A stretch of 64,000 bases of DNA, taken from assembly GCF_003258595.1 (NCBI RefSeq), contig NZ_QHHQ01000001.1:1736001-1800000 (forward strand), given 5' to 3'. Shown piece by piece: positions 1-64,000 of the stretch. This stretch comes from Acuticoccus sediminis. Its GTDB lineage: Bacteria > Pseudomonadota > Alphaproteobacteria > Rhizobiales > Amorphaceae. The notes beneath the pieces are model-generated. The model searched no databases, was not told the origin of the DNA, and worked only from the letters and a program-made list of their open reading frames with translations. The position numbers and the translations under genes were made by a program. Positions within the stretch are counted from its first letter, which is position 1. The number at the start of each line of letters is the position of its first letter.

Positions 1-515
1 CCATGCCGGGAACATACCGGGAGCTCAGAAGCCTCCGGCGGGCTCGGGTCCCACCAACGATCAGCCCCCCGCCTGACCGTCGAAGCCGCCATCGCGCTTT
101 CCCCCTGGCAGCGGCCGGGGTCCGGCGCAAGGGCAAGCGGCTTCGCCGGCCTACGGCCCCTTGCCCCGGACCCCGCCCGCCGCCCTCAGGGGGGCGCGAC
201 GGCGGCTCCGACGATCAGGCTCCCGCCCGGGATTGTGTGGGCGCCGGGCGAGGGGGGCACCGTCCGCTGCATCTATCGGCCGTGATCGACCGACGAGCGA
301 CGAGCGCAGGACGTACCGACCGGGACGATACGATCCTGCGGCATTCTGGCTGGGGTTCCGTCTCCGGTCGACAGGGCTGTGGCGGAGCACCGGCGGGGCG
401 GCTCGCCGGATACGGCAGACGCGCGACCGCCGATGCCCGCCTTCAGGCGCTGTGCCGTCCCGCAGCGCGGCCGGCGTCCTGCGCCTGCGGCCGTCGGGCG
501 GGCCGGTTCGCCCGC
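1..515. other. Left edge, no gene recognised
   Basis: All frames are largely open because of the high GC content, but none of the translations looks like a protein: they are runs of R, P, G and A with no recognisable fold. I see no RNA gene. The stretch lies downstream of the VOC gene and may hold only its 3' flank. Confidence 0.5.
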
Positions 516-887
516 TCAGTCGAGCTGCGTGCTGAACCACCACGTGATGCCGTTCGGGTCGTTCACACCGCCGCGCCGGTCGCCGTCCCCCTTTTCGGCC
601 GGCGCCTGGACGGCGGTGCCGCCCGCGGCGAGGGCGCGGGCGAATGTTGCGTCGACGTCAGGCACGTAGACGTGGACGTTCGCGGGCTGGCCCTCCGGCA
701 TCTCGCCCATCATCACGACCGTGTCGTCGATGCGCGCCTCGGCGTGCATCACGCCGCCGCCGTCGCGGGGGATGATCCTGAGCCGCTCCGCCCCGAGCGT
801 CGCCTCCAGGAAGGAGAGGGTTGCCTCGGCGCTCCGCACGATGAGGTACGGCGCGACGCTCGTGTATCCGTCCGGCTTGTAGGTCAC
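516..887 (-). CDS. VOC-superfamily (glyoxalase/bleomycin-resistance, PhnB-like) protein
   Basis: This is a 123-residue single-domain VOC protein. The N-terminal YTSVAPYLIV strand and the end PNGITWWFST are typical of PhnB/YdcE-type VOC proteins, in which beta-alpha-beta-beta-beta modules form a metal or substrate cup. The reaction cannot be told from sequence. I chose a GTG start because GGAGG sits 5 bases upstream of it and because the residues before it have no family similarity. A much longer open frame upstream is noise inside the next gene. It stands alone, about 150 bases downstream of the MoxR-type operon on the same strand. Confidence 0.8.
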   Translation of the reverse strand: MTYKPDGYTSVAPYLIVRSAEATLSFLEATLGAERLRIIPRDGGGVMHAEARIDDTVVMMGEMPEGQPANVHVYVPDVDATFARALAAGGTAVQAPAEKGDGDRRGGVNDPNGITWWFSTQLD

Positions 888-1007
888 CTGGGCCTCCGTC
901 GACTGCCTGTCCCGCCCAACTAGGGCGGGGCGGGAGCGATGGGAGGGCAGGGGCTCCGCGGGGGGAGGCTGCCCGAGAGGGTGGATCGCGACCCGGATCG
1001 TCGGGAC

Positions 1008-1027
1008 GCCGGCCGGGAACGGCCGGC
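1008..1027 (-). terminator. GC-rich hairpin beyond the first MoxR operon
   Basis: A 7-bp perfect inverted repeat (GCCGGCC / GGCCGGC, 6-base loop) lies just past the stop of the last gene of the minus-strand operon. There is no T-run, so it is only a possible weak or factor-dependent terminator. Confidence 0.35.
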
Positions 1028-1039
1028 GCCGGTGCGCGG

Positions 1040-3094
1040 TCAGCGGCCCTCGCGCCACCAGGTGGAGGAGAGGCCGGCGAGGAGGAGCGCGAGGCCGAGG
1101 AGGCCGGCGAACAGCGGCACGCGCTCCACGCCGGTCAGCTCGCTCGCTTCGGAGCGCTTCAGGCCGATCCAGTCCGAGCCGGAGGTCGAGCGGCCGTCGG
1201 GGCGCATCAGGATGCGTGGCGCGTCGCCTCCGTCCGCGACGCGGCGCACGGAGCCGCGCGTCGCCTCGGCGACCGGTTCCAGCACGTCGGTGGTGGAGGT
1301 GAGGTCGCGCGCCTCGACCGGGTTCGCCGGACCGACGTGGCCGAGCGCCGTCAGGCGGCCGTCGGTGGCGCGGTAGAGACCCATGTCCGGCGCCTCCACC
1401 GTGGCGCGCCAGAGGCCGGGCTCGGCCTCCTCCAGCGTCAGTTCCTGCGTCTCGCCCGAGGGCGTCGTCAGGGTGACCGGGGCGGCCGTGTCGGCGAGGG
1501 TCTGGCGCTCGACGACGAGGGTGCCGCTGCCGGTGACGACGCGCAGCGCCTCCTCCTCGAGCTCGGGCTCCTTCATCAGCCAGTGCGACAGGCGCCGCAG
1601 CAGGGGCACGTGCGGCCCGCCGCCGTCGAACCCGCGCGCCCACAGCCAGATGTGATCCGACAGCATGGTCGCGACGCGCCCTTCGCCCTCGCGCGACAGG
1701 ACCAGCAGCGGGTTTCCGTCGGCGCCGGTCATCACCGTCTCGCCGGCGGTGGGGACAGCCTCGACCTGGCGGAACCACTCGCTCCAGGCGGGCGGATCCT
1801 CGTTGCCGCCGGGAAGCTCGCGCGTCACCGGGTGGCGATGGCCGAGGTCGGAGACGGTCGGGCGGAACGGCTTCTCCAGGATGCTGCCGGACGGGGCGAC
1901 CGGGAGGGTCGCGGCCAGCGGCGTGTGGTAGATCGAGCGCGGTCCCGCATAGTCCGGGCCGGCAGCGACCAGCACCGCCCCGCCGTTGAGGACGTACTGG
2001 GCGATGTTGTCGAAGTAGAGAGCCGGCAGCACGTTGCGGCGGTGGTAGCGGTCGAAGACGATGAGGTCGAACTCGTCGATCTTCTGGCTGAACAGCTCGC
2101 GCGTCGGGAAGGCGATCAGCGACAGCTCGTTGATCGGCGTGCCGTCCTGCTTCTCCGGCGGGCGCAGGATGGTGAAGTGCACGAGGTCGACCGAGGCGTC
2201 GGACTTCAGGAGGTTGCGCCACGTCCGCTCGCCCGCGTGCGGCTCGCCCGAGACGAGGAGCACGCGCAGGTTCTCCCGCACGCCCTCGACGATCGCCACC
2301 GCGGCGTTGTTCACGGTGGTCAGCTCGTCCTCGACGTTGGCGACCTCGAACTCGTAGAAGTTGTCGCCGCCGTGGCCGATGTCGACCGTGAGCTCGATCG
2401 GCTCGCCGATCCGGGCGATGCGCGTCTCGGTGAGCTGATCGTCGGCGCGGACGGTGAGCTCGACCGTCTCGCCCTGGGCGACGGGGTCCTCCACCTTGAC
2501 GACGATGGTCTGCTTCGAGCCGACGAGGCCGAAGCGCGGCGCCGCGACGATCTCCACCCGCCGGTCACGCTCGTTCTCGTCGCCGACGATGAGGGCGTGG
2601 ACGGGGGCCTGGAAGGGCGCGGTCTTGGGCACGTCGTGGACCTGCCCGTCGGTCACCAGGATGGCGCCGGCGATGCGGTCCGGCGGCACGTCGCCGAGGA
2701 GGTCGGCGAGCGGCTCGAAGAGGATGGTGCCGTCACGGTCGGCCTGCGGTCGGTCGACGGTGAGGGTGCGCACCTCGAGCTGGGGTGTCGCCTCGAGGCG
2801 GGCGACGAGGTCGGCCGCGACGGCGTCGGTGGTGGCCACGCGGCCGGCGGTGCGCTGGCTCTGCGAGTGGTCGACGACGACGGCGACGACCCCGGACAGC
2901 GGCTCGCGCACCTCCCGCTGAAGCGCGGGGTTGAGGAGGGCGAGCGCGAAGAGGATCGCGGCGGCGATGCGCAGGCCGGACCCGCGCACCCGTCGGGCAA
3001 GGCCGATGCCGGCCAGCGTCAGCGCCAAGACGGCGAAGACGGCGACGACCCAGATCGGGACGTAAGGACTGAACGCGAACTCGAAATCTGTCAT
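1040..3094 (-). CDS. Membrane protein with glutamine-amidotransferase-like periplasmic domain (MoxR operon)
   Basis: This 684-residue protein has two N-terminal membrane helices (about 12-33 and 41-57), a large extracytoplasmic region and a last helix near 655-678. The early part (VVAVVVDHSQSQ) looks like a von Willebrand A fold whose metal site is not standard. The middle part (FDLIVFDRYHRR, QYVLNGGAVLVAAGPDY) resembles class I glutamine amidotransferase-like domains of the COG5426 type, with no catalytic Cys visible. It is the last gene of MoxR-DUF58-unknown-DUF4159-this gene, 12 bases after the DUF4159 gene. Such proteins travel with MoxR ATPases and are thought to be membrane parts of a chaperone-like complex. 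The molecular role is unknown. Confidence 0.75.
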   Translation of the reverse strand: MTDFEFAFSPYVPIWVVAVFAVLALTLAGIGLARRVRGSGLRIAAAILFALALLNPALQREVREPLSGVVAVVVDHSQSQRTAGRVATTDAVAADLVARLEATPQLEVRTLTVDRPQADRDGTILFEPLADLLGDVPPDRIAGAILVTDGQVHDVPKTAPFQAPVHALIVGDENERDRRVEIVAAPRFGLVGSKQTIVVKVEDPVAQGETVELTVRADDQLTETRIARIGEPIELTVDIGHGGDNFYEFEVANVEDELTTVNNAAVAIVEGVRENLRVLLVSGEPHAGERTWRNLLKSDASVDLVHFTILRPPEKQDGTPINELSLIAFPTRELFSQKIDEFDLIVFDRYHRRNVLPALYFDNIAQYVLNGGAVLVAAGPDYAGPRSIYHTPLAATLPVAPSGSILEKPFRPTVSDLGHRHPVTRELPGGNEDPPAWSEWFRQVEAVPTAGETVMTGADGNPLLVLSREGEGRVATMLSDHIWLWARGFDGGGPHVPLLRRLSHWLMKEPELEEEALRVVTGSGTLVVERQTLADTAAPVTLTTPSGETQELTLEEAEPGLWRATVEAPDMGLYRATDGRLTALGHVGPANPVEARDLTSTTDVLEPVAEATRGSVRRVADGGDAPRILMRPDGRSTSGSDWIGLKRSEASELTGVERVPLFAGLLGLALLLAGLSSTWWREGR

Positions 3095-3106
3095 CAGACT
3101 CGTCGT

Positions 3107-5848
3107 CTACTGACCCAGCCGCTCGAGGAGCGCCGGGATGTGGACTTGATCGGCCTTGTAGTTGCCCGTCATCGTGTAGATCGCGATGTTCACGCCGGCC
3201 CGGTAGGCCATCTCACGCTGATAGGGGTCGGCCGGCGAGGTCGGCAGAAGGAAACCGCCCTGGGCGTTCACCGCCCAGGCTCCGGCCAGGTCGTTGGCCG
3301 TGATGATGATCGGCGACACGCCGTCACCTGCCCGCGCGGGGTGGTCCTGACTCGGGCTGACGGTGCTTGCCTCCACCCACAGGGGCGAGCCGGTCCAGCG
3401 GCCGGGGAAGCCGTCGAGCAGGTAGAAGGTCTTGGTGAGGACGTGGTCCTCCGGGACCGGCTCCAGCGGCGGGATGTCGAGCCCGTCGAGGATGCGGCGC
3501 AGCGCCATGGTGGAGGGCGACGCGCTCTGCCCCGAGAACGAGCCGGACTGGTCGCGCGTGTCGAAGAGGATGGTGCCGCCGTTCTTCATGTAGGCGTCGA
3601 CGCGGGCGATCGCCGCGTCCGACGGGCGCGCGGACCCGGGCGTCACCGGCCAGTAGATCAGCGGGAAGAAGGCGAGCTCGTCGGTCTCGATGTTGACCGC
3701 CATCGGCTCGGCGGGCTCCACCGCGGTGCGCGCGGTGAGGGCCTGGCTGAGGCCGACGAGCCCGGCCTCCGAGATGCGGTCGACGTCCGCGTTGCCGGTC
3801 GAGACGTAGGCGAGCCGGGTCTGCAGCGAGGCGCGCATCGCGAAGTCGACGTTGACCTCGCCCGGCGTCTGCGCGTCCGCTCTCGGCGCTGCCACGAGGG
3901 CGAGCATCGCGACCGCGATCGAGGCGACGATGCGACGCCGGAAGCTTCCCATGAGAAGCAGGATCGCGAGTGCGTCCAGCACGAAGAGAGCGGCGGCCAA
4001 CGTCATGAGCGGACCTTTCAACTCTGTCGGACCCTCGGTGGTATAACGCGAAACGGTCGCACCGGCGAACGCATCCGGGTTAAGTGACGCGAGAGTCTGA
4101 CCTTCTTCCAGAAGGTTCACGGCCCTGAATGCACCATCCGCGCCATATAGGCCCGGCGGCGTGCGCGGCCCCGGCGTCACCTCGCCCGACACCGGCTGCA
4201 CGTTGGGCCCCGGCGCGATGAGGCGTCCCGACCCGTCCAGCACGCGGTAGGGCGGCAATGTCGGCCCATCCTCGCTGGCGGACTCGGGGCCGGCGGTCGA
4301 CAGCTCCACCACGGACCGCAGCATCTCGACGAAGGTGCCCGAGAGCGGCAGCGTGGACCAACTCGTGTCGGCCGTCACGTGAAAGAACACGATCCAGCCT
4401 GCGCCGACATTGCGTCCGGTGACGAAGGGCGTTCCGTCGGCAAGCGTCGCCCAGGTCCGCTCGGTGAGCGCGATGGACGGCTCGGCGAGGAGCTGGCGCG
4501 TCACCGTGACGTCGTTCGGAACGGCAAGGCCGCGGAAGGGCCCGTTGCCGGAGAAGTCGGTCAGCGGCTGCGGGTCGCTCCAGGAGAGCGTGCCGCCGAG
4601 GGTCCGGGCGCCCGAGCGCAGCGGCACCGGGAAGAGGTCGTCCGTCCCGTCCGACGTGCGCGGCCCGGCGAAGCGCAGCAGCACGCCGCCGGCGTTGATC
4701 CAGCCGGCGAGGGCGTCCTGCGTGCCGGGCAGCAGCGTTCCGACGTCGGCGAGGACGATGACGGAGGTGCCGGCGTCGATCAGCTCGCTGATCGCGGTCG
4801 GGAGGTCGCGGGCGGTCGGCTCGCGCAGGTCCGCCGACGGGCCGAGCGCGGCGCGGAGGTAGTGGAGCGGTGAGAGCAGCGGCTGCTCCTGCTCCAGCGA
4901 CGTGCCGGCGATGAGGCCCACGGTGCGGCGGCGGAAGCGCTCGTCGAGGAGGCGGACGGCCGCTGCGTTGCGCTCGCCCGCGACGGTGACGCGCATGGCG
5001 TCGTTGCGCAATTCGGTCGGCAGGGCGAGGTCGGCGACGGCGCTCGTCTGGCCGGGGCTGAACGAGGCCGTCCCTTCCGCCAGCACGAATCCCTTGGAGT
5101 CGACCGCGCGGATGGTGCGGGGCAGGGAGCCCGGGTCGGCGTCGGCGGTCAGCGTGACGCGCATGCCGTCGGCGCTCGGGGCGACGTCGGTGATGCCGAT
5201 GACCTCGCCGGACTGGGGCAGGAAGAGGCGGACGGGACCGTCGGTCGCGCCGTCGAGCGCCGCCCAGAAGTCGCCGTCGTCTGCCGAGCCGAGGCCGTCG
5301 GAGAGCCACGCGGCGCTGCCGGCCTCGACCTCGGTGAGGCGGCGGGCGAAGGCGGCGCGGGCGGCGTGCCAGGGCTGCGGCTCCAGCGAGCGGAGGAGGT
5401 CGCGGGCCTCGCCGGGGCTGCGCCGGTTGAGCGGCGCCGCGGCGTCGGCGGTGCCGGCGAGGATGATGGCGCGGTTGGCCGCCTCCGCCTCGTCGATCAG
5501 GCGCCCGGCGACGTCGGTGCGCTCGGTCCAGTCGGCGGCGGAGCCGAAGGTGTTGTCGACCAGGATGAGGGCCGGGCCGTCGCCGGCCGCGGGTGCGGCT
5601 TCCGGCCGCAGCACCGGCTGGGCGAGGGCGATGATGACGAGGGCCGCGAGCGTCAGGCGCAGGGCCATCAGCCACCACGGCGTGCGGGACGGCGTCTCCT
5701 CGCGCTTGGCGAGGGTCATCAGAAGGCGCGTCGGCGCAAACGTGATGTCGCGCGGTCTGGGCGGCGTCGAGCGCATCAGCCACCACAGGACCGGCAGGAG
5801 GAGGAGCGCCCACAACACCAGCGGCGCGCCGAATCCCAAAGCGGTCAT
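3107..5848 (-). CDS. BatA-N-terminal/DUF4159 membrane protein
   Basis: This is a 913-residue protein. Residues 1-80 form a BatA (aerotolerance regulator) N-terminal domain with two helices (LVLWALLLLPVLWWLMR and LMALRLTLAALVIIALAQPV). A VWA-like part (ALILVDNTFGSA, where the MIDAS motif is degraded) follows. Two more helices lie near 640-680. The C-terminal DUF4159 domain contains VNVDFAMRASLQTRLAY and NGGTILFDTRDQSG. AGGAG upstream of the ATG supports the start. DUF4159 proteins are common in alphaproteobacterial MoxR-DUF58 operons and are predicted to act at the membrane with the ATPase. No substrate is known. Confidence 0.85.
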   Translation of the reverse strand: MTALGFGAPLVLWALLLLPVLWWLMRSTPPRPRDITFAPTRLLMTLAKREETPSRTPWWLMALRLTLAALVIIALAQPVLRPEAAPAAGDGPALILVDNTFGSAADWTERTDVAGRLIDEAEAANRAIILAGTADAAAPLNRRSPGEARDLLRSLEPQPWHAARAAFARRLTEVEAGSAAWLSDGLGSADDGDFWAALDGATDGPVRLFLPQSGEVIGITDVAPSADGMRVTLTADADPGSLPRTIRAVDSKGFVLAEGTASFSPGQTSAVADLALPTELRNDAMRVTVAGERNAAAVRLLDERFRRRTVGLIAGTSLEQEQPLLSPLHYLRAALGPSADLREPTARDLPTAISELIDAGTSVIVLADVGTLLPGTQDALAGWINAGGVLLRFAGPRTSDGTDDLFPVPLRSGARTLGGTLSWSDPQPLTDFSGNGPFRGLAVPNDVTVTRQLLAEPSIALTERTWATLADGTPFVTGRNVGAGWIVFFHVTADTSWSTLPLSGTFVEMLRSVVELSTAGPESASEDGPTLPPYRVLDGSGRLIAPGPNVQPVSGEVTPGPRTPPGLYGADGAFRAVNLLEEGQTLASLNPDAFAGATVSRYTTEGPTELKGPLMTLAAALFVLDALAILLLMGSFRRRIVASIAVAMLALVAAPRADAQTPGEVNVDFAMRASLQTRLAYVSTGNADVDRISEAGLVGLSQALTARTAVEPAEPMAVNIETDELAFFPLIYWPVTPGSARPSDAAIARVDAYMKNGGTILFDTRDQSGSFSGQSASPSTMALRRILDGLDIPPLEPVPEDHVLTKTFYLLDGFPGRWTGSPLWVEASTVSPSQDHPARAGDGVSPIIITANDLAGAWAVNAQGGFLLPTSPADPYQREMAYRAGVNIAIYTMTGNYKADQVHIPALLERLGQ

Positions 5849-5926
5849 CGTTCGTCTCCTGTCATCCGCACCCGCGAGGGGTCGGATGGAAAATACTCAC
5901 GCAAGCCTCGCCGGGCATTGCGGCGG

Positions 5927-6415
5927 TCACCCGCAGCGGCGTTCTCGCCACCGCGACAGTTGTGGCACTCCCTCCCAGCCGAACGCATGGGTTGTGGCCC
6001 CATGTCGCCTTGGATGCTGGAGCCGCGCCCGGCCTTCGCCGAGCGTCGGTCGGTGCCCCGCCGGAATGTGCCACATCGCGAGATGGGCCGCTGCGGGGGT
6101 CTGGAACAACTCGTCTCGCCGCCGGTGCACGCGATGGTGCACCTCATTCCATACGAAATGCTCAAGATGCGCGGCCGGCTCCCGGACCGACATGTCCAGG
6201 AGCGCGCCCGGCGCCTCGGCGAGTGCGAGGCCCGTTGCGTCGTCGACCGCGCCGATGAGGCGCCGCACGCGGCCCTCGGAGCGTTCGGCGATGGCGGCGC
6301 CCCGGTCGAGGGCTCCGACGAAGTCCTCGATACGGGGGTCGTCGAGAGGATGGCGCGAGACCGCGACGTCGAGCTGCGCGAGGTGCGTCGCGCCCCCCGG
6401 CGCGGTCGCCGTCAT
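5927..6415 (-). CDS. Unknown 162-residue protein between DUF58 and DUF4159 genes
   Basis: I do not recognise this protein. The ATG overlaps the stop of the DUF58 gene by 4 bases (ATGA), the same coupling seen throughout such operons, and the first 100 residues have a normal mix of acidic, basic and hydrophobic residues (LDDPRIEDFVGALDRGAA, EGRVRRLIGAVDDATGLAL). The last third is rich in H, R and W and looks less protein-like. No signal peptide or membrane helix is present. The gene fills what would otherwise be a 560-base gap in a tightly packed operon. Translation coupling is the main evidence; it could still be a chance frame in GC-rich DNA. Confidence 0.5.
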   Translation of the reverse strand: MTATAPGGATHLAQLDVAVSRHPLDDPRIEDFVGALDRGAAIAERSEGRVRRLIGAVDDATGLALAEAPGALLDMSVREPAAHLEHFVWNEVHHRVHRRRDELFQTPAAAHLAMWHIPAGHRPTLGEGRARLQHPRRHGATTHAFGWEGVPQLSRWRERRCG

Positions 6416-7332
6416 CCGGCCGCCCTGTCCAGATGCCCGGTCAGGCCGTTGCTGATCGCCAGCAGCGCCGGGGCGGCCGGGCGATCCGTGTGGTGGACGA
6501 TCAGCGAGGTGCCCAGCCGGCGCGCGGCGACGGCGAGTGCCTCCTTCTGCGCGGCCAGCGCGTCGACGTAGCCGGTGCGCCACGCCTCGGCCTTGCCGAC
6601 GAGGAAGGCGACGCCCGACTCCGGGTCGACGAAGCGGTTGCGCCCGCCAAACGGGAAGCGCTCCTCCACCGGGTCTAGGACCTGGACGAGGTGCGTGCGC
6701 GCGGCGCTCGCGGCGAGTGCGCCGAACGTGTCCTCCCACACCTCGAGCGGGTCGAGGAAGTCGCTGATCAGCACCACGTCGCAGTGGCGGCGCAGGTTTG
6801 CGGTGCGCGGCGGGGACGTCGAGCCGTCGCCGAGCTCCGACATCGCCTCGGCGATGCGGTCCGCGGCGTTGCGCCGCGAGGTCGGCGGCGGCCCGTCGAT
6901 GAGGCCGATCCGCTCGCCGCCGCGGGCGAGGAGGTCGGCCAGCGCGAGGAGGAGCACCACGCCGCGCTCCTCCTTCGAGGCGACGGCGAGCCGCGAGCGG
7001 GCGCGCATCGAGGCGGTGCGGTCCACCCACAGGAGGACCGTATGCGCCGCCTCCCACTCGCGCTCGCGCACCAGCAGGATGTCGTCCCGGGCGGAGCGGC
7101 GCCAGTCGATCCGCCGGGCGGGCTCGCCGAAGTCGAACGGGCGGAACTGCCAGAAGGTCTCGCCCGAGCCGGCGCGGCGCCGGCCGTGCCAGCCGGCCGA
7201 CACGGTGCCGGCGATCCGCTTGGCCTCGACGAGGAGGTCCGGCAGATTGGCGGCGGCCACCTTCGCGGCGACCATGGTCTCCGCTTCGTTCGGCCCCTCG
7301 TGGTGTGTGTCGGCGCGGAAGCGCTCGAACAT
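6412..7332 (-). CDS. DUF58 domain protein
   Basis: This 306-residue DUF58 protein has the family core FGEPARRIDWRRSARDD, followed by VLLWVDRTASM, a VWA-like strand in which the metal-site motif is partly kept. DUF58 proteins are the soluble partners of MoxR AAA+ ATPases in operons that mature or insert metal cofactors in periplasmic enzymes. The ATG shares one base with the moxR stop (TGATG), so the two are translationally coupled. A long upstream extension of the frame is noise across moxR. Confidence 0.88.
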   Translation of the reverse strand: MFERFRADTHHEGPNEAETMVAAKVAAANLPDLLVEAKRIAGTVSAGWHGRRRAGSGETFWQFRPFDFGEPARRIDWRRSARDDILLVREREWEAAHTVLLWVDRTASMRARSRLAVASKEERGVVLLLALADLLARGGERIGLIDGPPPTSRRNAADRIAEAMSELGDGSTSPPRTANLRRHCDVVLISDFLDPLEVWEDTFGALAASAARTHLVQVLDPVEERFPFGGRNRFVDPESGVAFLVGKAEAWRTGYVDALAAQKEALAVAARRLGTSLIVHHTDRPAAPALLAISNGLTGHLDRAAG

Positions 7333-8333
7333 CAGATCTTCCCGCTGAGCTCGGCGATCACGCCTTTCACCGTCTTGCCGTCGGCGCGGGCGGTGTAGGT
7401 CAGGGCCATGCGGTGTTGCAGGACGGGCTCGGCGAGGGCGGCCACGTCGTCCTTGGAGGGGGCGAGGCGGCCCTGCAGCAGCGCCCGCGCGCGGCAGGCC
7501 AGCATCAGCGACTGCGAGGCGCGCGGCCCGGGACCCCAGGCGATGACGCCGTCGACGTCCGGGTTCTCGTGCGGGCGGGCCGAGCGGACGAGGTCCAGGA
7601 TCGCGTCGACGACGCTCTCGCCCACCGGCATGCGGCGCACCAGCCTCTGGATGCCCACCAGCTCCTCGCGGCTCAGCACCGGCGAGGGCTGCACGTCCGA
7701 CATGAGCGTGGTCTCGAGCAGGATCCGGCGCTCGGCCTCGCGGTCCGGATAGACGACGTCGACCTGCATGATGAAGCGGTCGAGCTGCGCCTCGGGCAGG
7801 GGGTAGGTACCCTCCTGCTCCAGCGGGTTCTGCGTCGCGAGGACATGGAACGGCGTGGGCAGGTCGTGCGCCTCGCCGGCGACGGTGACGAAGCCCTCCT
7901 GCATCGCCTGCAGCAGCGCCGACTGCGTGCGGGGTGACGCGCGGTTGATCTCGTCTGCCATCAGAAGTTGGGCAAACACCGGACCCTTGATGAAACGGAA
8001 GGCACGCTCGCCGGTCGTCGACTGCTCCAGCACCTCCGCGCCGAGGATGTCGGAGGGCATCAGGTCCGGCGTGAACTGGATGCGGTTCTCGGTGAGGCCG
8101 AGGACCGTGCCGAGGGTCGCGACCAGCCGCGTCTTGGCAAGCCCCGGGACACCCACGAGCAGGGCGTGACCCCCGCAAAGCACTGCGATCAACGACCGTT
8201 CGACCACGTCACCCTGGCCGAAGATGATCCGCTCGATCTCGGTTTTGGCTGCGCCGAGGCGTTGAACGGCCGCCTCGATGGCCTTCACTTCGTCGAAGTC
8301 ATCCTCGCGTTCGAGGACGTTGTCCATGCTCAT
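7332..8333 (-). CDS. MoxR-family AAA+ ATPase
   Basis: This 333-residue AAA+ ATPase has Walker A GVPGLAKT (61-68), Walker B LLMADE (123-128), the MoxR signature FTPDLMPSDI and sensor region ATQNPLEQEGTYPLPEAQ. MoxR ATPases work with DUF58 and VWA proteins as chaperones for cofactor insertion or complex assembly. This is the first gene of the minus-strand operon. It is divergent from the DUF1285 gene across a 175-base region that should hold both promoters. A second MoxR belonging to a different subfamily lies at 41.5 kb. Confidence 0.93.
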   Translation of the reverse strand: MSMDNVLEREDDFDEVKAIEAAVQRLGAAKTEIERIIFGQGDVVERSLIAVLCGGHALLVGVPGLAKTRLVATLGTVLGLTENRIQFTPDLMPSDILGAEVLEQSTTGERAFRFIKGPVFAQLLMADEINRASPRTQSALLQAMQEGFVTVAGEAHDLPTPFHVLATQNPLEQEGTYPLPEAQLDRFIMQVDVVYPDREAERRILLETTLMSDVQPSPVLSREELVGIQRLVRRMPVGESVVDAILDLVRSARPHENPDVDGVIAWGPGPRASQSLMLACRARALLQGRLAPSKDDVAALAEPVLQHRMALTYTARADGKTVKGVIAELSGKI

Positions 8334-8508
8334 AACGCTTCACCCTTCGTGCGCCGTTGGGGTCGGCGACCCGACGCAGCCAGTAAATGCAACTCGTGGG
8401 CCGCAGTCGCCTAACCATTTGTCCATGGTATGGCAGCCAAGGCGGCGTACCTTAGATCGGAGATACGCTCGCCCATCCGAGGCGAGCTTGCAACGGGAGG
8501 TTCGGTTG

Positions 8509-9150
8509 GTGAACAGCACACTCGATCAAGACGTCCCCGCACATCAACACAGTGCACGTCAGGACAGTGCACTAAACGATCGCCCGAACAGCCCGCTCGC
8601 CGCCTTGATCGCCCGCGCTTCGGAGCTGGGAGGCGGCTCGGCCCCTGTGCACAAGTGGAATCCCACTCATTGCGGCACGATTCCCATGCGCATCGCGGCG
8701 GATGGGACCTGGTTTTACAATGGTACGCCAATTCTGCGGGAACGCCTCGTGCGGCTCTTCGCCTCAATCCTGCGCCGCGAGCCGGACGGGGAATTCGTCC
8801 TCGTCACCCCGGTCGAGAAGGTCGGCATCGAGGTCGAGGACGCGCCCTTCCAGGCCGTCGAGCTCGTCGTCGACGGTGAGGGAGAGGCCACCACGATGAC
8901 CGTGCGCACCAACATGGGCGACGTCGTCACCGTCGGGTCCGAGCATCCCCTTTCCGTGCGGCTCGATCCTCAAAACGAGGGCTTCATCCCTTATGTAAGG
9001 GTGCGCGGCGAGCTCGATGCCCGCTTCACCCGCCCGGCCGCGCTCGAGCTCGCCGAGCTCGCCGCCGAGGGCGCGGACGGCCGCCTCGAAGTGTGGAGCG
9101 ACGGCGTCGCCTTCCCGCTCGAGGAGCGATCCGCAGGTGACCGCGCGTGA
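8509..9150 (+). CDS. DUF1285 family protein
   Basis: This is a 213-residue protein of the DUF1285 family (COG3816). Recognisable parts are HCGTIPMRIAADGTWFYNG, the block VTPVEKVGIEVEDAPF and LSVRLDPQNEGFIPYVRVRG near the end. The fold resembles a regulatory beta barrel; no activity is established. I chose GTG at 8509 because GGGAGG lies 8 bases upstream; the TTG one codon earlier is possible. It begins the well-conserved DUF1285-NUDIX-DUF6111-CCA series of Hyphomicrobiales and faces the moxR operon. Confidence 0.88.
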   Translation: MNSTLDQDVPAHQHSARQDSALNDRPNSPLAALIARASELGGGSAPVHKWNPTHCGTIPMRIAADGTWFYNGTPILRERLVRLFASILRREPDGEFVLVTPVEKVGIEVEDAPFQAVELVVDGEGEATTMTVRTNMGDVVTVGSEHPLSVRLDPQNEGFIPYVRVRGELDARFTRPAALELAELAAEGADGRLEVWSDGVAFPLEERSAGDRA

Positions 9151-9203
9151 CAGGATCGGCACTATGATGGCAGGCCGTAAGACGCCGGATGAGCAGAGGT
9201 AGA

Positions 9204-9968
9204 ATGAACGAGCGTTCCCATGACGGCGAACGGATCGCCGACGTCGACGACGGCGACGCCATCGCCGACGTCGTCGAGGAGGCGGCCGAGGACGCCGCGC
9301 CCGGTGCGCCGCTCGTCGTCGAACCGCACGATCCGGCCGATCCCGCCGTCGCGCGCCTCGTCGAGCGGGCGCGGCTGCTGCACGATCCGTGGGCACGCCT
9401 GTCGCCCGACGCGCCGATCTCCGGCGACCACGTCCTGAACCCCGACTGGCACGGCGACGAGACGCCGCCCCCGCCGCGCGAGGCGGCCGTGCTGATCGCG
9501 CTCGCCGCCAACGCGGCCGGCGAGCTGGGCGTGATTCTCACCGAGCGCGCCTCGCACCTCTCCGCCCACGCCGGACAGGTGGCCCTCCCCGGCGGCAAGA
9601 TCGAGAAGGGCGAGACACCCACCATGGCCGCCCTGCGCGAGGCGGAGGAGGAGGTGGAACTGCCGCCCGGTGCGGTCGAGCCGCTCGGCATCTTCGAGGC
9701 GTACCTGACCCGCACCAACTACATGGTGGTCCCGGTGCTGGCGCTGGTGCGCGAGCGGGTCACCCTGCGCCCCCATCCCGGCGAGGTGTCCGAGGTCTTC
9801 CTCGCCCCCTGGTCGCGCGTCATGGACGCGGCCTACCGTCACGAGCGCAGCTACGAGCTGGAAGGGCGCCGCCGCCGCTTCTACGAGACCATGGTCGGCG
9901 ACAAGTCCGTCTGGGGCGTGACCGCCGGCATCTTCAAAGTCGTGAGCGAACGTCTGTACGGTCCATGA
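9204..9968 (+). CDS. NUDIX hydrolase, CoA pyrophosphatase-like
   Basis: This 254-residue NUDIX protein would cleave CoA or its derivatives to 4'-phosphopantetheine and 3',5'-ADP. It has the CoA-pyrophosphatase signature LTERASHLSAHAGQVALPGG just before the NUDIX box. The box GKIEKGE...REAEEEVEL keeps the metal-binding REx2EE glutamates, but the usual final Gly is Glu. I chose the second of two nearby ATGs (AGAGG 5 bases upstream). The first 60 residues are an acidic extension. Its stop overlaps the start of the next gene by 4 bases. Confidence 0.88.
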   Translation: MNERSHDGERIADVDDGDAIADVVEEAAEDAAPGAPLVVEPHDPADPAVARLVERARLLHDPWARLSPDAPISGDHVLNPDWHGDETPPPPREAAVLIALAANAAGELGVILTERASHLSAHAGQVALPGGKIEKGETPTMAALREAEEEVELPPGAVEPLGIFEAYLTRTNYMVVPVLALVRERVTLRPHPGEVSEVFLAPWSRVMDAAYRHERSYELEGRRRRFYETMVGDKSVWGVTAGIFKVVSERLYGP

Positions 9969-10234
9969 TCCGCATCATCGTCACCCAACTCATCCTCTTC
10001 GCCCTGCCGTTCATCTTCTATTTCGCCTACCGGGTCGCAACCCGCGGTGCCACGGGCGCGGCGGTCTCCGACCTCAGCAAGGCGATGTTCACGCTGATCG
10101 TCATCGGCGGACTGCTCGTCATCGCCAGCTTCGCCTACTTCGCCGTCCACGGCGTGAACACGGAAGGGCGTTACATTCCTGCACGATATGTCGACGGGAA
10201 ATTAATCCCGGGGCACTATGAGACCGACAACTGA
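9965..10234 (+). CDS. Small membrane protein, DUF6111-like
   Basis: This is an 89-residue protein with two membrane helices (IIVTQLILFALPFIFYFAY and AMFTLIVIGGLLVIASFAYF) and a short polar tail ending YIPARYVDGKLIPGHYE. The size, tail and position between the NUDIX and CCA genes match the DUF6111 family of alphaproteobacteria. No function is known. The ATGA overlap with the NUDIX stop indicates coupled translation. Confidence 0.85.
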   Translation: MIRIIVTQLILFALPFIFYFAYRVATRGATGAAVSDLSKAMFTLIVIGGLLVIASFAYFAVHGVNTEGRYIPARYVDGKLIPGHYETDN

Positions 10235-10306
10235 CGTAACGGATAACTGAAGCAACCCAGAGGGACGGCCGGGCGTGCGAGGCGACCTGTTGCAGACGGC
10301 ACCGGC

Positions 10307-11551
10307 ATGACGGAACGAAGCCTTCCCGGTCAGAGCTTCCAGCTCAACGCCTTCTGGCTGTCCTCGCCGGCCCTCGCGTCGATCTTCGATGCGATCGAAC
10401 CCGTCGCCCCCATCAGGGTCGTCGGCGGCGCGGTGCGGAACTCGCTGATGGGAGAGCCGATCAGCGACATCGACCTCGCCACCGAAGCCGAGCCGCAGGA
10501 CGTCGCACGGGCGGCGTCGGCCGCCGGCATCCGCGTCCACGAGACCGGTATCGAGCACGGCACGCTCACCCTCGTGAGCCAGAAGATGGCCTTCGAGGTC
10601 ACCACCCTGCGCGAGGACGTCTCCACCGACGGCCGGCGGGCGACCGTGCGCTTCACCCGCGACTGGGCGAAGGATGCCGAGCGGCGCGACTTCACCATGA
10701 ACGCCCTCTACCTCGACCGCTTCGGCGGCGGGCTCGACACCGTCGGCGGCTATGCCGACTGCCTCGCCCGGCGGGTGCGCTTCATCGGCGACGCGGACCA
10801 GCGGATCATCGAGGACCACCTGCGCATCCTGCGCTTCTTCCGCTTCAACGCGTCCTACGGCAACGGCGCGCTGGACCGGGAGGGGCTCGAGGCCTCCCGG
10901 CGGCACAAGGACCGTATCCCGAACCTCGCCGCCGAGCGCATCTGCCACGAGATGATGAAGATCGTCGCGGCGCCGCGGGCCGCCGACGTGCTGGAGATCA
11001 TCGGCGCGGAAGGCTTCATCGACCACGCGATGCCGGGGCCGTACGACATCCCGGCCTTCACCGCGCTGACGTCGCTGGAGCGGCGGGTCGGGCGCGAGCC
11101 GACGCCGCCGCTCGCGATCGCCGCGCTCCTCGGCCTCGACCGCGAGCGCTTCGACGCGGCGGCCTCGGCGCTGCGCTTCTCCCGCCGCGACCGGGCGCGG
11201 GCGCTCTGCGCGATGGAGGCGGCGCGCTTCATGCCGCCCCACTCGGTGCCGCAGATCAACGCCCTCCTGTACGACCACGGCGCGGAAGCATTCGTCGACG
11301 GCCTGCTCGTCGCCGCCGCGCGCGGGGCGGACATCATCGACCTGCCGCACCTCGTCTCGCTCGCGCGGCAGTGGAAGCGGCCGCGCCTGCCGGTGAACGG
11401 TTCGGACCTTCTGGAGCAGGGCGGCGAGCCGGGTCCGGGCCTCGGCGACCGGCTCAGCCATCTCGAGGACGTCTGGCGCCAGTCCGACTTTTCCTTGGAC
11501 AAGATCCACCTTCTCGCCATCGACCGGCAATCGCGCCACCCCAAAGAATGA
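10307..11551 (+). CDS. cca: CCA tRNA nucleotidyltransferase / poly(A) polymerase family
   Basis: This 414-residue class II nucleotidyltransferase adds or repairs the 3' CCA end of tRNAs. It has the nucleotide-binding loop RVVGGAVRNSLMG (37-49), the catalytic DxD (D54, D56 in SDIDLATE), RRDFTMNALYLD and the head/neck motif ILRFFRFNASYG. The length is normal for alphaproteobacterial CCA enzymes. The order DUF1285-NUDIX-DUF6111-CCA supports the call. Family members can be CCA-adding enzymes or poly(A) polymerases; the short alphaproteobacterial forms are taken as CCA-adding. Confidence 0.92.
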   Translation: MTERSLPGQSFQLNAFWLSSPALASIFDAIEPVAPIRVVGGAVRNSLMGEPISDIDLATEAEPQDVARAASAAGIRVHETGIEHGTLTLVSQKMAFEVTTLREDVSTDGRRATVRFTRDWAKDAERRDFTMNALYLDRFGGGLDTVGGYADCLARRVRFIGDADQRIIEDHLRILRFFRFNASYGNGALDREGLEASRRHKDRIPNLAAERICHEMMKIVAAPRAADVLEIIGAEGFIDHAMPGPYDIPAFTALTSLERRVGREPTPPLAIAALLGLDRERFDAAASALRFSRRDRARALCAMEAARFMPPHSVPQINALLYDHGAEAFVDGLLVAAARGADIIDLPHLVSLARQWKRPRLPVNGSDLLEQGGEPGPGLGDRLSHLEDVWRQSDFSLDKIHLLAIDRQSRHPKE

Positions 11552-11660
11552 TAGAAGGGGCGGGGAGGCCCGTTGCGCCGGCGTGGGTGCAATGGGTACC
11601 CGACGTGTGCTAGCGAGCGTCGCTCATCGCGCTGAGGCCAACCACGGACCGCCATCACCC

Positions 11661-12314
11661 ATGACCATCGACATGTCCACGATCCCTGCCGAATGTATCG
11701 TCAAGCAGGGGGATGACTGGATGCTGGTCGCGCCGATCCCCGACGCCATCGCGGAGGAGGTCGCCGCCTATTCCGTCGCCCAGCGCGCGACGATGAAGCA
11801 CATCGTCGGCTCCGAGGAGGTGCGCCGCAAGGTGGTCGGCAACCGCATGCGCCAGGACCGGCTCTGCGCGGCGATCGTCAACGGCGAGATCGCGGGCTGC
11901 ATCTCCTACCGCATGGACGGGGAGGGCAGCGTCTGGCCGGAGGCTAAACGCTTCCGCGAACACTTCGGCCCGGTCTCCGGCACGTTCCGCTACATGCTCG
12001 CCGAGGCGACACTGCACCGCGGCCACCGGGACGAGCTCTACCTCGAAGGCTTCAAGGTCGACCCCGCCGCGCGCGGCCGCGGCATCGGCACGGCGCTGCT
12101 GCACTGGCTCGGCTCCGAGGTGGTGCGGCGCGGCAAGTCGCGCTGGCGCACCGAGGCCTCGGTCACGGCCGCCCCGGCGATGCGCGTCTACCAGGGCGTC
12201 GGCGCCAAGCCGACGAAGACGGTCCACCTCGGCCCCATCGGCCGCATCGCCGACCGGCCGAGCTTCGTCGTCCTCGTCTGGGAGCCGCCGGTCGACACCC
12301 CCGCCGGGACCTGA
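11661..12314 (+). CDS. GNAT-family N-acetyltransferase
   Basis: This is a 217-residue GNAT protein. The acetyl-CoA loop is clear in YLEGFKVDPAARGRGIGTAL (pattern RGxGIGT), followed by ASVTAAPAMRVYQGVGAKP, the usual asparagine-poor alpha4 region. The N-terminal half (EEVAAYSVAQRATMKHIVG) should bind the acceptor, which cannot be inferred. The start is uncertain: no strong ribosome site precedes the ATG chosen, and another ATG lies 12 bases later. It stands between cca and htpX without an obvious functional link. Confidence 0.82.
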   Translation: MTIDMSTIPAECIVKQGDDWMLVAPIPDAIAEEVAAYSVAQRATMKHIVGSEEVRRKVVGNRMRQDRLCAAIVNGEIAGCISYRMDGEGSVWPEAKRFREHFGPVSGTFRYMLAEATLHRGHRDELYLEGFKVDPAARGRGIGTALLHWLGSEVVRRGKSRWRTEASVTAAPAMRVYQGVGAKPTKTVHLGPIGRIADRPSFVVLVWEPPVDTPAGT

Positions 12315-12415
12315 CCGTCCGCCCCCGCGCCGGCCGGACAGCGCGCGGGGGACGAGCCAATTCTGCGACTTAGCGCGGCACCGCTCGACCCCGCACCGGT
12401 TCAAGCGTTGAATCG

Positions 12416-12440
12416 GGAACCTGGCGGACTGATATCCGGT
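12416..12440 (+). promoter_or_regulatory. Weak EcfG-like promoter upstream of htpX
   Basis: GGAAC (12416-12420) is followed after 16 bases by CGGT, one mismatch from the GGAAC-N16/17-CGTT consensus of the alphaproteobacterial general stress sigma factor EcfG. It lies about 35 bases before the htpX start. One mismatch in a 4-base box makes this tentative. Confidence 0.3.
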
Positions 12441-12473
12441 TCGTTCGCTATCAAAGGGGGGCGATCCAACAGC

Positions 12474-13445
12474 ATGAACATGTTCCGCACGGCGCTTCTT
12501 CTTGCCGCGATGACGGCGATCTTCATGGGCGTCGGTTACCTGATCGGCGGTCCCAGCGGCATGGTGATCGCGTTCGGCATCGCGGTCGCCACCAACCTCT
12601 TCGCCTACTGGAATTCCGACAAGCTCGTCCTGCGCATGCACAACGCACGCGAGGTCGACGAGCGCTCGGCGCCGGAATATTACGGCCTCGTGCGCGACCT
12701 TGCCGCGCGGGCGGGCCTGCCGATGCCGCGGGTCTACATCCTCGAGGAGGACCAGCCCAACGCCTTCGCGACGGGCCGGAACCCCGACAACGCCGCCGTC
12801 GCCGCCACCCGCGGGCTCCTCAACATGATGAGCCGCGAGGAGGTTGCCGGCGTCATGGCCCACGAGCTCGCCCACATCCAGAACCGCGACACGCTGACGA
12901 TGACGATCACCGCGACGCTCGCCGGTGCCATCTCCATGCTCGCGAACTTCGCCTTCCTGTTCGGCCGGCGCGACAGCCCGGCGGGCACCATCGGCGTGAT
13001 CGTCACCATGATCGTCGCCCCCATCGCGGCGATGCTGGTGCAGATGGCGATCAGCCGTACACGCGAATATTCCGCCGACCGCCGTGGCGCGGAGATCTGC
13101 GGCAACCCGATCTGGCTCGCCTCGGCGCTGCAGCGCCTCGAGTCCGGCCGCCGCATCCCCAACGAGGAGGCGGAGGCCGCGCCGGCGACTGCGCACATGT
13201 TCATCATCAACCCGCTGTCGGGTGCGCGGATGGACAACCTCTTCTCCACCCACCCGAACACGGCCAACCGCATCGCCGCGCTCCAGGACTTCGCGGCGGA
13301 AATCGGCTCCGGCCCGGCGCGGCTCGATCCGATCCCGGCCCGCACGCCCTCGCGCGGCCCGTGGGGCGGCGGTGGTCGCCGCTCGGGCGGCGGTGGCGGC
13401 AAGTGGAACGGCGGCGGCCGCCGCGGTTCCGGCCCCTGGGGCTGA
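12474..13445 (+). CDS. htpX: Protease HtpX, M48 zinc metalloprotease
   Basis: This 323-residue inner-membrane protease degrades misfolded membrane proteins with FtsH. It has the zinc motif HELAH (H130, E131, H134) with the third ligand E197 in [14 protein letters not shown]. Helices lie near 5-22, 27-45, 142-160 and 171-190. The start is set by the A/G-rich AAAGGGGGGCG upstream. The C-terminal tail is extremely rich in G, R and W (from about residue 290), an addition seen in several alphaproteobacterial HtpX proteins and probably disordered. Regulation by envelope or heat stress is expected. Confidence 0.92.
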
Positions 13446-13639
13446 CGTCGCGTCCCCGCCTGTCGACAACGGGCGGGTTATCGGCCGGCTTCGGCGATGT
13501 CGAAGACCGCGCGGGCAGCCTTCCGCGCCCGGGGCGTGGGGGCGCGCGAGGTCGGCCTCCGGCGCGCGGCCGGTGACGGCGGCGACGAGTTCCTCGCCGC
13601 GGGCTTGACGCGGGGGGCACGGCTCGGGGCTATAGCGGA

Positions 13640-14965
13640 ATGGCCCAGCAGAATGCGCATCGGCGGAATCGCGCCCGCCCGCCGAAGACGACCGGCACGG
13701 ATCCCCGTGCCATCGCCACCACCATCGTCGACGCCGTGTGCGAGGCGCACACGCCGCTCGCCTACGCCCTGGAGGAGGTCGCGCCTGCGGCGGGGCGCCT
13801 GGAGCCCCGTGACGCTGCCCTCGCCCGCGCCATCGCCCGCGTCACGGTCCGGCGCCGCGGCGACATCGACTGGTGCCTCTCCCAACTCATGACGAAGAAG
13901 CTGCCGCGCAAGGCGAACGAGGTGCGCGCGGTGCTGCGCATGTCCGCCGCGCAGCTCCTCTTCATGCGACAGGCCGACCATGCGGCGGTCAACACGGCCG
14001 TGGCGCTCCTGAAGTCCAAGCCCGGCGGGGCCGGGTTCGCCGGGCTCGCCAACGCGGTGCTGCGCCGGATGGTGCGCGAGCGGGACAGCCTGCTCGCGAC
14101 CCTGCCGCTGGAGGCGAACACGCCGGCCTGGCTCTGGTCGCGCTGGGTCGCGTCCTGGGGGGCGGATGCCGCCGCGGCCCTCGCCGCCATCCACCGCGAG
14201 GAGCCGACCCTCGACCTTGCCTTCGCCGGACCGGACGTTCCGCGCCCCGAGGGCTCCGTCGCGCTGCCGACGGGCGGGGCACGGCTCCCGGCCTCTGACG
14301 TGACCGCCATCGACGGCTACGGCGAGGGGGGCTGGTGGGTGCAGGACGCCGCCGCCCAGCTTCCGGCGCTCGTCGTCGGCGACGTCGCCGGCAAGCGCGT
14401 CCTCGACATGTGCGCGGCGCCGGGCGGCAAGACGATGCAGCTCGCCGCCGCCGGCGCCACCGTCACCGCGATGGAGATCGACCCCGACCGCGCCGAGCGG
14501 CTCCGCGAGAACCTCGCCCGGACGCGCCTTTCGGACCGCGTCGAGGTGGTCGTCGCCGACGCGATGGACGCCGAGGGCAGCTTCGACGCCGTCCTCCTCG
14601 ATGCGCCGTGCTCTGCGACCGGGACGCTGCGCCGCCAGCCCGACGTCGCGTTCTCCAAGTCGGAAAAGGACATCGGCCTCCTCGCGCACCTGCAGAAGAA
14701 CCTTCTGCGCCGCGCCGCGGAGTGCGTCGCCCCGGGCGGCATTCTCGTCTATGCGACCTGCTCGATCGAGCCGGACGAGGGCGAGCGGCAGGTGGAGTTC
14801 GCGAGGAGCGCGCTCCCGTCGCTGGCCCTCGCGCCGATCCCCGAGGGCGCCGCGAGCCCCTTCGTCACGGCGGAAGGGGTGATGCGGACACTGCCGTCCA
14901 TGTCCATCGGCGGCGAGCGCGGCCTCGACGGCTTCTTCGCCGCCCGCTTCCAGCGCACGGCGTAA
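13640..14965 (+). CDS. rsmB: RsmB-like 16S rRNA (cytosine-C5) methyltransferase
   Basis: This is a 441-residue two-domain enzyme. Residues 25-150 form a NusB-like RNA-binding domain (LMTKKLPRKANEVRAVLRMS, HAAVNTAVALLK). The Rossmann methyltransferase follows with the SAM loop LDMCAAPGGKT (255-264), motif IV DAPCSATGT (C324) and motif VI YATCS (C374, the nucleophile). It should make m5C967 in 16S rRNA. It precedes the heparinase-like gene and purH, the usual Hyphomicrobiales order. A 16-bp GC palindrome (14972-14987) directly follows the stop. Confidence 0.92.
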   Translation: MAQQNAHRRNRARPPKTTGTDPRAIATTIVDAVCEAHTPLAYALEEVAPAAGRLEPRDAALARAIARVTVRRRGDIDWCLSQLMTKKLPRKANEVRAVLRMSAAQLLFMRQADHAAVNTAVALLKSKPGGAGFAGLANAVLRRMVRERDSLLATLPLEANTPAWLWSRWVASWGADAAAALAAIHREEPTLDLAFAGPDVPRPEGSVALPTGGARLPASDVTAIDGYGEGGWWVQDAAAQLPALVVGDVAGKRVLDMCAAPGGKTMQLAAAGATVTAMEIDPDRAERLRENLARTRLSDRVEVVVADAMDAEGSFDAVLLDAPCSATGTLRRQPDVAFSKSEKDIGLLAHLQKNLLRRAAECVAPGGILVYATCSIEPDEGERQVEFARSALPSLALAPIPEGAASPFVTAEGVMRTLPSMSIGGERGLDGFFAARFQRTA

Positions 14966-14971
14966 GGTCCG

Positions 14972-14987
14972 CCCCGCCCGGGCGGGG
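14972..14987 (+). terminator. GC palindrome after rsmB
   Basis: CCCCGCCCGGGCGGGG is a perfect palindrome 6 bases after the rsmB stop. No T-run follows, so at most it is a weak or factor-dependent terminator. The rest of the gap up to 15195 shows no gene. Confidence 0.3.
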
Positions 14988-15195
14988 TCGCTCCCGAAGC
15001 GGCGGAGCGCGTGGCCGGCGCCGGATCGCGCGCTGGATGCGCCAATGGGCTTGGGACCGATGTGGCTCGCGGCTTGCAGGCTGCGGGCGCATCACGGTAC
15101 TCCTCGACAGCTCGCGTGCACGTTCGCGCGCGGCGACGATTCTCGCCCCGTCCCCCTGGTCCACACTCGAGCGAGCGTTATTGAGATCCGTCGTT

Positions 15196-16881
15196 ATGTC
15201 TCAGACCACGCTCGCATCGCTCATGGGTTACGGCGCACGACGGCTGGTCGACCGGTCGATCGCGACGTTGCGCGCCTCGCTCTGGCGGCGCCACGTCGCC
15301 AACGTGCCGCACCGCGTCCTCTTTGCCCCCGAGACCCTGGGCGAGGCCGACGCCAACGTCGCCGGCGATATCTACGCCGGCGTCTTCGCGCTGGCGGGCG
15401 AGACGGTCGACACCGCGGGCCGCTCGCCCTTCTCCATCGAGCCGCCGACGGACGCCTGGGCCGAGGCGCTGCACGGCTTCGGCTGGCTGCACCACCTCGA
15501 GGCCAACGCCACCGAGCTGTCGTCCACCAACGCCCGCGCGCTGGTCGACGAATGGTTCGCCCACGCCTCCGTCAGCGAGATCGCCCACCGGCCGGACGTC
15601 ACCGCCGAGCGGCTCGTCAACTGGCTCGTCCAGTCGCCGCTGCTCCTCAACGGCGCGGACCCGGCCTTCCGGCAGCGCTACATGCGCGCGCTCGGCCGCC
15701 ACATGCGCCGCCTGGAGCGCATCCTGCCGGTCCAGCCGCGGGGAATGGCCCGGCTGAAGGTCGCCGCCGCGCTGGTCGTGGCGGGCTCGTCCATCGCCAA
15801 CGAGCAGCGCCTCGCCCGCTGGGCGCTCGGCACCCTCGGCGACGTCGTGGCGACGGACATCCTGCCCGACGGCGGCCACGTCTCCCGCTCGCCCCAGACG
15901 CTGGTGGAGGCGCTGTCCTACCTGATCCCGGTTCGCGAGGCGCTGTTGCGGCGCCAGCAGGCGATCCCGGAGGTCCTTCGCGACGCCATCGACCGGATGC
16001 TCCCGATGCTGCGCTTCTTCGTCCACAGCGACGGGGCGCTCTCCACCTTCCACGGCGCCCGGCCGCTGCCGGCCTCCGCCCTCGAAAGCGCCTTCGCCTA
16101 CGACGACGTGCGCGGCCAGCCGAGCGACAACGCGCGCTACAGCGGCTTTCAGCGCCTCGCCGCCGGCGGCACGGTGCTGCTCCTCGACACCGGAGTCGCG
16201 CCGCAGCCGCCGTTCGCGGACAAGGCGCACGCCTCGGCGCTCGCGGTCGAGCTCTCGCACGGGTCGCACCGCCTGCTGGTGAGCTGCGGCGCGCTCGGCA
16301 CGGCGCGGGAGGAGTGGGACGCCGTCGGCCGTGCGACCGCGGCCCAGTCGACCCTCGTCGTCGACGACACCTCGTCCGCCAAGCTTCTGACGCGCTGGCC
16401 GCTGCGCCGCTGGTTCGGCCCGGTGCTCTACGCGGGTCCCACCGGCGTCGACGTCCGCCGCTCCGCCCTGACGGTGAAGGCCTCCCACGACGGCTACCTC
16501 GCCGCCTACGGCCTCGTCCACGAGCGCCGCATCACGCTCGGCGAGGACGGGCTGGCGATGATCGGCGAGGACCAGCTGATCGGTCAGGACCGGCTCGACG
16601 GGCGCGCATTCGCCATCCGCTTCCACATCGGACCCGACATCAAGCTGCGGATCGAGAAGGGGCGGCGGAAGGCTCTTCTGGTGCTTCCCGACCGCTCCCT
16701 TTGGCTCTTCGCGGTGGACGAGGGCCCCGATATCGCCGTCGAGGAGAGCATCGTGCTCGCAGACCAGCATCGCGTGCGACGCACATCACAGCTCGTGATT
16801 GCGGGTAATACGTTGACCGACGATACCGTCCGCTGGCACATCGCCCGGCATGCGCTGCCTCTCGGCGACGACACAGAGTAG
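15196..16881 (+). CDS. Heparinase II/III family protein
   Basis: This 561-residue protein is of the heparinase II/III type: an N-terminal all-alpha toroid (LHGFGWLHHLEANAT, RHMRRLERILPVQPRG), then a beta-sandwich region (FQRLAAGGTVLLLDTG, ELSHGSHRLLVSCG). It has no signal peptide, although true heparinases are exported, and it sits in the conserved position just before purH. The substrate is unknown; a role in cell-envelope glycan turnover is only a guess. The ATG was chosen because similarity to the family begins right after it; no good ribosome site is visible. Confidence 0.85.
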   Translation: MSQTTLASLMGYGARRLVDRSIATLRASLWRRHVANVPHRVLFAPETLGEADANVAGDIYAGVFALAGETVDTAGRSPFSIEPPTDAWAEALHGFGWLHHLEANATELSSTNARALVDEWFAHASVSEIAHRPDVTAERLVNWLVQSPLLLNGADPAFRQRYMRALGRHMRRLERILPVQPRGMARLKVAAALVVAGSSIANEQRLARWALGTLGDVVATDILPDGGHVSRSPQTLVEALSYLIPVREALLRRQQAIPEVLRDAIDRMLPMLRFFVHSDGALSTFHGARPLPASALESAFAYDDVRGQPSDNARYSGFQRLAAGGTVLLLDTGVAPQPPFADKAHASALAVELSHGSHRLLVSCGALGTAREEWDAVGRATAAQSTLVVDDTSSAKLLTRWPLRRWFGPVLYAGPTGVDVRRSALTVKASHDGYLAAYGLVHERRITLGEDGLAMIGEDQLIGQDRLDGRAFAIRFHIGPDIKLRIEKGRRKALLVLPDRSLWLFAVDEGPDIAVEESIVLADQHRVRRTSQLVIAGNTLTDDTVRWHIARHALPLGDDTE

Positions 16882-16936
16882 TCCGGGACCGGGCTTTTCG
16901 CCGTCTCGCCAGGCCTCACCGATTTAGGAAACACAA

Positions 16937-18517
<1,581 letters not shown>

Positions 18518-18737
18518 CCGGAACGCCGCGCCCGAACGCGAGGAGCCATGCGATGGGGCCGTTCCGCTCGACGCGAGCGCTCGACGACGGCGCCGCCGCA
18601 TGGCCCTCGACAGCCATCTGCCGGGGCCTGATGTCGCCGAGCGTCCTTGCGCCCCGGCCCCTTGCCCGGCTCGGCGCCGTGCCCGGACGGCGACTCGGGC
18701 CCGGCGCGGTGGCGGGCCGACGCCCGGTGACCGGCCA

Positions 18738-19664
18738 GTGACCCGCACGGACGGCAGCGACAACGTCGCCCTCGCGGTGGCGACGATCCTGGTGGTCTGC
18801 CTCGCGCTCTCGCTGGGCGACGCGATCATCAAGTCGGTCGCGGCCTCGTTCGCGATGGCGCAGATCTTCGTCCTGCGCTCCGTGTTGGTGCTGCCGGTGC
18901 TCCTCGTGATCGGCGCACTGCGCGGACAGCAAGTTCTGACCCTCGACCCGTACGCGCTCCTGCGCAGCCTGTGCCTGACGGTGATGTGGGTCGCCTACTA
19001 TGCGGCGCTGCCGCACCTGCCGCTCGCCGTCGCCGCGGCCGCCTACTACACGCTGCCGCTCTTCATCACCCTGTTCTCCGCCGCGCTGGGGCTGGAGCGG
19101 ATCGGCGCGCGCGGCTGGATCGCGGTCGCGATGGGGTTCGCGGGCGTCCTCGTTGTGCTGCGGCCGGGGGCGGCGGCGATCGACCCGTGGACGCTGGTGC
19201 CGCTCCTGTCGGCGATGCTGTACGCAGCGGCGATGATCATCACCCGGACACGCCTTCGACACGCGGCGCCGGTGGCCCTGGCGGTCAACCTCAACGCGAC
19301 GTTCGTCGTCGCGGGGCTCGCCGCGACCGCGCTCAACCTCGCCGGGGTCACAGCCGCCGACAACTTCATGCTCGCGCCCTGGACGGTCATGGGACCGCGC
19401 GAGTGGGGCGCCATCGCGATCCTCGCGGCGGTGATGATCGGCTCCAGCGTCGGGACGGCCTTCGCCTACCAGACCGGGCCGGCGTCCGTCCTCGGCACCT
19501 TCGACTTCTCCTACGTGGCCTACGCCGTCCTCTGGGGCATCCTCTTCTTCGGCGACGTCCCGGACGCGGTGACCTTCCTCGGCATCGCCACCATCGTCGC
19601 CGCCGGCATCCTCGCGGTCCGGCGCCCGCGCGGCAGCGCCGAGACTGCCGCGTGTCCGGAGTGA
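18738..19664 (+). CDS. EamA/DMT-superfamily transporter
   Basis: This is a 308-residue membrane protein with about ten helices in two EamA repeats (first repeat ending [12 protein letters not shown], second ending [16 protein letters not shown]), the classic drug/metabolite transporter layout. The substrate is unknown. I chose a GTG start; upstream the frame becomes R/P/A-rich and non-protein-like. The 220 bases between purH and this gene hold nothing I can name. It converges on the phytase-like esterase gene with a 19-base gap. Confidence 0.85.
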
Positions 19665-19683
19665 AGACGCCGGAACCCTATGC

Positions 19684-21846
19684 TCAGTTGGCGAGGTTGG
19701 GGATCGCCCAGAAGAACGTCTCGCCGGAAGAATCGTCCACGCCGTCGTTGTCCGTCACCACGTAGGCGGTGCCGTCGGCAGTGATGGCGAGGCCCTCGAC
19801 CTTGTCCACCACGTAGCCGTTGAACGACTTGAGGTCGGGGATCAGGTCGCGCACCAGCGTCTTGTCGATCTCCGGCAGCTCGCCCTCCAGCGGCGCCGGG
19901 CGCAGCGCTTTCAGCGCCACCGAGTAGATGCGCTTGACCTTCGCCGCACCGCCGATCTGGTTGTCGCGCTCGATGATGAAGGCCCGGTCGCCGTGGACGG
20001 CGATGTCGGAGAGGCCCATCCAGCCCGTCTCGGCCTTGTCGAGGGGGTAATGCACGCCGCCCCAGGTCCCTTCCGTCGTGTCGTAGGACACGAGCTTGAC
20101 CATCCCCGTCGGATCGTCGCCCCACTCGCGCTGCATCGTGATCCAGAGCGTGTCGCCGACCATCTCCACGCCCTCGGCGCCGAAGCGGGTCTCGCCCTCC
20201 AGCAGCACGTCCGGGAAGGGGACGGTCTCGATGATCACCCCGTCGTCGTCGACATGGACGAGCCGGTGCGGCACGTCCTTGTCGTCGTTGCCCTCGGAGG
20301 CGAGCCAGAAACCGCCTTCGCCGTCCAGCGTCACGCCCTCGAGGTCGAGGTGGTCGGCAGGAGCGCCGTCGCGGGTGACAAGTAGCGCCCTGGTGATGAC
20401 GGCGGGAGTCTGTGTCGCGTCGATGGTGAAGATTGTGGGCTGCGACTTGTAGAACGAGTCGTTGACCGCATAGAGCGTGCCGGGCGCCGCGGGGTCGGCG
20501 TCGAGGCCGGAGAGCGCGCCCCAGCCGATCGGCGTCGCGCCCTGCGAGCCGGAGACGATGGTCGGGTAGGCCGGCGCCGCATCCTCGAGGGCGTAGATCA
20601 TGACGTGCGAGCGGGCGCCGCCGTCCTCGCCGAGGTCGGCCTCGTTGGCGGTCGCGAGGAGCCCGCGGGAGGGGATCGCCACCGCACCCTCGGGCGCGAT
20701 GCCGGAGGGAACGATCCCGCTCAGCACCGGCGTCTCGCCCGACAGGTCGTAGACGGCGACGAGCGAGCCGCGCTCGGAGAGGACGAAGAGGTAGGGCGTG
20801 TCGCCATAGGTGCCGAACGCGAGGCCCTCCGGCTCGCCGCCCTTGTTCTCGGAGCGCTTCTCCGGGTAGTGGCCGGCGCGCGCGAGGGCGTACTCGAGCT
20901 CCGTGCCGCTGTCCCAGACGAGGGTGCCGTCGCGCTCGAAGATCGAAACCGTGCGGCCGCCACCCTCGTAGTCGCCCTCGTTGGCGATGGCGACGCGGTC
21001 CTCGGAGACCCACACGATCGCGTCCGGCTCGCGCTTCATCTCGATGGAGCCGGAGAAGGTGAGGGCGCCTTCCTCCTCGGTGTCGACGCCGTCGAGCGCG
21101 ACCGTGCCGGCGGAGAAGTGGCTCTTCACCGTCCCGTCGGCGCCGACGATGACGATGTGGTTGTTCTCCTGCAGGGTCACCGCGATGTCGCCGGCGGCGT
21201 TGATGGAGACGAATTCGGGCTCCGGATCCTCCGGTGCGACCTCGGCGAGGCCGGTGAGGTCGACGACGTTCAGCCGGTCGCAGTCCGGCCCGTCCGCGCC
21301 GAACGGGACGAGGACGAGGCTGCCGGGCGGCATCTGCGGGATGACGCCGTCCTCGAAGTCCTCGTCGCGCTCGTTCTCGATCGCGACGGCGAGGAAGGAG
21401 CCGTCCGGGGCGACGGCGATGGAATCGGGCTGCCCCGGAAGGTCGCAGGACTCGGACACCTCGCGCGTCCGGATGTCGACGAGCTGCAGGAGGCCCGACG
21501 GGTTGGTGTAGCTTTCGGAGAGGTTCACCGCGACGTAGGCGATGCCGTCCTTGACGGTGACGGACGTCGGCTCGCCGAGCACGCCGGCAGAGCCGCCCGC
21601 CTTCGGGTTCGCGGGGTCGGAGATGTCGACGAAGCCGACGGACTGGTTGGGGCTGTCGGAGTAGACCAGCGTCATGCCGTCGGCGGTCGCGGCGATAATC
21701 TCCGCCGACGTCTCGGTCGACGGGTCGGTGCCTTCCGGAAGGTTCTGCGCGACGGGGAAGCTCGCGATGCGGTTGAACGCTTCGGCCTCGGCCTGACCGG
21801 CGACGGCGCACAGGAGCGCCGCGGTGACAAGGGACGTCGTCTTCAT
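19684..21846 (-). CDS. Exported esterase-like/phytase-like beta-propeller protein
   Basis: This 720-residue protein has a signal peptide (residues 1-21, cleavage after AEA). It resembles the esterase-like phytase family, with repeated propeller blades (GFVDISDPANPKAGG, PDSIAVAPDGSFLAVA, EGVTLDGEGGFWLASEG, DNDGVDDSSGETFFW). The acidic loops suggest Ca2+ binding. It is probably a periplasmic or secreted phosphoester hydrolase that scavenges phosphate, but activity is not proven for most members. It is a single gene, convergent with the EamA transporter and divergent from DUF1326. Confidence 0.8.
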   Translation of the reverse strand: MKTTSLVTAALLCAVAGQAEAEAFNRIASFPVAQNLPEGTDPSTETSAEIIAATADGMTLVYSDSPNQSVGFVDISDPANPKAGGSAGVLGEPTSVTVKDGIAYVAVNLSESYTNPSGLLQLVDIRTREVSESCDLPGQPDSIAVAPDGSFLAVAIENERDEDFEDGVIPQMPPGSLVLVPFGADGPDCDRLNVVDLTGLAEVAPEDPEPEFVSINAAGDIAVTLQENNHIVIVGADGTVKSHFSAGTVALDGVDTEEEGALTFSGSIEMKREPDAIVWVSEDRVAIANEGDYEGGGRTVSIFERDGTLVWDSGTELEYALARAGHYPEKRSENKGGEPEGLAFGTYGDTPYLFVLSERGSLVAVYDLSGETPVLSGIVPSGIAPEGAVAIPSRGLLATANEADLGEDGGARSHVMIYALEDAAPAYPTIVSGSQGATPIGWGALSGLDADPAAPGTLYAVNDSFYKSQPTIFTIDATQTPAVITRALLVTRDGAPADHLDLEGVTLDGEGGFWLASEGNDDKDVPHRLVHVDDDGVIIETVPFPDVLLEGETRFGAEGVEMVGDTLWITMQREWGDDPTGMVKLVSYDTTEGTWGGVHYPLDKAETGWMGLSDIAVHGDRAFIIERDNQIGGAAKVKRIYSVALKALRPAPLEGELPEIDKTLVRDLIPDLKSFNGYVVDKVEGLAITADGTAYVVTDNDGVDDSSGETFFWAIPNLAN

Positions 21847-22195
21847 CGCGAACCTTCGGGTGGTGTGACGGCCGCACTGTTAGAGCGGTTGGATGATAGG
21901 TTTATGACGGATCTGTGTCGCCGGCCCTTCCGTCACTTGCGCGCGGCACGACCCACGGTGGCATAGATTGCGGCGCCCCATGCCCACCAACGGTGCCCGG
22001 GCGACCTACCTTCGGGGCACGCTTGTCGGCTAAGTCTTCGTAGGAATTGCTACCTTGCGACCGAACCCGTCGGTCGCTGCGGCGCACGACGGTGACAGAT
22101 TTGTGATCGGCGGAGAGGAGGTTTGACAATCCTACGTTTCAATTAGTTCCAATTTGATGTAAATTATCTTTCCATTAGTTAGCGGGAGGGTGCCG
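21847..22195. promoter_or_regulatory. Divergent control region, esterase / DUF1326
   Basis: No gene is visible. The last 80 bases are distinctly AT-rich for this genome. They include TTGACA at 22122-22127 without a good -10 box at standard spacing, and GGGAGG at 22184-22189 as the DUF1326 ribosome site. Promoters for both divergent genes are expected here. Confidence 0.4.
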
Positions 22196-22837
22196 ATGAT
22201 TGCCTGGGAAATCCATGGCCGTGAGCTGGCCAACTGCAACTGTTCGTACGGATGCCCATGTCAATTCAATGCGTTGCCGACGCATGGGGCGTGCGAGGCG
22301 GCCGTCGGCTTCGAGATCGAACGCGGTCACTACGGTGACGTGAAGCTCGACGGGCTGCGAATGGCCAGCATCTACAAGTGGCCGGGACCCGTCCATGAGG
22401 GCAACGGCGAGATGCAGATCATCGTCGACGAGAGTGCGACGCCCGAGCAGCGCGACGCGCTCGAGAAGATCATGACCGGGTCCGACACGAACGACATGGC
22501 CACCATGTGGTGGATCTTCTCCGCGATGTCGCCGACCAAGCACCCGACCCTTTCGGTGCCGATCAAGACGGAGATCGACATCGACGGGCGGACCGGCAGC
22601 ATCTCCGTGCCGGGCGTGTTCAGGATCACCGCCGAGCCGATCAGGAACCCGATCACCGGTATCCCGCATCAGGTCCGCATCAATCTCCCGCACGGCTTCG
22701 AGTACGAGACCGCCGAGATCGGGAGCGGCAGCACGACGACCGAGGGGGTCATCTCGCTGCCGAACAACAAGGCGACGTACGCCCAGTTCGCCGAGCTTCA
22801 CCTCGGCAACTCCGGCGTCATCCGCGCCGCGGCCTGA
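22196..22837 (+). CDS. DUF1326 domain protein
   Basis: This is a 213-residue DUF1326 protein. The N terminus carries a cysteine cluster NCNCSYGCPCQFNALPT (Cys at about 13, 15, 19 and 21, then another near 32), likely a metal or redox site. The remainder is a beta-rich domain (EMQIIVDESATPEQRDALEK). It is followed after 17 bases by a DUF2182 membrane gene; the two families are regular partners, so they probably form one complex. The biochemical role is unknown. GGGAGG six bases upstream fixes the ATG. Confidence 0.9.
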   Translation: MIAWEIHGRELANCNCSYGCPCQFNALPTHGACEAAVGFEIERGHYGDVKLDGLRMASIYKWPGPVHEGNGEMQIIVDESATPEQRDALEKIMTGSDTNDMATMWWIFSAMSPTKHPTLSVPIKTEIDIDGRTGSISVPGVFRITAEPIRNPITGIPHQVRINLPHGFEYETAEIGSGSTTTEGVISLPNNKATYAQFAELHLGNSGVIRAAA

Positions 22838-22854
22838 CACCGGGCGTTCCGGCC

Positions 22855-23655
22855 GTGACGGTACTGGAGGCGGCGCTGCGGCGGGACCGGCTCGTCCTTC
22901 TCGCCGCGCTGGCGCTGCTCTTCGCCCTCAGCGCCCTCTATACGATTTCGGGTGTCGGCATGCGCATGTCGGCACTCGAGATGACGTCGATGGCAAGCAT
23001 GCGCGACATGCCGGGCAAGGCGGTGCCCGGCGCCTGGAGCGCCGCCTACGCGGCCCTCGTCTTCCTCATGTGGTGGGTGATGATGGTGGCGATGATGCTG
23101 CCGTCGGTGGCGCCCAACGTCCTCCTGTTCGCGGCACTGGTGCGCCGGACCCGAGACGCCGGGCGGGCGGGCGCGATGGCCGGCTGCTTCCTCGCCGGCT
23201 ACCTCCTCGCCTGGGCCGGCTTCGCCCTCGTCGCGGCGGCGGCGCAGTGGGCGCTGGAGGCGGCCGGCATCGTCTCCGCCACGATGATGACGCTCGTCGA
23301 CACCCTCCCGGGGGCGCTGGTGCTGATCGCGGCGGGGATCTTCCAGTTCACGCCCCTGAAAGGCGCATGCCTCAGCCACTGCCGGGCGCCGACGCAGTTC
23401 CTCGCCCGCCACTACCGGCCCGGTCCCGTCGGGGCGGTGCGCATGGGGCTGCACCACGGGACCTACTGCGTCGGCTGCTGCTGGTTCCTGATGGCGCTGC
23501 TCTTCGTCGGCGGCGTCATGAACCTCTACTGGATCGTCGGGCTGACGGCATTCGTCGCGCTGGAAAAGCTCACGCCCGCCGGCGCGGCGCTGTCGCGGAT
23601 CGCCGGCGCCGGCCTCGTCGCGTGGGGCGTATGGGTGATCCTGTCCGGGCTCTGA
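22855..23655 (+). CDS. DUF2182 integral membrane protein
   Basis: This is a 266-residue membrane protein with six or seven helices. Family motifs are MWWVMMVAMMLPS, FQFTPLKGACLSHCRAPTQF and MGLHHGTYCVGCCWFLMALL. These place Cys and His residues at the membrane face and suggest metal binding. It begins with GTG and follows DUF1326 directly. DUF2182 proteins are described only as predicted metal-binding membrane proteins. The pair may handle a metal or thiol compound. Its stop is 6 bases from the convergent mutM stop. Confidence 0.88.
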   Translation: MTVLEAALRRDRLVLLAALALLFALSALYTISGVGMRMSALEMTSMASMRDMPGKAVPGAWSAAYAALVFLMWWVMMVAMMLPSVAPNVLLFAALVRRTRDAGRAGAMAGCFLAGYLLAWAGFALVAAAAQWALEAAGIVSATMMTLVDTLPGALVLIAAGIFQFTPLKGACLSHCRAPTQFLARHYRPGPVGAVRMGLHHGTYCVGCCWFLMALLFVGGVMNLYWIVGLTAFVALEKLTPAGAALSRIAGAGLVAWGVWVILSGL

Positions 23656-23661
23656 CAGGGC

Positions 23662-24534
23662 TCAGCGCTGGCACACCGGGCAGAAGAAGGTGGACCGTCC
23701 GCCCTGGACGATGCGCGCGACGATGCCGGAGCACTCCGGGCGCCGGCACGGCTCCTCCTCGCGGCCGTAGACGGCGAAGGTGTGCTGGAAGCGCCCCAGC
23801 GAGCCGTCCGCCGCCACGTAGTCCCGCAGCGAGGAGCCGCCGGCGGCGATCGCCTCCTCGATGACGGTGATGATCGCCGAGGCAAGGGTCGTCAGGCGCG
23901 CGGTCGGCCTGCCGTCCCGCCGCACCAGCGTCCCGGCGAGCCGCCGGGGCGAGAGCCGCGCGCGCCACATCGCCTCGCAGACGTAGATGTTGCCGAGCCC
24001 CGCGATCACCCGCTGGTCGAGGAGGGCGGCCTTCAGCGGCGTCTTCTTGCCGGTGAGGGCCTTCGCGAGGCTCGTCGCCGTCATGCCGCCGGCGACGGGC
24101 TCCAGGCCGAGATGGGCGAAGTAGGGGTGCTGGTCGAGGAGAGCGGTGTCGGCCAGCGTCATGAAGCCGAAGCGCCGGGGGTCGTTGTAGATGATCCTCG
24201 CGGTGTCGCTCAGCGTCAGCGTCACGTGGTCGTGCGCGGCGATCTTGCCCTTCGGGTAGACGAACTGGCCCGGCGGCATGTGCCCCTCGACGCGGAACGC
24301 GCCGGACATGCCGAGATGGGCGATCAGCGTCGTGCCGTCGTCGAGCGCGCCGAGCAGGTATTTCGCGCGCCGGCCGAGGCTCTCGATACGCCGGCCCGTG
24401 AGCCGGGCGGCGAAATCGTCCGGGAACGGGAAACGCAGGTCCGCCCGGGCGAGGTGCACCGCCTCGATGCGCCGCCCCTCCATCACCGGGGCGAGCCCGC
24501 GGCGAACCGTCTCCACCTCGGGAAGCTCAGGCAT
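23662..24534 (-). CDS. mutM: Formamidopyrimidine-DNA glycosylase (Fpg)
   Basis: This 290-residue base-excision repair enzyme removes 8-oxoguanine and cleaves the AP site. The start is set by the obligatory N-terminal [14 protein letters not shown] (catalytic Pro2 and Glu3). It has the helix-two-turn-helix with [14 protein letters not shown] and a C-terminal zinc finger with spacing CX4C...CX2C ([15 protein letters not shown]), the form usual in alphaproteobacteria. An upstream in-frame ATG three codons earlier would abolish Pro2 chemistry and is rejected. It is divergent from ubiE, the conserved alphaproteobacterial arrangement. Confidence 0.96.
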
Positions 24535-24608
24535 TCGTTGCACCTTTCCATGGCCTGCCGGCGCGGAGGCCGCTATGTGTTCGCCCGACTGATTGGAAAG
24601 GCCTTCGC

Positions 24609-25361
24609 ATGGAAACGTCCTTCGGCTTCCGCACCGTCCCGGTCGAAGAGAAGCAGGGACTCGTCAACCGCGTATTCGATAACGTCGCAAGCCGCTACGA
24701 CGTGATGAACGACGCGATGTCCGGCGGACTCCACAGGCTGTGGAAGGACGCCATGGTCGCCTGGCTCGGCGCGCCGCGGCGCCCGGCGAGGCCGTACCGC
24801 GTCGTCGACGTCGCCGGCGGCACCGGCGATATTGCCTTTCGTATCGCCAAGGGGATCGAGGTCAACGGCGAGATCACCGTCTGCGACATCAATCCCGAGA
24901 TGCTTCTCGTCGGCGCCGGGCGCAACGCGAAGCGGATCCGGCCGACGACGCCCTGCCGCTTCGTCGCCGCCAACGCCGAGACCATGCCGCTGCCGACGGG
25001 CTCCCAGGACGTCTACACCATCGCCTTCGGCATCCGGAACGTGACGCGCCGCCAGACGGCGCTCGAGGAGGCCTACCGCGTGCTGAAGCGCGGCGGCCGC
25101 TTCATGTGCCTTGAATTCAGCCACGTCGACATCCCGGTGATGGACAGGATCTACGACCGCTACTCGTTCGAGATGATCCCGCGCATGGGCCAGCTCATCG
25201 CCGGCGACAGCGAGTCGTACCGCTACCTCGTGGAATCGATCCGCATGTTTCCCAATCCCGGACGCTTCGCGGCCGAGATCGAGAAGGCGGGCTTTTCCCA
25301 GGTGCAGGTGCGCAAGCTGACCGGCGGGGTCGCCGCGATCCACTCCGCGTACAAGATCTGA
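24609..25361 (+). CDS. ubiE: Ubiquinone/menaquinone C-methyltransferase UbiE
   Basis: This 250-residue SAM-dependent methyltransferase acts on the 2-polyprenyl-6-methoxybenzoquinol ring in ubiquinone synthesis. It has [21 protein letters not shown] loop [12 protein letters not shown], the family block [10 protein letters not shown] and [12 protein letters not shown]. Its stop shares one base with the ubiB start. It is divergent from mutM across 74 bases. Confidence 0.96.
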
Positions 25362-26932
25362 TGCCGCTTCTGCCCTACTGGCGGTTCCTGCACGCAGGCT
25401 TCGTGATGGCGCGCGAGGGGGTCTTCGCGATCGTCCCCCTCGAGGACGCGCCCGCCTCCGCCAAGTTCGCCGTCCGCCTGATCCGCACCATCGAACGCCG
25501 CTCGGCGCGCAAGCGCGACATGGCCGCCCGCCTGTCCCTGACGTTCGACCGGCTGGGACCGTCCTACATCAAGCTCGGCCAGTTCCTGGCGACCCGCGCG
25601 GACGTGGTCGGGGAGGAGGTCGCCGGCGAGCTCGCGACCCTGCAGGACCAGGTGCCGCCGGTGCCGGACGTGGAGGCGCGCGCCGCCATCGAGGAGGCGC
25701 TCGGGGCGCCGATCGACAGCATCTACTCCGAGTTCGGCGAGTGCGTCGCCGCCGCGTCCATCGCCCAGGTCTACCGCGCCACCCTGTCGGACCGGCTCGG
25801 CACCCGCGAGGTCGCGGTGAAGGTGCTGCGGCCCGGAGTCGCCCGGCGATTCGAGCGGGACCTCGAGGCCTACTATACCGCCGCCCGTTTCGTTGAGCGC
25901 TTCGTGCCGAGCGCGCGGCGGCTCCGGCCCGTCGCCGTGGTCGACACGCTCGCCGCCTCGGTGCGGTTCGAGATGGACCTCCGCCTCGAGGCCGCCGCGA
26001 TGTCGGAGATGGCCGAGAACGTGCGCGAGGAGGAGCACTTCCGCGTCCCCCACGTCGAGTGGGCCCAGACCACCCGCACCGTGCTCACCATGGAGTGGAT
26101 CGACGGCATCAAGCTCTCCCGGGTCGCAGAGCTGAAGGCGGCGGGCCACGACCTGCCCGAGCTCGGGCGCAACCTCCTGCAGACCTTCCTGCGCGGCGCC
26201 GTGCGCGACGGCTTCTTCCATGCCGACATGCACCAGGGCAACCTCTTCGCCGAGAGCGACGGGACCCTGGTGGCGGTGGACTTCGGCATCACCGGGCGCC
26301 TCTCGCGCGAGGAGCGGGGCTTCCTCGCGGAGATCCTCTACGGCTTCATCCAGCGCGACTACCGCCGCGTCGCCGAGATCCACTTCCGCGCCGGCTACGT
26401 GCCGATGACGCAGGACGTCGACCTCTTCGCCCAGGCGCTGCGGTCCGTGGGCGAGCCGATCCGCGGCGCCACCGCCGCCGACATCTCGATGAGCCGGCTC
26501 CTTGCCCACCTGTTCGAGACCACAGAGCTCTTCCAGATGACCACCCAGCCGCAGCTCATCATGCTGCAGAAGACGATGGTGGTGGTGGAGGGCGTCGCCC
26601 GCTCGCTCGACCCGCAGCTCGACATCTGGGAGACCGCCGAACCCGTGGTGCGCGACTGGATGGTCGCCGAGATCGGCCCCGCCGCCACGGTGCGCAAGGC
26701 GCAGGATTCCTTCAGCGCCATCACCCGAGCGGCCCTCGCGGCGCCGGAGCTCGCCGAGCGCCTGGAGCGGCTGTCGAAGGACTTCGAGGTGGCGCTGGAA
26801 AAGGGGCTGCCGCTGTCGGACCGCTCCATCGACGCGCTCGGCCAGTATGCCGCGGCCCGGTCCACGATCCGCGTCCTCGGCCTCTGGGTCGCCGCGATCA
26901 GCCTCGCCATCCTGGCCTGGAACTCCTTCTAG
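25361..26932 (+). CDS. ubiB: UbiB, ABC1/ADCK-type atypical kinase/ATPase for ubiquinone synthesis
   Basis: This is a 523-residue UbiB-family protein: KxGQ motif in GPSYIKLGQFLATRAD, Ala-rich nucleotide loop AAASIAQVYRA, catalytic-loop FHADMHQGNLF and metal-binding VDFGITG. A C-terminal helix (LWVAAISLAILAW) anchors it to the inner membrane; I see one clear helix. UbiB is needed for the first hydroxylation steps and probably extracts lipid intermediates. The TGATG junction with ubiE couples their translation. Confidence 0.95.
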   Translation: MPLLPYWRFLHAGFVMAREGVFAIVPLEDAPASAKFAVRLIRTIERRSARKRDMAARLSLTFDRLGPSYIKLGQFLATRADVVGEEVAGELATLQDQVPPVPDVEARAAIEEALGAPIDSIYSEFGECVAAASIAQVYRATLSDRLGTREVAVKVLRPGVARRFERDLEAYYTAARFVERFVPSARRLRPVAVVDTLAASVRFEMDLRLEAAAMSEMAENVREEEHFRVPHVEWAQTTRTVLTMEWIDGIKLSRVAELKAAGHDLPELGRNLLQTFLRGAVRDGFFHADMHQGNLFAESDGTLVAVDFGITGRLSREERGFLAEILYGFIQRDYRRVAEIHFRAGYVPMTQDVDLFAQALRSVGEPIRGATAADISMSRLLAHLFETTELFQMTTQPQLIMLQKTMVVVEGVARSLDPQLDIWETAEPVVRDWMVAEIGPAATVRKAQDSFSAITRAALAAPELAERLERLSKDFEVALEKGLPLSDRSIDALGQYAAARSTIRVLGLWVAAISLAILAWNSF

Positions 26933-27302
26933 AGACCGGCGGGCGCGCGATCGCCGGGACAACCGGCGTCCGGGGCCGTTGCGCCGCCGGGGCGAGGGGA
27001 GTTCCCCCCTCGCGCTCCCTCCGCCTCGCCGGCAGGCAGGGTTGCAGGACGGACGACCGCCCTGCGGTCGACCGGCCTTCAACCCCGATCCACGCTGGGT
27101 CGGATCGCGCCGGCGTCAAGCGCCCGTCCTCGCCATGCTCGCCCGCCGGGCTGCGCGTGGCTCCGGGCGGGCACTTGACCCCGCCACGGTCCTTCGGCCG
27201 GAAAACGCAAGACCCCGCGCCGGCGGGGCGGCGCGGGGTCCGGTATGGACGGGGTCCTGGCGGCCCCGGAGGGCCGCTGTCGTGTCACGAAGCGGCGGGG
27301 CG
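26933..27302. other. Intergenic stretch ubiB / mmsA
   Basis: No protein or RNA gene is recognised in this 370-base convergent gap. It is GC-rich and contains the mmsA terminator hairpin described separately. No terminator with a T-run is visible for ubiB. Confidence 0.5.
27201..27240 (-). terminator. Intrinsic terminator of mmsA
   Basis: An 11-bp perfect stem (27211-27221 with 27230-27240, 8-base loop) is followed on the minus strand by TTGCGTTTTCC. It lies 62 bases past the mmsA stop. Confidence 0.75.
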
Positions 27303-28805
27303 TCAGCCCAGCGTCGGCATCGAGAACTCGGGGTCGGAGCGCATGCCGGTCGGCCAGCGCATCGTCGTCGTCTTGATGCGGGTGTAGAAGCGCACCCCCT
27401 CCATGCCGTGCATCGCGTGGTCGCCGAAGATCGACGCCTTCCAGCCGCCGAAGGAGTGGAACGCCATCGGCACCGGGATCGGCACGTTGACGCCGACCAT
27501 GCCGACCTCGATGTCCTGCGCGAACGCGCGGGCGACGTCGCCGTCACGGGTGAAGACGGCCGTGCCGTTGGCGTACTCGTGGGCGTGGATGAGGTCGACC
27601 GCCTCCTGGTAGGTGTTGCGGCGGACCACCGAGAGCACCGGGCCGAAGATCTCGTCCTTCCAGATCGACATGTCCGGCGTCACGTTGTCGATCAGCGTGC
27701 CGCCGATGTAGTAGCCGTTCTCGTAGCCCTGCTTGTCCTGTCGGAACTTGCGGCCGTCGACGACGATCTTCGCGCCCTCGGCCTCGCCCTTGTCGACGTA
27801 GCCGCGGACCTTGGCGAGATGCTCCTTCGTCACGAGCGGACCCATCTCGGACGCGCGGTCCGTCGCCGGGCCGATCTTCAGCGCCTCGATCTTCGGCACG
27901 AGGCGCTCGATGAGGGCGTCGGCCACAGCGTCCGTCACCGGGACGGCCACCGAGACCGCCATGCAGCGCTCGCCGGCGGAGCCGTAGGCGGCGCCCATCA
28001 GGGCGCTGGTCGCCATGTCGAGGTCGGCGTCGGGCATCACCACCATGTGGTTCTTCGCCCCGCCCAGCGCCTGGCAGCGCTTGCCGTTCGCGGTCGCCGT
28101 CTTGTGGATGTAGGCCGCGATCGGCGTCGAGCCGACGAACGACACCGCCTTGACGTCCGGGCTCTCGAGGAGCGCGTCGACGGCTTCCTTGTCGCCCTGC
28201 ACGACGTTGAAGACGCCGGCGGGGAGGCCCGCCTCGGTCAGCCACTCGGCGATCAGTAGCGAGGCCGACGGGTCGCGCTCGGACGGCTTCAGGATGAAGC
28301 AGTTGCCGCAGGCGAGCGCCACCGGGAACATCCACATCGGCACCATGGCCGGGAAGTTGAACGGGGTGATGCCCGCCACAACGCCGAGGGGGTGGCGCAG
28401 CGAGAAGGAATCGACGCCGGTACCGACGTTGGCCGAGTAGTCGCCCTGCAGGTGGCTCGGGATGCCGACCGCGAACTCGACCACCTCGAGGCCGCGCGTG
28501 ACCTCGCCGAGGGCGTCGTCGTGGGTCTTGCCGTGCTCGGACGAGATCGCCTCGGCGAGCTGGTCGCCGCGGTCCCACAGGATGGACTTGAACTTGTCGA
28601 GGATACGCGCGCGGCGCAGCGGCGGCGTCGCCGCCCAGGCCGGCCACGCCTCCCTGGCGTTGGCGACGGCGGCGCCGACCTCGGCGGTCGAGGCGAGCGC
28701 AACGGTCTTGTCGCTCTCTCCGGTGGCGGGGTTCCAGACCGGCTGGCTGCGGCCCGACGTGCCGGCGACTCGGCTGCCGCCAATGTAATGTGCGATTTCG
28801 GTCAT
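27303..28805 (-). CDS. mmsA: CoA-acylating methylmalonate-semialdehyde dehydrogenase
   Basis: This 500-residue aldehyde dehydrogenase oxidises (methyl)malonate semialdehyde to propionyl- or acetyl-CoA in valine, inositol and beta-alanine breakdown. The MMSDH traits are clear: [15 protein letters not shown], in which the general-base Glu of ordinary ALDHs is missing, and catalytic C281 in [20 protein letters not shown] before the ATG fixes the start. The residues upstream in the same frame are not part of the protein. It is divergent from a LysR gene that probably controls it, and has its own terminator. Confidence 0.95.
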
Positions 28806-28861
28806 CGTGGTCCTCCCGTTTCGCGTCGGCCCTCTTTGGGACCTCCAAAACTGAATATAAA

Positions 28862-28879
28862 GAGCAAGATCTGGTGCTC
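28862..28879. promoter_or_regulatory. Candidate LysR operator between mmsA and lysR
   Basis: The inverted repeat GAGCA-N8-TGCTC lies in the 109-base divergent region. It is just upstream of TATATT (minus strand, near 28853-28858), a plausible -10 box for mmsA. Position and symmetry suit a LysR-type site; the binding protein is inferred. Confidence 0.4.
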
Positions 28880-28914
28880 CGTTATGCGAAAATTGAGATA
28901 AGGTGCCAACCGGC

Positions 28915-29805
28915 ATGGACTGGAACGACGCCAAGCTCTTTCTCGCTGTCGCCCGCGAGGGGCAGGTGTTGGCCGCCGCCGGGCGGCTCGGCATCAGTCA
29001 GGCCACCCTGTCGCGCCGCGTCCAGGCGCTGGAGGAGGCGGTCGGCGCGCGCCTTTTCGAGCGGTCGACCCGCGGCGCGGCCCTCACCGACGCGGGACGG
29101 CTCTTCCTCGAGACCGCCGAGCGCGTCGAGGCGGAGATGCTGTCGGCCACCGAGCGGCTGAAGGCCGTGGAGGCGGCGCCCGCCGGCACCGTGCGCATCG
29201 GCGCCCCGGACGGTCTCGGCAGCGCCTACATCGCCGCGCGGCTCGGCGCGCTGGGGATGCGCTATCCCGCGCTGAGGGTGCAGCTCGTGCCGCTGACGCG
29301 CAACTTCTCCCTGTCACAGCGGGAGGCCGACGTCGCCATCATGATCGGCCGCCCGAAGAAGGGCAGGCTCCGCGCCCGGCTCCTCGCGGACTATACGCTG
29401 GGGCTCTACGCGACGCGCGTCTACCTCGCCGGGCACGGCGTGCCGGAGCGGGTGGAGGACCTCGCGAACCACCGCCTCGTCGGCTACGTCGACGACCTGA
29501 TGCCGTCCGCCGAGCTCAACTACGCGGAGGAGGTCTGGCGCGGCTGGACCTCGGCGTTCGAGGTCTCGACCGCGATCGGCCAGCGCGAGGTGGTCGCCTC
29601 GGGCGCGGCGATCGGGCTGCTGCACGACTTCATGGTCGCGTCCGACGAGCGTTTCGTGCCGGTTCTCCCCGACCGCAGGCCCGTGCGCAGCTACGTCGCC
29701 GTGTGGCACGAGAACCTCCAGGGGTCGCGGCGGCTCTCGGCGGTGGTGGACTTCCTCGCCGAGGCGATGCGCCGCGACAAGGCGCTCTTCAGCCCGCGGG
29801 CCTGA
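28915..29805 (+). CDS. LysR-family transcriptional regulator, divergent from mmsA
   Basis: This is a 296-residue LysR regulator: N-terminal HTH ([33 protein letters not shown]), then the effector domain ([20 protein letters not shown]). I chose the ATG giving the usual MDWNDAKLF start; a GTG four codons earlier is possible. Divergent placement next to mmsA suggests it regulates semialdehyde degradation, with the effector unknown. Confidence 0.9.
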
Positions 29806-29836
29806 CCGGCGGCGCGGATTTCGGCGGAGGTCCGGA

Positions 29837-30547
29837 TCAGCGGTCCGGGATCGTCAGGCCCTTGGCGCCGCTGGCCTCGATCGCGGCCTCGATCATCCCC
29901 TCGCCCCGGGCGCGTGCGAGGAAGTCGCCGAGCAGAGGCACCGCCTCACGCAGAGCGACGGGAACGGCCATGGCCTGGCCGACGGCGGCCAGCGCGCCGG
30001 GGAGGATCACCGCGCCCGCATTGCCGGTGAAGCGCGCCGCGAGGCTCGCCCGCACGCCCGCCACGGCGTCGCCCTCGCCGGCGATGAAACGGTCCATCGA
30101 GGCGCCGGGGCTCTCGGCCTTCACCACCGCGGCATGGCGGATCGACTTGTCGAGGTGGAGGTCGTAGGCCGAGCCCGCCGCGGAGAGGATCGTGACGCCG
30201 GCGCGGTCGACGTCCTCCACCGTTGCCGGACCGCCGGGGCGCACGGCATAGGTGGTGTCGATGGTCACGTACGGGCGGGTGAAGGCGACGTGGTCCTCGC
30301 GCGCCGGATCGACCGCCAGGAAGGCGACCGTCCAGACACCGGCCTGCGCGTCCGCGACCACCTTGCCCGCCCCGGGGTAGAGCACCGGCTCCAGCGGGAC
30401 GCCGAGCTCCTCGGCCAGACGCCGGGCGAGGGCGGGGCTGACGCCGGTGAGGTGCCCTCCGTCCTCCTGCACGAGCGCCTTGTTGCCGGTGTTGATCGCG
30501 GCGCGGAGCGTTCCGTCCGGCGCGAGGAGGCCGGCGAGCGGGGTCAC
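29837..30547 (-). CDS. Periplasmic-binding-protein-fold domain without signal peptide
   Basis: This 236-residue protein has the type 2 solute-binding fold of amino-acid ABC receptors: LRAAINTGNKALVQ, LTGVSPALARRLAEELG, TVAFLAVDPAREDHVAFTRPY and FIAGEGDAVAGVRASL. No signal peptide or lipobox precedes it. The GTG start overlaps the aldolase stop by 4 bases (GTGA), which rules out an upstream leader. It may therefore sense or bind a pathway compound in the cytoplasm, as do PBP-fold enzymes such as cyclohexadienyl dehydratases. It is the last gene of the catabolic operon. Confidence 0.78.
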   Translation of the reverse strand: MTPLAGLLAPDGTLRAAINTGNKALVQEDGGHLTGVSPALARRLAEELGVPLEPVLYPGAGKVVADAQAGVWTVAFLAVDPAREDHVAFTRPYVTIDTTYAVRPGGPATVEDVDRAGVTILSAAGSAYDLHLDKSIRHAAVVKAESPGASMDRFIAGEGDAVAGVRASLAARFTGNAGAVILPGALAAVGQAMAVPVALREAVPLLGDFLARARGEGMIEAAIEASGAKGLTIPDR

Positions 30548-31311
30548 GCGGACTTCCACTCCTTTGCACGGGCGAGCGCGCCGTTGCGCAGGATCGCGAT
30601 GTCCACGTCGACGGCCGTGAAGACGCTGCCGGCCGCGTCGACCTCGCGGTTCCACTCCTGGCTGAGGGACAGGAAGCCGGCCGGCTTGCCGCAGGCGCGG
30701 ATGCGGCGCACGGCGTCCGCGACAGCGGCCTTCACGTCGGGATGCTGCGGGTTTTCGGCATGGCCGAGGCTCGCGGCGAGGTCGGCCGGGCCGATGAAGA
30801 CACCGTCGATGCCGTCCACCGCGCAGATCGCCTCGAGGTCGTCGAGGGCGCTCTTCGTCTCGATCTGGACGAGGAGGCAGATCTCCTCGCGCGCGGCCCT
30901 GGCGTAGCCGTCGATAGCGCCGAAGCCGGTGGCACGGGTGAGGCCGGCGACGCCGCGGATGCCTTCCGGCGGATAGGCGACGGAGGCGGCGGCGAGCCTG
31001 GCCTCCTCGGCATTCTGGATCTGCGGGATGAGGAGCGTCTGCGCCCCGCAGTCGAGCAGCTTCTTGATCTCGGCGACGTTGAGCGACGTCGGGCGGACGA
31101 TCGCCGACACCGGGTAGGACGCGACGGCCTGCAGCAGCGGCAGCACCGAGAGGGGGTCGAGGGCGGCGTGCTCGGTGTCGAACATGAGCCAGTCGTAGCC
31201 GCAGCCGGCGAGCATCTCGGCGACGGAGGAGTCGCTCATGGAGCACCACAGTCCGATTTGCCGCTCCCCGTTCTGGATGGCGGCTTTGAAGGCGTTACGG
31301 CGCAGTTCCAT
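30544..31311 (-). CDS. HpcH/HpaI-family aldolase
   Basis: This is a 255-residue class II pyruvate aldolase of the HpcH/HpaI family. It has IGLWCSMSDSSVAEMLAG, YDWLMFDTEHAALDP, metal ligand Glu in LLVQIETKSALDDLEAI, and GIDGVFIGPADLAASLG. It would cleave a 2-keto-3-deoxy or 4-hydroxy-2-oxo acid to pyruvate and an aldehyde. The operon partners (AroQ, AroE-like, Gfo/Idh) suggest a ring-derived or sugar-acid intermediate. Seven bases separate it from the AroE-like gene. Confidence 0.88.
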   Translation of the reverse strand: MELRRNAFKAAIQNGERQIGLWCSMSDSSVAEMLAGCGYDWLMFDTEHAALDPLSVLPLLQAVASYPVSAIVRPTSLNVAEIKKLLDCGAQTLLIPQIQNAEEARLAAASVAYPPEGIRGVAGLTRATGFGAIDGYARAAREEICLLVQIETKSALDDLEAICAVDGIDGVFIGPADLAASLGHAENPQHPDVKAAVADAVRRIRACGKPAGFLSLSQEWNREVDAAGSVFTAVDVDIAILRNGALARAKEWKSA

Positions 31312-31318
31312 GGGGTCC

Positions 31319-32158
31319 TCAGTATTTGATCGTTGCGAGCCGGCGCAGTTCGTCCGGCGTCGTTGTCGGCAGGTCGAAGAATTCGAGGTATGCCGGAATT
31401 TGCTCGAACAGCATATCCGTTCCGATCTGCGTCGCGCAGCCTTTTGCGCGGGCGGCGGCGAGGAAGGGCGTCTCCTCCGCCTTCATGACGACCTCGCCGA
31501 CGAAGGTGGAGGCGGTGACGCCGGACAGGTCCATCGGCAGCGGGTCGCCGGCGTTCATGCCGAGCGGCGTCGCGTTGACGGCGATGTCGAACCCGGCCGG
31601 GTCGCTCGAGATCTCGACGGTGAGGCCGGGGTAGTGCGTCTTGAGGCTGGCGGCGAGCCGCTCGGCCGAGGCCGGGCGGGTGTCGGCGAGGGCGAGGCGG
31701 GCGGCCCCGGCCTTCGCGGCGGAGGCGGCGATCGCCGAGCCCACCCCGCCCGAGCCCACGACGATCACCGAGGCGCCGGCGAAGGACCGGCCCTTGCGTT
31801 CCACGCCGCGCACGAAGCCCTCGCCGTCGAACATGTCGCCGACGAGACGCCCGTCCGCGTCCCGCTTCACCGCGTTGCAGGCGCCGCAGACCTTTACCGT
31901 CGTCGATGTCTCGTCGAGAAGGTCCACCACCGTCACCTTGTGCGGCATGGTGATGAGCGCGCCGGCGATGTTGGTGAGGCGGAAGACGAGGGGCAGGAAC
32001 TCAGCGAAGTCCTCCGCCCGGCAGCCCATGGGCATGACGCAGACGTCGATGTCCCGGTCGGCGAAGTAGGGGTTGTAGATCATCGGCGCCTTGAAGCTCT
32101 CGGTCGGGACGCCGAGGTGCGCGATGAGCCTTGTGTGGCCGGAGATGAGGCGGGTCAT
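31319..32158 (-). CDS. Shikimate/quinate dehydrogenase-like (AroE family)
   Basis: This is a 279-residue AroE-family protein. The catalytic Lys is in LITMPHK (K74), the Rossmann loop is VIVVGSGGVGSAIA, and NATPLGMNAGDPLP is the typical C-terminal block. The N-terminal substrate motif (PTESFKAPMIYN) differs from biosynthetic AroE, and the usual NTDG is replaced by GDMFDGEG. A catabolic quinate/shikimate-type substrate is more likely than biosynthesis. Neighbours AroQ, Gfo/Idh, GntR and TRAP support this. Confidence 0.85.
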   Translation of the reverse strand: MTRLISGHTRLIAHLGVPTESFKAPMIYNPYFADRDIDVCVMPMGCRAEDFAEFLPLVFRLTNIAGALITMPHKVTVVDLLDETSTTVKVCGACNAVKRDADGRLVGDMFDGEGFVRGVERKGRSFAGASVIVVGSGGVGSAIAASAAKAGAARLALADTRPASAERLAASLKTHYPGLTVEISSDPAGFDIAVNATPLGMNAGDPLPMDLSGVTASTFVGEVVMKAEETPFLAAARAKGCATQIGTDMLFEQIPAYLEFFDLPTTTPDELRRLATIKY

Positions 32159-32183
32159 GGACGTCCCTCCAACGGCTGGGCGG

Positions 32184-33230
32184 TTACACCGCCGCGCCCA
32201 GCGTGACCGTCGCGCCGGTGGCGGCGGACGTCTTGACGGCTTCGATCACCTCGAGCGCGGCGAGGCCGTCGCGGCCCGTCACCTTAGGCGCCTCCTCGCC
32301 GCGCACGACTGCGGCGAACTGCTCGATCTGGCAGACGAGCGGGTCGGCGAACGGGTAGGGGAAGCGGGTCGCGGCGATCGGCTCCCACCAGGAGCGCCTG
32401 GCCGGGTTGGTCCAGAGCGAGAGGCTCGGGATCGCGAGCGCGCCATGGGTGCCGGCGAGCCAGTAGCAGTCCTCGGACGTCGCCGGGTACACCGGGTTCT
32501 CGCGTGCGGTCATCTCCCAGCTCCAGGGCGTGACGGCGGTGTCGCAGATGTTGACCGTGCCGAGCGTGCCGGAGGCGAAGCGCAGGATGACGACGGCGGT
32601 CTCCTCCACCTCGTTGCCGCGGACGGCGTTCGACTCCATCGCGTGGACGGTCGTCACCGGGCCGCACAGCATGTGCAGGAGGTCGATGTCGTGGGCGAGG
32701 TTGAGGTAGACCGGCCCGGCGCCCTTCTTCCGGCGCCATGGCGTCTCGAAATAGTCGTCCGGCTTCATGAACCAGGTGGTCGCCTGGACGGAGGCGATGG
32801 TGCCGAGCCGGCCCTCGTCCACCAGTTCCTTCGCCTTGGTCATCAGCGGGTTGTGGCGGCGGTGGTGGCCGACGGCAAGGGCCACGCCTGCCGCCTCGGC
32901 CGCCTCGACGAGGCGGCGCGCCTCGGCGAGGTCCGTCGCGAGCGGCTTTTCCACCAGCACCGGCTTGCCCGCGGCGACGCAGGCGAGGCCGCCCTCGACG
33001 TGCACCTGGTTCGGGGTGGCGAGGATCACCGCATCGACGTCGTCGCGGGCGATGAGCTCGTCCAGCGTGGCGAGGTAGGGGACGCCGTGCTTCTCGCCGA
33101 CCGGGCGGCCGACGGCCTCGGACGGGTCTGCGACCGCGGCGAGGACCGCGCCCTCGGCGACGGCGATCGCCTCGGCGTGGCGCGAGCCGATGAGGCCTGC
33201 CCCTGCGAGGCCGAGGCGGACCGCGGTCAT
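32184..33230 (-). CDS. Gfo/Idh/MocA-family oxidoreductase
   Basis: This is a 348-residue NAD(P)-dependent oxidoreductase: nucleotide loop [17 protein letters not shown], the signature [12 protein letters not shown] and a C-terminal beta domain ([16 protein letters not shown], containing the catalytic Asp/His region). These enzymes oxidise polyols, sugars or cyclitols. Its start overlaps the aroQ stop by 4 bases. Here it may act on a cyclic polyol acid related to quinate; the substrate is inferred from context only. Confidence 0.88.
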
Positions 33231-33670
33231 GCCGCGGCCTTCACGATATTGGCGATGCGCCGCACCGCGGCCTCGTACCCCTCGATGCCGAAGCCGACGA
33301 TCACGCCGTCCGCGCGCAGCGAGATGTACGAGTGATGGCGGAAGCTCTCGCGCTTGTGGACGTTCGAGATGTGGACCTCGATCACCGGTCCCTCGAACGT
33401 GTTGAGCGCGTCGAGGATCGCGACCGAGGTGTGGGTGTAGGCGCCCGCGTTGATGGCGATGCCGCAGGACGTCTCCCGCGCCTCGTGGATCCAGTCGACG
33501 AGTTCGCCCTCGTGGTTGGACTGCCGCAGGCGGATCTCGAACCCCTCCGGCGCGGCGGCCCGGCAGTTGGTCTCGACGGTCTCGAGCGTGTCGTGGCCGT
33601 AGATGTGCGGCTGGCGCTTGCCGAGGAGGTTGAGGTTGGGGCCATTCAGGATGGTGATCAGGCGGCTCAT
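33227..33670 (-). CDS. aroQ: Type II 3-dehydroquinate dehydratase
   Basis: This 147-residue enzyme interconverts 3-dehydroquinate and 3-dehydroshikimate. It has [18 protein letters not shown] (R19 and Y24 at the active site), [13 protein letters not shown] and [21 protein letters not shown]. The size is normal for the dodecameric type II family. Its place at the head of a catabolic operon next to a GntR repressor suggests quinate/shikimate breakdown rather than aromatic amino acid synthesis. Confidence 0.94.
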
Positions 33671-33764
33671 GGCTGGCTCGAGGGTCGTGAGGGGAGGGAG
33701 ATCGCGCGGCCGGCGGCCGGCGCGCGGGTGATGGATATGGCGGACCGCGCGTCGGGGAGGGCGC

Positions 33765-34463
33765 TCATCGCGCGGTCTCCGGCAGGGCGTCCTGCAGCAT
33801 CTTGCGCAGCGCCGCCCCGGTGCGGTCGATGTGCGCGGCGAGGAGTGCCGCGGCTGCCTCGCCGTCGCGTCTCGTCGCGGCTTCGGCGATGGCGGCGTGC
33901 TCCTGCGTGACGTCCCGCTGCTCCTCCGAGCGGGCCATGAAGATGCGGCGGTAGCGGTCGTTCATGTTCATAAGGGTGCGGTGGAAGCTGAGGAGGAGCG
34001 GCATGTCGCACCGGTCGATCAGCGCCAGGTGGAAGGCGTTGTGCGCCAGCTCCCACGCCTCGACGCTGGCGGCGTCGCCGGGGACGCGGACCGTGTGGTT
34101 GAGGCGGTAGACGGCGGCCGTGACGTCGGTCTCCCAGTCGAGCCCGCCGTTCGCGATCGCCGCGCGCAGGGCGAGCGGCTCCAGCTCCATGCGCAGCCGC
34201 GTCACCTCGTCGAGATTGGCGAGCGATATGGGCGCGACGGTGTAGCCCTTCTGCTCCTCGGCGACGAGGAGGCCGTCGGCGACGAGCCGCGTCACCGCCT
34301 CCCGCAGGGAGGACACGCTGATGCCGAAGGAATCGCGCAGCGCGTCGAGCTTCAGCTTCCGGCCGGGCTCGAGCTGGCCGAGCAGGATCTGCTCGCGCAA
34401 CCGGTCGGCCACGCGTCCGGCGACGGTCGCTTTGCCCTTGGTGGTGTCGCGCACCCTTTGCAT
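33765..34463 (-). CDS. GntR-family (FadR/FCD) transcriptional regulator
   Basis: This is a 232-residue regulator with an N-terminal winged helix ([40 protein letters not shown]) and a C-terminal FCD ligand domain ([54 protein letters not shown]). I used the ATG at 34463; a TTG ten codons earlier is possible. It is divergent from the TRAP genes and starts the operon of the catabolic enzymes, so it probably represses both in the absence of the transported acid. Confidence 0.9.
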
Positions 34464-34493
34464 TCCCGGCGCCCTGCCTTTCGGTCGATGCAA

Positions 34494-34647
34494 CCCCTAG
34501 CACCCATATTCGATAGTTGGCAATAAAGTCGTTTTTTGATCTTTTGGTCGATATAAGCTGGACAAATAGGACGGCGGTTGCCAGAAGCAGACCTGCTCGG
34601 CATCGTTACGCCGGGCCAAAGTCATCAAGGTACCTGGGAGGATACCA
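34494..34647. promoter_or_regulatory. AT-rich divergent control region, GntR / TRAP
   Basis: This is the most AT-rich stretch nearby. It contains two related blocks around CGATA (ATTCGATAGTTGG near 34509 and TTGGTCGATATAAG near 34545) that could be operator half-sites. GGGAGG just before the dctP ATG is the ribosome site. No clear -35/-10 pair was found. Control by the adjacent GntR protein is inferred from position. Confidence 0.4.
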
Positions 34648-35661
34648 ATGGGCACTTCACTGAAGCGCGGGCTTCTGTCCGGCGCTGTCACTGCCGTTCT
34701 GTCTGCCGCTCTCGCCACCGGTGCTCTGGCCCAGGACAAGGTGCAGATCCGCCTGTCCGCGGTGAGCTCCGACACCGACCAGCGCGCCGTCGCGCTTCAG
34801 GAGAAGTTCGCCCCGGCCGTGTCGGGCTTCGCGAACTTCGAGCCGCACTACAACGCCACCCTCTTCGCCCAGGGCGCCGAACTGGAGGCGATCGCCACCG
34901 GCGACCTCGAGATGTCGATCACCTCGGCCCAGGAGCTGGCGACCTTCTTCCCCGAGTTCTCGATCTTCACCGCCGGCTACGTCCTGCAGGACGCCCAGCA
35001 CCAGGTGGACGTCTTCAACGCGCCGCTGTTCGACGACTTCAAGCAGAAGGCGGAGGACGAGCTCGGCGTGATCCTGCTGGCGCCGATGTACCTCGGTCGG
35101 CGCCAGGTGAACCTGCGCCAGTGCCCGGACGAGCTGAAGGTGGAGACGCCGGACGACCTCAAGGGCGTCAACCTGCGCATGCCCGGCACCGACGCCTGGC
35201 AGTTCCTCGGCCGCGCGCTCGGCGCCAACCCGACGCCGATGGCCTTCACCGAGGTCTACACCGCGCTCTCCTCCGGCGCCGTCGACGGGCAGGACAATCC
35301 GCTCCCGACCGTGGTCGACGCCAAGTTCTACGAGGTGACCTGCCAGATCGTGCTGACCTCGCACCTCGTCGACTGGAACTTCATCGCCTTCTCCAAGGCG
35401 GTGTTCGAGGAGCTGACCGAGGAGCAGCAGCAGATCGTGCGTGACGCCGCCTGGGCCGCCGCCGACTACGGCCGCGAGAACCAGCTCAAGAAGGAAGAGG
35501 AGCTCGTCTCCTTCCTCGAGGAGAACGGCCTGACGATCTACGAGCCCGACGTCGACGCCTTCCGCAAGCACGTGCAGGAGGAGTATCTCAACTCCGAATA
35601 CGCGACGAACTGGCCCGAGGGTCTGCTCGAGAAGGTCAACGCCCTCGGCAAGGGCCAATAA
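34648..35661 (+). CDS. TRAP transporter solute-binding protein (DctP)
   Basis: This 337-residue periplasmic receptor has a signal peptide (1-28, cleavage after ALA) and the DctP fold: FAQGAELEAIATGDLEMSI, VNLRQCPDELKVETPDDLKG and the conserved LRMPGTDAWQFLGRALGA, where the Arg binds the ligand carboxylate. GGGAGG upstream sets the start. It is followed by dctQ and dctM and divergent from the GntR-aroQ operon. The ligand is therefore likely a cyclic carboxylic acid such as quinate or shikimate. Confidence 0.93.
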   Translation: MGTSLKRGLLSGAVTAVLSAALATGALAQDKVQIRLSAVSSDTDQRAVALQEKFAPAVSGFANFEPHYNATLFAQGAELEAIATGDLEMSITSAQELATFFPEFSIFTAGYVLQDAQHQVDVFNAPLFDDFKQKAEDELGVILLAPMYLGRRQVNLRQCPDELKVETPDDLKGVNLRMPGTDAWQFLGRALGANPTPMAFTEVYTALSSGAVDGQDNPLPTVVDAKFYEVTCQIVLTSHLVDWNFIAFSKAVFEELTEEQQQIVRDAAWAAADYGRENQLKKEEELVSFLEENGLTIYEPDVDAFRKHVQEEYLNSEYATNWPEGLLEKVNALGKGQ

Positions 35662-35688
35662 GGACTCCAGCGGCGGGAGGACACCGTA

Positions 35689-36237
35689 ATGCGTTCGATT
35701 GCGCGACTTTTCTCCCGCCTGACAGAGGGGGTGGCGGCCATGATGATGGCTGCCATCTTCGTCGTCTTCATCCTCCAGATCGCCGTGCGCTATATCGTCG
35801 GCTCGGCCTGGTTCGCCGCGACGTTCGGCGACGTGGTGGACGCTTCGTCCTTCGGCTGGACGCTCGAGTTCATCATGGTGCTTTGGCTCTGGACGATCTT
35901 CTTCGGCAACGCCTTCGTCGTGCGTGAACGCGACCACGTCTCGTTCGACATCCTCTACTTCGCGGTCGGCCCGCAGGTGCGGCGGGTCTTCGTCGTCGTG
36001 GGCGCGCTCGCCATCATGGCCGCGCTGTGGCTCTCCATCGAGCCGACCTACGGCAAGATGCGCATCCTCAAGATCAAGTCGTCGGCGACGCTGCCGGTGA
36101 AGATGCTGCCGATCTACTCGATCTACTTCCTGTTCCTCGCCGTCGTCGGTCTGCGCTACGGCTGGCGCGCCTACGAGGCGATCCGCCACGGCGTAGACCG
36201 CGAGCCGCACCACCACCTCGAGATCACCGACGAATGA
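35689..36237 (+). CDS. TRAP transporter small permease (DctQ)
   Basis: This is a 182-residue membrane protein with four helices (MMMAAIFVVFILQIAVRYI, FIMVLWLWTIFFGNAFVV, VFVVVGALAIMAALWLSI, YSIYFLFLAVVGLRYG), the usual DctQ layout. Its stop overlaps the dctM start by 4 bases. It forms the membrane unit with DctM for Na+-driven uptake. Confidence 0.92.
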   Translation: MRSIARLFSRLTEGVAAMMMAAIFVVFILQIAVRYIVGSAWFAATFGDVVDASSFGWTLEFIMVLWLWTIFFGNAFVVRERDHVSFDILYFAVGPQVRRVFVVVGALAIMAALWLSIEPTYGKMRILKIKSSATLPVKMLPIYSIYFLFLAVVGLRYGWRAYEAIRHGVDREPHHHLEITDE

Positions 36238-37529
36238 GCGTCGCTATCCTCACCCTCGTCGGCACGCTGTTCCTGCTCGCGGGTATCGGCGTTCCCATTG
36301 CCTACGCGATCATCGTCGCCTCGATGGCCTACGTCGCCGCCGACGGCCAGTCGATCGGCATCGTCGGCAAGACGCTGGTGGACGGCATCTACCAGAGCTT
36401 CCTGCTGCTCGCGGTACCGCTCTTCATCGTCGCCGCCAACATCATGAACGCCGGCACCATCTCCGACCGGCTGCTGGGTTTCTGCGTCGCCGTCGTCGGA
36501 CGGTTCCGGGGCGGGCTGGGGCACGTCAACGTCGTCGCCTCGCTGATCTTCTCCGGCATGTCGGGCTCGGCGGTGGCGGACGCCTCGGGCATCGGCAAGG
36601 TCATCATCGACATGATGGTGCGCTCGGGCCACTACTCGCGCGGCTACGCGGCGGCGATCACCGCGGCCTCGGCGACCATCGGCCCGATCATCCCGCCGTC
36701 CATCCCGATGGTGCTCTACGCGCTCGTCTCGAACGCCTCCATCGGCTACCTCTTCCTCGGCGGCATCGTGCCCGGCCTCCTGATGGGCCTCGTGCTGATG
36801 GCGATGAACTCGCTCATCGCCGCCCGCCGCGGGTTCGAGACCGACGAGGTCGTCCCGCTCTCCGAACTCCCGCGCAAGACCGCGAACGCCTTCCCGGCGC
36901 TGCTGATGCCGGCGATCCTGCTCTACGGCATCTACGGCGGCGTCACCACGCCGACCGAGGCGGCGGCGGTCGCGGCGGCCTACGCGCTGCTCCTCGCTGG
37001 GGTCTTCTACCGCGCCCTCACGGTAAAGGCGCTCTACTCGATCCTGGTCGAGAGCGCGCGCTCCTCCGCCGCGGTGGGCATCGTCATCGGCGGGGCGCTG
37101 ATCCTCAACTACGTGGTCGCGTCGGAGAACATCCCGAGCCAGCTCGCTTCCGTTCTGGTCGGCCTCGACGTGTCGCCGATTGCCTTCATGCTCGGCGTGA
37201 ACGTCCTGCTGCTGATCCTGGGGTGCCTTCTCGACGCCACGACGATCATCCTCGTCATCATCCCGCTGTTCATTCCCACCTGCCGCGAACTCGGGATCGA
37301 CCTCGTCCACTTCGGCGTCGTGGCGGTAGTGAACTGCATGATCGGGCTGATCACGCCGCCGTACGGCATCCTCCTCTTCGTCATCAACGCGGTGACGCGG
37401 ATCCCGCTGGCCGAAATCATCCGTGAAATCTGGGCCTTCCTCGCGGTCCTGATCCTCGCGCTCCTGGCGCTGATCTTCCTGCCGGGCCTGACACTCTGGC
37501 TGCCGCGGATGTTCGGCTACCAGGGCTGA
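36234..37529 (+). CDS. TRAP transporter large permease (DctM)
   Basis: This 431-residue protein with about twelve helices carries the DctM signatures FSGMSGSAVADASGIGKV, SATIGPIIPPSIPMVLYAL and CLLDATTIILVIIPLF. Length and start (ATGA overlap with dctQ) are standard. It completes a full TRAP system. Confidence 0.94.
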   Translation: MSVAILTLVGTLFLLAGIGVPIAYAIIVASMAYVAADGQSIGIVGKTLVDGIYQSFLLLAVPLFIVAANIMNAGTISDRLLGFCVAVVGRFRGGLGHVNVVASLIFSGMSGSAVADASGIGKVIIDMMVRSGHYSRGYAAAITAASATIGPIIPPSIPMVLYALVSNASIGYLFLGGIVPGLLMGLVLMAMNSLIAARRGFETDEVVPLSELPRKTANAFPALLMPAILLYGIYGGVTTPTEAAAVAAAYALLLAGVFYRALTVKALYSILVESARSSAAVGIVIGGALILNYVVASENIPSQLASVLVGLDVSPIAFMLGVNVLLLILGCLLDATTIILVIIPLFIPTCRELGIDLVHFGVVAVVNCMIGLITPPYGILLFVINAVTRIPLAEIIREIWAFLAVLILALLALIFLPGLTLWLPRMFGYQG

Positions 37530-37531
37530 AC

Positions 37532-37547
37532 GGCACCGGCCGGTGCC
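37532..37547. terminator. Palindrome after dctM
   Basis: GGCACCGGCCGGTGCC is a perfect 16-bp palindrome starting 3 bases past the dctM stop; CCCGGATCCGGG (37557-37568) is a second one. Neither is followed by a T-run, so they may end TRAP transcription weakly. Confidence 0.35.
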
Positions 37548-37576
37548 TTCGGTGATCCCGGATCCGGGCTCCGCCA

Positions 37577-37598
37577 TCGCGAAGGCAAATCTTCGCGA
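37577..37598. promoter_or_regulatory. Inverted repeat upstream of the sulfatase gene
   Basis: TCGCGAAG-N6-CTTCGCGA, perfect 8-bp arms, lies 110 bases before the sulfatase start. It sits just ahead of an AT-rich stretch with TATACT (37638-37643) as a possible -10 box. It may be an operator; no regulator gene is adjacent. Confidence 0.35.
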
Positions 37599-37708
37599 GT
37601 AACCATAACCTCGCCGCGAATTTATGCGAATTTCAATTATACTACCAAAACGGCAAACATGGCCCAATAGTGGTCAGGCCGGAAAACGAAAGAGCGGGAG
37701 AGAGCTCG

Positions 37709-39310
37709 ATGTTTATGTCGTACGTGAATAGAGTTTCATGGGTTGCATTGAGTCTATGCCTCGTGACCGGCCCCGTTTCGGCTCAGAACGCGCCGCAGAC
37801 GGACAAGCCCAACATTCTCGTCGTCTGGGGTGACGACATCGGACAGTCCAACATCTCGGCCTACACGATGGGGCTCATGGGCTACCAGACGCCCAACATC
37901 GACCGGATCGCCTCCGAAGGCATGATGTTCACCGACTACTACGGCGAGCAGTCCTGCACCGCCGGCCGGTCCTCGTTCATCATGGGCCAGTCGGTGTTCC
38001 GGACCGGCCTGTCCAAGGTGGGCCTTCCGGGCGCCGACCTCGGCATGCGCGAGGAAGACCCGACAATCGCCGGCCTCCTGAAGGCACAGGGTTACGCGAC
38101 CGGGCAGTTCGGCAAGAACCACCTCGGCGACAAGGACGAGCATCTGCCGACCAACCACGGCTTCGACGAGTTCCTCGGCAACCTCTACCACCTCAACGCC
38201 GAGGAAGAGCCCGAGAACGAGGACTATCCGGGTGACATGAAGCTGCCGGACGGCTCCACCTTCCGCGAGAAGTTCGGGCCGCGCGGGGTGCTCCACTCCT
38301 TCGCCGACGGCGAGATCCAGGACACCGGCCCGCTGACCAAGAAGCGCATGGAAACGGTCGACGACGAGACCGTCGCCGCCGCCATCGACTTCATCGAGCG
38401 CAAGACCGAAGAGGGCATGCCCTGGTTCGTGTGGTGGAACGGCACCCACATGCACTACCGCACCCACGTCGCGCCGGACTTCCGCCAGAAGGCCGACGAG
38501 ATCGCGGGCCGCCATCTCGACGAATACCAGGCGGGCATGGTGCTGCACGACATGCACGTCGGCCAGCTGCTCGACAAGCTCGACGAGCTCGGCATCGCCG
38601 ACAACACGCTGGTGTTCTACTCGACCGACAACGGCCCCCACATGAACACCTGGCCCGACGCGGCGATGACGCCCTTCTGGTCCGAGAAGAACACCAACTG
38701 GGAAGGCGGCTGGCGCGTGCCGGCGATGGTGCGCTGGCCCGGCCGCATCGCGCCCGGCTCGGTCACCAACGAGATCGTGCACCACATGGACTGGCTGCCG
38801 ACCTTCCTCGACATGGCCGGCGAGCCCGACATCAAGGCCAAGCTCGCCTCCGATGAGGGTTACGACGCGATCGGACGGCACTACCGCGTCCATCTCGACG
38901 GCTACGACATCCTGCCCCTGCTCACCGGCGAGACCGACAAGTCCCCGCGCGAGGAGATCTTCTACTTCTCCGACGACGGCGACCTGATGGCGCTGCGCTG
39001 GCACGACTGGAAGATGCTCTTCATGGAGCAGAAGGCCTGGGGCACGCTTCGGGCCTGGATCGAGCCGTTCACGGTGCTGCGCACGCCGCTGATCTTCAAC
39101 CTGCGCCGCGACCCGTATGAGCGGTCCTACCGGACGTCGAACACGTACTACGACTGGATGATGGACCGCGCGTACATGCTGGTGCCCGCCCAGCAGTACG
39201 TGGCGAAATTCCTGGAGACCTTCCAGGAGTTCCCGCCGCGCCAGAAGGCGGCGAGCTTCAGCCTCGACCAGGTGATGGAGAAACTGTCCCCGGTGAACGT
39301 CAACCACTGA
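37709..39310 (+). CDS. Exported arylsulfatase (type I, formylglycine-dependent)
   Basis: This 533-residue sulfatase has a signal peptide (1-25, cleavage after VSA). Active-site parts are the metal Asp pair in VVWGDDIG (42-43), the formylglycine motif C-T-A-G-R (C83-R87, the CxAxR variant of CxPxR), K136 and H138 in GKNHLGD, and Asp-Asn in YSTDNGPH (307-308). It hydrolyses sulfate esters in the periplasm after Cys is converted to formylglycine; no modifying enzyme is in this window. I chose the ATG at 37709 because GGGAG is 8 bases upstream. The HAD gene follows after 190 bases. Confidence 0.92.
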   Translation: MFMSYVNRVSWVALSLCLVTGPVSAQNAPQTDKPNILVVWGDDIGQSNISAYTMGLMGYQTPNIDRIASEGMMFTDYYGEQSCTAGRSSFIMGQSVFRTGLSKVGLPGADLGMREEDPTIAGLLKAQGYATGQFGKNHLGDKDEHLPTNHGFDEFLGNLYHLNAEEEPENEDYPGDMKLPDGSTFREKFGPRGVLHSFADGEIQDTGPLTKKRMETVDDETVAAAIDFIERKTEEGMPWFVWWNGTHMHYRTHVAPDFRQKADEIAGRHLDEYQAGMVLHDMHVGQLLDKLDELGIADNTLVFYSTDNGPHMNTWPDAAMTPFWSEKNTNWEGGWRVPAMVRWPGRIAPGSVTNEIVHHMDWLPTFLDMAGEPDIKAKLASDEGYDAIGRHYRVHLDGYDILPLLTGETDKSPREEIFYFSDDGDLMALRWHDWKMLFMEQKAWGTLRAWIEPFTVLRTPLIFNLRRDPYERSYRTSNTYYDWMMDRAYMLVPAQQYVAKFLETFQEFPPRQKAASFSLDQVMEKLSPVNVNH

Positions 39311-39384
39311 TCCAACGGACACGCGCCGCCGCATCTCCCGGCCCCATCGGGCCGGGCGGTGCCCGCGGCGCGGGTCGACCCGCT

Positions 39385-39434
39385 GGAGCCGGGGCCCGGA
39401 CGCATGTCCACGGGTCCGGCTCCGGTCTGTTGTT
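39385..39434 (+). terminator. Terminator of the sulfatase gene
   Basis: A long hairpin has outer arms GGAGCCGG (39385-39392) and CCGGCTCC (39416-39423) and further inner pairing, followed by GGTCTGTTGTTT. A shorter 8-bp GC stem (39337-39344 with 39349-39356) precedes it. Confidence 0.6.
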
Positions 39435-39500
39435 TCGACATGCATTCCGGGTGGCGCTGCCGCCGCGCGCGGATGCGCCTACGTTTCCGAGGAGCTTTTC

Positions 39501-40469
39501 ATGCGATTGATTGCAATCGTGCTGGCCGTCGTCCTGCCGGGCATGGCGCTGGCCGATCCGCTGCCGTCCTGGAACGACACCGACGCGAAGGCGAAGATCA
39601 TCGCGTTCGTCGACAGCGTGACGGACCCGGCGGCCGACACCTACGTCACCCCGGCGGACCGCGTCGCGGTGTTCGACAACGACGGCACGCTCTGGGCGGA
39701 GAAGCCCATGTACGTCCAGGCGTTCTTCGCGCTCGACCGGCTGAAGGCGATGGCCGAGAAGGACCCGTCGGTGCTTTCGTCCGACGTCCTGAAGGCCGCG
39801 GCCGAGGGCGACATGAAGACCGTCGCCGCGAGTGGTGAGAAGGGGCTCCTCGAGATCATCGACACCACTCACACCGGGCTCCCGGTGGAGACGTTCATCG
39901 AGGATGCGCGCACCTGGCTCGCCACGGCGAAGAACCCGGCGAAGGACAAGCGCTTCGAGGACATGGTCTACCAGCCCATGCTGGAGCTTCTCAGCTACCT
40001 GCGGGACCAGGGTTTCTCGACCTACATCGTCTCCGGCGGCGGGATCGACTTCATCCGCGCCTTCTCGGAGAAGGCCTACAACATCCCCGTCAACCAGGTG
40101 ATCGGCTCCAGCGTGAAGTCGAAGTTCGAGATGGTGGACGGCGTCCCGACGGTGATCAAGGAACCCGGCGTCTTCTTCGTCGACGACAAGGCCGGCAAGC
40201 CGGTGGGCATCAGCGGGCGCATCGGCAAACGTCCGATCTTCGCCGCCGGCAACTCGGACGGCGACTTCGAGATGCTGCAGTGGACCACCGCCGGCGAAGG
40301 TCCGCGCTTCGGCCTGATCGTCCACCACACCGACGCCGAGCGTGAGTTCGCCTACGACCGCGACAGCAACGTCGGCAAGCTCGTGCGCGGCCTCGACGAG
40401 GGGCCGGGGCTCGGCTGGCTGATCGTCGACATGGCGAAGGACTGGGCGGCGGTCTGGCCGGATGAGTGA
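39501..40469 (+). CDS. Exported HAD-family phosphatase
   Basis: This is a 322-residue haloacid-dehalogenase-type hydrolase with a signal peptide (1-18, cleavage after ALA). Motif I is VAVFDNDGTLW (nucleophile D59, D61), motif II STYIVSGGGIDF, and motif IV RPIFAAGNSDGDFEM. It would be a periplasmic phosphomonoesterase; the substrate is unknown. Exported HAD enzymes are unusual. It lies between the sulfatase and the PPK2 operon and has its own terminator, so it is probably a separate unit that scavenges phosphate. Confidence 0.88.
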   Translation: MRLIAIVLAVVLPGMALADPLPSWNDTDAKAKIIAFVDSVTDPAADTYVTPADRVAVFDNDGTLWAEKPMYVQAFFALDRLKAMAEKDPSVLSSDVLKAAAEGDMKTVAASGEKGLLEIIDTTHTGLPVETFIEDARTWLATAKNPAKDKRFEDMVYQPMLELLSYLRDQGFSTYIVSGGGIDFIRAFSEKAYNIPVNQVIGSSVKSKFEMVDGVPTVIKEPGVFFVDDKAGKPVGISGRIGKRPIFAAGNSDGDFEMLQWTTAGEGPRFGLIVHHTDAEREFAYDRDSNVGKLVRGLDEGPGLGWLIVDMAKDWAAVWPDE

Positions 40470-40491
40470 TCGCGAGCGCCCAGAAGAGCGG

Positions 40492-40521
40492 CCGGCGGCC
40501 CCCGGGACGCCGGTTTTGTTT
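40492..40521 (+). terminator. Intrinsic terminator of the HAD gene
   Basis: A 6-bp GC stem (CCGGCG 40492-40497 with CGCCGG 40508-40513) is followed at once by TTTTGTTT. It separates the HAD gene from the PPK2-led operon. Confidence 0.7.
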
Positions 40522-40572
40522 CCAGCGGCCGGACCCTAGACTTTCCATGGCAAAGGACAGCGGGGACCGGGC

Positions 40573-41469
40573 ATGGACGTAGCGAAACTCGCGGCGCGGC
40601 ACCGGGTCGACGATGGCAAGAGCTTCCGGCTCGACAGCGTCGACCCCTTCGACCACGACGGCATCGACATCGTGAAGGACGAGGCGAAGGACTACCTTGC
40701 CGCGAACGTCGCCGAGCTGCGCGACCTGCAGGAGAAGCTCTACGCCGAGCGCCGGACCTCGGTGCTCATCATCCTCCAGGCGATGGACACGGCCGGCAAG
40801 GACAGCGCGATCGAGCACGTCATGACGGGCATGAACCCGCAGGGCTTCCAGATCCGCTCCTTCAAGGCGCCGAGCCACGCGGAGCTCGACCACGACTTCC
40901 TCTGGCGCCACGCGGTGGCGCTGCCCGCACGCGGCCACATCGGCATCTTCAACCGCTCGCACTACGAGGAGGTGCTGGTGGTGCGGGTCCACCCGGAGCT
41001 GCTGGAAAACCAGCGCGTCGCCTACGAGCCCTCGCTCTGGAAGAAGCGCTTCAAGAGCATCCGCAACTTCGAGCGGCACCTCAGCCGCAACGGCACCATC
41101 GTCCTCAAGTTCTTCCTGCACATCACCGCGGACGAGCAGGCCCGGCGACTGCTCGACCGGATCGACACCCAGGCCAAGCATTGGAAGTTCGAGCTCGGCG
41201 ACCTCAAGGAACGGGACCGCTGGGAGGACTACATGGCGGCCTACGACGACTTGGTCCGCAACACCGCGCGCGACTACGCGCCGTGGTACGTCGTGCCGTC
41301 CAACAACAAGTGGTACTCGAGGCTCGTCATCTCGTGCGCGATCCTCGAGGCGCTGCGCCGGCTCGACCCGCACTTCCCGGACGCGGAGCTGTCGGACCTC
41401 GAGGGAATGAAACAGGCGCGCGAGCGGCTCGAGGGCGAGCTCGGCGGCGCACCGGAGGGGGTTCCATGA
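40573..41469 (+). CDS. Polyphosphate kinase 2 family (PPK2, class III-like)
   Basis: This 298-residue PPK2 protein transfers phosphate between polyphosphate and nucleotides. The Walker A is QAMDTAGKDS (69-78), followed by NRSHYEEVLVVRVHPE (Walker B) and the lid KKRFKSIRNFERHL. QAMDTAGKD and NRSxYEEVLVVRVHPE are the pattern of class III PPK2, which can phosphorylate AMP and ADP to ATP; the class assignment is by motif only. Its stop overlaps the moxR start by 4 bases, so it heads the MoxR-Bat-cytochrome operon. Confidence 0.9.
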   Translation: MDVAKLAARHRVDDGKSFRLDSVDPFDHDGIDIVKDEAKDYLAANVAELRDLQEKLYAERRTSVLIILQAMDTAGKDSAIEHVMTGMNPQGFQIRSFKAPSHAELDHDFLWRHAVALPARGHIGIFNRSHYEEVLVVRVHPELLENQRVAYEPSLWKKRFKSIRNFERHLSRNGTIVLKFFLHITADEQARRLLDRIDTQAKHWKFELGDLKERDRWEDYMAAYDDLVRNTARDYAPWYVVPSNNKWYSRLVISCAILEALRRLDPHFPDAELSDLEGMKQARERLEGELGGAPEGVP

Positions 41470-42473
41470 GCCAGGAGCTGGCCGATCCGCGCGCGGCGAT
41501 CGCCGCGCTGAGGGAGCGGATGGGGGAGGCGATCATCGGCCAGCGCGAGGTGATCGAGCGGCTCCTGATCGGCCTCCTCGCCAACGGCAACCTGCTGGTC
41601 GAGGGCCTGCCGGGCCTTGCCAAGACACGCGCGATCAAGGCGCTGGCGAAGAACCTCGAGTGCGACTTCAGCCGCATCCAGTTCACGCCCGACCTCCTGC
41701 CGTCGGACGTGACCGGCACCGAGGTCTACTTCCAGGCCGAAGGCGGCGGCTCGTTCCGCTTCGAGCCCGGCCCGATCTTCGCCAACATCGTGCTTGCGGA
41801 CGAGATCAACCGCGCACCCGCCAAGGTGCAGGCCGCGCTGCTGGAGGCGATGGAGGAGCGCCAGGTCACCGTCGCCGGCAAGACGCACGCCATGGCGCCG
41901 CTCTTCATGGTGATGGCGACCCAGAACCCGGTGGAGCAGGAAGGCACCTACCCGCTGCCCGAGGCGCAGATGGACCGCTTCCTGATGCACGTCCTCATCA
42001 CCTATCCGCCCGTCGAGGACGAGGTGGAGGTGATCCGCCTCGTCCGGCGCGAGGAGATCGCCGCCAACGCGCCGCCGCAGGCGGACGGCGCGGCCGGACC
42101 GGCGGCCGCGCCCATCGCGCAGGAGGCCGTGTTCGCCGCCCGCCGCGCGATCGCCGCGATCCACGTCGCCGACGCGATGGAGCGCTACATGGCCGATCTG
42201 GTGAACGCGACGCGCGTCCCGGACGCCTACGGCGACGACCTGAAGCGCTGGATCGAGGTCGGGGCGAGCCCCCGCGCCTCCCTCGCGCTCGACCGCTGCG
42301 GCCGTACCCACGCCTGGCTCGCCGGGCGCGACTACGTCGACCCGGAGGACGTGCGCGCGATCGTGGCGGACGTCATGCGCCACCGCCTCGGCCTGACCTA
42401 CGAGGCCCAGGGCGAAGGCGTCACGCCGGACGCCGTGGTCGCCGAGGTCGTGCGCCAGGTCGCGCTGCCGTAG
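41466..42473 (+). CDS. MoxR-family AAA+ ATPase (Bat operon)
   Basis: This 335-residue ATPase has Walker A GLPGLAKT (47-54), Walker B IVLADE (108-113), FTPDLLPSDVTGTEVY and MATQNPVEQEGTYPLPEAQ. It belongs to a different MoxR branch from the copy at 7.3 kb. It is translationally coupled to PPK2 upstream and followed after 12 bases by DUF58. With the downstream VWA and BatD genes it forms an aerotolerance (Bat)-type system, thought to be a chaperone or assembly machine for envelope proteins. Confidence 0.93.
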   Translation: MSQELADPRAAIAALRERMGEAIIGQREVIERLLIGLLANGNLLVEGLPGLAKTRAIKALAKNLECDFSRIQFTPDLLPSDVTGTEVYFQAEGGGSFRFEPGPIFANIVLADEINRAPAKVQAALLEAMEERQVTVAGKTHAMAPLFMVMATQNPVEQEGTYPLPEAQMDRFLMHVLITYPPVEDEVEVIRLVRREEIAANAPPQADGAAGPAAAPIAQEAVFAARRAIAAIHVADAMERYMADLVNATRVPDAYGDDLKRWIEVGASPRASLALDRCGRTHAWLAGRDYVDPEDVRAIVADVMRHRLGLTYEAQGEGVTPDAVVAEVVRQVALP

Positions 42474-42485
42474 GGGGGAAGGGCG

Positions 42486-43466
42486 ATGCGCGACCGGGCG
42501 GCACGGATCAGGACAGGCACCCTCCCGCCGGCCGCGCCGGCGGGGGAGGCCGATCCGCGCGTCCACGCGACGCTCTCCCACCTGCGCGCGCTGGAGGGGC
42601 GCGCGCGCCAGCTCAGCTTCCTGCCGCGCCAGCCGGCCCGTTCGGTGCTGAACGGCCGCCACGCCTCGCGGTTGCGCGGCCGCGGCCTCAACTTCGAGGA
42701 GCTGCGCGACTACCTCCCGGGCGACGACGTGCGGTCCATCGACTGGAAGGTCACCGCCCGCACCGGGACGCCGCACGTGCGCGTCATGACCGAGGAGCGC
42801 GACCGTCCGGCGCTCATCGTCGTGGACCAGCGCATGTCCATGTTCTTCGGCTCGCGCCTCAACATGAAGGCGGTCACCGCCGCCGAGGCGGCCGCGCTCG
42901 CCGCATTCCGCATCCTCGACCAGGGTGACCGCGTCGGCGGGATCGTCTTCGGCGACGCGCTGATCGCCGAGGTCCGCCCCCAGCGCAGCCGCCGCGCGCT
43001 CGACCGTTTCCTGACCGCGCTCGCGGACGCCAACGCGCTCCTGAGCGCAGACGCGCCCGCCGTCCCGCCGGTGTCGCTGACGGAGGTGCTGCGCAGCGTC
43101 TCGCGGATCGCCGCCCGCAACCACCTCGTCATCGTGCTGAGCGACTTCGACGTCGTCGACGACGAGACGCACCGCCTCGTGTCGGCCCTGTCGCGCCACA
43201 ACGACCTGGTGCTGATCCTCGTCACCGACCCGTTCGCGGACGATGTCCCCGAAGGCGTGCGGCTCGTCGTCTCCGACGGCGAGCTTCAGGCCGAGATCGA
43301 CACCGCCGACCACACGACCTATCGGGACCTCAAGGCGCTGGCGAAGGGGCGGCTCGCGGAGATCCTCGACTGGCAGCGCTCCCTCGGCGTCGCGGTGCTG
43401 CCGCTGACGGCCGCGGAGGAGACGCTGCCGCAGATGCGCCGCCTGATGGGGCTCGCGCAGAGATGA
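42486..43466 (+). CDS. DUF58 protein (Bat operon)
   Basis: This is a 326-residue DUF58 protein. The family core is GLNFEELRDYLPGDDVRSID followed by WKVTARTGTPHVRVM, then PALIVVDQRMSMFFGS, the VWA-like strand with DxxMS in place of DxSxS. Its stop overlaps the DUF4381 start by 4 bases. It should act in the cytoplasm with MoxR. Confidence 0.9.
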   Translation: MRDRAARIRTGTLPPAAPAGEADPRVHATLSHLRALEGRARQLSFLPRQPARSVLNGRHASRLRGRGLNFEELRDYLPGDDVRSIDWKVTARTGTPHVRVMTEERDRPALIVVDQRMSMFFGSRLNMKAVTAAEAAALAAFRILDQGDRVGGIVFGDALIAEVRPQRSRRALDRFLTALADANALLSADAPAVPPVSLTEVLRSVSRIAARNHLVIVLSDFDVVDDETHRLVSALSRHNDLVLILVTDPFADDVPEGVRLVVSDGELQAEIDTADHTTYRDLKALAKGRLAEILDWQRSLGVAVLPLTAAEETLPQMRRLMGLAQR

Positions 43467-43999
43467 ACGGCGAGGACGCCCCCCTCAAGGCCGGGAGCCT
43501 CGTCGAGCTGATCGACCGGCTCGTCGACCCGCTACAGCCCGCGCCGGTTTCCATGCGGCCGGAGACGGCGGGATGGGCGGTCCTCGCCGTGGTCCTCGCG
43601 CTGGCGCTTCTCTTCGCCGCGTGGCGCTGCTGGCGGCACTGGCGCGCCAACGCCTACCGCCGCGCCGCCCTCGCCGAGCTCGGTGCCGCCGGGGACGATC
43701 CGTCGGCGATCGCCGCGATCCTGCGGCGGACGGCGCTGGCGGCGTGGCCGCGCGGCGAGGTTGCCTCGCTCTCGGGCGAGGCATGGCTCGCCTTCCTCGA
43801 CGCGACGGGAGGGCGTGGCGCCTTCGCCGGAGGCCCCGGCCGGGCCATCCTCGCCGCACCGTACCGCCGCGACGCCGCCCCGATGCCGGAGCTGACCGCG
43901 CTCGCTGCTCGCTGGATCCGCCGCCACCGCGTCCGCCCGTCCTCCCGAAAGGGCCGCGCGACACGGGCGGCGCAGACGCCGGCGGAGGCGCGGTCATGA
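43463..43999 (+). CDS. DUF4381 membrane protein
   Basis: This is a 178-residue protein with one helix (AGWAVLAVVLALALLFAAW, about 36-54) and a basic cytoplasmic or periplasmic region containing RRAALAELGAAGDDPSAI and SLSGEAWLAFLDAT, the DUF4381 signature. DUF4381 proteins sit between DUF58 and VWA genes in Bat operons. Both ends overlap neighbours by 4 bases. Confidence 0.87.
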   Translation: MNGEDAPLKAGSLVELIDRLVDPLQPAPVSMRPETAGWAVLAVVLALALLFAAWRCWRHWRANAYRRAALAELGAAGDDPSAIAAILRRTALAAWPRGEVASLSGEAWLAFLDATGGRGAFAGGPGRAILAAPYRRDAAPMPELTALAARWIRRHRVRPSSRKGRATRAAQTPAEARS

Positions 44000-44982
44000 T
44001 TTCGCTCGGCCTTCCCTGGGCGCTCCTCCTCCTGCCGGCGCCGCTCCTCGTATGGTGGCTGGTGCCGCCGCGGCGCGAGCAGGTGCCGGCGGTACGCTTC
44101 CCGTTCTTTCGCCAGGTCGTCGGCACGGCGGGCGCCGAACCCGGCCCCGGCGCGGTCGTCCTGTCGCGCTCGCGGCTGCAGATGCTCGCCTCGATCCTCG
44201 TGTGGGCGCTCATCGTGCTGGCGCTCGCCCGGCCGGAGCGCGTCGGCGCGCCGGTGGAGATCACGCGTGCCGCCCGCGACGTCGTCCTCGCCATCGACAT
44301 CTCCGGCTCCATGGACACGCGCGACTTCAGGGACGAGACAGGCGCGCCGCAGCAGCGCCTCGCGGCCGTGCGCGACGTCGTGCGGACCTTCGTGGAGGGA
44401 CGAGAGGGCGACCGGATGGCGCTCATCGTCTTCGGCTCGAAGGCCTACGTGCAGGCGCCGCTGACGGAGGACCTCGACACCATCCTCGACCTGCTGGACC
44501 GGACCGCGGTCGGCATGGCGGGGCCGCACACCGCGCTCGGCGATGCCATCGGCCTCGCCATCCGCACCTTCGAGACGAGCGACATCGACCAGCGCCTCCT
44601 GATCCTCCTGTCGGACGGCAGCGATACGTCGAGCCGGATGAGCCCGGTCAACGCGGCGGAGATCGCCAAGTCGAAGGGCGTGACGATCTCGACCATCGCC
44701 GTCGGCGACCCGAACGCGTCGGGCGAGGACCGGGTGGACCTCGCCACGCTGAAGGACATCGCCGCGCGGACCGGCGGCGGCGCCTACGTGGCCTCCGACG
44801 AGGCGGGCCTCGCCGAGGTCTACGACCAGATCGACGCGCTCACCCCGCGCGAGGGCGAGACGATCTCCTACCGGCCGCGCCAGTCGCTGGCCTATCTGCC
44901 GCTGCTAGCGGCCGCGCTGATCGGCACCGCGGTGGTTGCGCTGCTGCACTTCGGCACGCTGCGCCGGAGGGCGGCGGCATGA
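43996..44982 (+). CDS. VWA-domain membrane protein, BatA-like
   Basis: This is a 328-residue BatA/B-type protein. Two N-terminal helices (about 5-25 and 62-80) and a C-terminal one (near 295-315) frame a VWA domain with an intact metal site VLAIDISGSM (D101, S103, S105). LLSDGSDTSS and VTISTIAVGDP are further VWA strands. It probably presents a metal-dependent protein-binding surface to the periplasm in complex with the other VWA protein and MoxR. It is coupled at both ends by ATGA overlaps. Confidence 0.92.
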   Translation: MISLGLPWALLLLPAPLLVWWLVPPRREQVPAVRFPFFRQVVGTAGAEPGPGAVVLSRSRLQMLASILVWALIVLALARPERVGAPVEITRAARDVVLAIDISGSMDTRDFRDETGAPQQRLAAVRDVVRTFVEGREGDRMALIVFGSKAYVQAPLTEDLDTILDLLDRTAVGMAGPHTALGDAIGLAIRTFETSDIDQRLLILLSDGSDTSSRMSPVNAAEIAKSKGVTISTIAVGDPNASGEDRVDLATLKDIAARTGGGAYVASDEAGLAEVYDQIDALTPREGETISYRPRQSLAYLPLLAAALIGTAVVALLHFGTLRRRAAA

Positions 44983-46487
44983 CCGACCTCGGCGCCATCG
45001 TCGACGCCTTCCATTTCATCCGCCCGTGGGTGCTCCTCTTGGTGCCGGTGATCGCCCTCCTGTGGTGGTCGGCGCGCCGGGCGCACGTGCGGCGCGACGT
45101 GCCGGCGGAGGGGATCGCGCCGCACCTGCGCGCCGCGCTCACCGTCGGCGCGCACGGACGGCGGCGGCTCGAACCGATCGACGGGGTCGCCGTCGTGCTG
45201 CTCCTCGTTTCTGTCGGGGCAGCGGGGCCGACGTGGTCGCGCGTGCCGGACCCGTTCGCGGCGCAGTCCGCGCCGATGGTCGTCGCGCTCAAGGTGACGC
45301 CGTCGATGGAGGCGACCGACGTCGCCCCGTCGCGCCTCGAACGGGGCAAGCAGAAGATCCGGGACCTGCTGGAGCTGCGCGCAGGCGCCCGGACGGCGCT
45401 CGTCGCCTACGCCGGAACCGCGCACGTCGTGGTCCCGATGACCGAGGACCCCGGCGTGATGGTGCCCTACCTCGAGGGCCTCTCGCCGGAGGTGATGCCG
45501 CAGGAGGGCGACCGCGCCGCCGATGCGCTTGCCGCCGCCGAGGGCCTGCTCGGGGGCGAGGACGGGCCCGGCGGCATCGTCTTCGTCGCCGACGCTCTCG
45601 ACCCGGCAGACGTCGCGGCGCTCGACGCGGCGGCCTCGGCCGTCGCGGTGCTCGCGATGCTGCCGGCGGGGACCAACGACCGCGGCCTCGACGCGCTCGC
45701 CGCGCCGGTGGTCCCGGTCACGCCGGACGGGTCCGACGTGCGCCGCGTCGAGCACACTCTCAACGCGGCCTACCGCCAGGCGCTGCTGGAGGACGGTGCC
45801 CAGCCGTGGGAGGATCAGGGCCACTGGCTTGCCATCCCCGCCGCGCTGCTCGGCCTCTTCTGGTTCCGCCGCGGCTTCACCATGCGCTGGGCGCTGGTTC
45901 TCGCGCTCGCCGCCGCGATCGCGCCGGTCCGCCCGGCCGAGGCGGGCGTGGTCGACTGGTTCCTCACGCCGGACCAGCAGGGGCAGCGCGCCTTCAATTC
46001 CCGGCAGTATCGCCGCGCGGCGGAGCTCTTCGTCGATCCGTTGTGGCGCGGCTATGCCCTCTACCGCGACGGGCAGTACGACGAGGCGATCAGCGTCCTT
46101 TCGCGCGTCGAGACGGCCGAGGCGGCCTTCATCACGGGCATGGCGGCGCTGAAGTCGCGCCACTACCGGGACGGCGTGCGCGCCTTCGAGACCGTGCTGG
46201 CGCGCGACCCGGACTATCCCGGCGCAGCCGAGAACCTCGCCACGGCAAAGGATATCGTCGCCTACGTCGAGCACATGCAGGAGACCTCGGACACGGGCGA
46301 GGACCGCGGCATCGGCGCCGACGAGGTGCGCTACGACAACGAGTCCGGCCGGGGCGTCGATACCGAGATCGAGGCGCCCGAGGAGGGGGCGTCCGGCCTC
46401 CTCACCACCGACCAGTGGATGGCGACGGTGGACACCCGCACCGGCGATTTCCTGCGCCAGCGCTTCGCGCTCGAGGCGCGGCAATGA
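44979..46487 (+). CDS. VWA-TPR fusion membrane protein, BatB/BatC-like
   Basis: This is a 502-residue protein. Helices near 15-30 and 67-83 precede a VWA-like domain, a helix near 285-310 follows, and the C-terminal part has TPR-like repeats (GYALYRDGQYDEAISVLSRV, HYRDGVRAFETVLARDPDYP). It thus fuses BatB and BatC functions. The metal site is lost: where DxSxS is expected the sequence reads LKVTPSM (Lys105 for Asp). It probably pairs with the intact VWA protein upstream. The ATGA overlaps at both ends indicate coupled synthesis. Confidence 0.88.
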   Translation: MTDLGAIVDAFHFIRPWVLLLVPVIALLWWSARRAHVRRDVPAEGIAPHLRAALTVGAHGRRRLEPIDGVAVVLLLVSVGAAGPTWSRVPDPFAAQSAPMVVALKVTPSMEATDVAPSRLERGKQKIRDLLELRAGARTALVAYAGTAHVVVPMTEDPGVMVPYLEGLSPEVMPQEGDRAADALAAAEGLLGGEDGPGGIVFVADALDPADVAALDAAASAVAVLAMLPAGTNDRGLDALAAPVVPVTPDGSDVRRVEHTLNAAYRQALLEDGAQPWEDQGHWLAIPAALLGLFWFRRGFTMRWALVLALAAAIAPVRPAEAGVVDWFLTPDQQGQRAFNSRQYRRAAELFVDPLWRGYALYRDGQYDEAISVLSRVETAEAAFITGMAALKSRHYRDGVRAFETVLARDPDYPGAAENLATAKDIVAYVEHMQETSDTGEDRGIGADEVRYDNESGRGVDTEIEAPEEGASGLLTTDQWMATVDTRTGDFLRQRFALEARQ

Positions 46488-47752
46488 CACGGTTCGCGCG
46501 GCTCCTCGCGTGCCTGGCGCTCCTTCTGCTCGTGGCCCCGGCCGCCGCGCAGGAGGCGCCGCGCCTCAAGGTGGACCTCAGCGCCACCGAGGCGATCCCG
46601 GGGCAGGCGGTCTCGCTGCGCCTCACCGTGCTGGTGCCGAGCTTCATGCCGAAACCGCCGGTGTGGCCGACGTTCGAGGCGCCGAACCTCTGGGTCCGCG
46701 TCGCCTCCACCGGGCCGACGAGCGAGACCGTCGGCGGGGAGACCTGGTCCGGCGTCACCCGCCGCTATCTCCTGTCGCCGATGGTGCCGGGCACCATCGC
46801 GCTTGCGCCCTCGCAGATCCTCGTGACCTACGCGGGCGCCACGCCGGCCGACGTCCGGAACGCGGCGCTCACCACCGACCCGGTCTCCCTCGTCGGGGTG
46901 GTGCCGGCGGGGGCGGAGGACCTCGACCCCTTCATCGCCGCCGAGGAGCTGACGCTGAAGGAGACCGTCGAGGGAACGCCGGATGCCATGCGGCCCGGCG
47001 ACAGCGTGGTGCGGACGGTGACGGCGCAGATCCGCGGGACGTCGCCGATGTTCCTGCCCCGGCTCCTGCCGCCGACCGACATCCGCGGCGTGCGCACCTA
47101 TCCCGACGAGCCGGTGCTCGCGGAGTCGAGCGACCGCGGCAAGATCTCCGGAACCCGGACCGAGCGGGTGACTCTCCTCGCCGAGGGGGGCGGGGAGGGG
47201 GAGGCGCCGGCGGTGTCGATCCGCTGGTACGACCTCGGCAGGAAGGCCGTGGCGACGGCGGAGGCCGAAGGCTTCGCCGTCCATGTCGACGGCCCGCCGG
47301 TCGCCGACGACGAGCCGGTCGACTGGCGGGCCATGGCGCTGATCGCGGGGGCGGCGGCCGTGCTGGCGGCGATCGTCGCGTTCGCCGTTCGCCGCATCGT
47401 CCCGCCTGTCCGAAGGGCCGCCGCCGCGCGGATCGCCGCCTGGCGCGCCTCGGAGGGCCAGGCCCACCATGCCCTCATGCGCACGGTCCGGGCGCGCGAC
47501 CACGCGGCCCTGCGTCCCGCGCTCGACCTCTGGGCCGAGCGGACGGCTGCGGGCGACCCGCGCCACGACCCGGACGTCGCCGCCGCGCTCGCGGCGCTCG
47601 GCGCGGCACGCTATTCGGACGAGGCCGGCGCCGCGTCCGGCGAGGAGGAGGGGTGGCAGCGCCTCGCCGCCGCTCTCGCCGGAGCGCGCAGGACGACGAA
47701 TTCACGGCATCGCGACGCCGTGCTCCCTCCCTTGAACCCCGGCGCGCCCTAA
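46484..47752 (+). CDS. BatD-family protein
   Basis: This is a 422-residue exported protein: signal peptide 1-22 (cleavage after AAA), tandem beta-sandwich domains (VDLSATEAIPGQAVSLRLTV, VVRTVTAQIRGTSPMFLPRL), one helix near 283-305 and a basic cytoplasmic tail. This is the BatD (aerotolerance) layout. It follows the VWA-TPR gene with a 4-base overlap, and the octaheme cytochrome begins 7 bases after it. Confidence 0.87.
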   Translation: MTRFARLLACLALLLLVAPAAAQEAPRLKVDLSATEAIPGQAVSLRLTVLVPSFMPKPPVWPTFEAPNLWVRVASTGPTSETVGGETWSGVTRRYLLSPMVPGTIALAPSQILVTYAGATPADVRNAALTTDPVSLVGVVPAGAEDLDPFIAAEELTLKETVEGTPDAMRPGDSVVRTVTAQIRGTSPMFLPRLLPPTDIRGVRTYPDEPVLAESSDRGKISGTRTERVTLLAEGGGEGEAPAVSIRWYDLGRKAVATAEAEGFAVHVDGPPVADDEPVDWRAMALIAGAAAVLAAIVAFAVRRIVPPVRRAAAARIAAWRASEGQAHHALMRTVRARDHAALRPALDLWAERTAAGDPRHDPDVAAALAALGAARYSDEAGAASGEEEGWQRLAAALAGARRTTNSRHRDAVLPPLNPGAP

Positions 47753-47759
47753 GGTCCCC

Positions 47760-49703
47760 ATGATCCGACTAGCCGCTCTCCTGTGCCTTCTCCTCGTGCT
47801 GCCCGCCGCGGCGCAGGACGCCCCGGTCGCCGAGGCGCCGGCCTACGTCGGCACCAGCGCCTGCGCGTCGTGCCATGCCGACGCGACGGCGGCCTGGACC
47901 GGCTCACACCACGCCCTCGCATGGACCCGCCCCTCGCCGGAGACCATCGTCGCCGACTTCGACGGAACCAGCTTCGAGGCGGACGGCATGACCGCCCGGT
48001 TCCGGGTCGAGGACGATGGCTCCTACCACGTCAACGTCACGGAGAAGGACGGCGTGACGACCGACTACCGCGTCCATTCGGTCGTCGGCATCGCGCCGCT
48101 GCAGCAGTACCTCCTCGAGACCGAGCCGGGCCGGCTGCAGAGCTTCGACGTGGTGTGGGACACCGAGAAGGGCGGCTGGTTCCATCTCTATCCGGAGCTG
48201 GACCTGCCGCCGTCCGACGGGCTCCACTGGACCGGCCCCTACAAGAACTGGAACGCCCGCTGCGCCGTCTGCCACGCGACGGGCTTCGAAAAGAACTACG
48301 ATCCCGCGTCGGGCCGCTACTCGTCGGACGCGGCGGAGATCGGGGTGGGCTGCGAGGCCTGCCATGGGCCGGGCTCCGCACATCTCGCCTGGGCGAAGGG
48401 CGAGCCGATGCCGCAGACGCGCATGCCGCTCGACCATTTCGGCTTCACGCAGTCGTTCTCCTCCGGCGAGGCGACGATCTTCCAGTGCGGCGGCTGCCAC
48501 TCCCGCCGCTCGGCCTTCCTCGCCGACAGCCCGGTGCCGGGGACGCCGTACCACGACACGTACGGCCTCTCGCTGCTGCGGCCGGGCCTCTATCATGCCG
48601 ACGGGCAGATCCAGGACGAGGTCTACGTCCTCGGCTCCTTCCTCCAGTCCAGGATGTACGCCCGCGGCGTGACCTGCATGAACTGCCACGACCCGCACAG
48701 CGCGACGCTGAAGGCCGAGGGCAACGCCGTCTGCACCCAGTGCCACAGTCCGGCCGGGAACCCGGACTTCCCGACCCTGCGCCTGACCGAGTACGACAGC
48801 CCGGCGCACCATTTCCACGAACCGGGCACCAAGGGCGCGGAGTGCAAGTCGTGCCACATGCCCGAGCGCGTCTACATGGGCAACGACTGGCGGGCCGATC
48901 ATTCCCTGCGCGTGCCGCGGCCGGACCTTGCCGCCACCACCGGCGCGCCGGACGCCTGCACCACCTGCCACACCGACCGCGACGCGGCCTGGGCCGCCGG
49001 GGAGATCGCGACGCGCTTCCCCGATCCGCGCAATCGCACGCCGCACTTCGGCACCACGCTGGCGGCGGCCTGGGCCGACCCCGCCGCCGCGACCCCCGAC
49101 CTGCTGGCGCTGGTGGAGGACGAGAACGTGCCCAACATCGCCCGCGCCACTGCGCTGTCGATGCTCGGCCAGGGGAGCGACGCGGACGTCGCCGGGCGCC
49201 TCGCCGCCTACCTCGCCGACCCGGATCCGCTGATGCGCACCGCCGCCGTCGAGGCGCAGCGGCCGGCGAACCCGCAGGATCGGGTGCTGGCGTTGATCGA
49301 CAGCCTCGCGGACCCGTCGCGGGCCGTCCGCATGGAGGCGGCCCGCGCGCTGCTCGACGCGCCGATCGCCCGCATGCCACGCCCGATCGCGGCGAACCTG
49401 TCCAGCGCGATGGCGGAATGGCGCGCGGCGATGATGGCCAACATCGACTTCCCCGAGACCCACCTCCAGCTCGGCGGGATGGCGCTCGTCATGCGCAACA
49501 TACCGGCGGCGACGGCTGCGTTCCGTGAGGTGGTGGAGATGGACCCGCAGCGCATCGACGCGTGGGTGATGCTCGCCCGGATCACCGCGGCGACGTCGAC
49601 CGCCGAGGACGTCCGCGCCGTCCTCGACGAGGCGGCGGCGAAGAACCCGGAGGACCCGACGATCCGCGAATTGCAGGCGCAGCTCGCTGGGCACAGGCAG
49701 TAG
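47760..49703 (+). CDS. Octaheme c-type cytochrome with HEAT/TPR C-terminal region
   Basis: This is a 647-residue exported protein (signal peptide 1-19). Eight CxxCH haem sites lie at 35, 168, 198, 243, 306, 325, 362 and 400; the spread resembles cytochrome c554/octaheme families. From about 420 it has HEAT-like repeats (RATALSMLGQGSDADVAGRL, RAVRMEAARALLDAP) and then TPR-like helices (LALVMRNIPAATAAFREVVE). It probably transfers electrons in the periplasm; a catalytic role cannot be judged. AAGG overlapping the BatD stop serves as ribosome site, so it belongs to the MoxR-Bat operon. No cytochrome maturation genes are present in the window. Confidence 0.92.
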   Translation: MIRLAALLCLLLVLPAAAQDAPVAEAPAYVGTSACASCHADATAAWTGSHHALAWTRPSPETIVADFDGTSFEADGMTARFRVEDDGSYHVNVTEKDGVTTDYRVHSVVGIAPLQQYLLETEPGRLQSFDVVWDTEKGGWFHLYPELDLPPSDGLHWTGPYKNWNARCAVCHATGFEKNYDPASGRYSSDAAEIGVGCEACHGPGSAHLAWAKGEPMPQTRMPLDHFGFTQSFSSGEATIFQCGGCHSRRSAFLADSPVPGTPYHDTYGLSLLRPGLYHADGQIQDEVYVLGSFLQSRMYARGVTCMNCHDPHSATLKAEGNAVCTQCHSPAGNPDFPTLRLTEYDSPAHHFHEPGTKGAECKSCHMPERVYMGNDWRADHSLRVPRPDLAATTGAPDACTTCHTDRDAAWAAGEIATRFPDPRNRTPHFGTTLAAAWADPAAATPDLLALVEDENVPNIARATALSMLGQGSDADVAGRLAAYLADPDPLMRTAAVEAQRPANPQDRVLALIDSLADPSRAVRMEAARALLDAPIARMPRPIAANLSSAMAEWRAAMMANIDFPETHLQLGGMALVMRNIPAATAAFREVVEMDPQRIDAWVMLARITAATSTAEDVRAVLDEAAAKNPEDPTIRELQAQLAGHRQ

Positions 49704-50233
49704 GACGAGGCGGGGCGGCGCCCGTCGCCCCGCGGCGCCGGTTGCGCTCAGGTTGCGGGGCTGCCCTGCGTGAGACCCTATCTCGTTGCAAAAACTGACA
49801 TTTTGGGCGGATTTTGCTGGCCTTTTGCGCCCCTTGCCATCTTGAGATGTTTCAATTGGGCGCCACGTTGCTTTACGTATGAGACAACTTGAGCGCCTCA
49901 TGCGACCGCTTCGCGCGACCGCACCCGGAGCCTCGCGCACCGTCCGTGGCCCTGCGTCCCGGCCGGGCGCCCGGCGGTCCCGGGCGAGGACGGCGGTCCG
50001 CCCCGGCGGGACCGTCACCGGTCGCGGCATCGGCCGCGCCGCCCGACGGGGCGCTCGTCTGCGACGGCATCGCGTTCGCCCGGCGGGCGCGGCCCGCCCT
50101 GCGAGGATGCGCGTGGCGCGAGCCCGCGTGGCCCTTGCGGCGTGACGCCGTCCTTTATCCCAGCCGGCCGTCCGGCCGCGCGGTGCCTGCCTCCCGGCCG
50201 GCCCGCTCCGAAGAACCTGTGACGAGGACCCGC
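49704..50233. other. Intergenic stretch, octaheme gene / PaaK-like gene
   Basis: No gene is recognised in these 530 bases. An 8-bp GC hairpin (GCGGGGCG 49710-49717 with CGCCCCGC 49726-49733) follows the octaheme stop but lacks a T-run. 49787-49880 is AT-rich and could hold a promoter, though no consensus boxes fit. The rest is GC-rich with R/P/A-type translations. Confidence 0.45.
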
Positions 50234-51619
50234 ATGAACAAGCACCACCCCGGCGCCAGCTTCGCTCCCGCGAGCGAGCACGACACCACGTCTCCCGACC
50301 GGCCCTACTGGGATCCGAAGCTGGAGACGCAGAGCCGGGCCGAGTGGGAGGCGATGAAGCTGGCCCTGATGAAGGATCACCTCCGCCACGCCTACGAGAA
50401 CTCGCCCTACTACAAGAAGAGCTTCGACGAGGCCGGCGTCGGGCCGGACGACCTCCAGACCCTCGAGGACCTCAAGAAGTTCCCGACCATCAACAAGTCC
50501 GTCCTGCGCGAGCGGCAGGAGGCATTGCCGCTGCTGGGCGACATCGCCGCCGTCCCGGAGGAGCAGGTGGTGTACGTCTCGGCGTCGTCGGGCTCGACGG
50601 GCGTGCCGACGGTCTCGCCGTTCACCGCCGAGGACTTCGATGAGTGGATGGACTACGAGGCGCGCCAGTTCTGGTCCTCGGGCCTCCGGCCGACCGACCG
50701 TTACGCGCACTCGCTGAACTTCTCGCTCTTCATCGGCGGCCCGTGCGTGCTCGGCGCGCAGAAGATCGGCGCGCTGTCGATCCACGCCGGCACGGTGCCG
50801 TCCGAACGTCTCCTGACGATGCTGAAGACCTTCCAGGCGACCGCGATGTGGACCACGCCGTCCTACGCCTGGTACCTCGGCGAGACGGCGCTGAAGGAGG
50901 GGATCGACCCCAAGACCGACCTCGCCATCAAGAAGATCTTCGTCGCCGGTGAGCCGGGAGGCTCCATCCCCGAGACGCGCCAGCGCATCGAGGAGCTGTG
51001 GGGCGCCGACGTCTACGACTACTACGGCCTGTCCGACATCTTCGGCGCGTGCGCGGGCATGTGCGAGGCCAAGGACGGCCTCCACTGGGCGGAGGACCAC
51101 ATCCACGTCGAGGTGATCGACCCGGAGACGGGCGAGCACGTCCCGCCCGGCGGCCGCGGCGAGATGGTGCTGACGACGCTGAAGAAGCGCGCCCGCCCGC
51201 TGGTCCGCTTCCGCACCGGAGACATCGTCTCGTTCACCGAGGAGACGTGCTCCTGCGGGCGCACCAGCCAGCGCCTGATGGGCGTGCACGGGCGCCTCGA
51301 CGACATGCTGGTGATCCGCGGCGTCAACATCTTCCCGTCCGACGTCGAGGCCATCATCCGTAAGGACCACGACTTCACCGGCGAGTACCGGATCGTCGTC
51401 GAGCGGGTGAACCACCTCGACCAGATCACGGTCGAGGCGGAGAAGATCGTCGGGTTCAACGGCACCGACGAGGAACTCGCCAAGCGGCTGAAGGACCACA
51501 TCAAGGCCGTCACGGGCGTCGGCGCCAGGGTGTCGATCCTGGAGGCCGACAGCCTGCCGCGCGCCACCCACAAGGCAAAGCGCGTCGAGGACCGGCGCGA
51601 GCAGGTCTGGACCACGTAA
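50234..51619 (+). CDS. PaaK-like AMP-dependent (phenylacetate-CoA ligase family) ligase
   Basis: This is a 461-residue adenylate-forming ligase of the PaaK family. It has HLRHAYENSPYYKKSFDEAG, the ATP loop VYVSASSGSTGVPT, the acyl-adenylate site DVYDYYGLSDIFG, FRTGDIVSF and the Cys cluster TCSCGRT, and the C-terminal hinge MLVIRGVNIFPSDVEAII. It should activate an aryl or other carboxylic acid to its CoA ester; the acid is not certain. GAGGA upstream sets the ATG. It stands alone with a good terminator. Confidence 0.9.
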   Translation: MNKHHPGASFAPASEHDTTSPDRPYWDPKLETQSRAEWEAMKLALMKDHLRHAYENSPYYKKSFDEAGVGPDDLQTLEDLKKFPTINKSVLRERQEALPLLGDIAAVPEEQVVYVSASSGSTGVPTVSPFTAEDFDEWMDYEARQFWSSGLRPTDRYAHSLNFSLFIGGPCVLGAQKIGALSIHAGTVPSERLLTMLKTFQATAMWTTPSYAWYLGETALKEGIDPKTDLAIKKIFVAGEPGGSIPETRQRIEELWGADVYDYYGLSDIFGACAGMCEAKDGLHWAEDHIHVEVIDPETGEHVPPGGRGEMVLTTLKKRARPLVRFRTGDIVSFTEETCSCGRTSQRLMGVHGRLDDMLVIRGVNIFPSDVEAIIRKDHDFTGEYRIVVERVNHLDQITVEAEKIVGFNGTDEELAKRLKDHIKAVTGVGARVSILEADSLPRATHKAKRVEDRREQVWTT

Positions 51620-51669
51620 GCGACCGGGCGGGCATCCGTCGCCCGCGCCCTCTACGGCAACGCAATTCT

Positions 51670-51705
51670 GCCGCCGGCTCCCACGGGCCGGCGGCTTTTG
51701 CATTT
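51670..51705 (+). terminator. Intrinsic terminator of the PaaK-like gene
   Basis: A perfect 9-bp stem (GCCGCCGGC 51670-51678 with GCCGGCGGC 51687-51695) is followed by TTTTGCATTTTT, 50 bases past the stop. Confidence 0.85.
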
Positions 51706-51790
51706 TTATCGACTGGCGGTTGTTGCCCCGGTCACGTCAGCGCGCGTGGTCCCGGAGACCCGCTCGGAACCGCGCCGGGCGGGCGGTGGT

Positions 51791-51815
51791 GGAACGACGT
51801 CGATTGTGCGACGTT
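51791..51815 (+). promoter_or_regulatory. EcfG-type general stress promoter of the RTX gene
   Basis: GGAAC (51791-51795), 16 bases, CGTT (51812-51815) match exactly the alphaproteobacterial EcfG/RpoE2 consensus GGAAC-N16/17-CGTT. Transcription would start about 25 bases before the GTG. An inverted repeat ACGTCG-N6-CGACGT (51797-51814) lies within it. Confidence 0.65.
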
Positions 51816-51849
51816 TGAATAAAAATAAATCAAAATTCGGGAAGCGACA

Positions 51850-52965
51850 GTGGCACGGATCAACGGATATCTCGCCTTCGACATGTACGACCTGTCCGTC
51901 GAAGACGGGGACGTTCTGGAATACAACGGCCGGAGAATCGTCATCGGCGACGGCGACTACAGAGCCGTCTACCTCGGCGACTTCGACTACGACTCGAACG
52001 GCGCCGTCCACGGCAGCCTGACAGGCTTCGAGTATTATGCCGGCCACCGCCTCGCGGTGTCCGCGACCAACTTCGACGTCGACGCCAACTTCGCGTTCGA
52101 CGCGCTCACCTCGGGCGATTCCGACGCGCTCGTGATGGCCGTGACGAACGGGGACGACGCCATCTTCGGCTCCAGCGGGCCGGACGGCCTTGCCGGCTAC
52201 AACGGCGACGACCTGATCTACGGTTACGCCGGCGACGACGACCTCTACGGTGATGCCGGCGACGACGAGATCAGCGGCGGCCCCAACGACGACCTGATCT
52301 ACGGCGGTCCGGGCCGGGACTATCTCCTGGGCGACGAGGGCAACGACACGATCAACGGCAACCAGGACGACGACACGATCTACGGCGGCCCGGGCCGTGA
52401 TGTCCTGTCCGGCGGCGGTGCCGACGACATCATCTACGGCGAGCAGGGCGTCGACGTGCTGGTCGGCGGTTTCGGCAACGACACGCTGTACGGCGACCAG
52501 GCCGAGGACAAGCTGCGCGGCCGTTGGGACGACGACGTCCTCTACGGCGGCAACGGCAAGGATGAGATCCTCGGCAATGCCGACGACGACAAGCTGTTCG
52601 GCCAGAACGCCCCGGACTTCCTCGTCGGCGGCCTCGGCGCCGATACGATCTCCGGCGGGCACGGCAACGACCGCTTCCACTACCGGACGGCCGCCGAGGT
52701 GGACGGTGACGAGCTGACGGACTTCGACACCGGCAACGACATCATCGCGCTGCGCCGCTTCGACGCCAACGAGTCGGAGGCCGGCGTGCAGGGTTTCTCC
52801 TTCATCGGCAACGACGGGTTCTCGGGTGACGGCGGCGAGCTCAGGGCCGTGGTCCAGGGCGGCGACACGATCGTAACCGGCGACGTGACGGGCGACGGCG
52901 ACGCCGACTTCGTCCTCACGGTGCTCGGCGTGACGAACCTCAGCGAGTCCGACTTCCTGATCTAG
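51850..52965 (+). CDS. RTX-type Ca2+-binding secreted protein
   Basis: This is a 371-residue acidic protein without an N-terminal signal. Residues 1-100 are a unique beta-rich domain. Residues 101-271 are nineteen uninterrupted nine-residue RTX units of the form GGxGxDxLx. A C-terminal domain (VDGDELTDFDTGNDIIALRR ... TNLSESDFLI) resembles the secretion/peptidase M10-type C-terminal region. It would fold with Ca2+ outside the cell after type I export; no exporter is nearby. The GTG start has GGGAAG 6 bases upstream. The first domain gives no enzymatic clue. The promoter looks EcfG-dependent. Confidence 0.87.
   Translation: MARINGYLAFDMYDLSVEDGDVLEYNGRRIVIGDGDYRAVYLGDFDYDSNGAVHGSLTGFEYYAGHRLAVSATNFDVDANFAFDALTSGDSDALVMAVTNGDDAIFGSSGPDGLAGYNGDDLIYGYAGDDDLYGDAGDDEISGGPNDDLIYGGPGRDYLLGDEGNDTINGNQDDDTIYGGPGRDVLSGGGADDIIYGEQGVDVLVGGFGNDTLYGDQAEDKLRGRWDDDVLYGGNGKDEILGNADDDKLFGQNAPDFLVGGLGADTISGGHGNDRFHYRTAAEVDGDELTDFDTGNDIIALRRFDANESEAGVQGFSFIGNDGFSGDGGELRAVVQGGDTIVTGDVTGDGDADFVLTVLGVTNLSESDFLI
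52150..52662 (+). repeat. RTX nonapeptide-coding repeat tract
   Basis: Nineteen consecutive 27-base units each encode one RTX nonapeptide (for example GDDLIYGYA, GNDTLYGDQ, GADTISGGH). The units are diverged at DNA level, so it is an old protein repeat rather than a recent tandem amplification. Confidence 0.85.
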
Positions 52966-52992
52966 GACGCCCGGCGCGCTCGAACGACGGAC

Positions 52993-53026
52993 AAGGGGCG
53001 GCTCCTCCCGGGAGCCGCCCCTTTTG
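52993..53026 (+). terminator. Intrinsic terminator of the RTX gene
   Basis: A perfect 13-bp stem (52993-53005 with 53011-53023, 5-base loop) ends in TTTTGCGTT on the plus strand, 28 bases past the RTX stop. Confidence 0.9.
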
Positions 53027-53185
53027 CGTTGTCGTGCCTCGAATGGCGCATCGGCGGCGCCTGCGGGCGGCGTTCCGGGGTGGCGCCCGTCGGACCATTG
53101 GTTACGGCGAGGGCCTGCGCCGGCGGGTGTCGACGGACGCCGGGAGACTGACGGCCGGCCCCGTAGGGGGCAGCGGGGCGGCGGG

Positions 53186-54391
53186 CTAGAGAGGCAGACC
53201 GCTCCGCGGTTGCCGGCTTCCGGAAGCGATCGAGGCGAAGCCGACGATGACCGCGACGGTGACCATCGTGCCCGTGACGACCGTCAGCGCGGTTCCGAGG
53301 GACGCCGCCGTCAGCACCGCGCTCGCGAAGATGACGCCCAGCGCGTTCGCCGTGCGCAGCAGCGCGAACACCTCGGGCCGCTTGTGCGGCGGGGCGAGCG
53401 TGTCCAGCACGAGCGTGTAGTAGGTCCCAAGGGGAGCCAGCACCAGGCCGATGAGGACGGCGCCGGCGACCGTCGTCCCGAGCGAGGCCCCGAACGCGGC
53501 GAGTGCCGCCCCGACTGCCATGACAGCGAGCTGCGCCACCACGGCGCGGCGGCTCGCCATGCGGTTGCGCACGCTGACCCAGACCCCGCCCGTCACCGAT
53601 GCGAGGCAGAGCGGCACCGTGAACAGGATGGCGAGCGCGGGCTCGTAACCGAACTTCAGCGCGAGCGCCACCGCGCCGATCTCGATGGAGGCGACGGTGG
53701 CGCCGCTCGCCGCCGCGCAGGTGAGCCACAGCAGGATCGAGGGGCTCAGGACCGACGCCTCCGCCGTGGGCAGGTCCCTCACGTGCGTATCGCCCACCTG
53801 CGGGATCAGGAGGGCGGGAAGCGCGCCGAGCACCGTGAGCGCGAGGACGGCGAACACGGGCGAGATCGTGCCGAGGCCGGACGCCGCGACCGGCGCCAGG
53901 ACGAATGTCACCTCGTTCAGCGTTGCCGCGACGCCGAGCGCGCGGGGGAGCCGAGACGCGGGCGTCAGGTGGTTGAGCAGCGGCCGCAGGTAACCGTAGG
54001 CGGCCCCGTTCACCGAGCCCGCGAGGGCGGCGCAGACGATCAGCCAGGCGAAGGGCGCCTGGTAGTGCGTCGCCAGCGCGACCCCGGCGAGCGCCAGCGT
54101 GCGGAACGCGACCAGCAGTCTCAGGACGGTCGCCGCCGGCCATCGCCTCCCCAGGCGGGTGATCGGGATCGCGCCGGCGACCTGTGCGAGCGTCATCGCG
54201 AGGATCATCGCGGCGCCGCCGGTGGCGTCGCCGAGGAGGCTGAGCGCAACGAGCGAGAAGGCCACGGGTCCCGCGGCCTGAGGCACGGCCAGCGTGGCGG
54301 ACGAGGCGAACCAGCGCAGCAGCCGCCACCGTCCGGGCACAGTGCTCCCGGCGCCGTCGCGCCGCGGAGCAGCGGACAGTTCGCGCGCCAT
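53186..54391 (-). CDS. MFS transporter
   Basis: This is a 401-residue membrane protein with about twelve helices. The MFS loop signature between helices 2 and 3 is weak (ITRLGRRWPA). Two six-helix halves are separated by the loop QVGDTHVRDLPTAEAS. The substrate is unknown; position behind an SMR exporter suggests efflux. Its start is 3 bases past the SMR stop, so both share a transcript. Confidence 0.85.
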   Translation of the reverse strand: MARELSAAPRRDGAGSTVPGRWRLLRWFASSATLAVPQAAGPVAFSLVALSLLGDATGGAAMILAMTLAQVAGAIPITRLGRRWPAATVLRLLVAFRTLALAGVALATHYQAPFAWLIVCAALAGSVNGAAYGYLRPLLNHLTPASRLPRALGVAATLNEVTFVLAPVAASGLGTISPVFAVLALTVLGALPALLIPQVGDTHVRDLPTAEASVLSPSILLWLTCAAASGATVASIEIGAVALALKFGYEPALAILFTVPLCLASVTGGVWVSVRNRMASRRAVVAQLAVMAVGAALAAFGASLGTTVAGAVLIGLVLAPLGTYYTLVLDTLAPPHKRPEVFALLRTANALGVIFASAVLTAASLGTALTVVTGTMVTVAVIVGFASIASGSRQPRSGLPL

Positions 54392-54394
54392 CGC

Positions 54395-54715
54395 TCAGGC
54401 GCTCGCCAGCTTGAGCGTGACGACCCCGCCGACGATCATCGCAACGCCCGCGAGGCGGCCGACCGAGGCCGCGTCACCGAACGCGAGGATCCCGACCAGG
54501 AAGGTGCCGGCGGCGCCGATGCCGGTCCAGACCGCGTAGGCGGTGCCGAGGGGGATGTGGCGCTGCGCCATCCAGAGCATGAAGCCGCTCGCTGCCATGA
54601 ACGCCAGGGCGATCAGCACGCCGCTCCATCGCGAGCCGGACGACTGCGCGATCTTGAGCCCGACGGGCCAACCGATTTCCAGGACGCCTGCGAGAAGGAG
54701 GTAAAACCACGGCAT
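54395..54715 (-). CDS. SMR-family exporter, SugE/Gdx-like
   Basis: This is a 106-residue four-helix small multidrug resistance protein. The essential Glu is E13 in MPWFYLLLAGVLEIGWPVGL. TAYAVWTGIGAAGTFLVGIL fits the SugE/Gdx branch, whose members export guanidinium, better than the EmrE branch. I chose the ATG giving MPWFYLL; upstream residues are not membrane-like. AGGGG lies 7 bases before it. Transcription should start at the strong promoter about 100 bases upstream and continue into the MFS gene. Confidence 0.88.
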   Translation of the reverse strand: MPWFYLLLAGVLEIGWPVGLKIAQSSGSRWSGVLIALAFMAASGFMLWMAQRHIPLGTAYAVWTGIGAAGTFLVGILAFGDAASVGRLAGVAMIVGGVVTLKLASA

Positions 54716-54790
54716 GAACCAGCCCCTAGAACCTGGGCCGGGCCGTTCCCGGGCATTCTCTCCCACGATGGGCGAGGTCGTTACCTCACG
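54716..54790 (-). promoter_or_regulatory. Structured 5' leader of the SMR gene
   Basis: The predicted leader of about 75 bases holds two hairpins: GAGGT-AACG-ACCTC (54774-54787) and CCGGG-AACGG-CCCGG (54738-54752), both with AACG in the loop, about 20 bases apart. Two small hairpins before an SMR gene recall guanidine-II riboswitches, but those need ACGR tetraloops on fully paired stems, which these do not meet. The function is undecided. Confidence 0.35.
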
Positions 54791-54796
54791 GACGGG

Positions 54797-54824
54797 AAAA
54801 TATGGACCCGCCCCCGTCTGTCAA
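54797..54824 (-). promoter_or_regulatory. Sigma-70-type promoter of the SMR-MFS operon
   Basis: On the minus strand a perfect TTGACA (54824-54819), 16 bases, then TATTTT (54802-54797). The start would be near 54790. Confidence 0.6.
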
Positions 54825-54931
54825 GGGCGGCTCCGTTTCGCCTGCCGCAGGCAATGGTTGATGTATTGCCGGCCCGCGTGCGCCCGATTTACGTTCATTA
54901 TGAGGGCGATAAGCTGGCGCCGGTGCGCGCG

Positions 54932-55354
54932 TCAGGCCCGGTTTGCCTCGATCGGGAAAAGATTATCGTAGGCCCAGTTGAATACGAACGCGTAAACCAT
55001 GAAGAACCCGGCGATCGCGATGTTCATGACGAACGCGTCCCGCAGGGGCACGCCGAGGTACCAGGCGATGAACGGCACCAGCATGGTGACGAGGCCGGCC
55101 TCGAACAGCGCGGCGTGGACGATCCGCGTCGTGAGCGACTTGCGCACATCGTCGAAGACACGCAGCATGACGTGGTCGAAACCGAGGTTGAACCCGTAGT
55201 TCCACGCCATCGCGACGACCGTGCTGACGATCGCGACGACGCCGAAGTGGCTCATGTCGATCCCGAAGACCAGCCCGCCGAGCGGGGTCACCGCAGCGAG
55301 GGCGATCGCCTCGAACAGCAGGATATGCCGGATACGGTCTCGGGTGTCTCTCAT
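54932..55354 (-). CDS. PACE-family efflux transporter
   Basis: This is a 140-residue four-helix protein made of two bacterial transmembrane pair (BTP) repeats: RDRIRHILLFEAIALAAVTP and TRIVHAALFEAGLVTMLVPF, each followed by WNYGFNLGFDHV and FNWAYDNLFP. This is the proteobacterial antimicrobial compound efflux (PACE/AceI) family, which exports biocides such as chlorhexidine or short diamines. It lies upstream of the SMR-MFS pair on the same strand but with its own 216-base gap, and is divergent from mntP. Confidence 0.9.
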   Translation of the reverse strand: MRDTRDRIRHILLFEAIALAAVTPLGGLVFGIDMSHFGVVAIVSTVVAMAWNYGFNLGFDHVMLRVFDDVRKSLTTRIVHAALFEAGLVTMLVPFIAWYLGVPLRDAFVMNIAIAGFFMVYAFVFNWAYDNLFPIEANRA

Positions 55355-55683
55355 GGTCCCACCTGGTTCAGACGAGTTCGCCGAATGTCCCGGAGGGGGA
55401 GATGGTCCTCGCGCGGCCGCAACCTACCCGAGTGGCCACCCCGTGCAAGTCCGGTCTCGGCATGGCGGCTCCGCCGCCGCGCACCGGTCCCGTCGCCTCT
55501 GAAGCGCCGCGACGGCGGACCTCGGATGTCGGTGAGGGAGCGGCCGGGGCCGCAGCGCGCCGTCCGGGGGAAGGCTCGCCCGACCTGACGCCGGATGTCG
55601 CGGGTGGGGCGCCGGGATCCGCAGTCCGGCGCGCGGGCCAGTTGAGAGTGAAACTCAGAAGCATTCTCAAAGAGTTAAATGGT
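55355..55683. other. Intergenic stretch, PACE gene / mntP promoter
   Basis: No gene is recognised. The last 50 bases are AT-rich and include TTGAGA...TCTCAA (55642-55670), an imperfect symmetry that might be a metal-regulator site upstream of mntP. AGGTGGG just before the PACE start is its ribosome site. Confidence 0.35.
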
Positions 55684-55712
55684 TTGACCTGAGGGGTCGG
55701 GTGGACTATCTC
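55684..55712 (+). promoter_or_regulatory. Candidate promoter of mntP
   Basis: TTGACC (55684-55689), 17 bases, TATCTC (55707-55712). The -35 box is 5/6 and the -10 box half matched. The predicted start coincides with the leader hairpin. Confidence 0.45.
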
Positions 55713-55718
55713 CCTCTC

Positions 55719-55795
55719 CTCGAAGGGTGAGGCGATCATCACTCTCGCTTCGAGACAGTTGTTCCAGCCCCTCCTGGCCACAGGCAGGGGCTTTT
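55719..55795 (+). promoter_or_regulatory. Structured leader with terminator ahead of mntP
   Basis: A stem CTCGAAG/CTTCGAG (55719-55725 with 55748-55754) with an inner GGTGA/TCACT helix is followed by an intrinsic terminator: AGCCCCT (55766-55772), AGGGGCT (55786-55792), an inner CCTG/CAGG helix, then TTTTGCTT. The terminator lies 24 bases before the mntP ATG and no plus-strand gene precedes it, so it must act within the mntP leader, as in a riboswitch or attenuator. The canonical Mn2+ (yybP-ykoY) motifs are not seen. Confidence 0.6.
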
Positions 55796-55818
55796 GCTTG
55801 CCTTCGGGAAAGTTAGTC

Positions 55819-56385
55819 ATGTCACCTTTCGGAATTGCCGTGCTCGCGGTGAGTATGTCCGTCGACGCGTTCGCAGTATCCGTCGGGCGCGGGGCCGCCA
55901 TCGGACGGCCCCGGGTCAGCGAAGCGCTGCGAACGGGCGTCGTCTTCGGCGTCATCGAGGCGCTCACGCCGGTGCTGGGTTGGGCCGCCGGCGTCGCGGC
56001 CAGCCAGTATGTCGCCGTCGTCGACCACTGGATCGCCTTCCTCCTCCTGGCCGGCGTCGGGGTGCACATGCTGTGGAGCGCGGTGCGGGGCGGCGGCAGC
56101 GAGGATCGCAATCGCGGCCATTCGTTCATCGTCCTGGTGGCGACGGCGATCGGCACCAGTCTCGACGCGATGGCCGTCGGTGTCTCGCTCGCCTTCCTGG
56201 AGGTGAACATCGTCACGATCGCGGCGGCGATCGGCCTGGCGACGTTCCTGATGTCCTCCGGCGGCATATTGCTCGGCCGGCTCATCGGCGCGCGTCTCGG
56301 CCGGACGGCGGAGATGCTGGCGGGCGTGGCGCTGTGCGGCCTCGGCATGTTCATCCTGCTGGAGCATCTGGGCGTGATCGCCTAG
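55819..56385 (+). CDS. mntP: Putative manganese efflux pump MntP
   Basis: This is a 188-residue protein with six helices. The two signature Asp motifs are [15 protein letters not shown] and [15 protein letters not shown], one in each three-helix half. MntP exports Mn2+ and protects from Mn excess; it is commonly under Mn-responsive RNA or MntR control. The start was chosen by family length; upstream residues are leader. The preceding structured leader with a terminator supports RNA-level control. Confidence 0.93.
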
Positions 56386-56954
56386 CCGCGCACCCCGGGC
56401 GTCGTTTGCGGCGGCACTGCATCGCCGGACGGGCCGAACGCGGCGAAGCGCCGAGTACGATCGAACCGCGCAATTCGAACCGGCTTCAGGAGCGAATCCG
56501 CCAGCGCCGTATCCGTCGCTGCCGGGTGTTGGATTCGGGTATGGCGCTCGCTTCGTTTCTCCCTTAGGTTGTGTTCTGGCGGGCGAGGTCGAGGGGAGCT
56601 TGTGAACGCGCAGATGACATCGATGTCCGCGATCCCGGCGCGAAGCGACGTTCGGCGAGTCCTGCAGTGATCGTCGCGAGGTCTTGAACGGCCTCGTTCC
56701 CGCTTCGGCGTGGTGGCCGGGGCATCGCAACCGCCGCGCTGCGGCCCCGGTCTCACAATTGCCGTGTCCGCCTCCGATCGGGAGCGGCGGTCGGCGGCCG
56801 GGCGGTCCGTCGCGCAGATGCCGAATTGAATGTAGCACAAAACCGATTTCCGACGGTGATTCTGCTATTGCTCTGACTAGTTTTCTCCGCTTAGTGTGGT
56901 CAGATGCCACAGGCATAAAGAAAAACGGTGCACAAGCATCGATTTGGGGGAAAC
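56386..56954. other. Intergenic stretch, mntP / orphan TRAP receptor
   Basis: No gene is supported in these 569 bases. Open frames on both strands here are rich in R, P and A and contain no motif. The stretch is less GC-rich than its surroundings, most clearly from 56820 on, where the promoter of the TRAP receptor gene should be. GGGGGA directly before 56955 is its ribosome site. Confidence 0.45.
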
Positions 56955-57968
56955 ATGATCCGTTCTATGCTCGCCGGCGTCGCGCTGGCCTCTCTTGTTG
57001 CATCCGGCGCGCTGGCGCAGGAATTCACGCTGCGCATTCAAACCCATCATAGCCCGGAATCGATCTCCGGCGTTGCCATCGCCCAGTTCTACGACGACAT
57101 CGAGACGATGTCGGGCGGACGGATCGCCGTGGAACCGTTCTTCTCGTCCGCTGTCGTGAAGAGCCCGGAAACCTTCGACGCTGTGATCAACGGCATCCTC
57201 GACGGTGACATGACCTCCGGCGCCTATCAGACCGGCAAGGACACCGCCTTCCAGTTCATCGGCGACCCGATGGGCGGCTACGACACGCCGTGGCAGATGT
57301 ACGCCTGGCTCTACGAGGGCGGCGGTCTCGATGCCGCGCAGAAGATCTACAACGGCCTCGGCATGCAGCTCATCGGCTGGCACATCGCCGCGCCCGAGTC
57401 GCTGGCCTCCACGCAGCCCATCGGCAACCCTGACGACCTGAAGGGGTGGAAGTTCCGCTCGCCTCCCGGCATGGAGACGCAGATCTTCGCCAACATGGGC
57501 GCCTCGCCGATCGTGATGGACTTCACCGAGGTCTTCACCTCGCTCGAGTCCGGCATCATCGCCGGCGCCGACATGTCGAACCTCGCGGTCAACAAGTCCG
57601 CCGGCCTGTACGACATCGCCAAGCACGCCTCCTTCCCCGGCTTCCACTCGATGCCGGCCGACCACTTCGCGATCCGCAAGGACATGTGGGATTCGATGCC
57701 CGAAGACCTTCAGCGCATCATCGATGTGGCGATGCAGAAGATGTCCTTCCGCCTGACGTTGTCGGGCTCGGTCGCGACGGAGGAGGCCGCTCAGGCGCTG
57801 CTGGCCGAGGGCGTCACGATCCACGACTGGTCGCCCGAGGATCGCCGGACCTTCCGGGAGGCCTCGCTCAAGGCATGGGACGAGTTCGCGGACACTGACG
57901 CGGCCCGCGAGTTGATCCAGATGCACAAGGACTTCCAGAAGAACATCGGCCTGTCCGACGAACGCTGA
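56955..57968 (+). CDS. Orphan TRAP transporter solute-binding protein (DctP)
   Basis: This 337-residue periplasmic receptor has signal peptide 1-22 (cleavage after ALA) and FFSSAVVKSPETFDAVINGI. WKFRSPPGMETQIFANMGAS is the conserved ligand-arginine region, followed by ALESGII-type TSLESGIIAGADMSNLAVNK. The Trp/Tyr-rich loop (YDTPWQMYAWLYEGGG) is found in receptors of the TakP/alpha-keto acid type. No dctQM gene is adjacent; it may serve permeases elsewhere. It ends in a hairpin. Confidence 0.9.
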   Translation: MIRSMLAGVALASLVASGALAQEFTLRIQTHHSPESISGVAIAQFYDDIETMSGGRIAVEPFFSSAVVKSPETFDAVINGILDGDMTSGAYQTGKDTAFQFIGDPMGGYDTPWQMYAWLYEGGGLDAAQKIYNGLGMQLIGWHIAAPESLASTQPIGNPDDLKGWKFRSPPGMETQIFANMGASPIVMDFTEVFTSLESGIIAGADMSNLAVNKSAGLYDIAKHASFPGFHSMPADHFAIRKDMWDSMPEDLQRIIDVAMQKMSFRLTLSGSVATEEAAQALLAEGVTIHDWSPEDRRTFREASLKAWDEFADTDAARELIQMHKDFQKNIGLSDER

Positions 57969-57977
57969 CGCGAACCC

Positions 57978-58005
57978 GGGCGTCCGGCTCGCCGGACGCC
58001 CTCCC
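57978..58005 (+). terminator. Hairpin after the orphan dctP
   Basis: A perfect 10-bp stem GGGCGTCCGG/CCGGACGCCC (57978-57987 with 57992-58001, tetraloop CTCG) lies 9 bases past the stop. The following TCCCA is a poor T-run, so it is a moderate terminator. Confidence 0.55.
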
Positions 58006-58081
58006 ACCCGGACCGGCGACCGCCACGCGTCACGCCGACGGCGACCATCCCTCCGCCATGTTCGATCCGGAGGGAGACGCC

Positions 58082-59050
58082 TCAGGTCTGCTGGTAGATG
58101 GCATAGGCGCTTTCGAAGGCGCCCCTCGCGGCGTGTTCCTGCCGGATCAGGAAGTAGAGGAAGCCCTCGTCGAACGCCCCGCTGGTCGCATGCGGGAGGC
58201 CGATCTGAAGCAGCAGCAGCCAGCCGTCGGCGCGAGGATCGTCAAACTCCAGGCTGTCCCATTCGACTGGAACGTCCAGCAGCCCCGCTTCTTCCGAGGC
58301 CGCCGCGTAGCGGGGCGGGGATTGCAGGGCGATCTCATGGCCGAGTAGGCTGTGTCCCAACCAGTCCGACTGGTCCAGCTCGTTCGCCTCGAGCCAGTCG
58401 CCCAGAGCTTCGTTTTCGGACTCCGACCACCGCTGCGCGTCGGCCAACTCCAACAGCCGTTCGCCGACGGTCGGGTCGATGCTCCACCCGGGCACGAGCT
58501 GTGCCGCACGTTCAGGCAGGACCATCGGCAGGGCGAGACCCGGCGACCCGACGAGCTCCGCAGGCGGCTCGACTGATGCAAGCCCGTCGACGGGGTCCCG
58601 GGTCCAGATCACGAGTCCGTTTTGTCGAGACTGCCCGAACGATCCGGAAAGCGGTTCCCAGAAGAATGACAGCCGTCCCTGATCCGGTAACGGCCAGCCG
58701 GCGGGTTCGGCTCGCGAGGCGAAGGCTTCGCGCGCCGCCGCCAGGTCGTATTCGCACAGGAAGCGAAACGGCGCGGGCGACGCCCAGTTCGCAAGGGCCG
58801 AAGCGTCCGGATCGCGCGAGCCCCCGATCCATTCGCCAAAGGCCGCAGCATGCGGGAGCGGTCCACGCATCGGCCACTCCGCTCCGAGCGCTAGGTGGGG
58901 GAGGCCGCCGAAGCGGGCGGTCGGCCGCGACCCCGGAGCCGCGGGAGCAAAGCCCGCCGATGGCAGCATGGCAGCGTCTATCACGCTGATATCGACTGGA
59001 AAGCCCGCGTTGGAGGTCTGCGCGAGAAACGCCTCCTTCGACCCGATCAT
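58082..59050 (-). CDS. DUF1963 (YwqG-like) protein
   Basis: This is a 322-residue protein of the YwqG/DUF1963 family. Typical parts are RFGGLPHLALGAEWPM near the N terminus, LCEYDLAAAREAF, LSFFWEP, a long helical middle and LLLLQIGLPHATSGAFDEGF followed by LYFLIRQEHAARG. Function is unknown in bacteria. The start is uncertain: ATG at 59050 is used, with another ATG eight codons upstream and no clear ribosome site for either. It is monocistronic, between an orphan TRAP gene and tetR. Confidence 0.8.
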   Translation of the reverse strand: MIGSKEAFLAQTSNAGFPVDISVIDAAMLPSAGFAPAAPGSRPTARFGGLPHLALGAEWPMRGPLPHAAAFGEWIGGSRDPDASALANWASPAPFRFLCEYDLAAAREAFASRAEPAGWPLPDQGRLSFFWEPLSGSFGQSRQNGLVIWTRDPVDGLASVEPPAELVGSPGLALPMVLPERAAQLVPGWSIDPTVGERLLELADAQRWSESENEALGDWLEANELDQSDWLGHSLLGHEIALQSPPRYAAASEEAGLLDVPVEWDSLEFDDPRADGWLLLLQIGLPHATSGAFDEGFLYFLIRQEHAARGAFESAYAIYQQT

Positions 59051-59169
59051 GCTCGCATCACCATCGCGCTCCATCTCCCGCCGTGAGGTCGACAGTGCCT
59101 TGTGATGCGGCGGGGGTTCAACCCGGAAACGCCGCATGCGCGGCCGACGGTGGCCTGATCCGTCGTGGT

Positions 59170-59781
59170 TCAGCAGGCCTTCAGCGCCGCGACGAGAGCC
59201 GTCGACTGCCGTGAAAGGTCCGCCGTGCTGACCGGCTTGCCCCTCACCACCATCCGCCAGTAGAGCGGCGAGGGGATGAAGTCGAGCGCCAGCTCCCGGT
59301 CGATCCCGGCGTCGAGCTCGCCCCGCGCGATGGCCCGGTCGAGAAGTGTCTCGCCGAGAGCCCGCCGCGCGGTCGCGAGATGGCCGAGCACCTTGGCGAG
59401 GTCTTCGGACCGGATGCGTTCGGCGACGAGGTCCGGCACGATGCGGCGCACCAGAGGGTGGCGCAGGACGCGGCGCGTCTTTTGAAGGTAGGCGGCGATA
59501 TCGGCAGCCAGCGACCCGTGGTCGGAGAACTCACCGAGCCCGACCCCGACGCTCGCGATCGCGTCGCAGGCGAAGTCGCGCTTCGACGGCCAGCGCCGGT
59601 AGATCGCCGCCTTTCCTGCGCCGGCGCGCGCCGCAACCCGCTCCAGGCTGATGGCGGCGTAGCCGGTGTCCGCCCACTCCTCGAACAGGGCCCGGAAGAG
59701 CGCCTCCGTCAGATCGGCCCGGATGACCGCGGCGCCACTGGGTTTTCGCCGCCTCGGCTCGTCGATACTCTTGCGTTCCAT
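59170..59781 (-). CDS. TetR/AcrR-family transcriptional regulator
   Basis: This is a 203-residue repressor. The N-terminal HTH is ISLERVAARAGAGKAAIYRR followed by WPSKRDF; the C-terminal ligand domain contains RHPLVRRIVPDLVAERI and ELALDFIPSPLYWRMV. I use the ATG at 59781; an in-frame ATG at 59820 would place the operator palindrome inside the coding region. It is divergent from a SnoaL-like gene, and the palindromes between them (59764-59818) are its likely operators, so it should be autoregulated. Confidence 0.9.
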   Translation of the reverse strand: MERKSIDEPRRRKPSGAAVIRADLTEALFRALFEEWADTGYAAISLERVAARAGAGKAAIYRRWPSKRDFACDAIASVGVGLGEFSDHGSLAADIAAYLQKTRRVLRHPLVRRIVPDLVAERIRSEDLAKVLGHLATARRALGETLLDRAIARGELDAGIDRELALDFIPSPLYWRMVVRGKPVSTADLSRQSTALVAALKAC

Positions 59782-59818
59782 CCACGCTGTCCCATCTGGA
59801 TCGGAACGATAGCGTTCC
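59764..59818. promoter_or_regulatory. Paired TetR operator-like sites, tetR / SnoaL
   Basis: Site 1 at 59803-59818 is the palindrome GGAACGATAGCGTTCC. Site 2 at 59764-59779 is GATACTCTTGCGTTCC, with a good right half only. They are 39 bases apart. The 16-mer TTGCGTTCCATCCACG (59771-59786) and the CGGAACGATA block (59802-59811) recur together upstream of ridA near 63.6 kb. Confidence 0.65.
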
Positions 59819-59839
59819 ATCCATCTGGAGTGAAGCCGA

Positions 59840-60304
59840 ATGGGCTCGACGCGAGATCAGTTCCCCAGCCTGTCCGCCCTCCTGCGCAAGGGCCTCGGCG
59901 ATGCGCTGAGGGCGGGCGCCGAGACGCTGCTTGACATGGTGACCGACGATATTTCGTTCGAATTCCCCTTCGCTCTGCCGGACGGGATCGAAGTCATCGA
60001 TGGCAAGGCGGCGCTGGCGGCCTACCTGCCGAAGGTCGGAAAACTCTTCACCATCGAAGCGCTGATCCTCGACCGCGCGATCATTTCGCGCGACGGGCGC
60101 GCCGGCGTGCTGGAGTTCAGGTCGAACGCCTACGCCAACGCGGACGGCGCGCGCTACGACCAGACCTACGTGTCGGTCGTCGACCTCAGGGACGGCCTCA
60201 TCAGCCGGTATCGCGACTACTGGAACCCGCTGGTGGTGCTGTCGGCGACGGGCGGCTCAGACGCGGCGAACGCGGTGCTGAAGGGGCCGGGCCCGGATGC
60301 ATGA
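59840..60304 (+). CDS. SnoaL-like/NTF2-fold protein
   Basis: This is a 154-residue NTF2-fold protein (nuclear transport factor 2/SnoaL type): [39 protein letters not shown] and [19 protein letters not shown] followed by RDYWNP are the cone-forming strands. It may be an isomerase, a hydrolase or a non-enzymatic ligand binder. GGAG 7 bases upstream sets the ATG. It is divergent from tetR and probably repressed by it. Confidence 0.85.
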
Positions 60305-60411
60305 CCTCGCGAGTGTTGCCCTCGTCGGCGCGCTCGACGGCGGGTTTGCGCCGTTCGGGCGGCGCGCCACGCACTCCCGACAGAGTTGAAGCCCGGAGGA
60401 AGGAGGCACCC

Positions 60412-60795
60412 ATGCCCGATGCTGCGCAGAACAAGGCGAACGTGATCGCCTTCTACGAGCTGATGTTCAACGACTGCCGTCCGCGCGAGGCGATCGAGCG
60501 CTACGCCGGCGACGACTACATCCAGCACAACCCGCACGTGGCGACCGGGAAGGATGGGTTCATCGCCTACTTCGAGCGAATGGCGCGCGAGTGGCCGGGC
60601 AAGCGGGTCGAGGTGAAGCGCGCGATTGCCGAGGGGGATCTCGTCGTACTCCACTGTTTCCAGCACTGGCCCGGCAGCCGGGACTATGCCGGGATCGACA
60701 TCTTCCGGCTCGATGCCGGGGGCAGGATCGTGGAACACTGGGACGTGCTGCAGGTGATGCCGGAGACGTCGGCCAACCCGAACGGGATGTTCTAG
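60412..60795 (+). CDS. Second SnoaL-like/NTF2-fold protein
   Basis: This is a 127-residue NTF2-fold protein: [40 protein letters not shown] and [20 protein letters not shown], the last being the typical SnoaL-like end with a possible catalytic Asp/His pair. AGGAGG six bases before the ATG is a strong ribosome site. It follows the first SnoaL gene by 107 bases and precedes an LLM oxidoreductase, perhaps in one transcript. Confidence 0.87.
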
Positions 60796-60864
60796 CCGGT
60801 CCGGGCCCGCGGCCCGGACCTACCCATCGAGCGACGTCATCCTGCGTTGGAGCCATCCGATCAC

Positions 60865-61872
60865 ATGCCAAGACACGAACCGTCCCGCGTGGCCACCGTC
60901 TTTCGCGAAGGCGCTCTTTCAGTCGGCGTCATCGCGCCGCTGCGGCGAGCGCCCGAGACGGCGATCGACTACGCCGAGCAAGTGGACCTCGCTGAACATG
61001 CCGACGCGCTCGGGTTCGCGGCCTACTGGGTCCGGGACGTGCCGCTCAACGGGTCGTGGTATCCGGAGACCTTCGGGCACCTCGATCCGTTCGTCGCGCT
61101 CGGCGCCGTCGCCGCCCGGACTCGGGCCATCGCGCTGGGCACGGCCGCCACGGTGCTGCCGCTGCGGCATCCGCTCCACGTCGCCAAGGCCGCCGCGTCG
61201 CTGCAGGCGCTTTCCGGCGACAGGCTCCTGCTGGGACTGGGCGCCGGCGACCGCCCGCAGGAGTTCGATGCGTTCGGGGAGAGCCTCGACGGTCGCGGCG
61301 ACGCGTTCCGCGAGCGGTGGGGCGTGCTCCAGGCGGCGCTTCGCGCGCCCGACCGACTGGCCATGCTGGGCGACGACTTCGAGCTGCGCCCCGCGCCGTT
61401 CATCCCGCCGCCGCTCTACGCCATCGGATCGGCGGGGCAGACCGTCGACTGGATCGCGCGCAATACCGGCGGCTGGCTGACCTACCACCGCGAGCCCGGC
61501 AGCCAGCGCGACCGGCACGCCCTCTGGCGCAGCGCCGTCCAGCGCCACGCCCCGGACGCCTTCCGGGCCTTCGGCGTGGCGATCCAGATCGACCTCACGG
61601 AGGAAACCGGCCCGGCGACGCCGATCGCGCTCGGATACCGTACCGGGCCGAGCGGGCTGCCGGACGTCATCGACGAGCAGCGCGCGCTCGGCGTCCATCA
61701 TCTCATCGTGAGCCTCCAGCCGACCGCGATGGAGCCGGGCGAGGCCCTCGGGCGCATCGCCGAGAGCGCCCGGAGGGTCGGCGCTCTCGAGCCGACGCAT
61801 CCGGTCGGCGCGTCGGGGCCGGCGGATGGTATCGCCGGGACCGCCGCCTCGGGAGACGCTCGCCGCCCCTAG
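60865..61872 (+). CDS. LLM-class flavin-dependent oxidoreductase
   Basis: This is a 335-residue luciferase-like TIM-barrel oxidoreductase (FMN or F420 type): LAEHADALGFAAYWVRDVP, RTRAIALGTAATVLPLRHPL and ASLQALSGDRLLLGLGAGDR. The substrate is unknown. ATG at 60865 is used. The TAG stop shares the palindrome CTAG with the stop of the convergent L,D-transpeptidase gene. It probably belongs to the TetR-controlled SnoaL group. Confidence 0.87.
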   Translation: MPRHEPSRVATVFREGALSVGVIAPLRRAPETAIDYAEQVDLAEHADALGFAAYWVRDVPLNGSWYPETFGHLDPFVALGAVAARTRAIALGTAATVLPLRHPLHVAKAAASLQALSGDRLLLGLGAGDRPQEFDAFGESLDGRGDAFRERWGVLQAALRAPDRLAMLGDDFELRPAPFIPPPLYAIGSAGQTVDWIARNTGGWLTYHREPGSQRDRHALWRSAVQRHAPDAFRAFGVAIQIDLTEETGPATPIALGYRTGPSGLPDVIDEQRALGVHHLIVSLQPTAMEPGEALGRIAESARRVGALEPTHPVGASGPADGIAGTAASGDARRP

Positions 61873-62537
61873 GCCACGGATTCGCCGACCGGCAGGACGA
61901 CGACTCGCGTCCCGACGGGGACGCGCCGATAGAGGTCGATGATGTCCTGATTGAACAGTCGGATGCAGCCGGACGAGACCGTCGTGCCGATCGTCCTGGG
62001 CTCGACGGTGCCGTGCAGCCGGTAGTACGTGTCCCGCCCGTCCCGGTAGAGGTAGAGCGCCCGGGGGCCGAGGGGATTTTGCGGACCTCCCGGCAGCCCG
62101 TCCGCGAGCGGGCCGTAGCGGTCCGGCTCACGCTCGATCATGGCGGGGGTCGGCCGCCAGCCGGGCCACTCGGCCTTGCGTGCGATGGTCGCCTCGCCGA
62201 CGAAGTTGAACGCCGCCTCTCGCCCCACGCCGACGCCGTAGCGCAGGGCTCGCCCGCCTTCCAGCACGAGGAAGGCGTAGCGCGCCGTGGCGTCGACGAC
62301 GATCGTGCCCGTCCGCTCGCCGGTCGGATCCGCCACCTCGCGGCGTAGGACGCCGGGGTCGACCGTCGCCAGATCGATGCCCGGAACCGGAAACGGCTCG
62401 CCCTCCACCGGTCCGTAGTGGGTCACGAGATCGGCGGCCGGCCGCCGCATCTGCGCCGCCGGTCCGTCCGACTGATCGGCAACGCAGCCCGCCAGTGTCG
62501 CGGACATCCCGATCAGCAACGTTCGCCTGTCAATCAA
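61869..62537 (-). CDS. L,D-transpeptidase (YkuD family), lipoprotein-like
   Basis: This 222-residue YkuD-domain enzyme forms 3-3 peptidoglycan crosslinks or attaches proteins to peptidoglycan. The catalytic block LHGTVEPRTIGTTVSSGCIR has the active His and Cys. The N terminus MIDRRTLLIGMSATLAGC combines a twin-Arg-like RRTLL with a lipobox LAGC, so it is likely exported as a lipoprotein. I propose a TTG start at 62537, with GGGAG 9 bases upstream; the first ATG would cut the signal peptide in half. Confidence 0.9.
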   Translation of the reverse strand: MIDRRTLLIGMSATLAGCVADQSDGPAAQMRRPAADLVTHYGPVEGEPFPVPGIDLATVDPGVLRREVADPTGERTGTIVVDATARYAFLVLEGGRALRYGVGVGREAAFNFVGEATIARKAEWPGWRPTPAMIEREPDRYGPLADGLPGGPQNPLGPRALYLYRDGRDTYYRLHGTVEPRTIGTTVSSGCIRLFNQDIIDLYRRVPVGTRVVVLPVGESVA

Positions 62538-62599
62538 CGTCCTGGTCTCCCGGTCGATACCGCAGCCAGATTGACAACCGGTCCTGCCCATGTCGATTA

Positions 62600-62621
62600 A
62601 TTATCTAGTGATCATGATAAT
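62600..62621. promoter_or_regulatory. LysR operator candidate
   Basis: ATTATC-N10-GATAAT, perfect 6-bp arms, lies in the AT-rich divergent region between the L,D-transpeptidase gene and lysR. It fits the T-N11-A style of LysR sites and is likely the autoregulatory site of the adjacent regulator. Confidence 0.5.
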
Positions 62622-62639
62622 AACGATATGGAATTATCG

Positions 62640-63548
62640 ATGGACCTGTCGTCGGCTCTCAAGGCGTTCGTGCGCACGGTCGAACGCGGGTCTCTGACCG
62701 CCGCGGCGCGCGACCTCAACATCTCGCAGCCTGCGGTCACCAAGCAGCTCGGCAATCTGGAGCGGCAGGTCGGCGCCCGTCTGCTGGAGCGCTCGGCGCG
62801 GTCCGTCCGGCTGACGCCACAGGGCAAGGCCCTCTACGAGGCGAGCCGCGAGCCGCTCGCCGCACTGGAGGCGGCCATAGAGGGGATCCGGCAGGACGGC
62901 GGGCATGTCGAGGGCCCCCTGCGCGTCCACGCGCCGTCCTGCATCGGCGTGCGGCATCTGCATCCGATCGTGATGGAATTCCAGCGTCTGCACCCGGACG
63001 TGACGGTCGATCTCGTGCTGGAGAACCGGGACGTGGACCTCGTCTTCGACGATTTCGATCTCGCCCTGCGCTACGAGCGCCCCGCAGGGCAGGACGTCGT
63101 CATCCGCCGGCTCGGGCGCGTTCGCCGCATCCTCGTCGCATCCCCCGGATTCCTCGAGCGGTTCGGTCCGATCGAGACGCCGGAACAGCTCGGCGCGATC
63201 GCGGTCGTCACGACGTCGCGCCTCGTGGCGCCGCGCGATGTGCTGCTGCTGGAACGGGAGGGAGGGGAGGCGGTCCCGGTGCCCGTTCGACCGGTCCTGC
63301 GCACGAACAACGCCGAAGTGATCTGGTCGACGCTCGTCAGCGGCCACGCCGCCGGACCGGTGCAACAGCTGCTGGTGACCGAGGCGCTGGCCGACGGCCG
63401 CCTGGTGCACATCCTTCCCGGCTACGAGGTCCGCTCCACCGAGGCCTATCTCGCCCTGCCGTCCGTCCGGTACATGCGCCCGGCGGTGCGCGCATTCATC
63501 GAGTTCGCCATCCCCGCCCTCAGGTCCGTCGACGGGATCGTCGCCTGA
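62640..63548 (+). CDS. LysR-family transcriptional regulator
   Basis: This is a 302-residue LysR regulator: HTH FVRTVERGSLTAAARDLNIS then QPAVTKQLGNLERQVGARLL, effector domain GPLRVHAPSCIGVRHLHPIV. This is the CrgA/PA-type subgroup in which VxFxxVxExGSFTAAA is usual. ATG at 62640 fits the family start; ATG at 62628 would add four residues, and neither has a clear ribosome site. It is divergent from the L,D-transpeptidase gene. Confidence 0.9.
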   Translation: MDLSSALKAFVRTVERGSLTAAARDLNISQPAVTKQLGNLERQVGARLLERSARSVRLTPQGKALYEASREPLAALEAAIEGIRQDGGHVEGPLRVHAPSCIGVRHLHPIVMEFQRLHPDVTVDLVLENRDVDLVFDDFDLALRYERPAGQDVVIRRLGRVRRILVASPGFLERFGPIETPEQLGAIAVVTTSRLVAPRDVLLLEREGGEAVPVPVRPVLRTNNAEVIWSTLVSGHAAGPVQQLLVTEALADGRLVHILPGYEVRSTEAYLALPSVRYMRPAVRAFIEFAIPALRSVDGIVA

Positions 63549-63584
63549 GAGAGGGCCGGCGGGCGTTCGCGCCCTTAGGCCGTC

Positions 63585-63638
63585 GGAACACTTGCGTTCC
63601 ATCCACGGGTTTCTACATGAGCGGAACGATACCGTCTC
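63585..63638 (+). promoter_or_regulatory. Second copy of the paired TetR operator-like sites, upstream of ridA
   Basis: GGAACACTTGCGTTCC (63585-63600) has perfect 5-bp arms. GGAACGATACCGTCTC (63623-63638) has a good left half. They are 38 bases apart. TTGCGTTCCATCCACG (63592-63607) is identical to 59771-59786, and CGGAACGATA (63622-63631) to 59802-59811. They lie 100-155 bases before the ridA start. Confidence 0.6.
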
Positions 63639-63739
63639 GACCAGAACGGCGAACGCCGCGCTGTCGATCATTCTCCGCTTTCAAGTCCGTCGGCGCCCCG
63701 TCCCGGTCTGGCCGGTTCATCCGACGCGAAGGACGCATC

Positions 63740-64000
63740 ATGAGCAAGAACGAACCGATCTTCCCGCCCAACCGCAGCGCCCTCTACGAGAAGCACGGCT
63801 ACTCCGCCGCAATCCGATCGGGTGACCTTCTTTTCGTTTCCGGACAGGTCGGCAGCCGCGACGACGGCAGTCCCGAGCCGGACTACGAGCGTCAGGTCGA
63901 GCGCGCGTTCGCCAACCTCAAGGCGGTGCTCGGGGCTGCCGGGTGCAGCCTCGACGACATCGTCGACGTGACGACGTTCCACACCGACCCCGAGAGGCAG
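63740..64000 (+). CDS. RidA/YjgF-family protein, 3' end cut by window edge
   Basis: The first 87 residues of a RidA-family protein are present: YSAAIRSGDLLFVSGQVG and YERQVERAFANLKAVLGAAG then CSLDDIVDVTTFH are the typical blocks. The catalytic Arg expected near residue 105 lies beyond the edge. RidA members deaminate reactive imines or enamines; divergent members hydrolyse other compounds. AAGGA 7 bases upstream sets the ATG. The upstream sites shared with tetR suggest common control. Confidence 0.88.
   Translation, partial: MSKNEPIFPPNRSALYEKHGYSAAIRSGDLLFVSGQVGSRDDGSPEPDYERQVERAFANLKAVLGAAGCSLDDIVDVTTFHTDPERQ

Follow-up and report, generated by a model that had tools for sequence, protein, structure and literature searches.

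An exported sulfatase, a MoxR-Bat module and an octaheme cytochrome in a candidate sulfatase-activation island of Acuticoccus sediminis

Gene content of the locus

The window, a 64,000-nt stretch of the Acuticoccus sediminis genome (assembly GCF_003258595.1, contig NZ_QHHQ01000001.1, positions 1,736,001–1,800,000, forward strand), carries a row of eight genes that runs from a polyphosphate kinase 2 (PPK2) to an octaheme c-type cytochrome (Table 1). A sequence-only reading had described this row as tightly packed, and the genes are indeed all open, on the plus strand and in the order it gave, with seven junctions made up of five 4-base overlaps, one 12-base gap and one 7-base gap. Pfam matches back the identities of the PPK2, AAA_3/MoxR, DUF58, DUF4381, VWA and VWA-TPR proteins. 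The BatD assignment is less firm: the window protein stays under the cut-off, and four homologues from the corresponding position in further genomes are split, with L175 over it (24.6 versus 24.1 bits), L067 slightly short of it and two without any BatD match.

Directly upstream of PPK2 lie two genes that were absent from the earlier reading, encoding an exported sulfatase and an exported HAD hydrolase. They are separated from each other by 190 bases, and the HAD gene from PPK2 by 103 bases. The most regular partner of the gene row in other bacteria is this exported sulfatase just upstream, and many genomes carry it close to the cytochrome or to the MoxR module; the HAD hydrolase gene is present in 20 of 50 sulfatase loci. 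A promoter and terminator scan returned nothing beyond chance level.

Table 1. Genes of the sulfatase–cytochrome locus, in window coordinates.
Product	Coordinates	Strand	Supporting match or feature
S1 arylsulfatase, exported, Sec-like signal, 533 aa	37709..39310	+	PF00884, E=1e-49
HAD-type hydrolase, exported, 322 aa	39501..40469	+	PF12710; relative of structure 4ovy, E=4.5e-97
Polyphosphate kinase 2, 298 aa	40573..41469	+	PF03976, TIGR03709 over cut-off; closest solved chain 6an9
MoxR-type AAA+ ATPase, 335 aa	41466..42473	+	PF07726, E=6e-63
DUF58 protein, 326 aa	42486..43466	+	PF01882
DUF4381 protein, 178 aa	43463..43999	+	PF14316
VWA protein, BatA-like, 328 aa	43996..44982	+	PF00092; BatA models under cut-off
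VWA-TPR protein, BatB-like, 502 aa	44979..46487	+	PF13519, TPR_2
BatD-like protein, 422 aa	46484..47752	+	BatD E=0.22 (below cut-off); L175 homologue passes
Octaheme c-type cytochrome, exported, HEAT-like + TPR tail, 647 aa	47760..49703	+	8 CXXCH

The sulfatase and its MoxR-Bat neighbours

Sulfatases depend on the conversion of a single residue to formylglycine (fGly), a step for which two enzymes, FGE and anSME, are known. The A. sediminis protein combines a sulfatase domain with the C/S-x-P/A-x-R motif and Ca2+ ligands of S1 formylglycine sulfatases; its motif is of the Cys type (QSCTAGR, at C83) and the ligands are D42, D43, D307 and N308. Together with R87, K136, H138, H249 and K327, these residues are conserved across 88 aligned sequences, with the C83 position occupied by Ser in four, all of them from anSME genomes without the cytochrome. 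An excerpt of PMC6388578 describes the roles of such active-site residues. From its sequence, the product is predicted to be an exported, Ca2+-dependent sulfatase of the fGly type.

The MoxR AAA+ ATPase is encoded with VWA partners (PF07726, PF00092, PF13519, DUF58), as in MoxR/VWA chaperone systems (NorQ-NorD, CoxD-CoxE, RavA-ViaA, mxaRSACKL and the Bat operons), which have in common a MoxR protein with DUF58, VWA and BatD-like partners. CoxDE and mxaRSACKL are systems of this type comparable to the MoxR-Bat module, and none of the ten proteins scanned is a methanol dehydrogenase client of the kind that goes with mxaRSACKL. MoxR/VWA systems likewise lie next to a presumed metal-enzyme client, whereas the presumed client here is an fGly/Ca2+ sulfatase. 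The gene order varies among the 24 of 46 sulfatase-bearing genomes in which MoxR-Bat genes adjoin the sulfatase. In G341 and G630, which are counted among the 24, the stretch shows no more than two module genes; the G341 module proved on further checking to be complete except for DUF4381. According to an excerpt of PMC13036017, metal insertion is driven by NorQD. By analogy with MoxR/VWA systems for other metal enzymes, the module may serve the sulfatase in a Ca2+ role, and if so, this poorly understood kind of MoxR-Bat module gains a defined client.

Few other sulfatases are linked in this way. Twenty-three linked genomes contain 127 other sulfatases, and only 7 of these have a strong MoxR gene within 12 kb: four are the second sulfatase of a cluster already counted, two are 56% paralogues that have their own modules, and one adjoins the same cluster. 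Looked at from the side of MoxR, 35 of the 60 strong genes in these 23 genomes have no listed sulfatase within 12 kb. This count would suit a general module for envelope stress that moves along with islands of sulfatase genes, as would the role in oxidative defence proposed for Bat proteins in an excerpt of PMC3557215. We nevertheless consider a stress module unlikely, since the linkage to one sulfatase family recurs across many families with differing gene orders and orientations, and since second modules adjoin the 56% paralogues.

The sequence-only reading had taken the cytochrome as the protein that MoxR-Bat assembles or protects, and PPK2 as the source of nucleotide triphosphate for the motor. 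The tight operon speaks for this, and linkage of MoxR-Bat with the cytochrome does recur in other genomes, in differing gene orders; of 21 sulfatase loci that have four or more module genes, 10 also have the cytochrome. However, of 80 cytochrome loci in the genome contig set only 6 have the module, and the module occurs beside sulfatases with FGE or anSME where no cytochrome is nearby. Thus, the sulfatase is the better client, and the cytochrome is unlikely to be one. Moreover, haem attachment by the Ccm system is not known to require MoxR.

PPK2, the other element of that proposal, finds no support: it is in no other such cluster among 158 loci. Scanning these loci gave eight PPK2 hits, 30–36% identical and none inside a cluster. 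At five loci (four of them Ruegeria) the hits are kilobases off, beyond the cytochrome; the remaining ones lie at a great distance (L158) or are paralogues native to the genome (L141, L142). Given its absence from all other clusters seen, we reject PPK2 as a member of a recurrent unit, and it is apparently a local addition, a passenger in the putative activation island. The sampled genomes turned out to lie outside the window's genus and family, and PPK2 may therefore be common to near kin. Taken with the cytochrome counts, the absence of PPK2 from the other clusters seen makes assembly or protection of the cytochrome by a PPK2-fed MoxR-Bat motor highly improbable.

Sorted by the maturase encoded locally, the sulfatase has MoxR-Bat neighbours in 12 of 15 cases with the cytochrome, 5 of 12 with FGE, 3 of 4 with anSME and 4 of 15 with none of these. 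Since the module occurs in clusters of every kind, whether with FGE, anSME or the cytochrome, we rejected it as the part that makes fGly.

Fold and distribution of the octaheme cytochrome

The cytochrome has a signal-like N-terminus, eight CXXCH motifs, a TPR match over the cut-off and a HEAT match below it. All eight CXXCH are invariant in 76 aligned relatives, and for the eight hemes the alignment offers six further invariant His and a seventh at 96%. The predicted structure (pLDDT 95) places strands between hemes 1 and 2. Its closest solved fold is OcwA (Foldseek E=2.8e-12; TM 0.55 when normalised to target length and 0.42 to query length; phmmer E=6e-13), followed by the octaheme sulfite reductase MccA (E=6.4e-4), and fold and heme order place it in the OcwA/MccA/NrfA superfamily. 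MccA has a special long-spaced active-site heme motif, whereas the window protein has eight plain CXXCH. Within the group of OcwA, MccA, NrfA, HAO and c554, the cytochrome matches the OcwA and MccA folds, including the strands between hemes 1 and 2, but differs by its plain hemes, its HEAT/TPR tail and its sulfatase-linked gene. According to an excerpt of PMC6703420, OcwA has two open-site hemes, is grouped with the NrfA/MccA/HAO-type enzymes and has an extra beta-sheet domain in common with MccA. A profile scan of the cytochrome gave no match to FGE (PF03781, copper Cys pair) or to a radical SAM domain; unlike FGE and anSME it has neither, and it would thus be at most their analogue. No close relatives were found in viral contigs.

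FGE (SUMF1-type, PF03781) and anSME (TIGR03942) are likewise encoded beside the same sulfatase family, and their presence is complementary to that of the cytochrome. In a phylum sample of 398 genomes, 46 with the sulfatase and 352 without, the cytochrome is present in 27 of the 46 versus 8 of the 352 (p=1e-22). Among the 46, 19 genomes have only a canonical FGE or anSME, 15 only the cytochrome, 12 both and none neither (p=5.3e-5); thus all 19 without the cytochrome carry a known maturase, and all 15 without a known maturase carry the cytochrome. Only the best three first-look candidates per genome were scored, so these presence and absence counts may include misses. The 12 genomes with both, the window's own included, count against a stand-in role. 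Canonical FGE was defined by the copper Cys pair, which was read in 19 of 20 FGE genomes and is absent from all 25 FGE-domain hits in 13 of the cytochrome-only genomes; the remaining two (G501, G626) gave no PF03781 match at E<=1e-10. Radical SAM matches in the cytochrome-only genomes G337, G341 and G416 lie far below the anSME cut-off (112 versus 349 bits), and one cytochrome-only genome, G485, is 87% complete.

The pattern also holds locally. At the 46 sulfatases, the cytochrome is the neighbour in 15, FGE in 12, anSME in 4 and none in 15, with no two together, and canonical FGE is found at 0 of 123 cytochrome loci. On the sulfatase tree, seven independent pairs on firm branches show maturase and cytochrome changing in opposite ways in 5–6 and the same way in 0; the pairs are few (sign test, p 0.031–0.0625). 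An earlier quick tree, in which G552 was represented by a neighbouring 42% sulfatase, gave six pairs (p 0.06–0.25), and the local labels were unaffected. The sulfatases at cytochrome loci are of the Cys type in all 55 readable motifs (8 unread), with several kinds of motif. On pRle248d of R. leguminosarum 248, an FGE-sulfatase pair and, separately, a sulfatase-HAD-cytochrome set are present, and M. nodulans has FGE-sulfatase-HAD.

Several counts weigh against a dedicated link. The cytochrome is not in the fetched stretch round the sulfatase in 9 of the 15 cytochrome-only genomes, and no sulfatase lies at 38 of the 75 cytochrome loci with at least 8 kb on both sides. Broadening the sulfatase profile over rounds left the links at 54 of 123 cytochrome loci, 24 of which had been chosen because the cytochrome is not beside a close sulfatase. 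G629 has the cytochrome and an fGly motif in none of its six PF00884 genes, and the Ser-type motif of G553 lies away from its cytochrome.

Sulfatase signals in the 15 cytochrome-only genomes, called by a home-made rule, are Sec in 13 and Tat in one, while the G485 sulfatase, located at the edge of a contig, has none. The signal calls, like the quick tree, represent G552 by the neighbouring 42% sulfatase and not by the top one. An argument from compartment is only suggestive, because cytosolic-looking FGEs also go with sulfatases that have Sec-like signals (L173, L194). For G384, the sulfatase entry is a fragment of 340 residues that runs into a stop.

A putative third route of sulfatase activation

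The presence of the cytochrome where both known maturases are missing suggests that it may belong to a third route of sulfatase activation. The ten genes at 37709–49703 could then be an activation island for the sulfatase, with MoxR-Bat folding the enzyme or loading its Ca2+ and the cytochrome replacing FGE or anSME; we give this reading slightly less than an even chance. The sulfatase would be exported by Sec with its active-site cysteine still unmodified, and the periplasmic cytochrome would grip the chain through its HEAT/TPR tail and turn Cys83 into fGly, in place of FGE (O2/copper) and anSME (radical SAM). Electrons could pass to or from the quinone pool. The MoxR ATPase with the DUF58, DUF4381, VWA and BatD proteins would fold the sulfatase or load Ca2+, and the HAD hydrolase may work on the same substrate as the sulfatase. 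The stricter claim, that the cytochrome itself generates formylglycine as a third such enzyme and trades electrons with the respiratory chain, with the linked MoxR-Bat proteins finishing the Ca2+ enzyme, is more tentative. C-type hemes are not known to oxidise peptidyl cysteine to fGly, which counts against it. Claims of a third maturation system exist for E. coli, but the system is not known to have been identified.

Alternatively, the cytochrome could be a respiratory or catabolic redox enzyme acting during the breakdown of sulfated substrates, in which case the complementarity would reflect lineage or lifestyle and sulfatases lacking FGE and anSME would use another activator. The fold of the reductases OcwA and MccA points this way, as do the cytochrome loci without sulfatase, G629 and the third system claimed for E. 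coli. At 6 of 128 loci, cytochrome b and Rieske genes neighbour the octaheme gene, as would also fit a respiratory enzyme. Against it stand the finding that none of the 46 genomes lacks all three of FGE, anSME and cytochrome and no cluster among them has two, and the Cys-type motifs, of several kinds, wherever they were read at cytochrome loci. We regard such a redox role as possible, if somewhat improbable.

Should the cytochrome mature sulfatases, this would explain sulfatase activation in many sulfate-releasing bacteria and add a new reaction for c-type hemes and a new aldehyde-tag tool. Among the matches listed from the open-licence PMC literature, no title links sulfatases or formylglycine to MoxR or a multiheme cytochrome. 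Planctomycete-specific cytochrome c genes are reported near sulfatase genes in an excerpt of PMC5615132; they resemble the present gene in this placement but are named as PSCyt-domain proteins.

Gene content of the cluster

The eight genes from PPK2 to the octaheme cytochrome lie in the order and places that the sequence-only reading had assigned to them. All the gene families it named were recovered, with BatD as a weak call (E=0.22 in the window; model over the cut-off in one of four homologues of the BatD-like protein at the equivalent position in other genomes). That reading had passed over two exported enzymes next to the row (see table).

Features of the window and its genome
Feature	Window position	Strand	Remark
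Exported sulfatase	37709-39310	+	directly upstream of the eight-gene row, same strand
Exported HAD hydrolase	39501-40469	+	directly upstream of the eight-gene row, same strand
Eight-gene row, PPK2 to octaheme cytochrome	40573-49703	+
Second strong MoxR (AAA_3) match	7767-8168	-	G000:C1:1743767; ~33 kb from cluster MoxR
ORF with many Gly-Asp-rich RTX-like repeats	51850-52965		downstream; read from translation
Further PPK2 of the window's genome			G000:C2:957650-960876; a PF03781 (FGE-domain) match lies ~2 kb away

The active site of the window sulfatase is complete for formylglycine (fGly) and Ca2+: D42, D43, C83 (in QSCTAGR), R87, K136, H138, H249, D307, N308 and K327. These residues are kept across 88 aligned sequences, with Ser replacing Cys in four.

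PPK2, proposed earlier to feed nucleotide triphosphate to the MoxR ATPase, occurs in none of the sulfatase-centred clusters (50 loci, 44 genomes), and a distant PPK2 lies outside the cluster in 5 of 80 genome_contigs cytochrome loci (the top 80 among 361). With PPK2 in no other cluster of these loci, its role in the system is unsupported; it could supply local ATP in the window's genome alone, which would account for nothing elsewhere. By frame reading, Alloyangia has in the PPK2 position, flanked by its HAD and MoxR genes, a fragment resembling a sulfatase (L047:6789-7139), and locus L036 carries a 584-codon frame between sulfatase and MoxR, apparently an alkaline-phosphatase-type enzyme.

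Linkage of sulfatase, MoxR-Bat module and cytochrome

A close sulfatase (E≤1e-90) was found in 46 of 398 phylum genomes. In 50 loci centred on it, from 44 of the 46 (G000, the window's own genome, and G022 left out), at least four genes of the MoxR-Bat module (MoxR to BatD-like) occur in 21, HAD in 20 and the cytochrome in 13. Gene order is sulfatase-cytochrome-MoxR-...-BatD in some (e.g. L146, L174) and sulfatase-HAD-MoxR-...-BatD-cytochrome in L054 and L066; other clusters are divergent or convergent. The unselected rate, counting a match to either MoxR or VWA-TPR anywhere in the sulfatase stretch retrieved, is 24 of 46 genomes. In 23 genomes picked for a linked top sulfatase (150 sulfatase places among the matches listed), all 23 top sulfatases lie ≤12 kb from a strong MoxR by selection, as do 7 of the 127 others listed: four second sulfatases of the same clusters, two 56% paralogues with their own module and one adjoining the same cluster. 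Separately, Ser-type sulfatases (QSSTAGR) adjoin anSME and a MoxR-Bat module in L178, L179 and L184, whose genomes lack a PF03781 match at E≤1e-10.

Seen from the cytochrome, the neighbourhoods comprised the 9 of 289 class genomes with a match >200 bits (the window's own counted), the 80 best-scoring among 361 loci of genome_contigs and some named plasmids, one without annotation. A sulfatase or sulfatase-HAD pair is frequently nearby. The array is complete in Alloyangia, Poseidonocella and Tepidamorphus; MoxR is absent near the cytochrome in SC52, Roseibium and R. leguminosarum 248, and no sulfatase is annotated near it in Qingshengfaniella and Alteromonas 76-1. Among the best 80 of the 361 loci, any sulfatase occurs in 28 (by tblastn), HAD in 9 and at least four module genes in 6. 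Plasmid pRle248d of R. leguminosarum 248 (L304) carries an FGE-sulfatase and a sulfatase-HAD-octaheme unit ~11 kb apart, and one genome (G007; contigs C656, C69, C664) apparently holds three sulfatase-octaheme pairs.

By motif search, the catalytic residue of sulfatases in cytochrome loci is Cys in 55 of 55 read (8 unread). Because several kinds of motif occur there (QSCTAGR, ALCSPTR, PTCSPTR, ATCTPSR), the cytochrome is linked to fGly sulfatases as a whole. At the cut-off applied, the close sulfatase is missing from eight genomes that have the cytochrome; seven of them carry another Cys-type sulfatase (G553 additionally a Ser-type motif), and none was found among the six PF00884 genes of the cytochrome genome G629.

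Complementarity with FGE and anSME

The 46 sulfatase genomes were searched for the two known fGly-forming maturases, FGE (PF03781) and anSME (TIGR03942), and for the cytochrome, for which all 398 were covered. Canonical FGE, whose Cys pair binds copper, was told apart by that pair (GGSxLCxxxYC), read in 19 of 20 FGE genomes; the G583 call rests on its PF03781 score only. On a local FGE profile canonical FGEs score 228 bits (G022) or >470, and the 25 FGE-domain matches of 13 cytochrome-only genomes score ≤130 and lack the pair.

With three first-look candidates per genome scored in the sulfatase and cytochrome searches, and one incomplete genome (G485) included, 19 genomes have a maturase only, 15 the cytochrome only, 12 both and 0 neither (Fisher p=5.3e-5); in three of the cytochrome-only genomes a radical SAM match falls below the cut-off. 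At the sulfatase itself, the cytochrome is found in 15 genomes, FGE in 12, anSME in 4, none in 15 and two together in 0. Canonical FGE is absent from 123 cytochrome loci, and any FGE or anSME match from the 99 loci L035-L133. In G501 and G626, with 17 and 11 PF00884 matches, nothing matched PF03781 (E≤1e-10) or TIGR03942 (E≤1e-20). On a carefully built tree of the sulfatases, with the right row for G552, the local labels are intermixed, with seven changes; of seven independent pairs, 5-6 change in opposite directions, 0 the same way and 1-2 show no difference (p 0.031-0.0625; 0.031-0.125 in reverse direction). A quick tree with a wrong row for G552 gave six pairs (p 0.06-0.25). In L245 and L251, an anSME gene directly adjoins a 262-264 aa FGE-domain protein without the copper Cys pair.

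Linkage, intact active sites and complementarity with FGE and anSME were all observed. The useful finding is a proposed island for sulfatase activation, and a candidate third fGly-generating system.

Proposed roles of the cytochrome and the MoxR-Bat module

In this system the octaheme cytochrome would convert the sulfatase Cys to fGly, and MoxR-Bat may fold the sulfatase or load its Ca2+, by analogy with two systems. One is mxaRSACKL, which goes with the Ca2+ methanol dehydrogenase. The other is NorQD, which is reported to drive metal insertion (PMC13036017). The sequence-only reading had MoxR-Bat assembling or protecting the cytochrome: the link between the two holds, but the cytochrome as client is probably wrong.

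Besides eight CXXCH motifs, an alignment of 76 cytochromes shows six further invariant His, one more His conserved at 96%, and many residues outside the heme sites that are invariant. The AlphaFold model (pLDDT 95) best matches OcwA, followed by the octaheme sulfite reductase MccA. OcwA is reported to have two open-site hemes and to react with nitrite and hydroxylamine (PMC6703420); given this likeness, the cytochrome is plausibly an enzyme, whatever its reaction.

Cytochrome b and Rieske protein genes adjoin the octaheme cytochrome in 6 of 128 loci (L107, L108, L116, L122, L133, L303), which suggests that it exchanges electrons with the quinone pool. The FGE reaction requires O2 and electrons and anSME takes electrons away, so either direction of electron flow is imaginable for the cytochrome.
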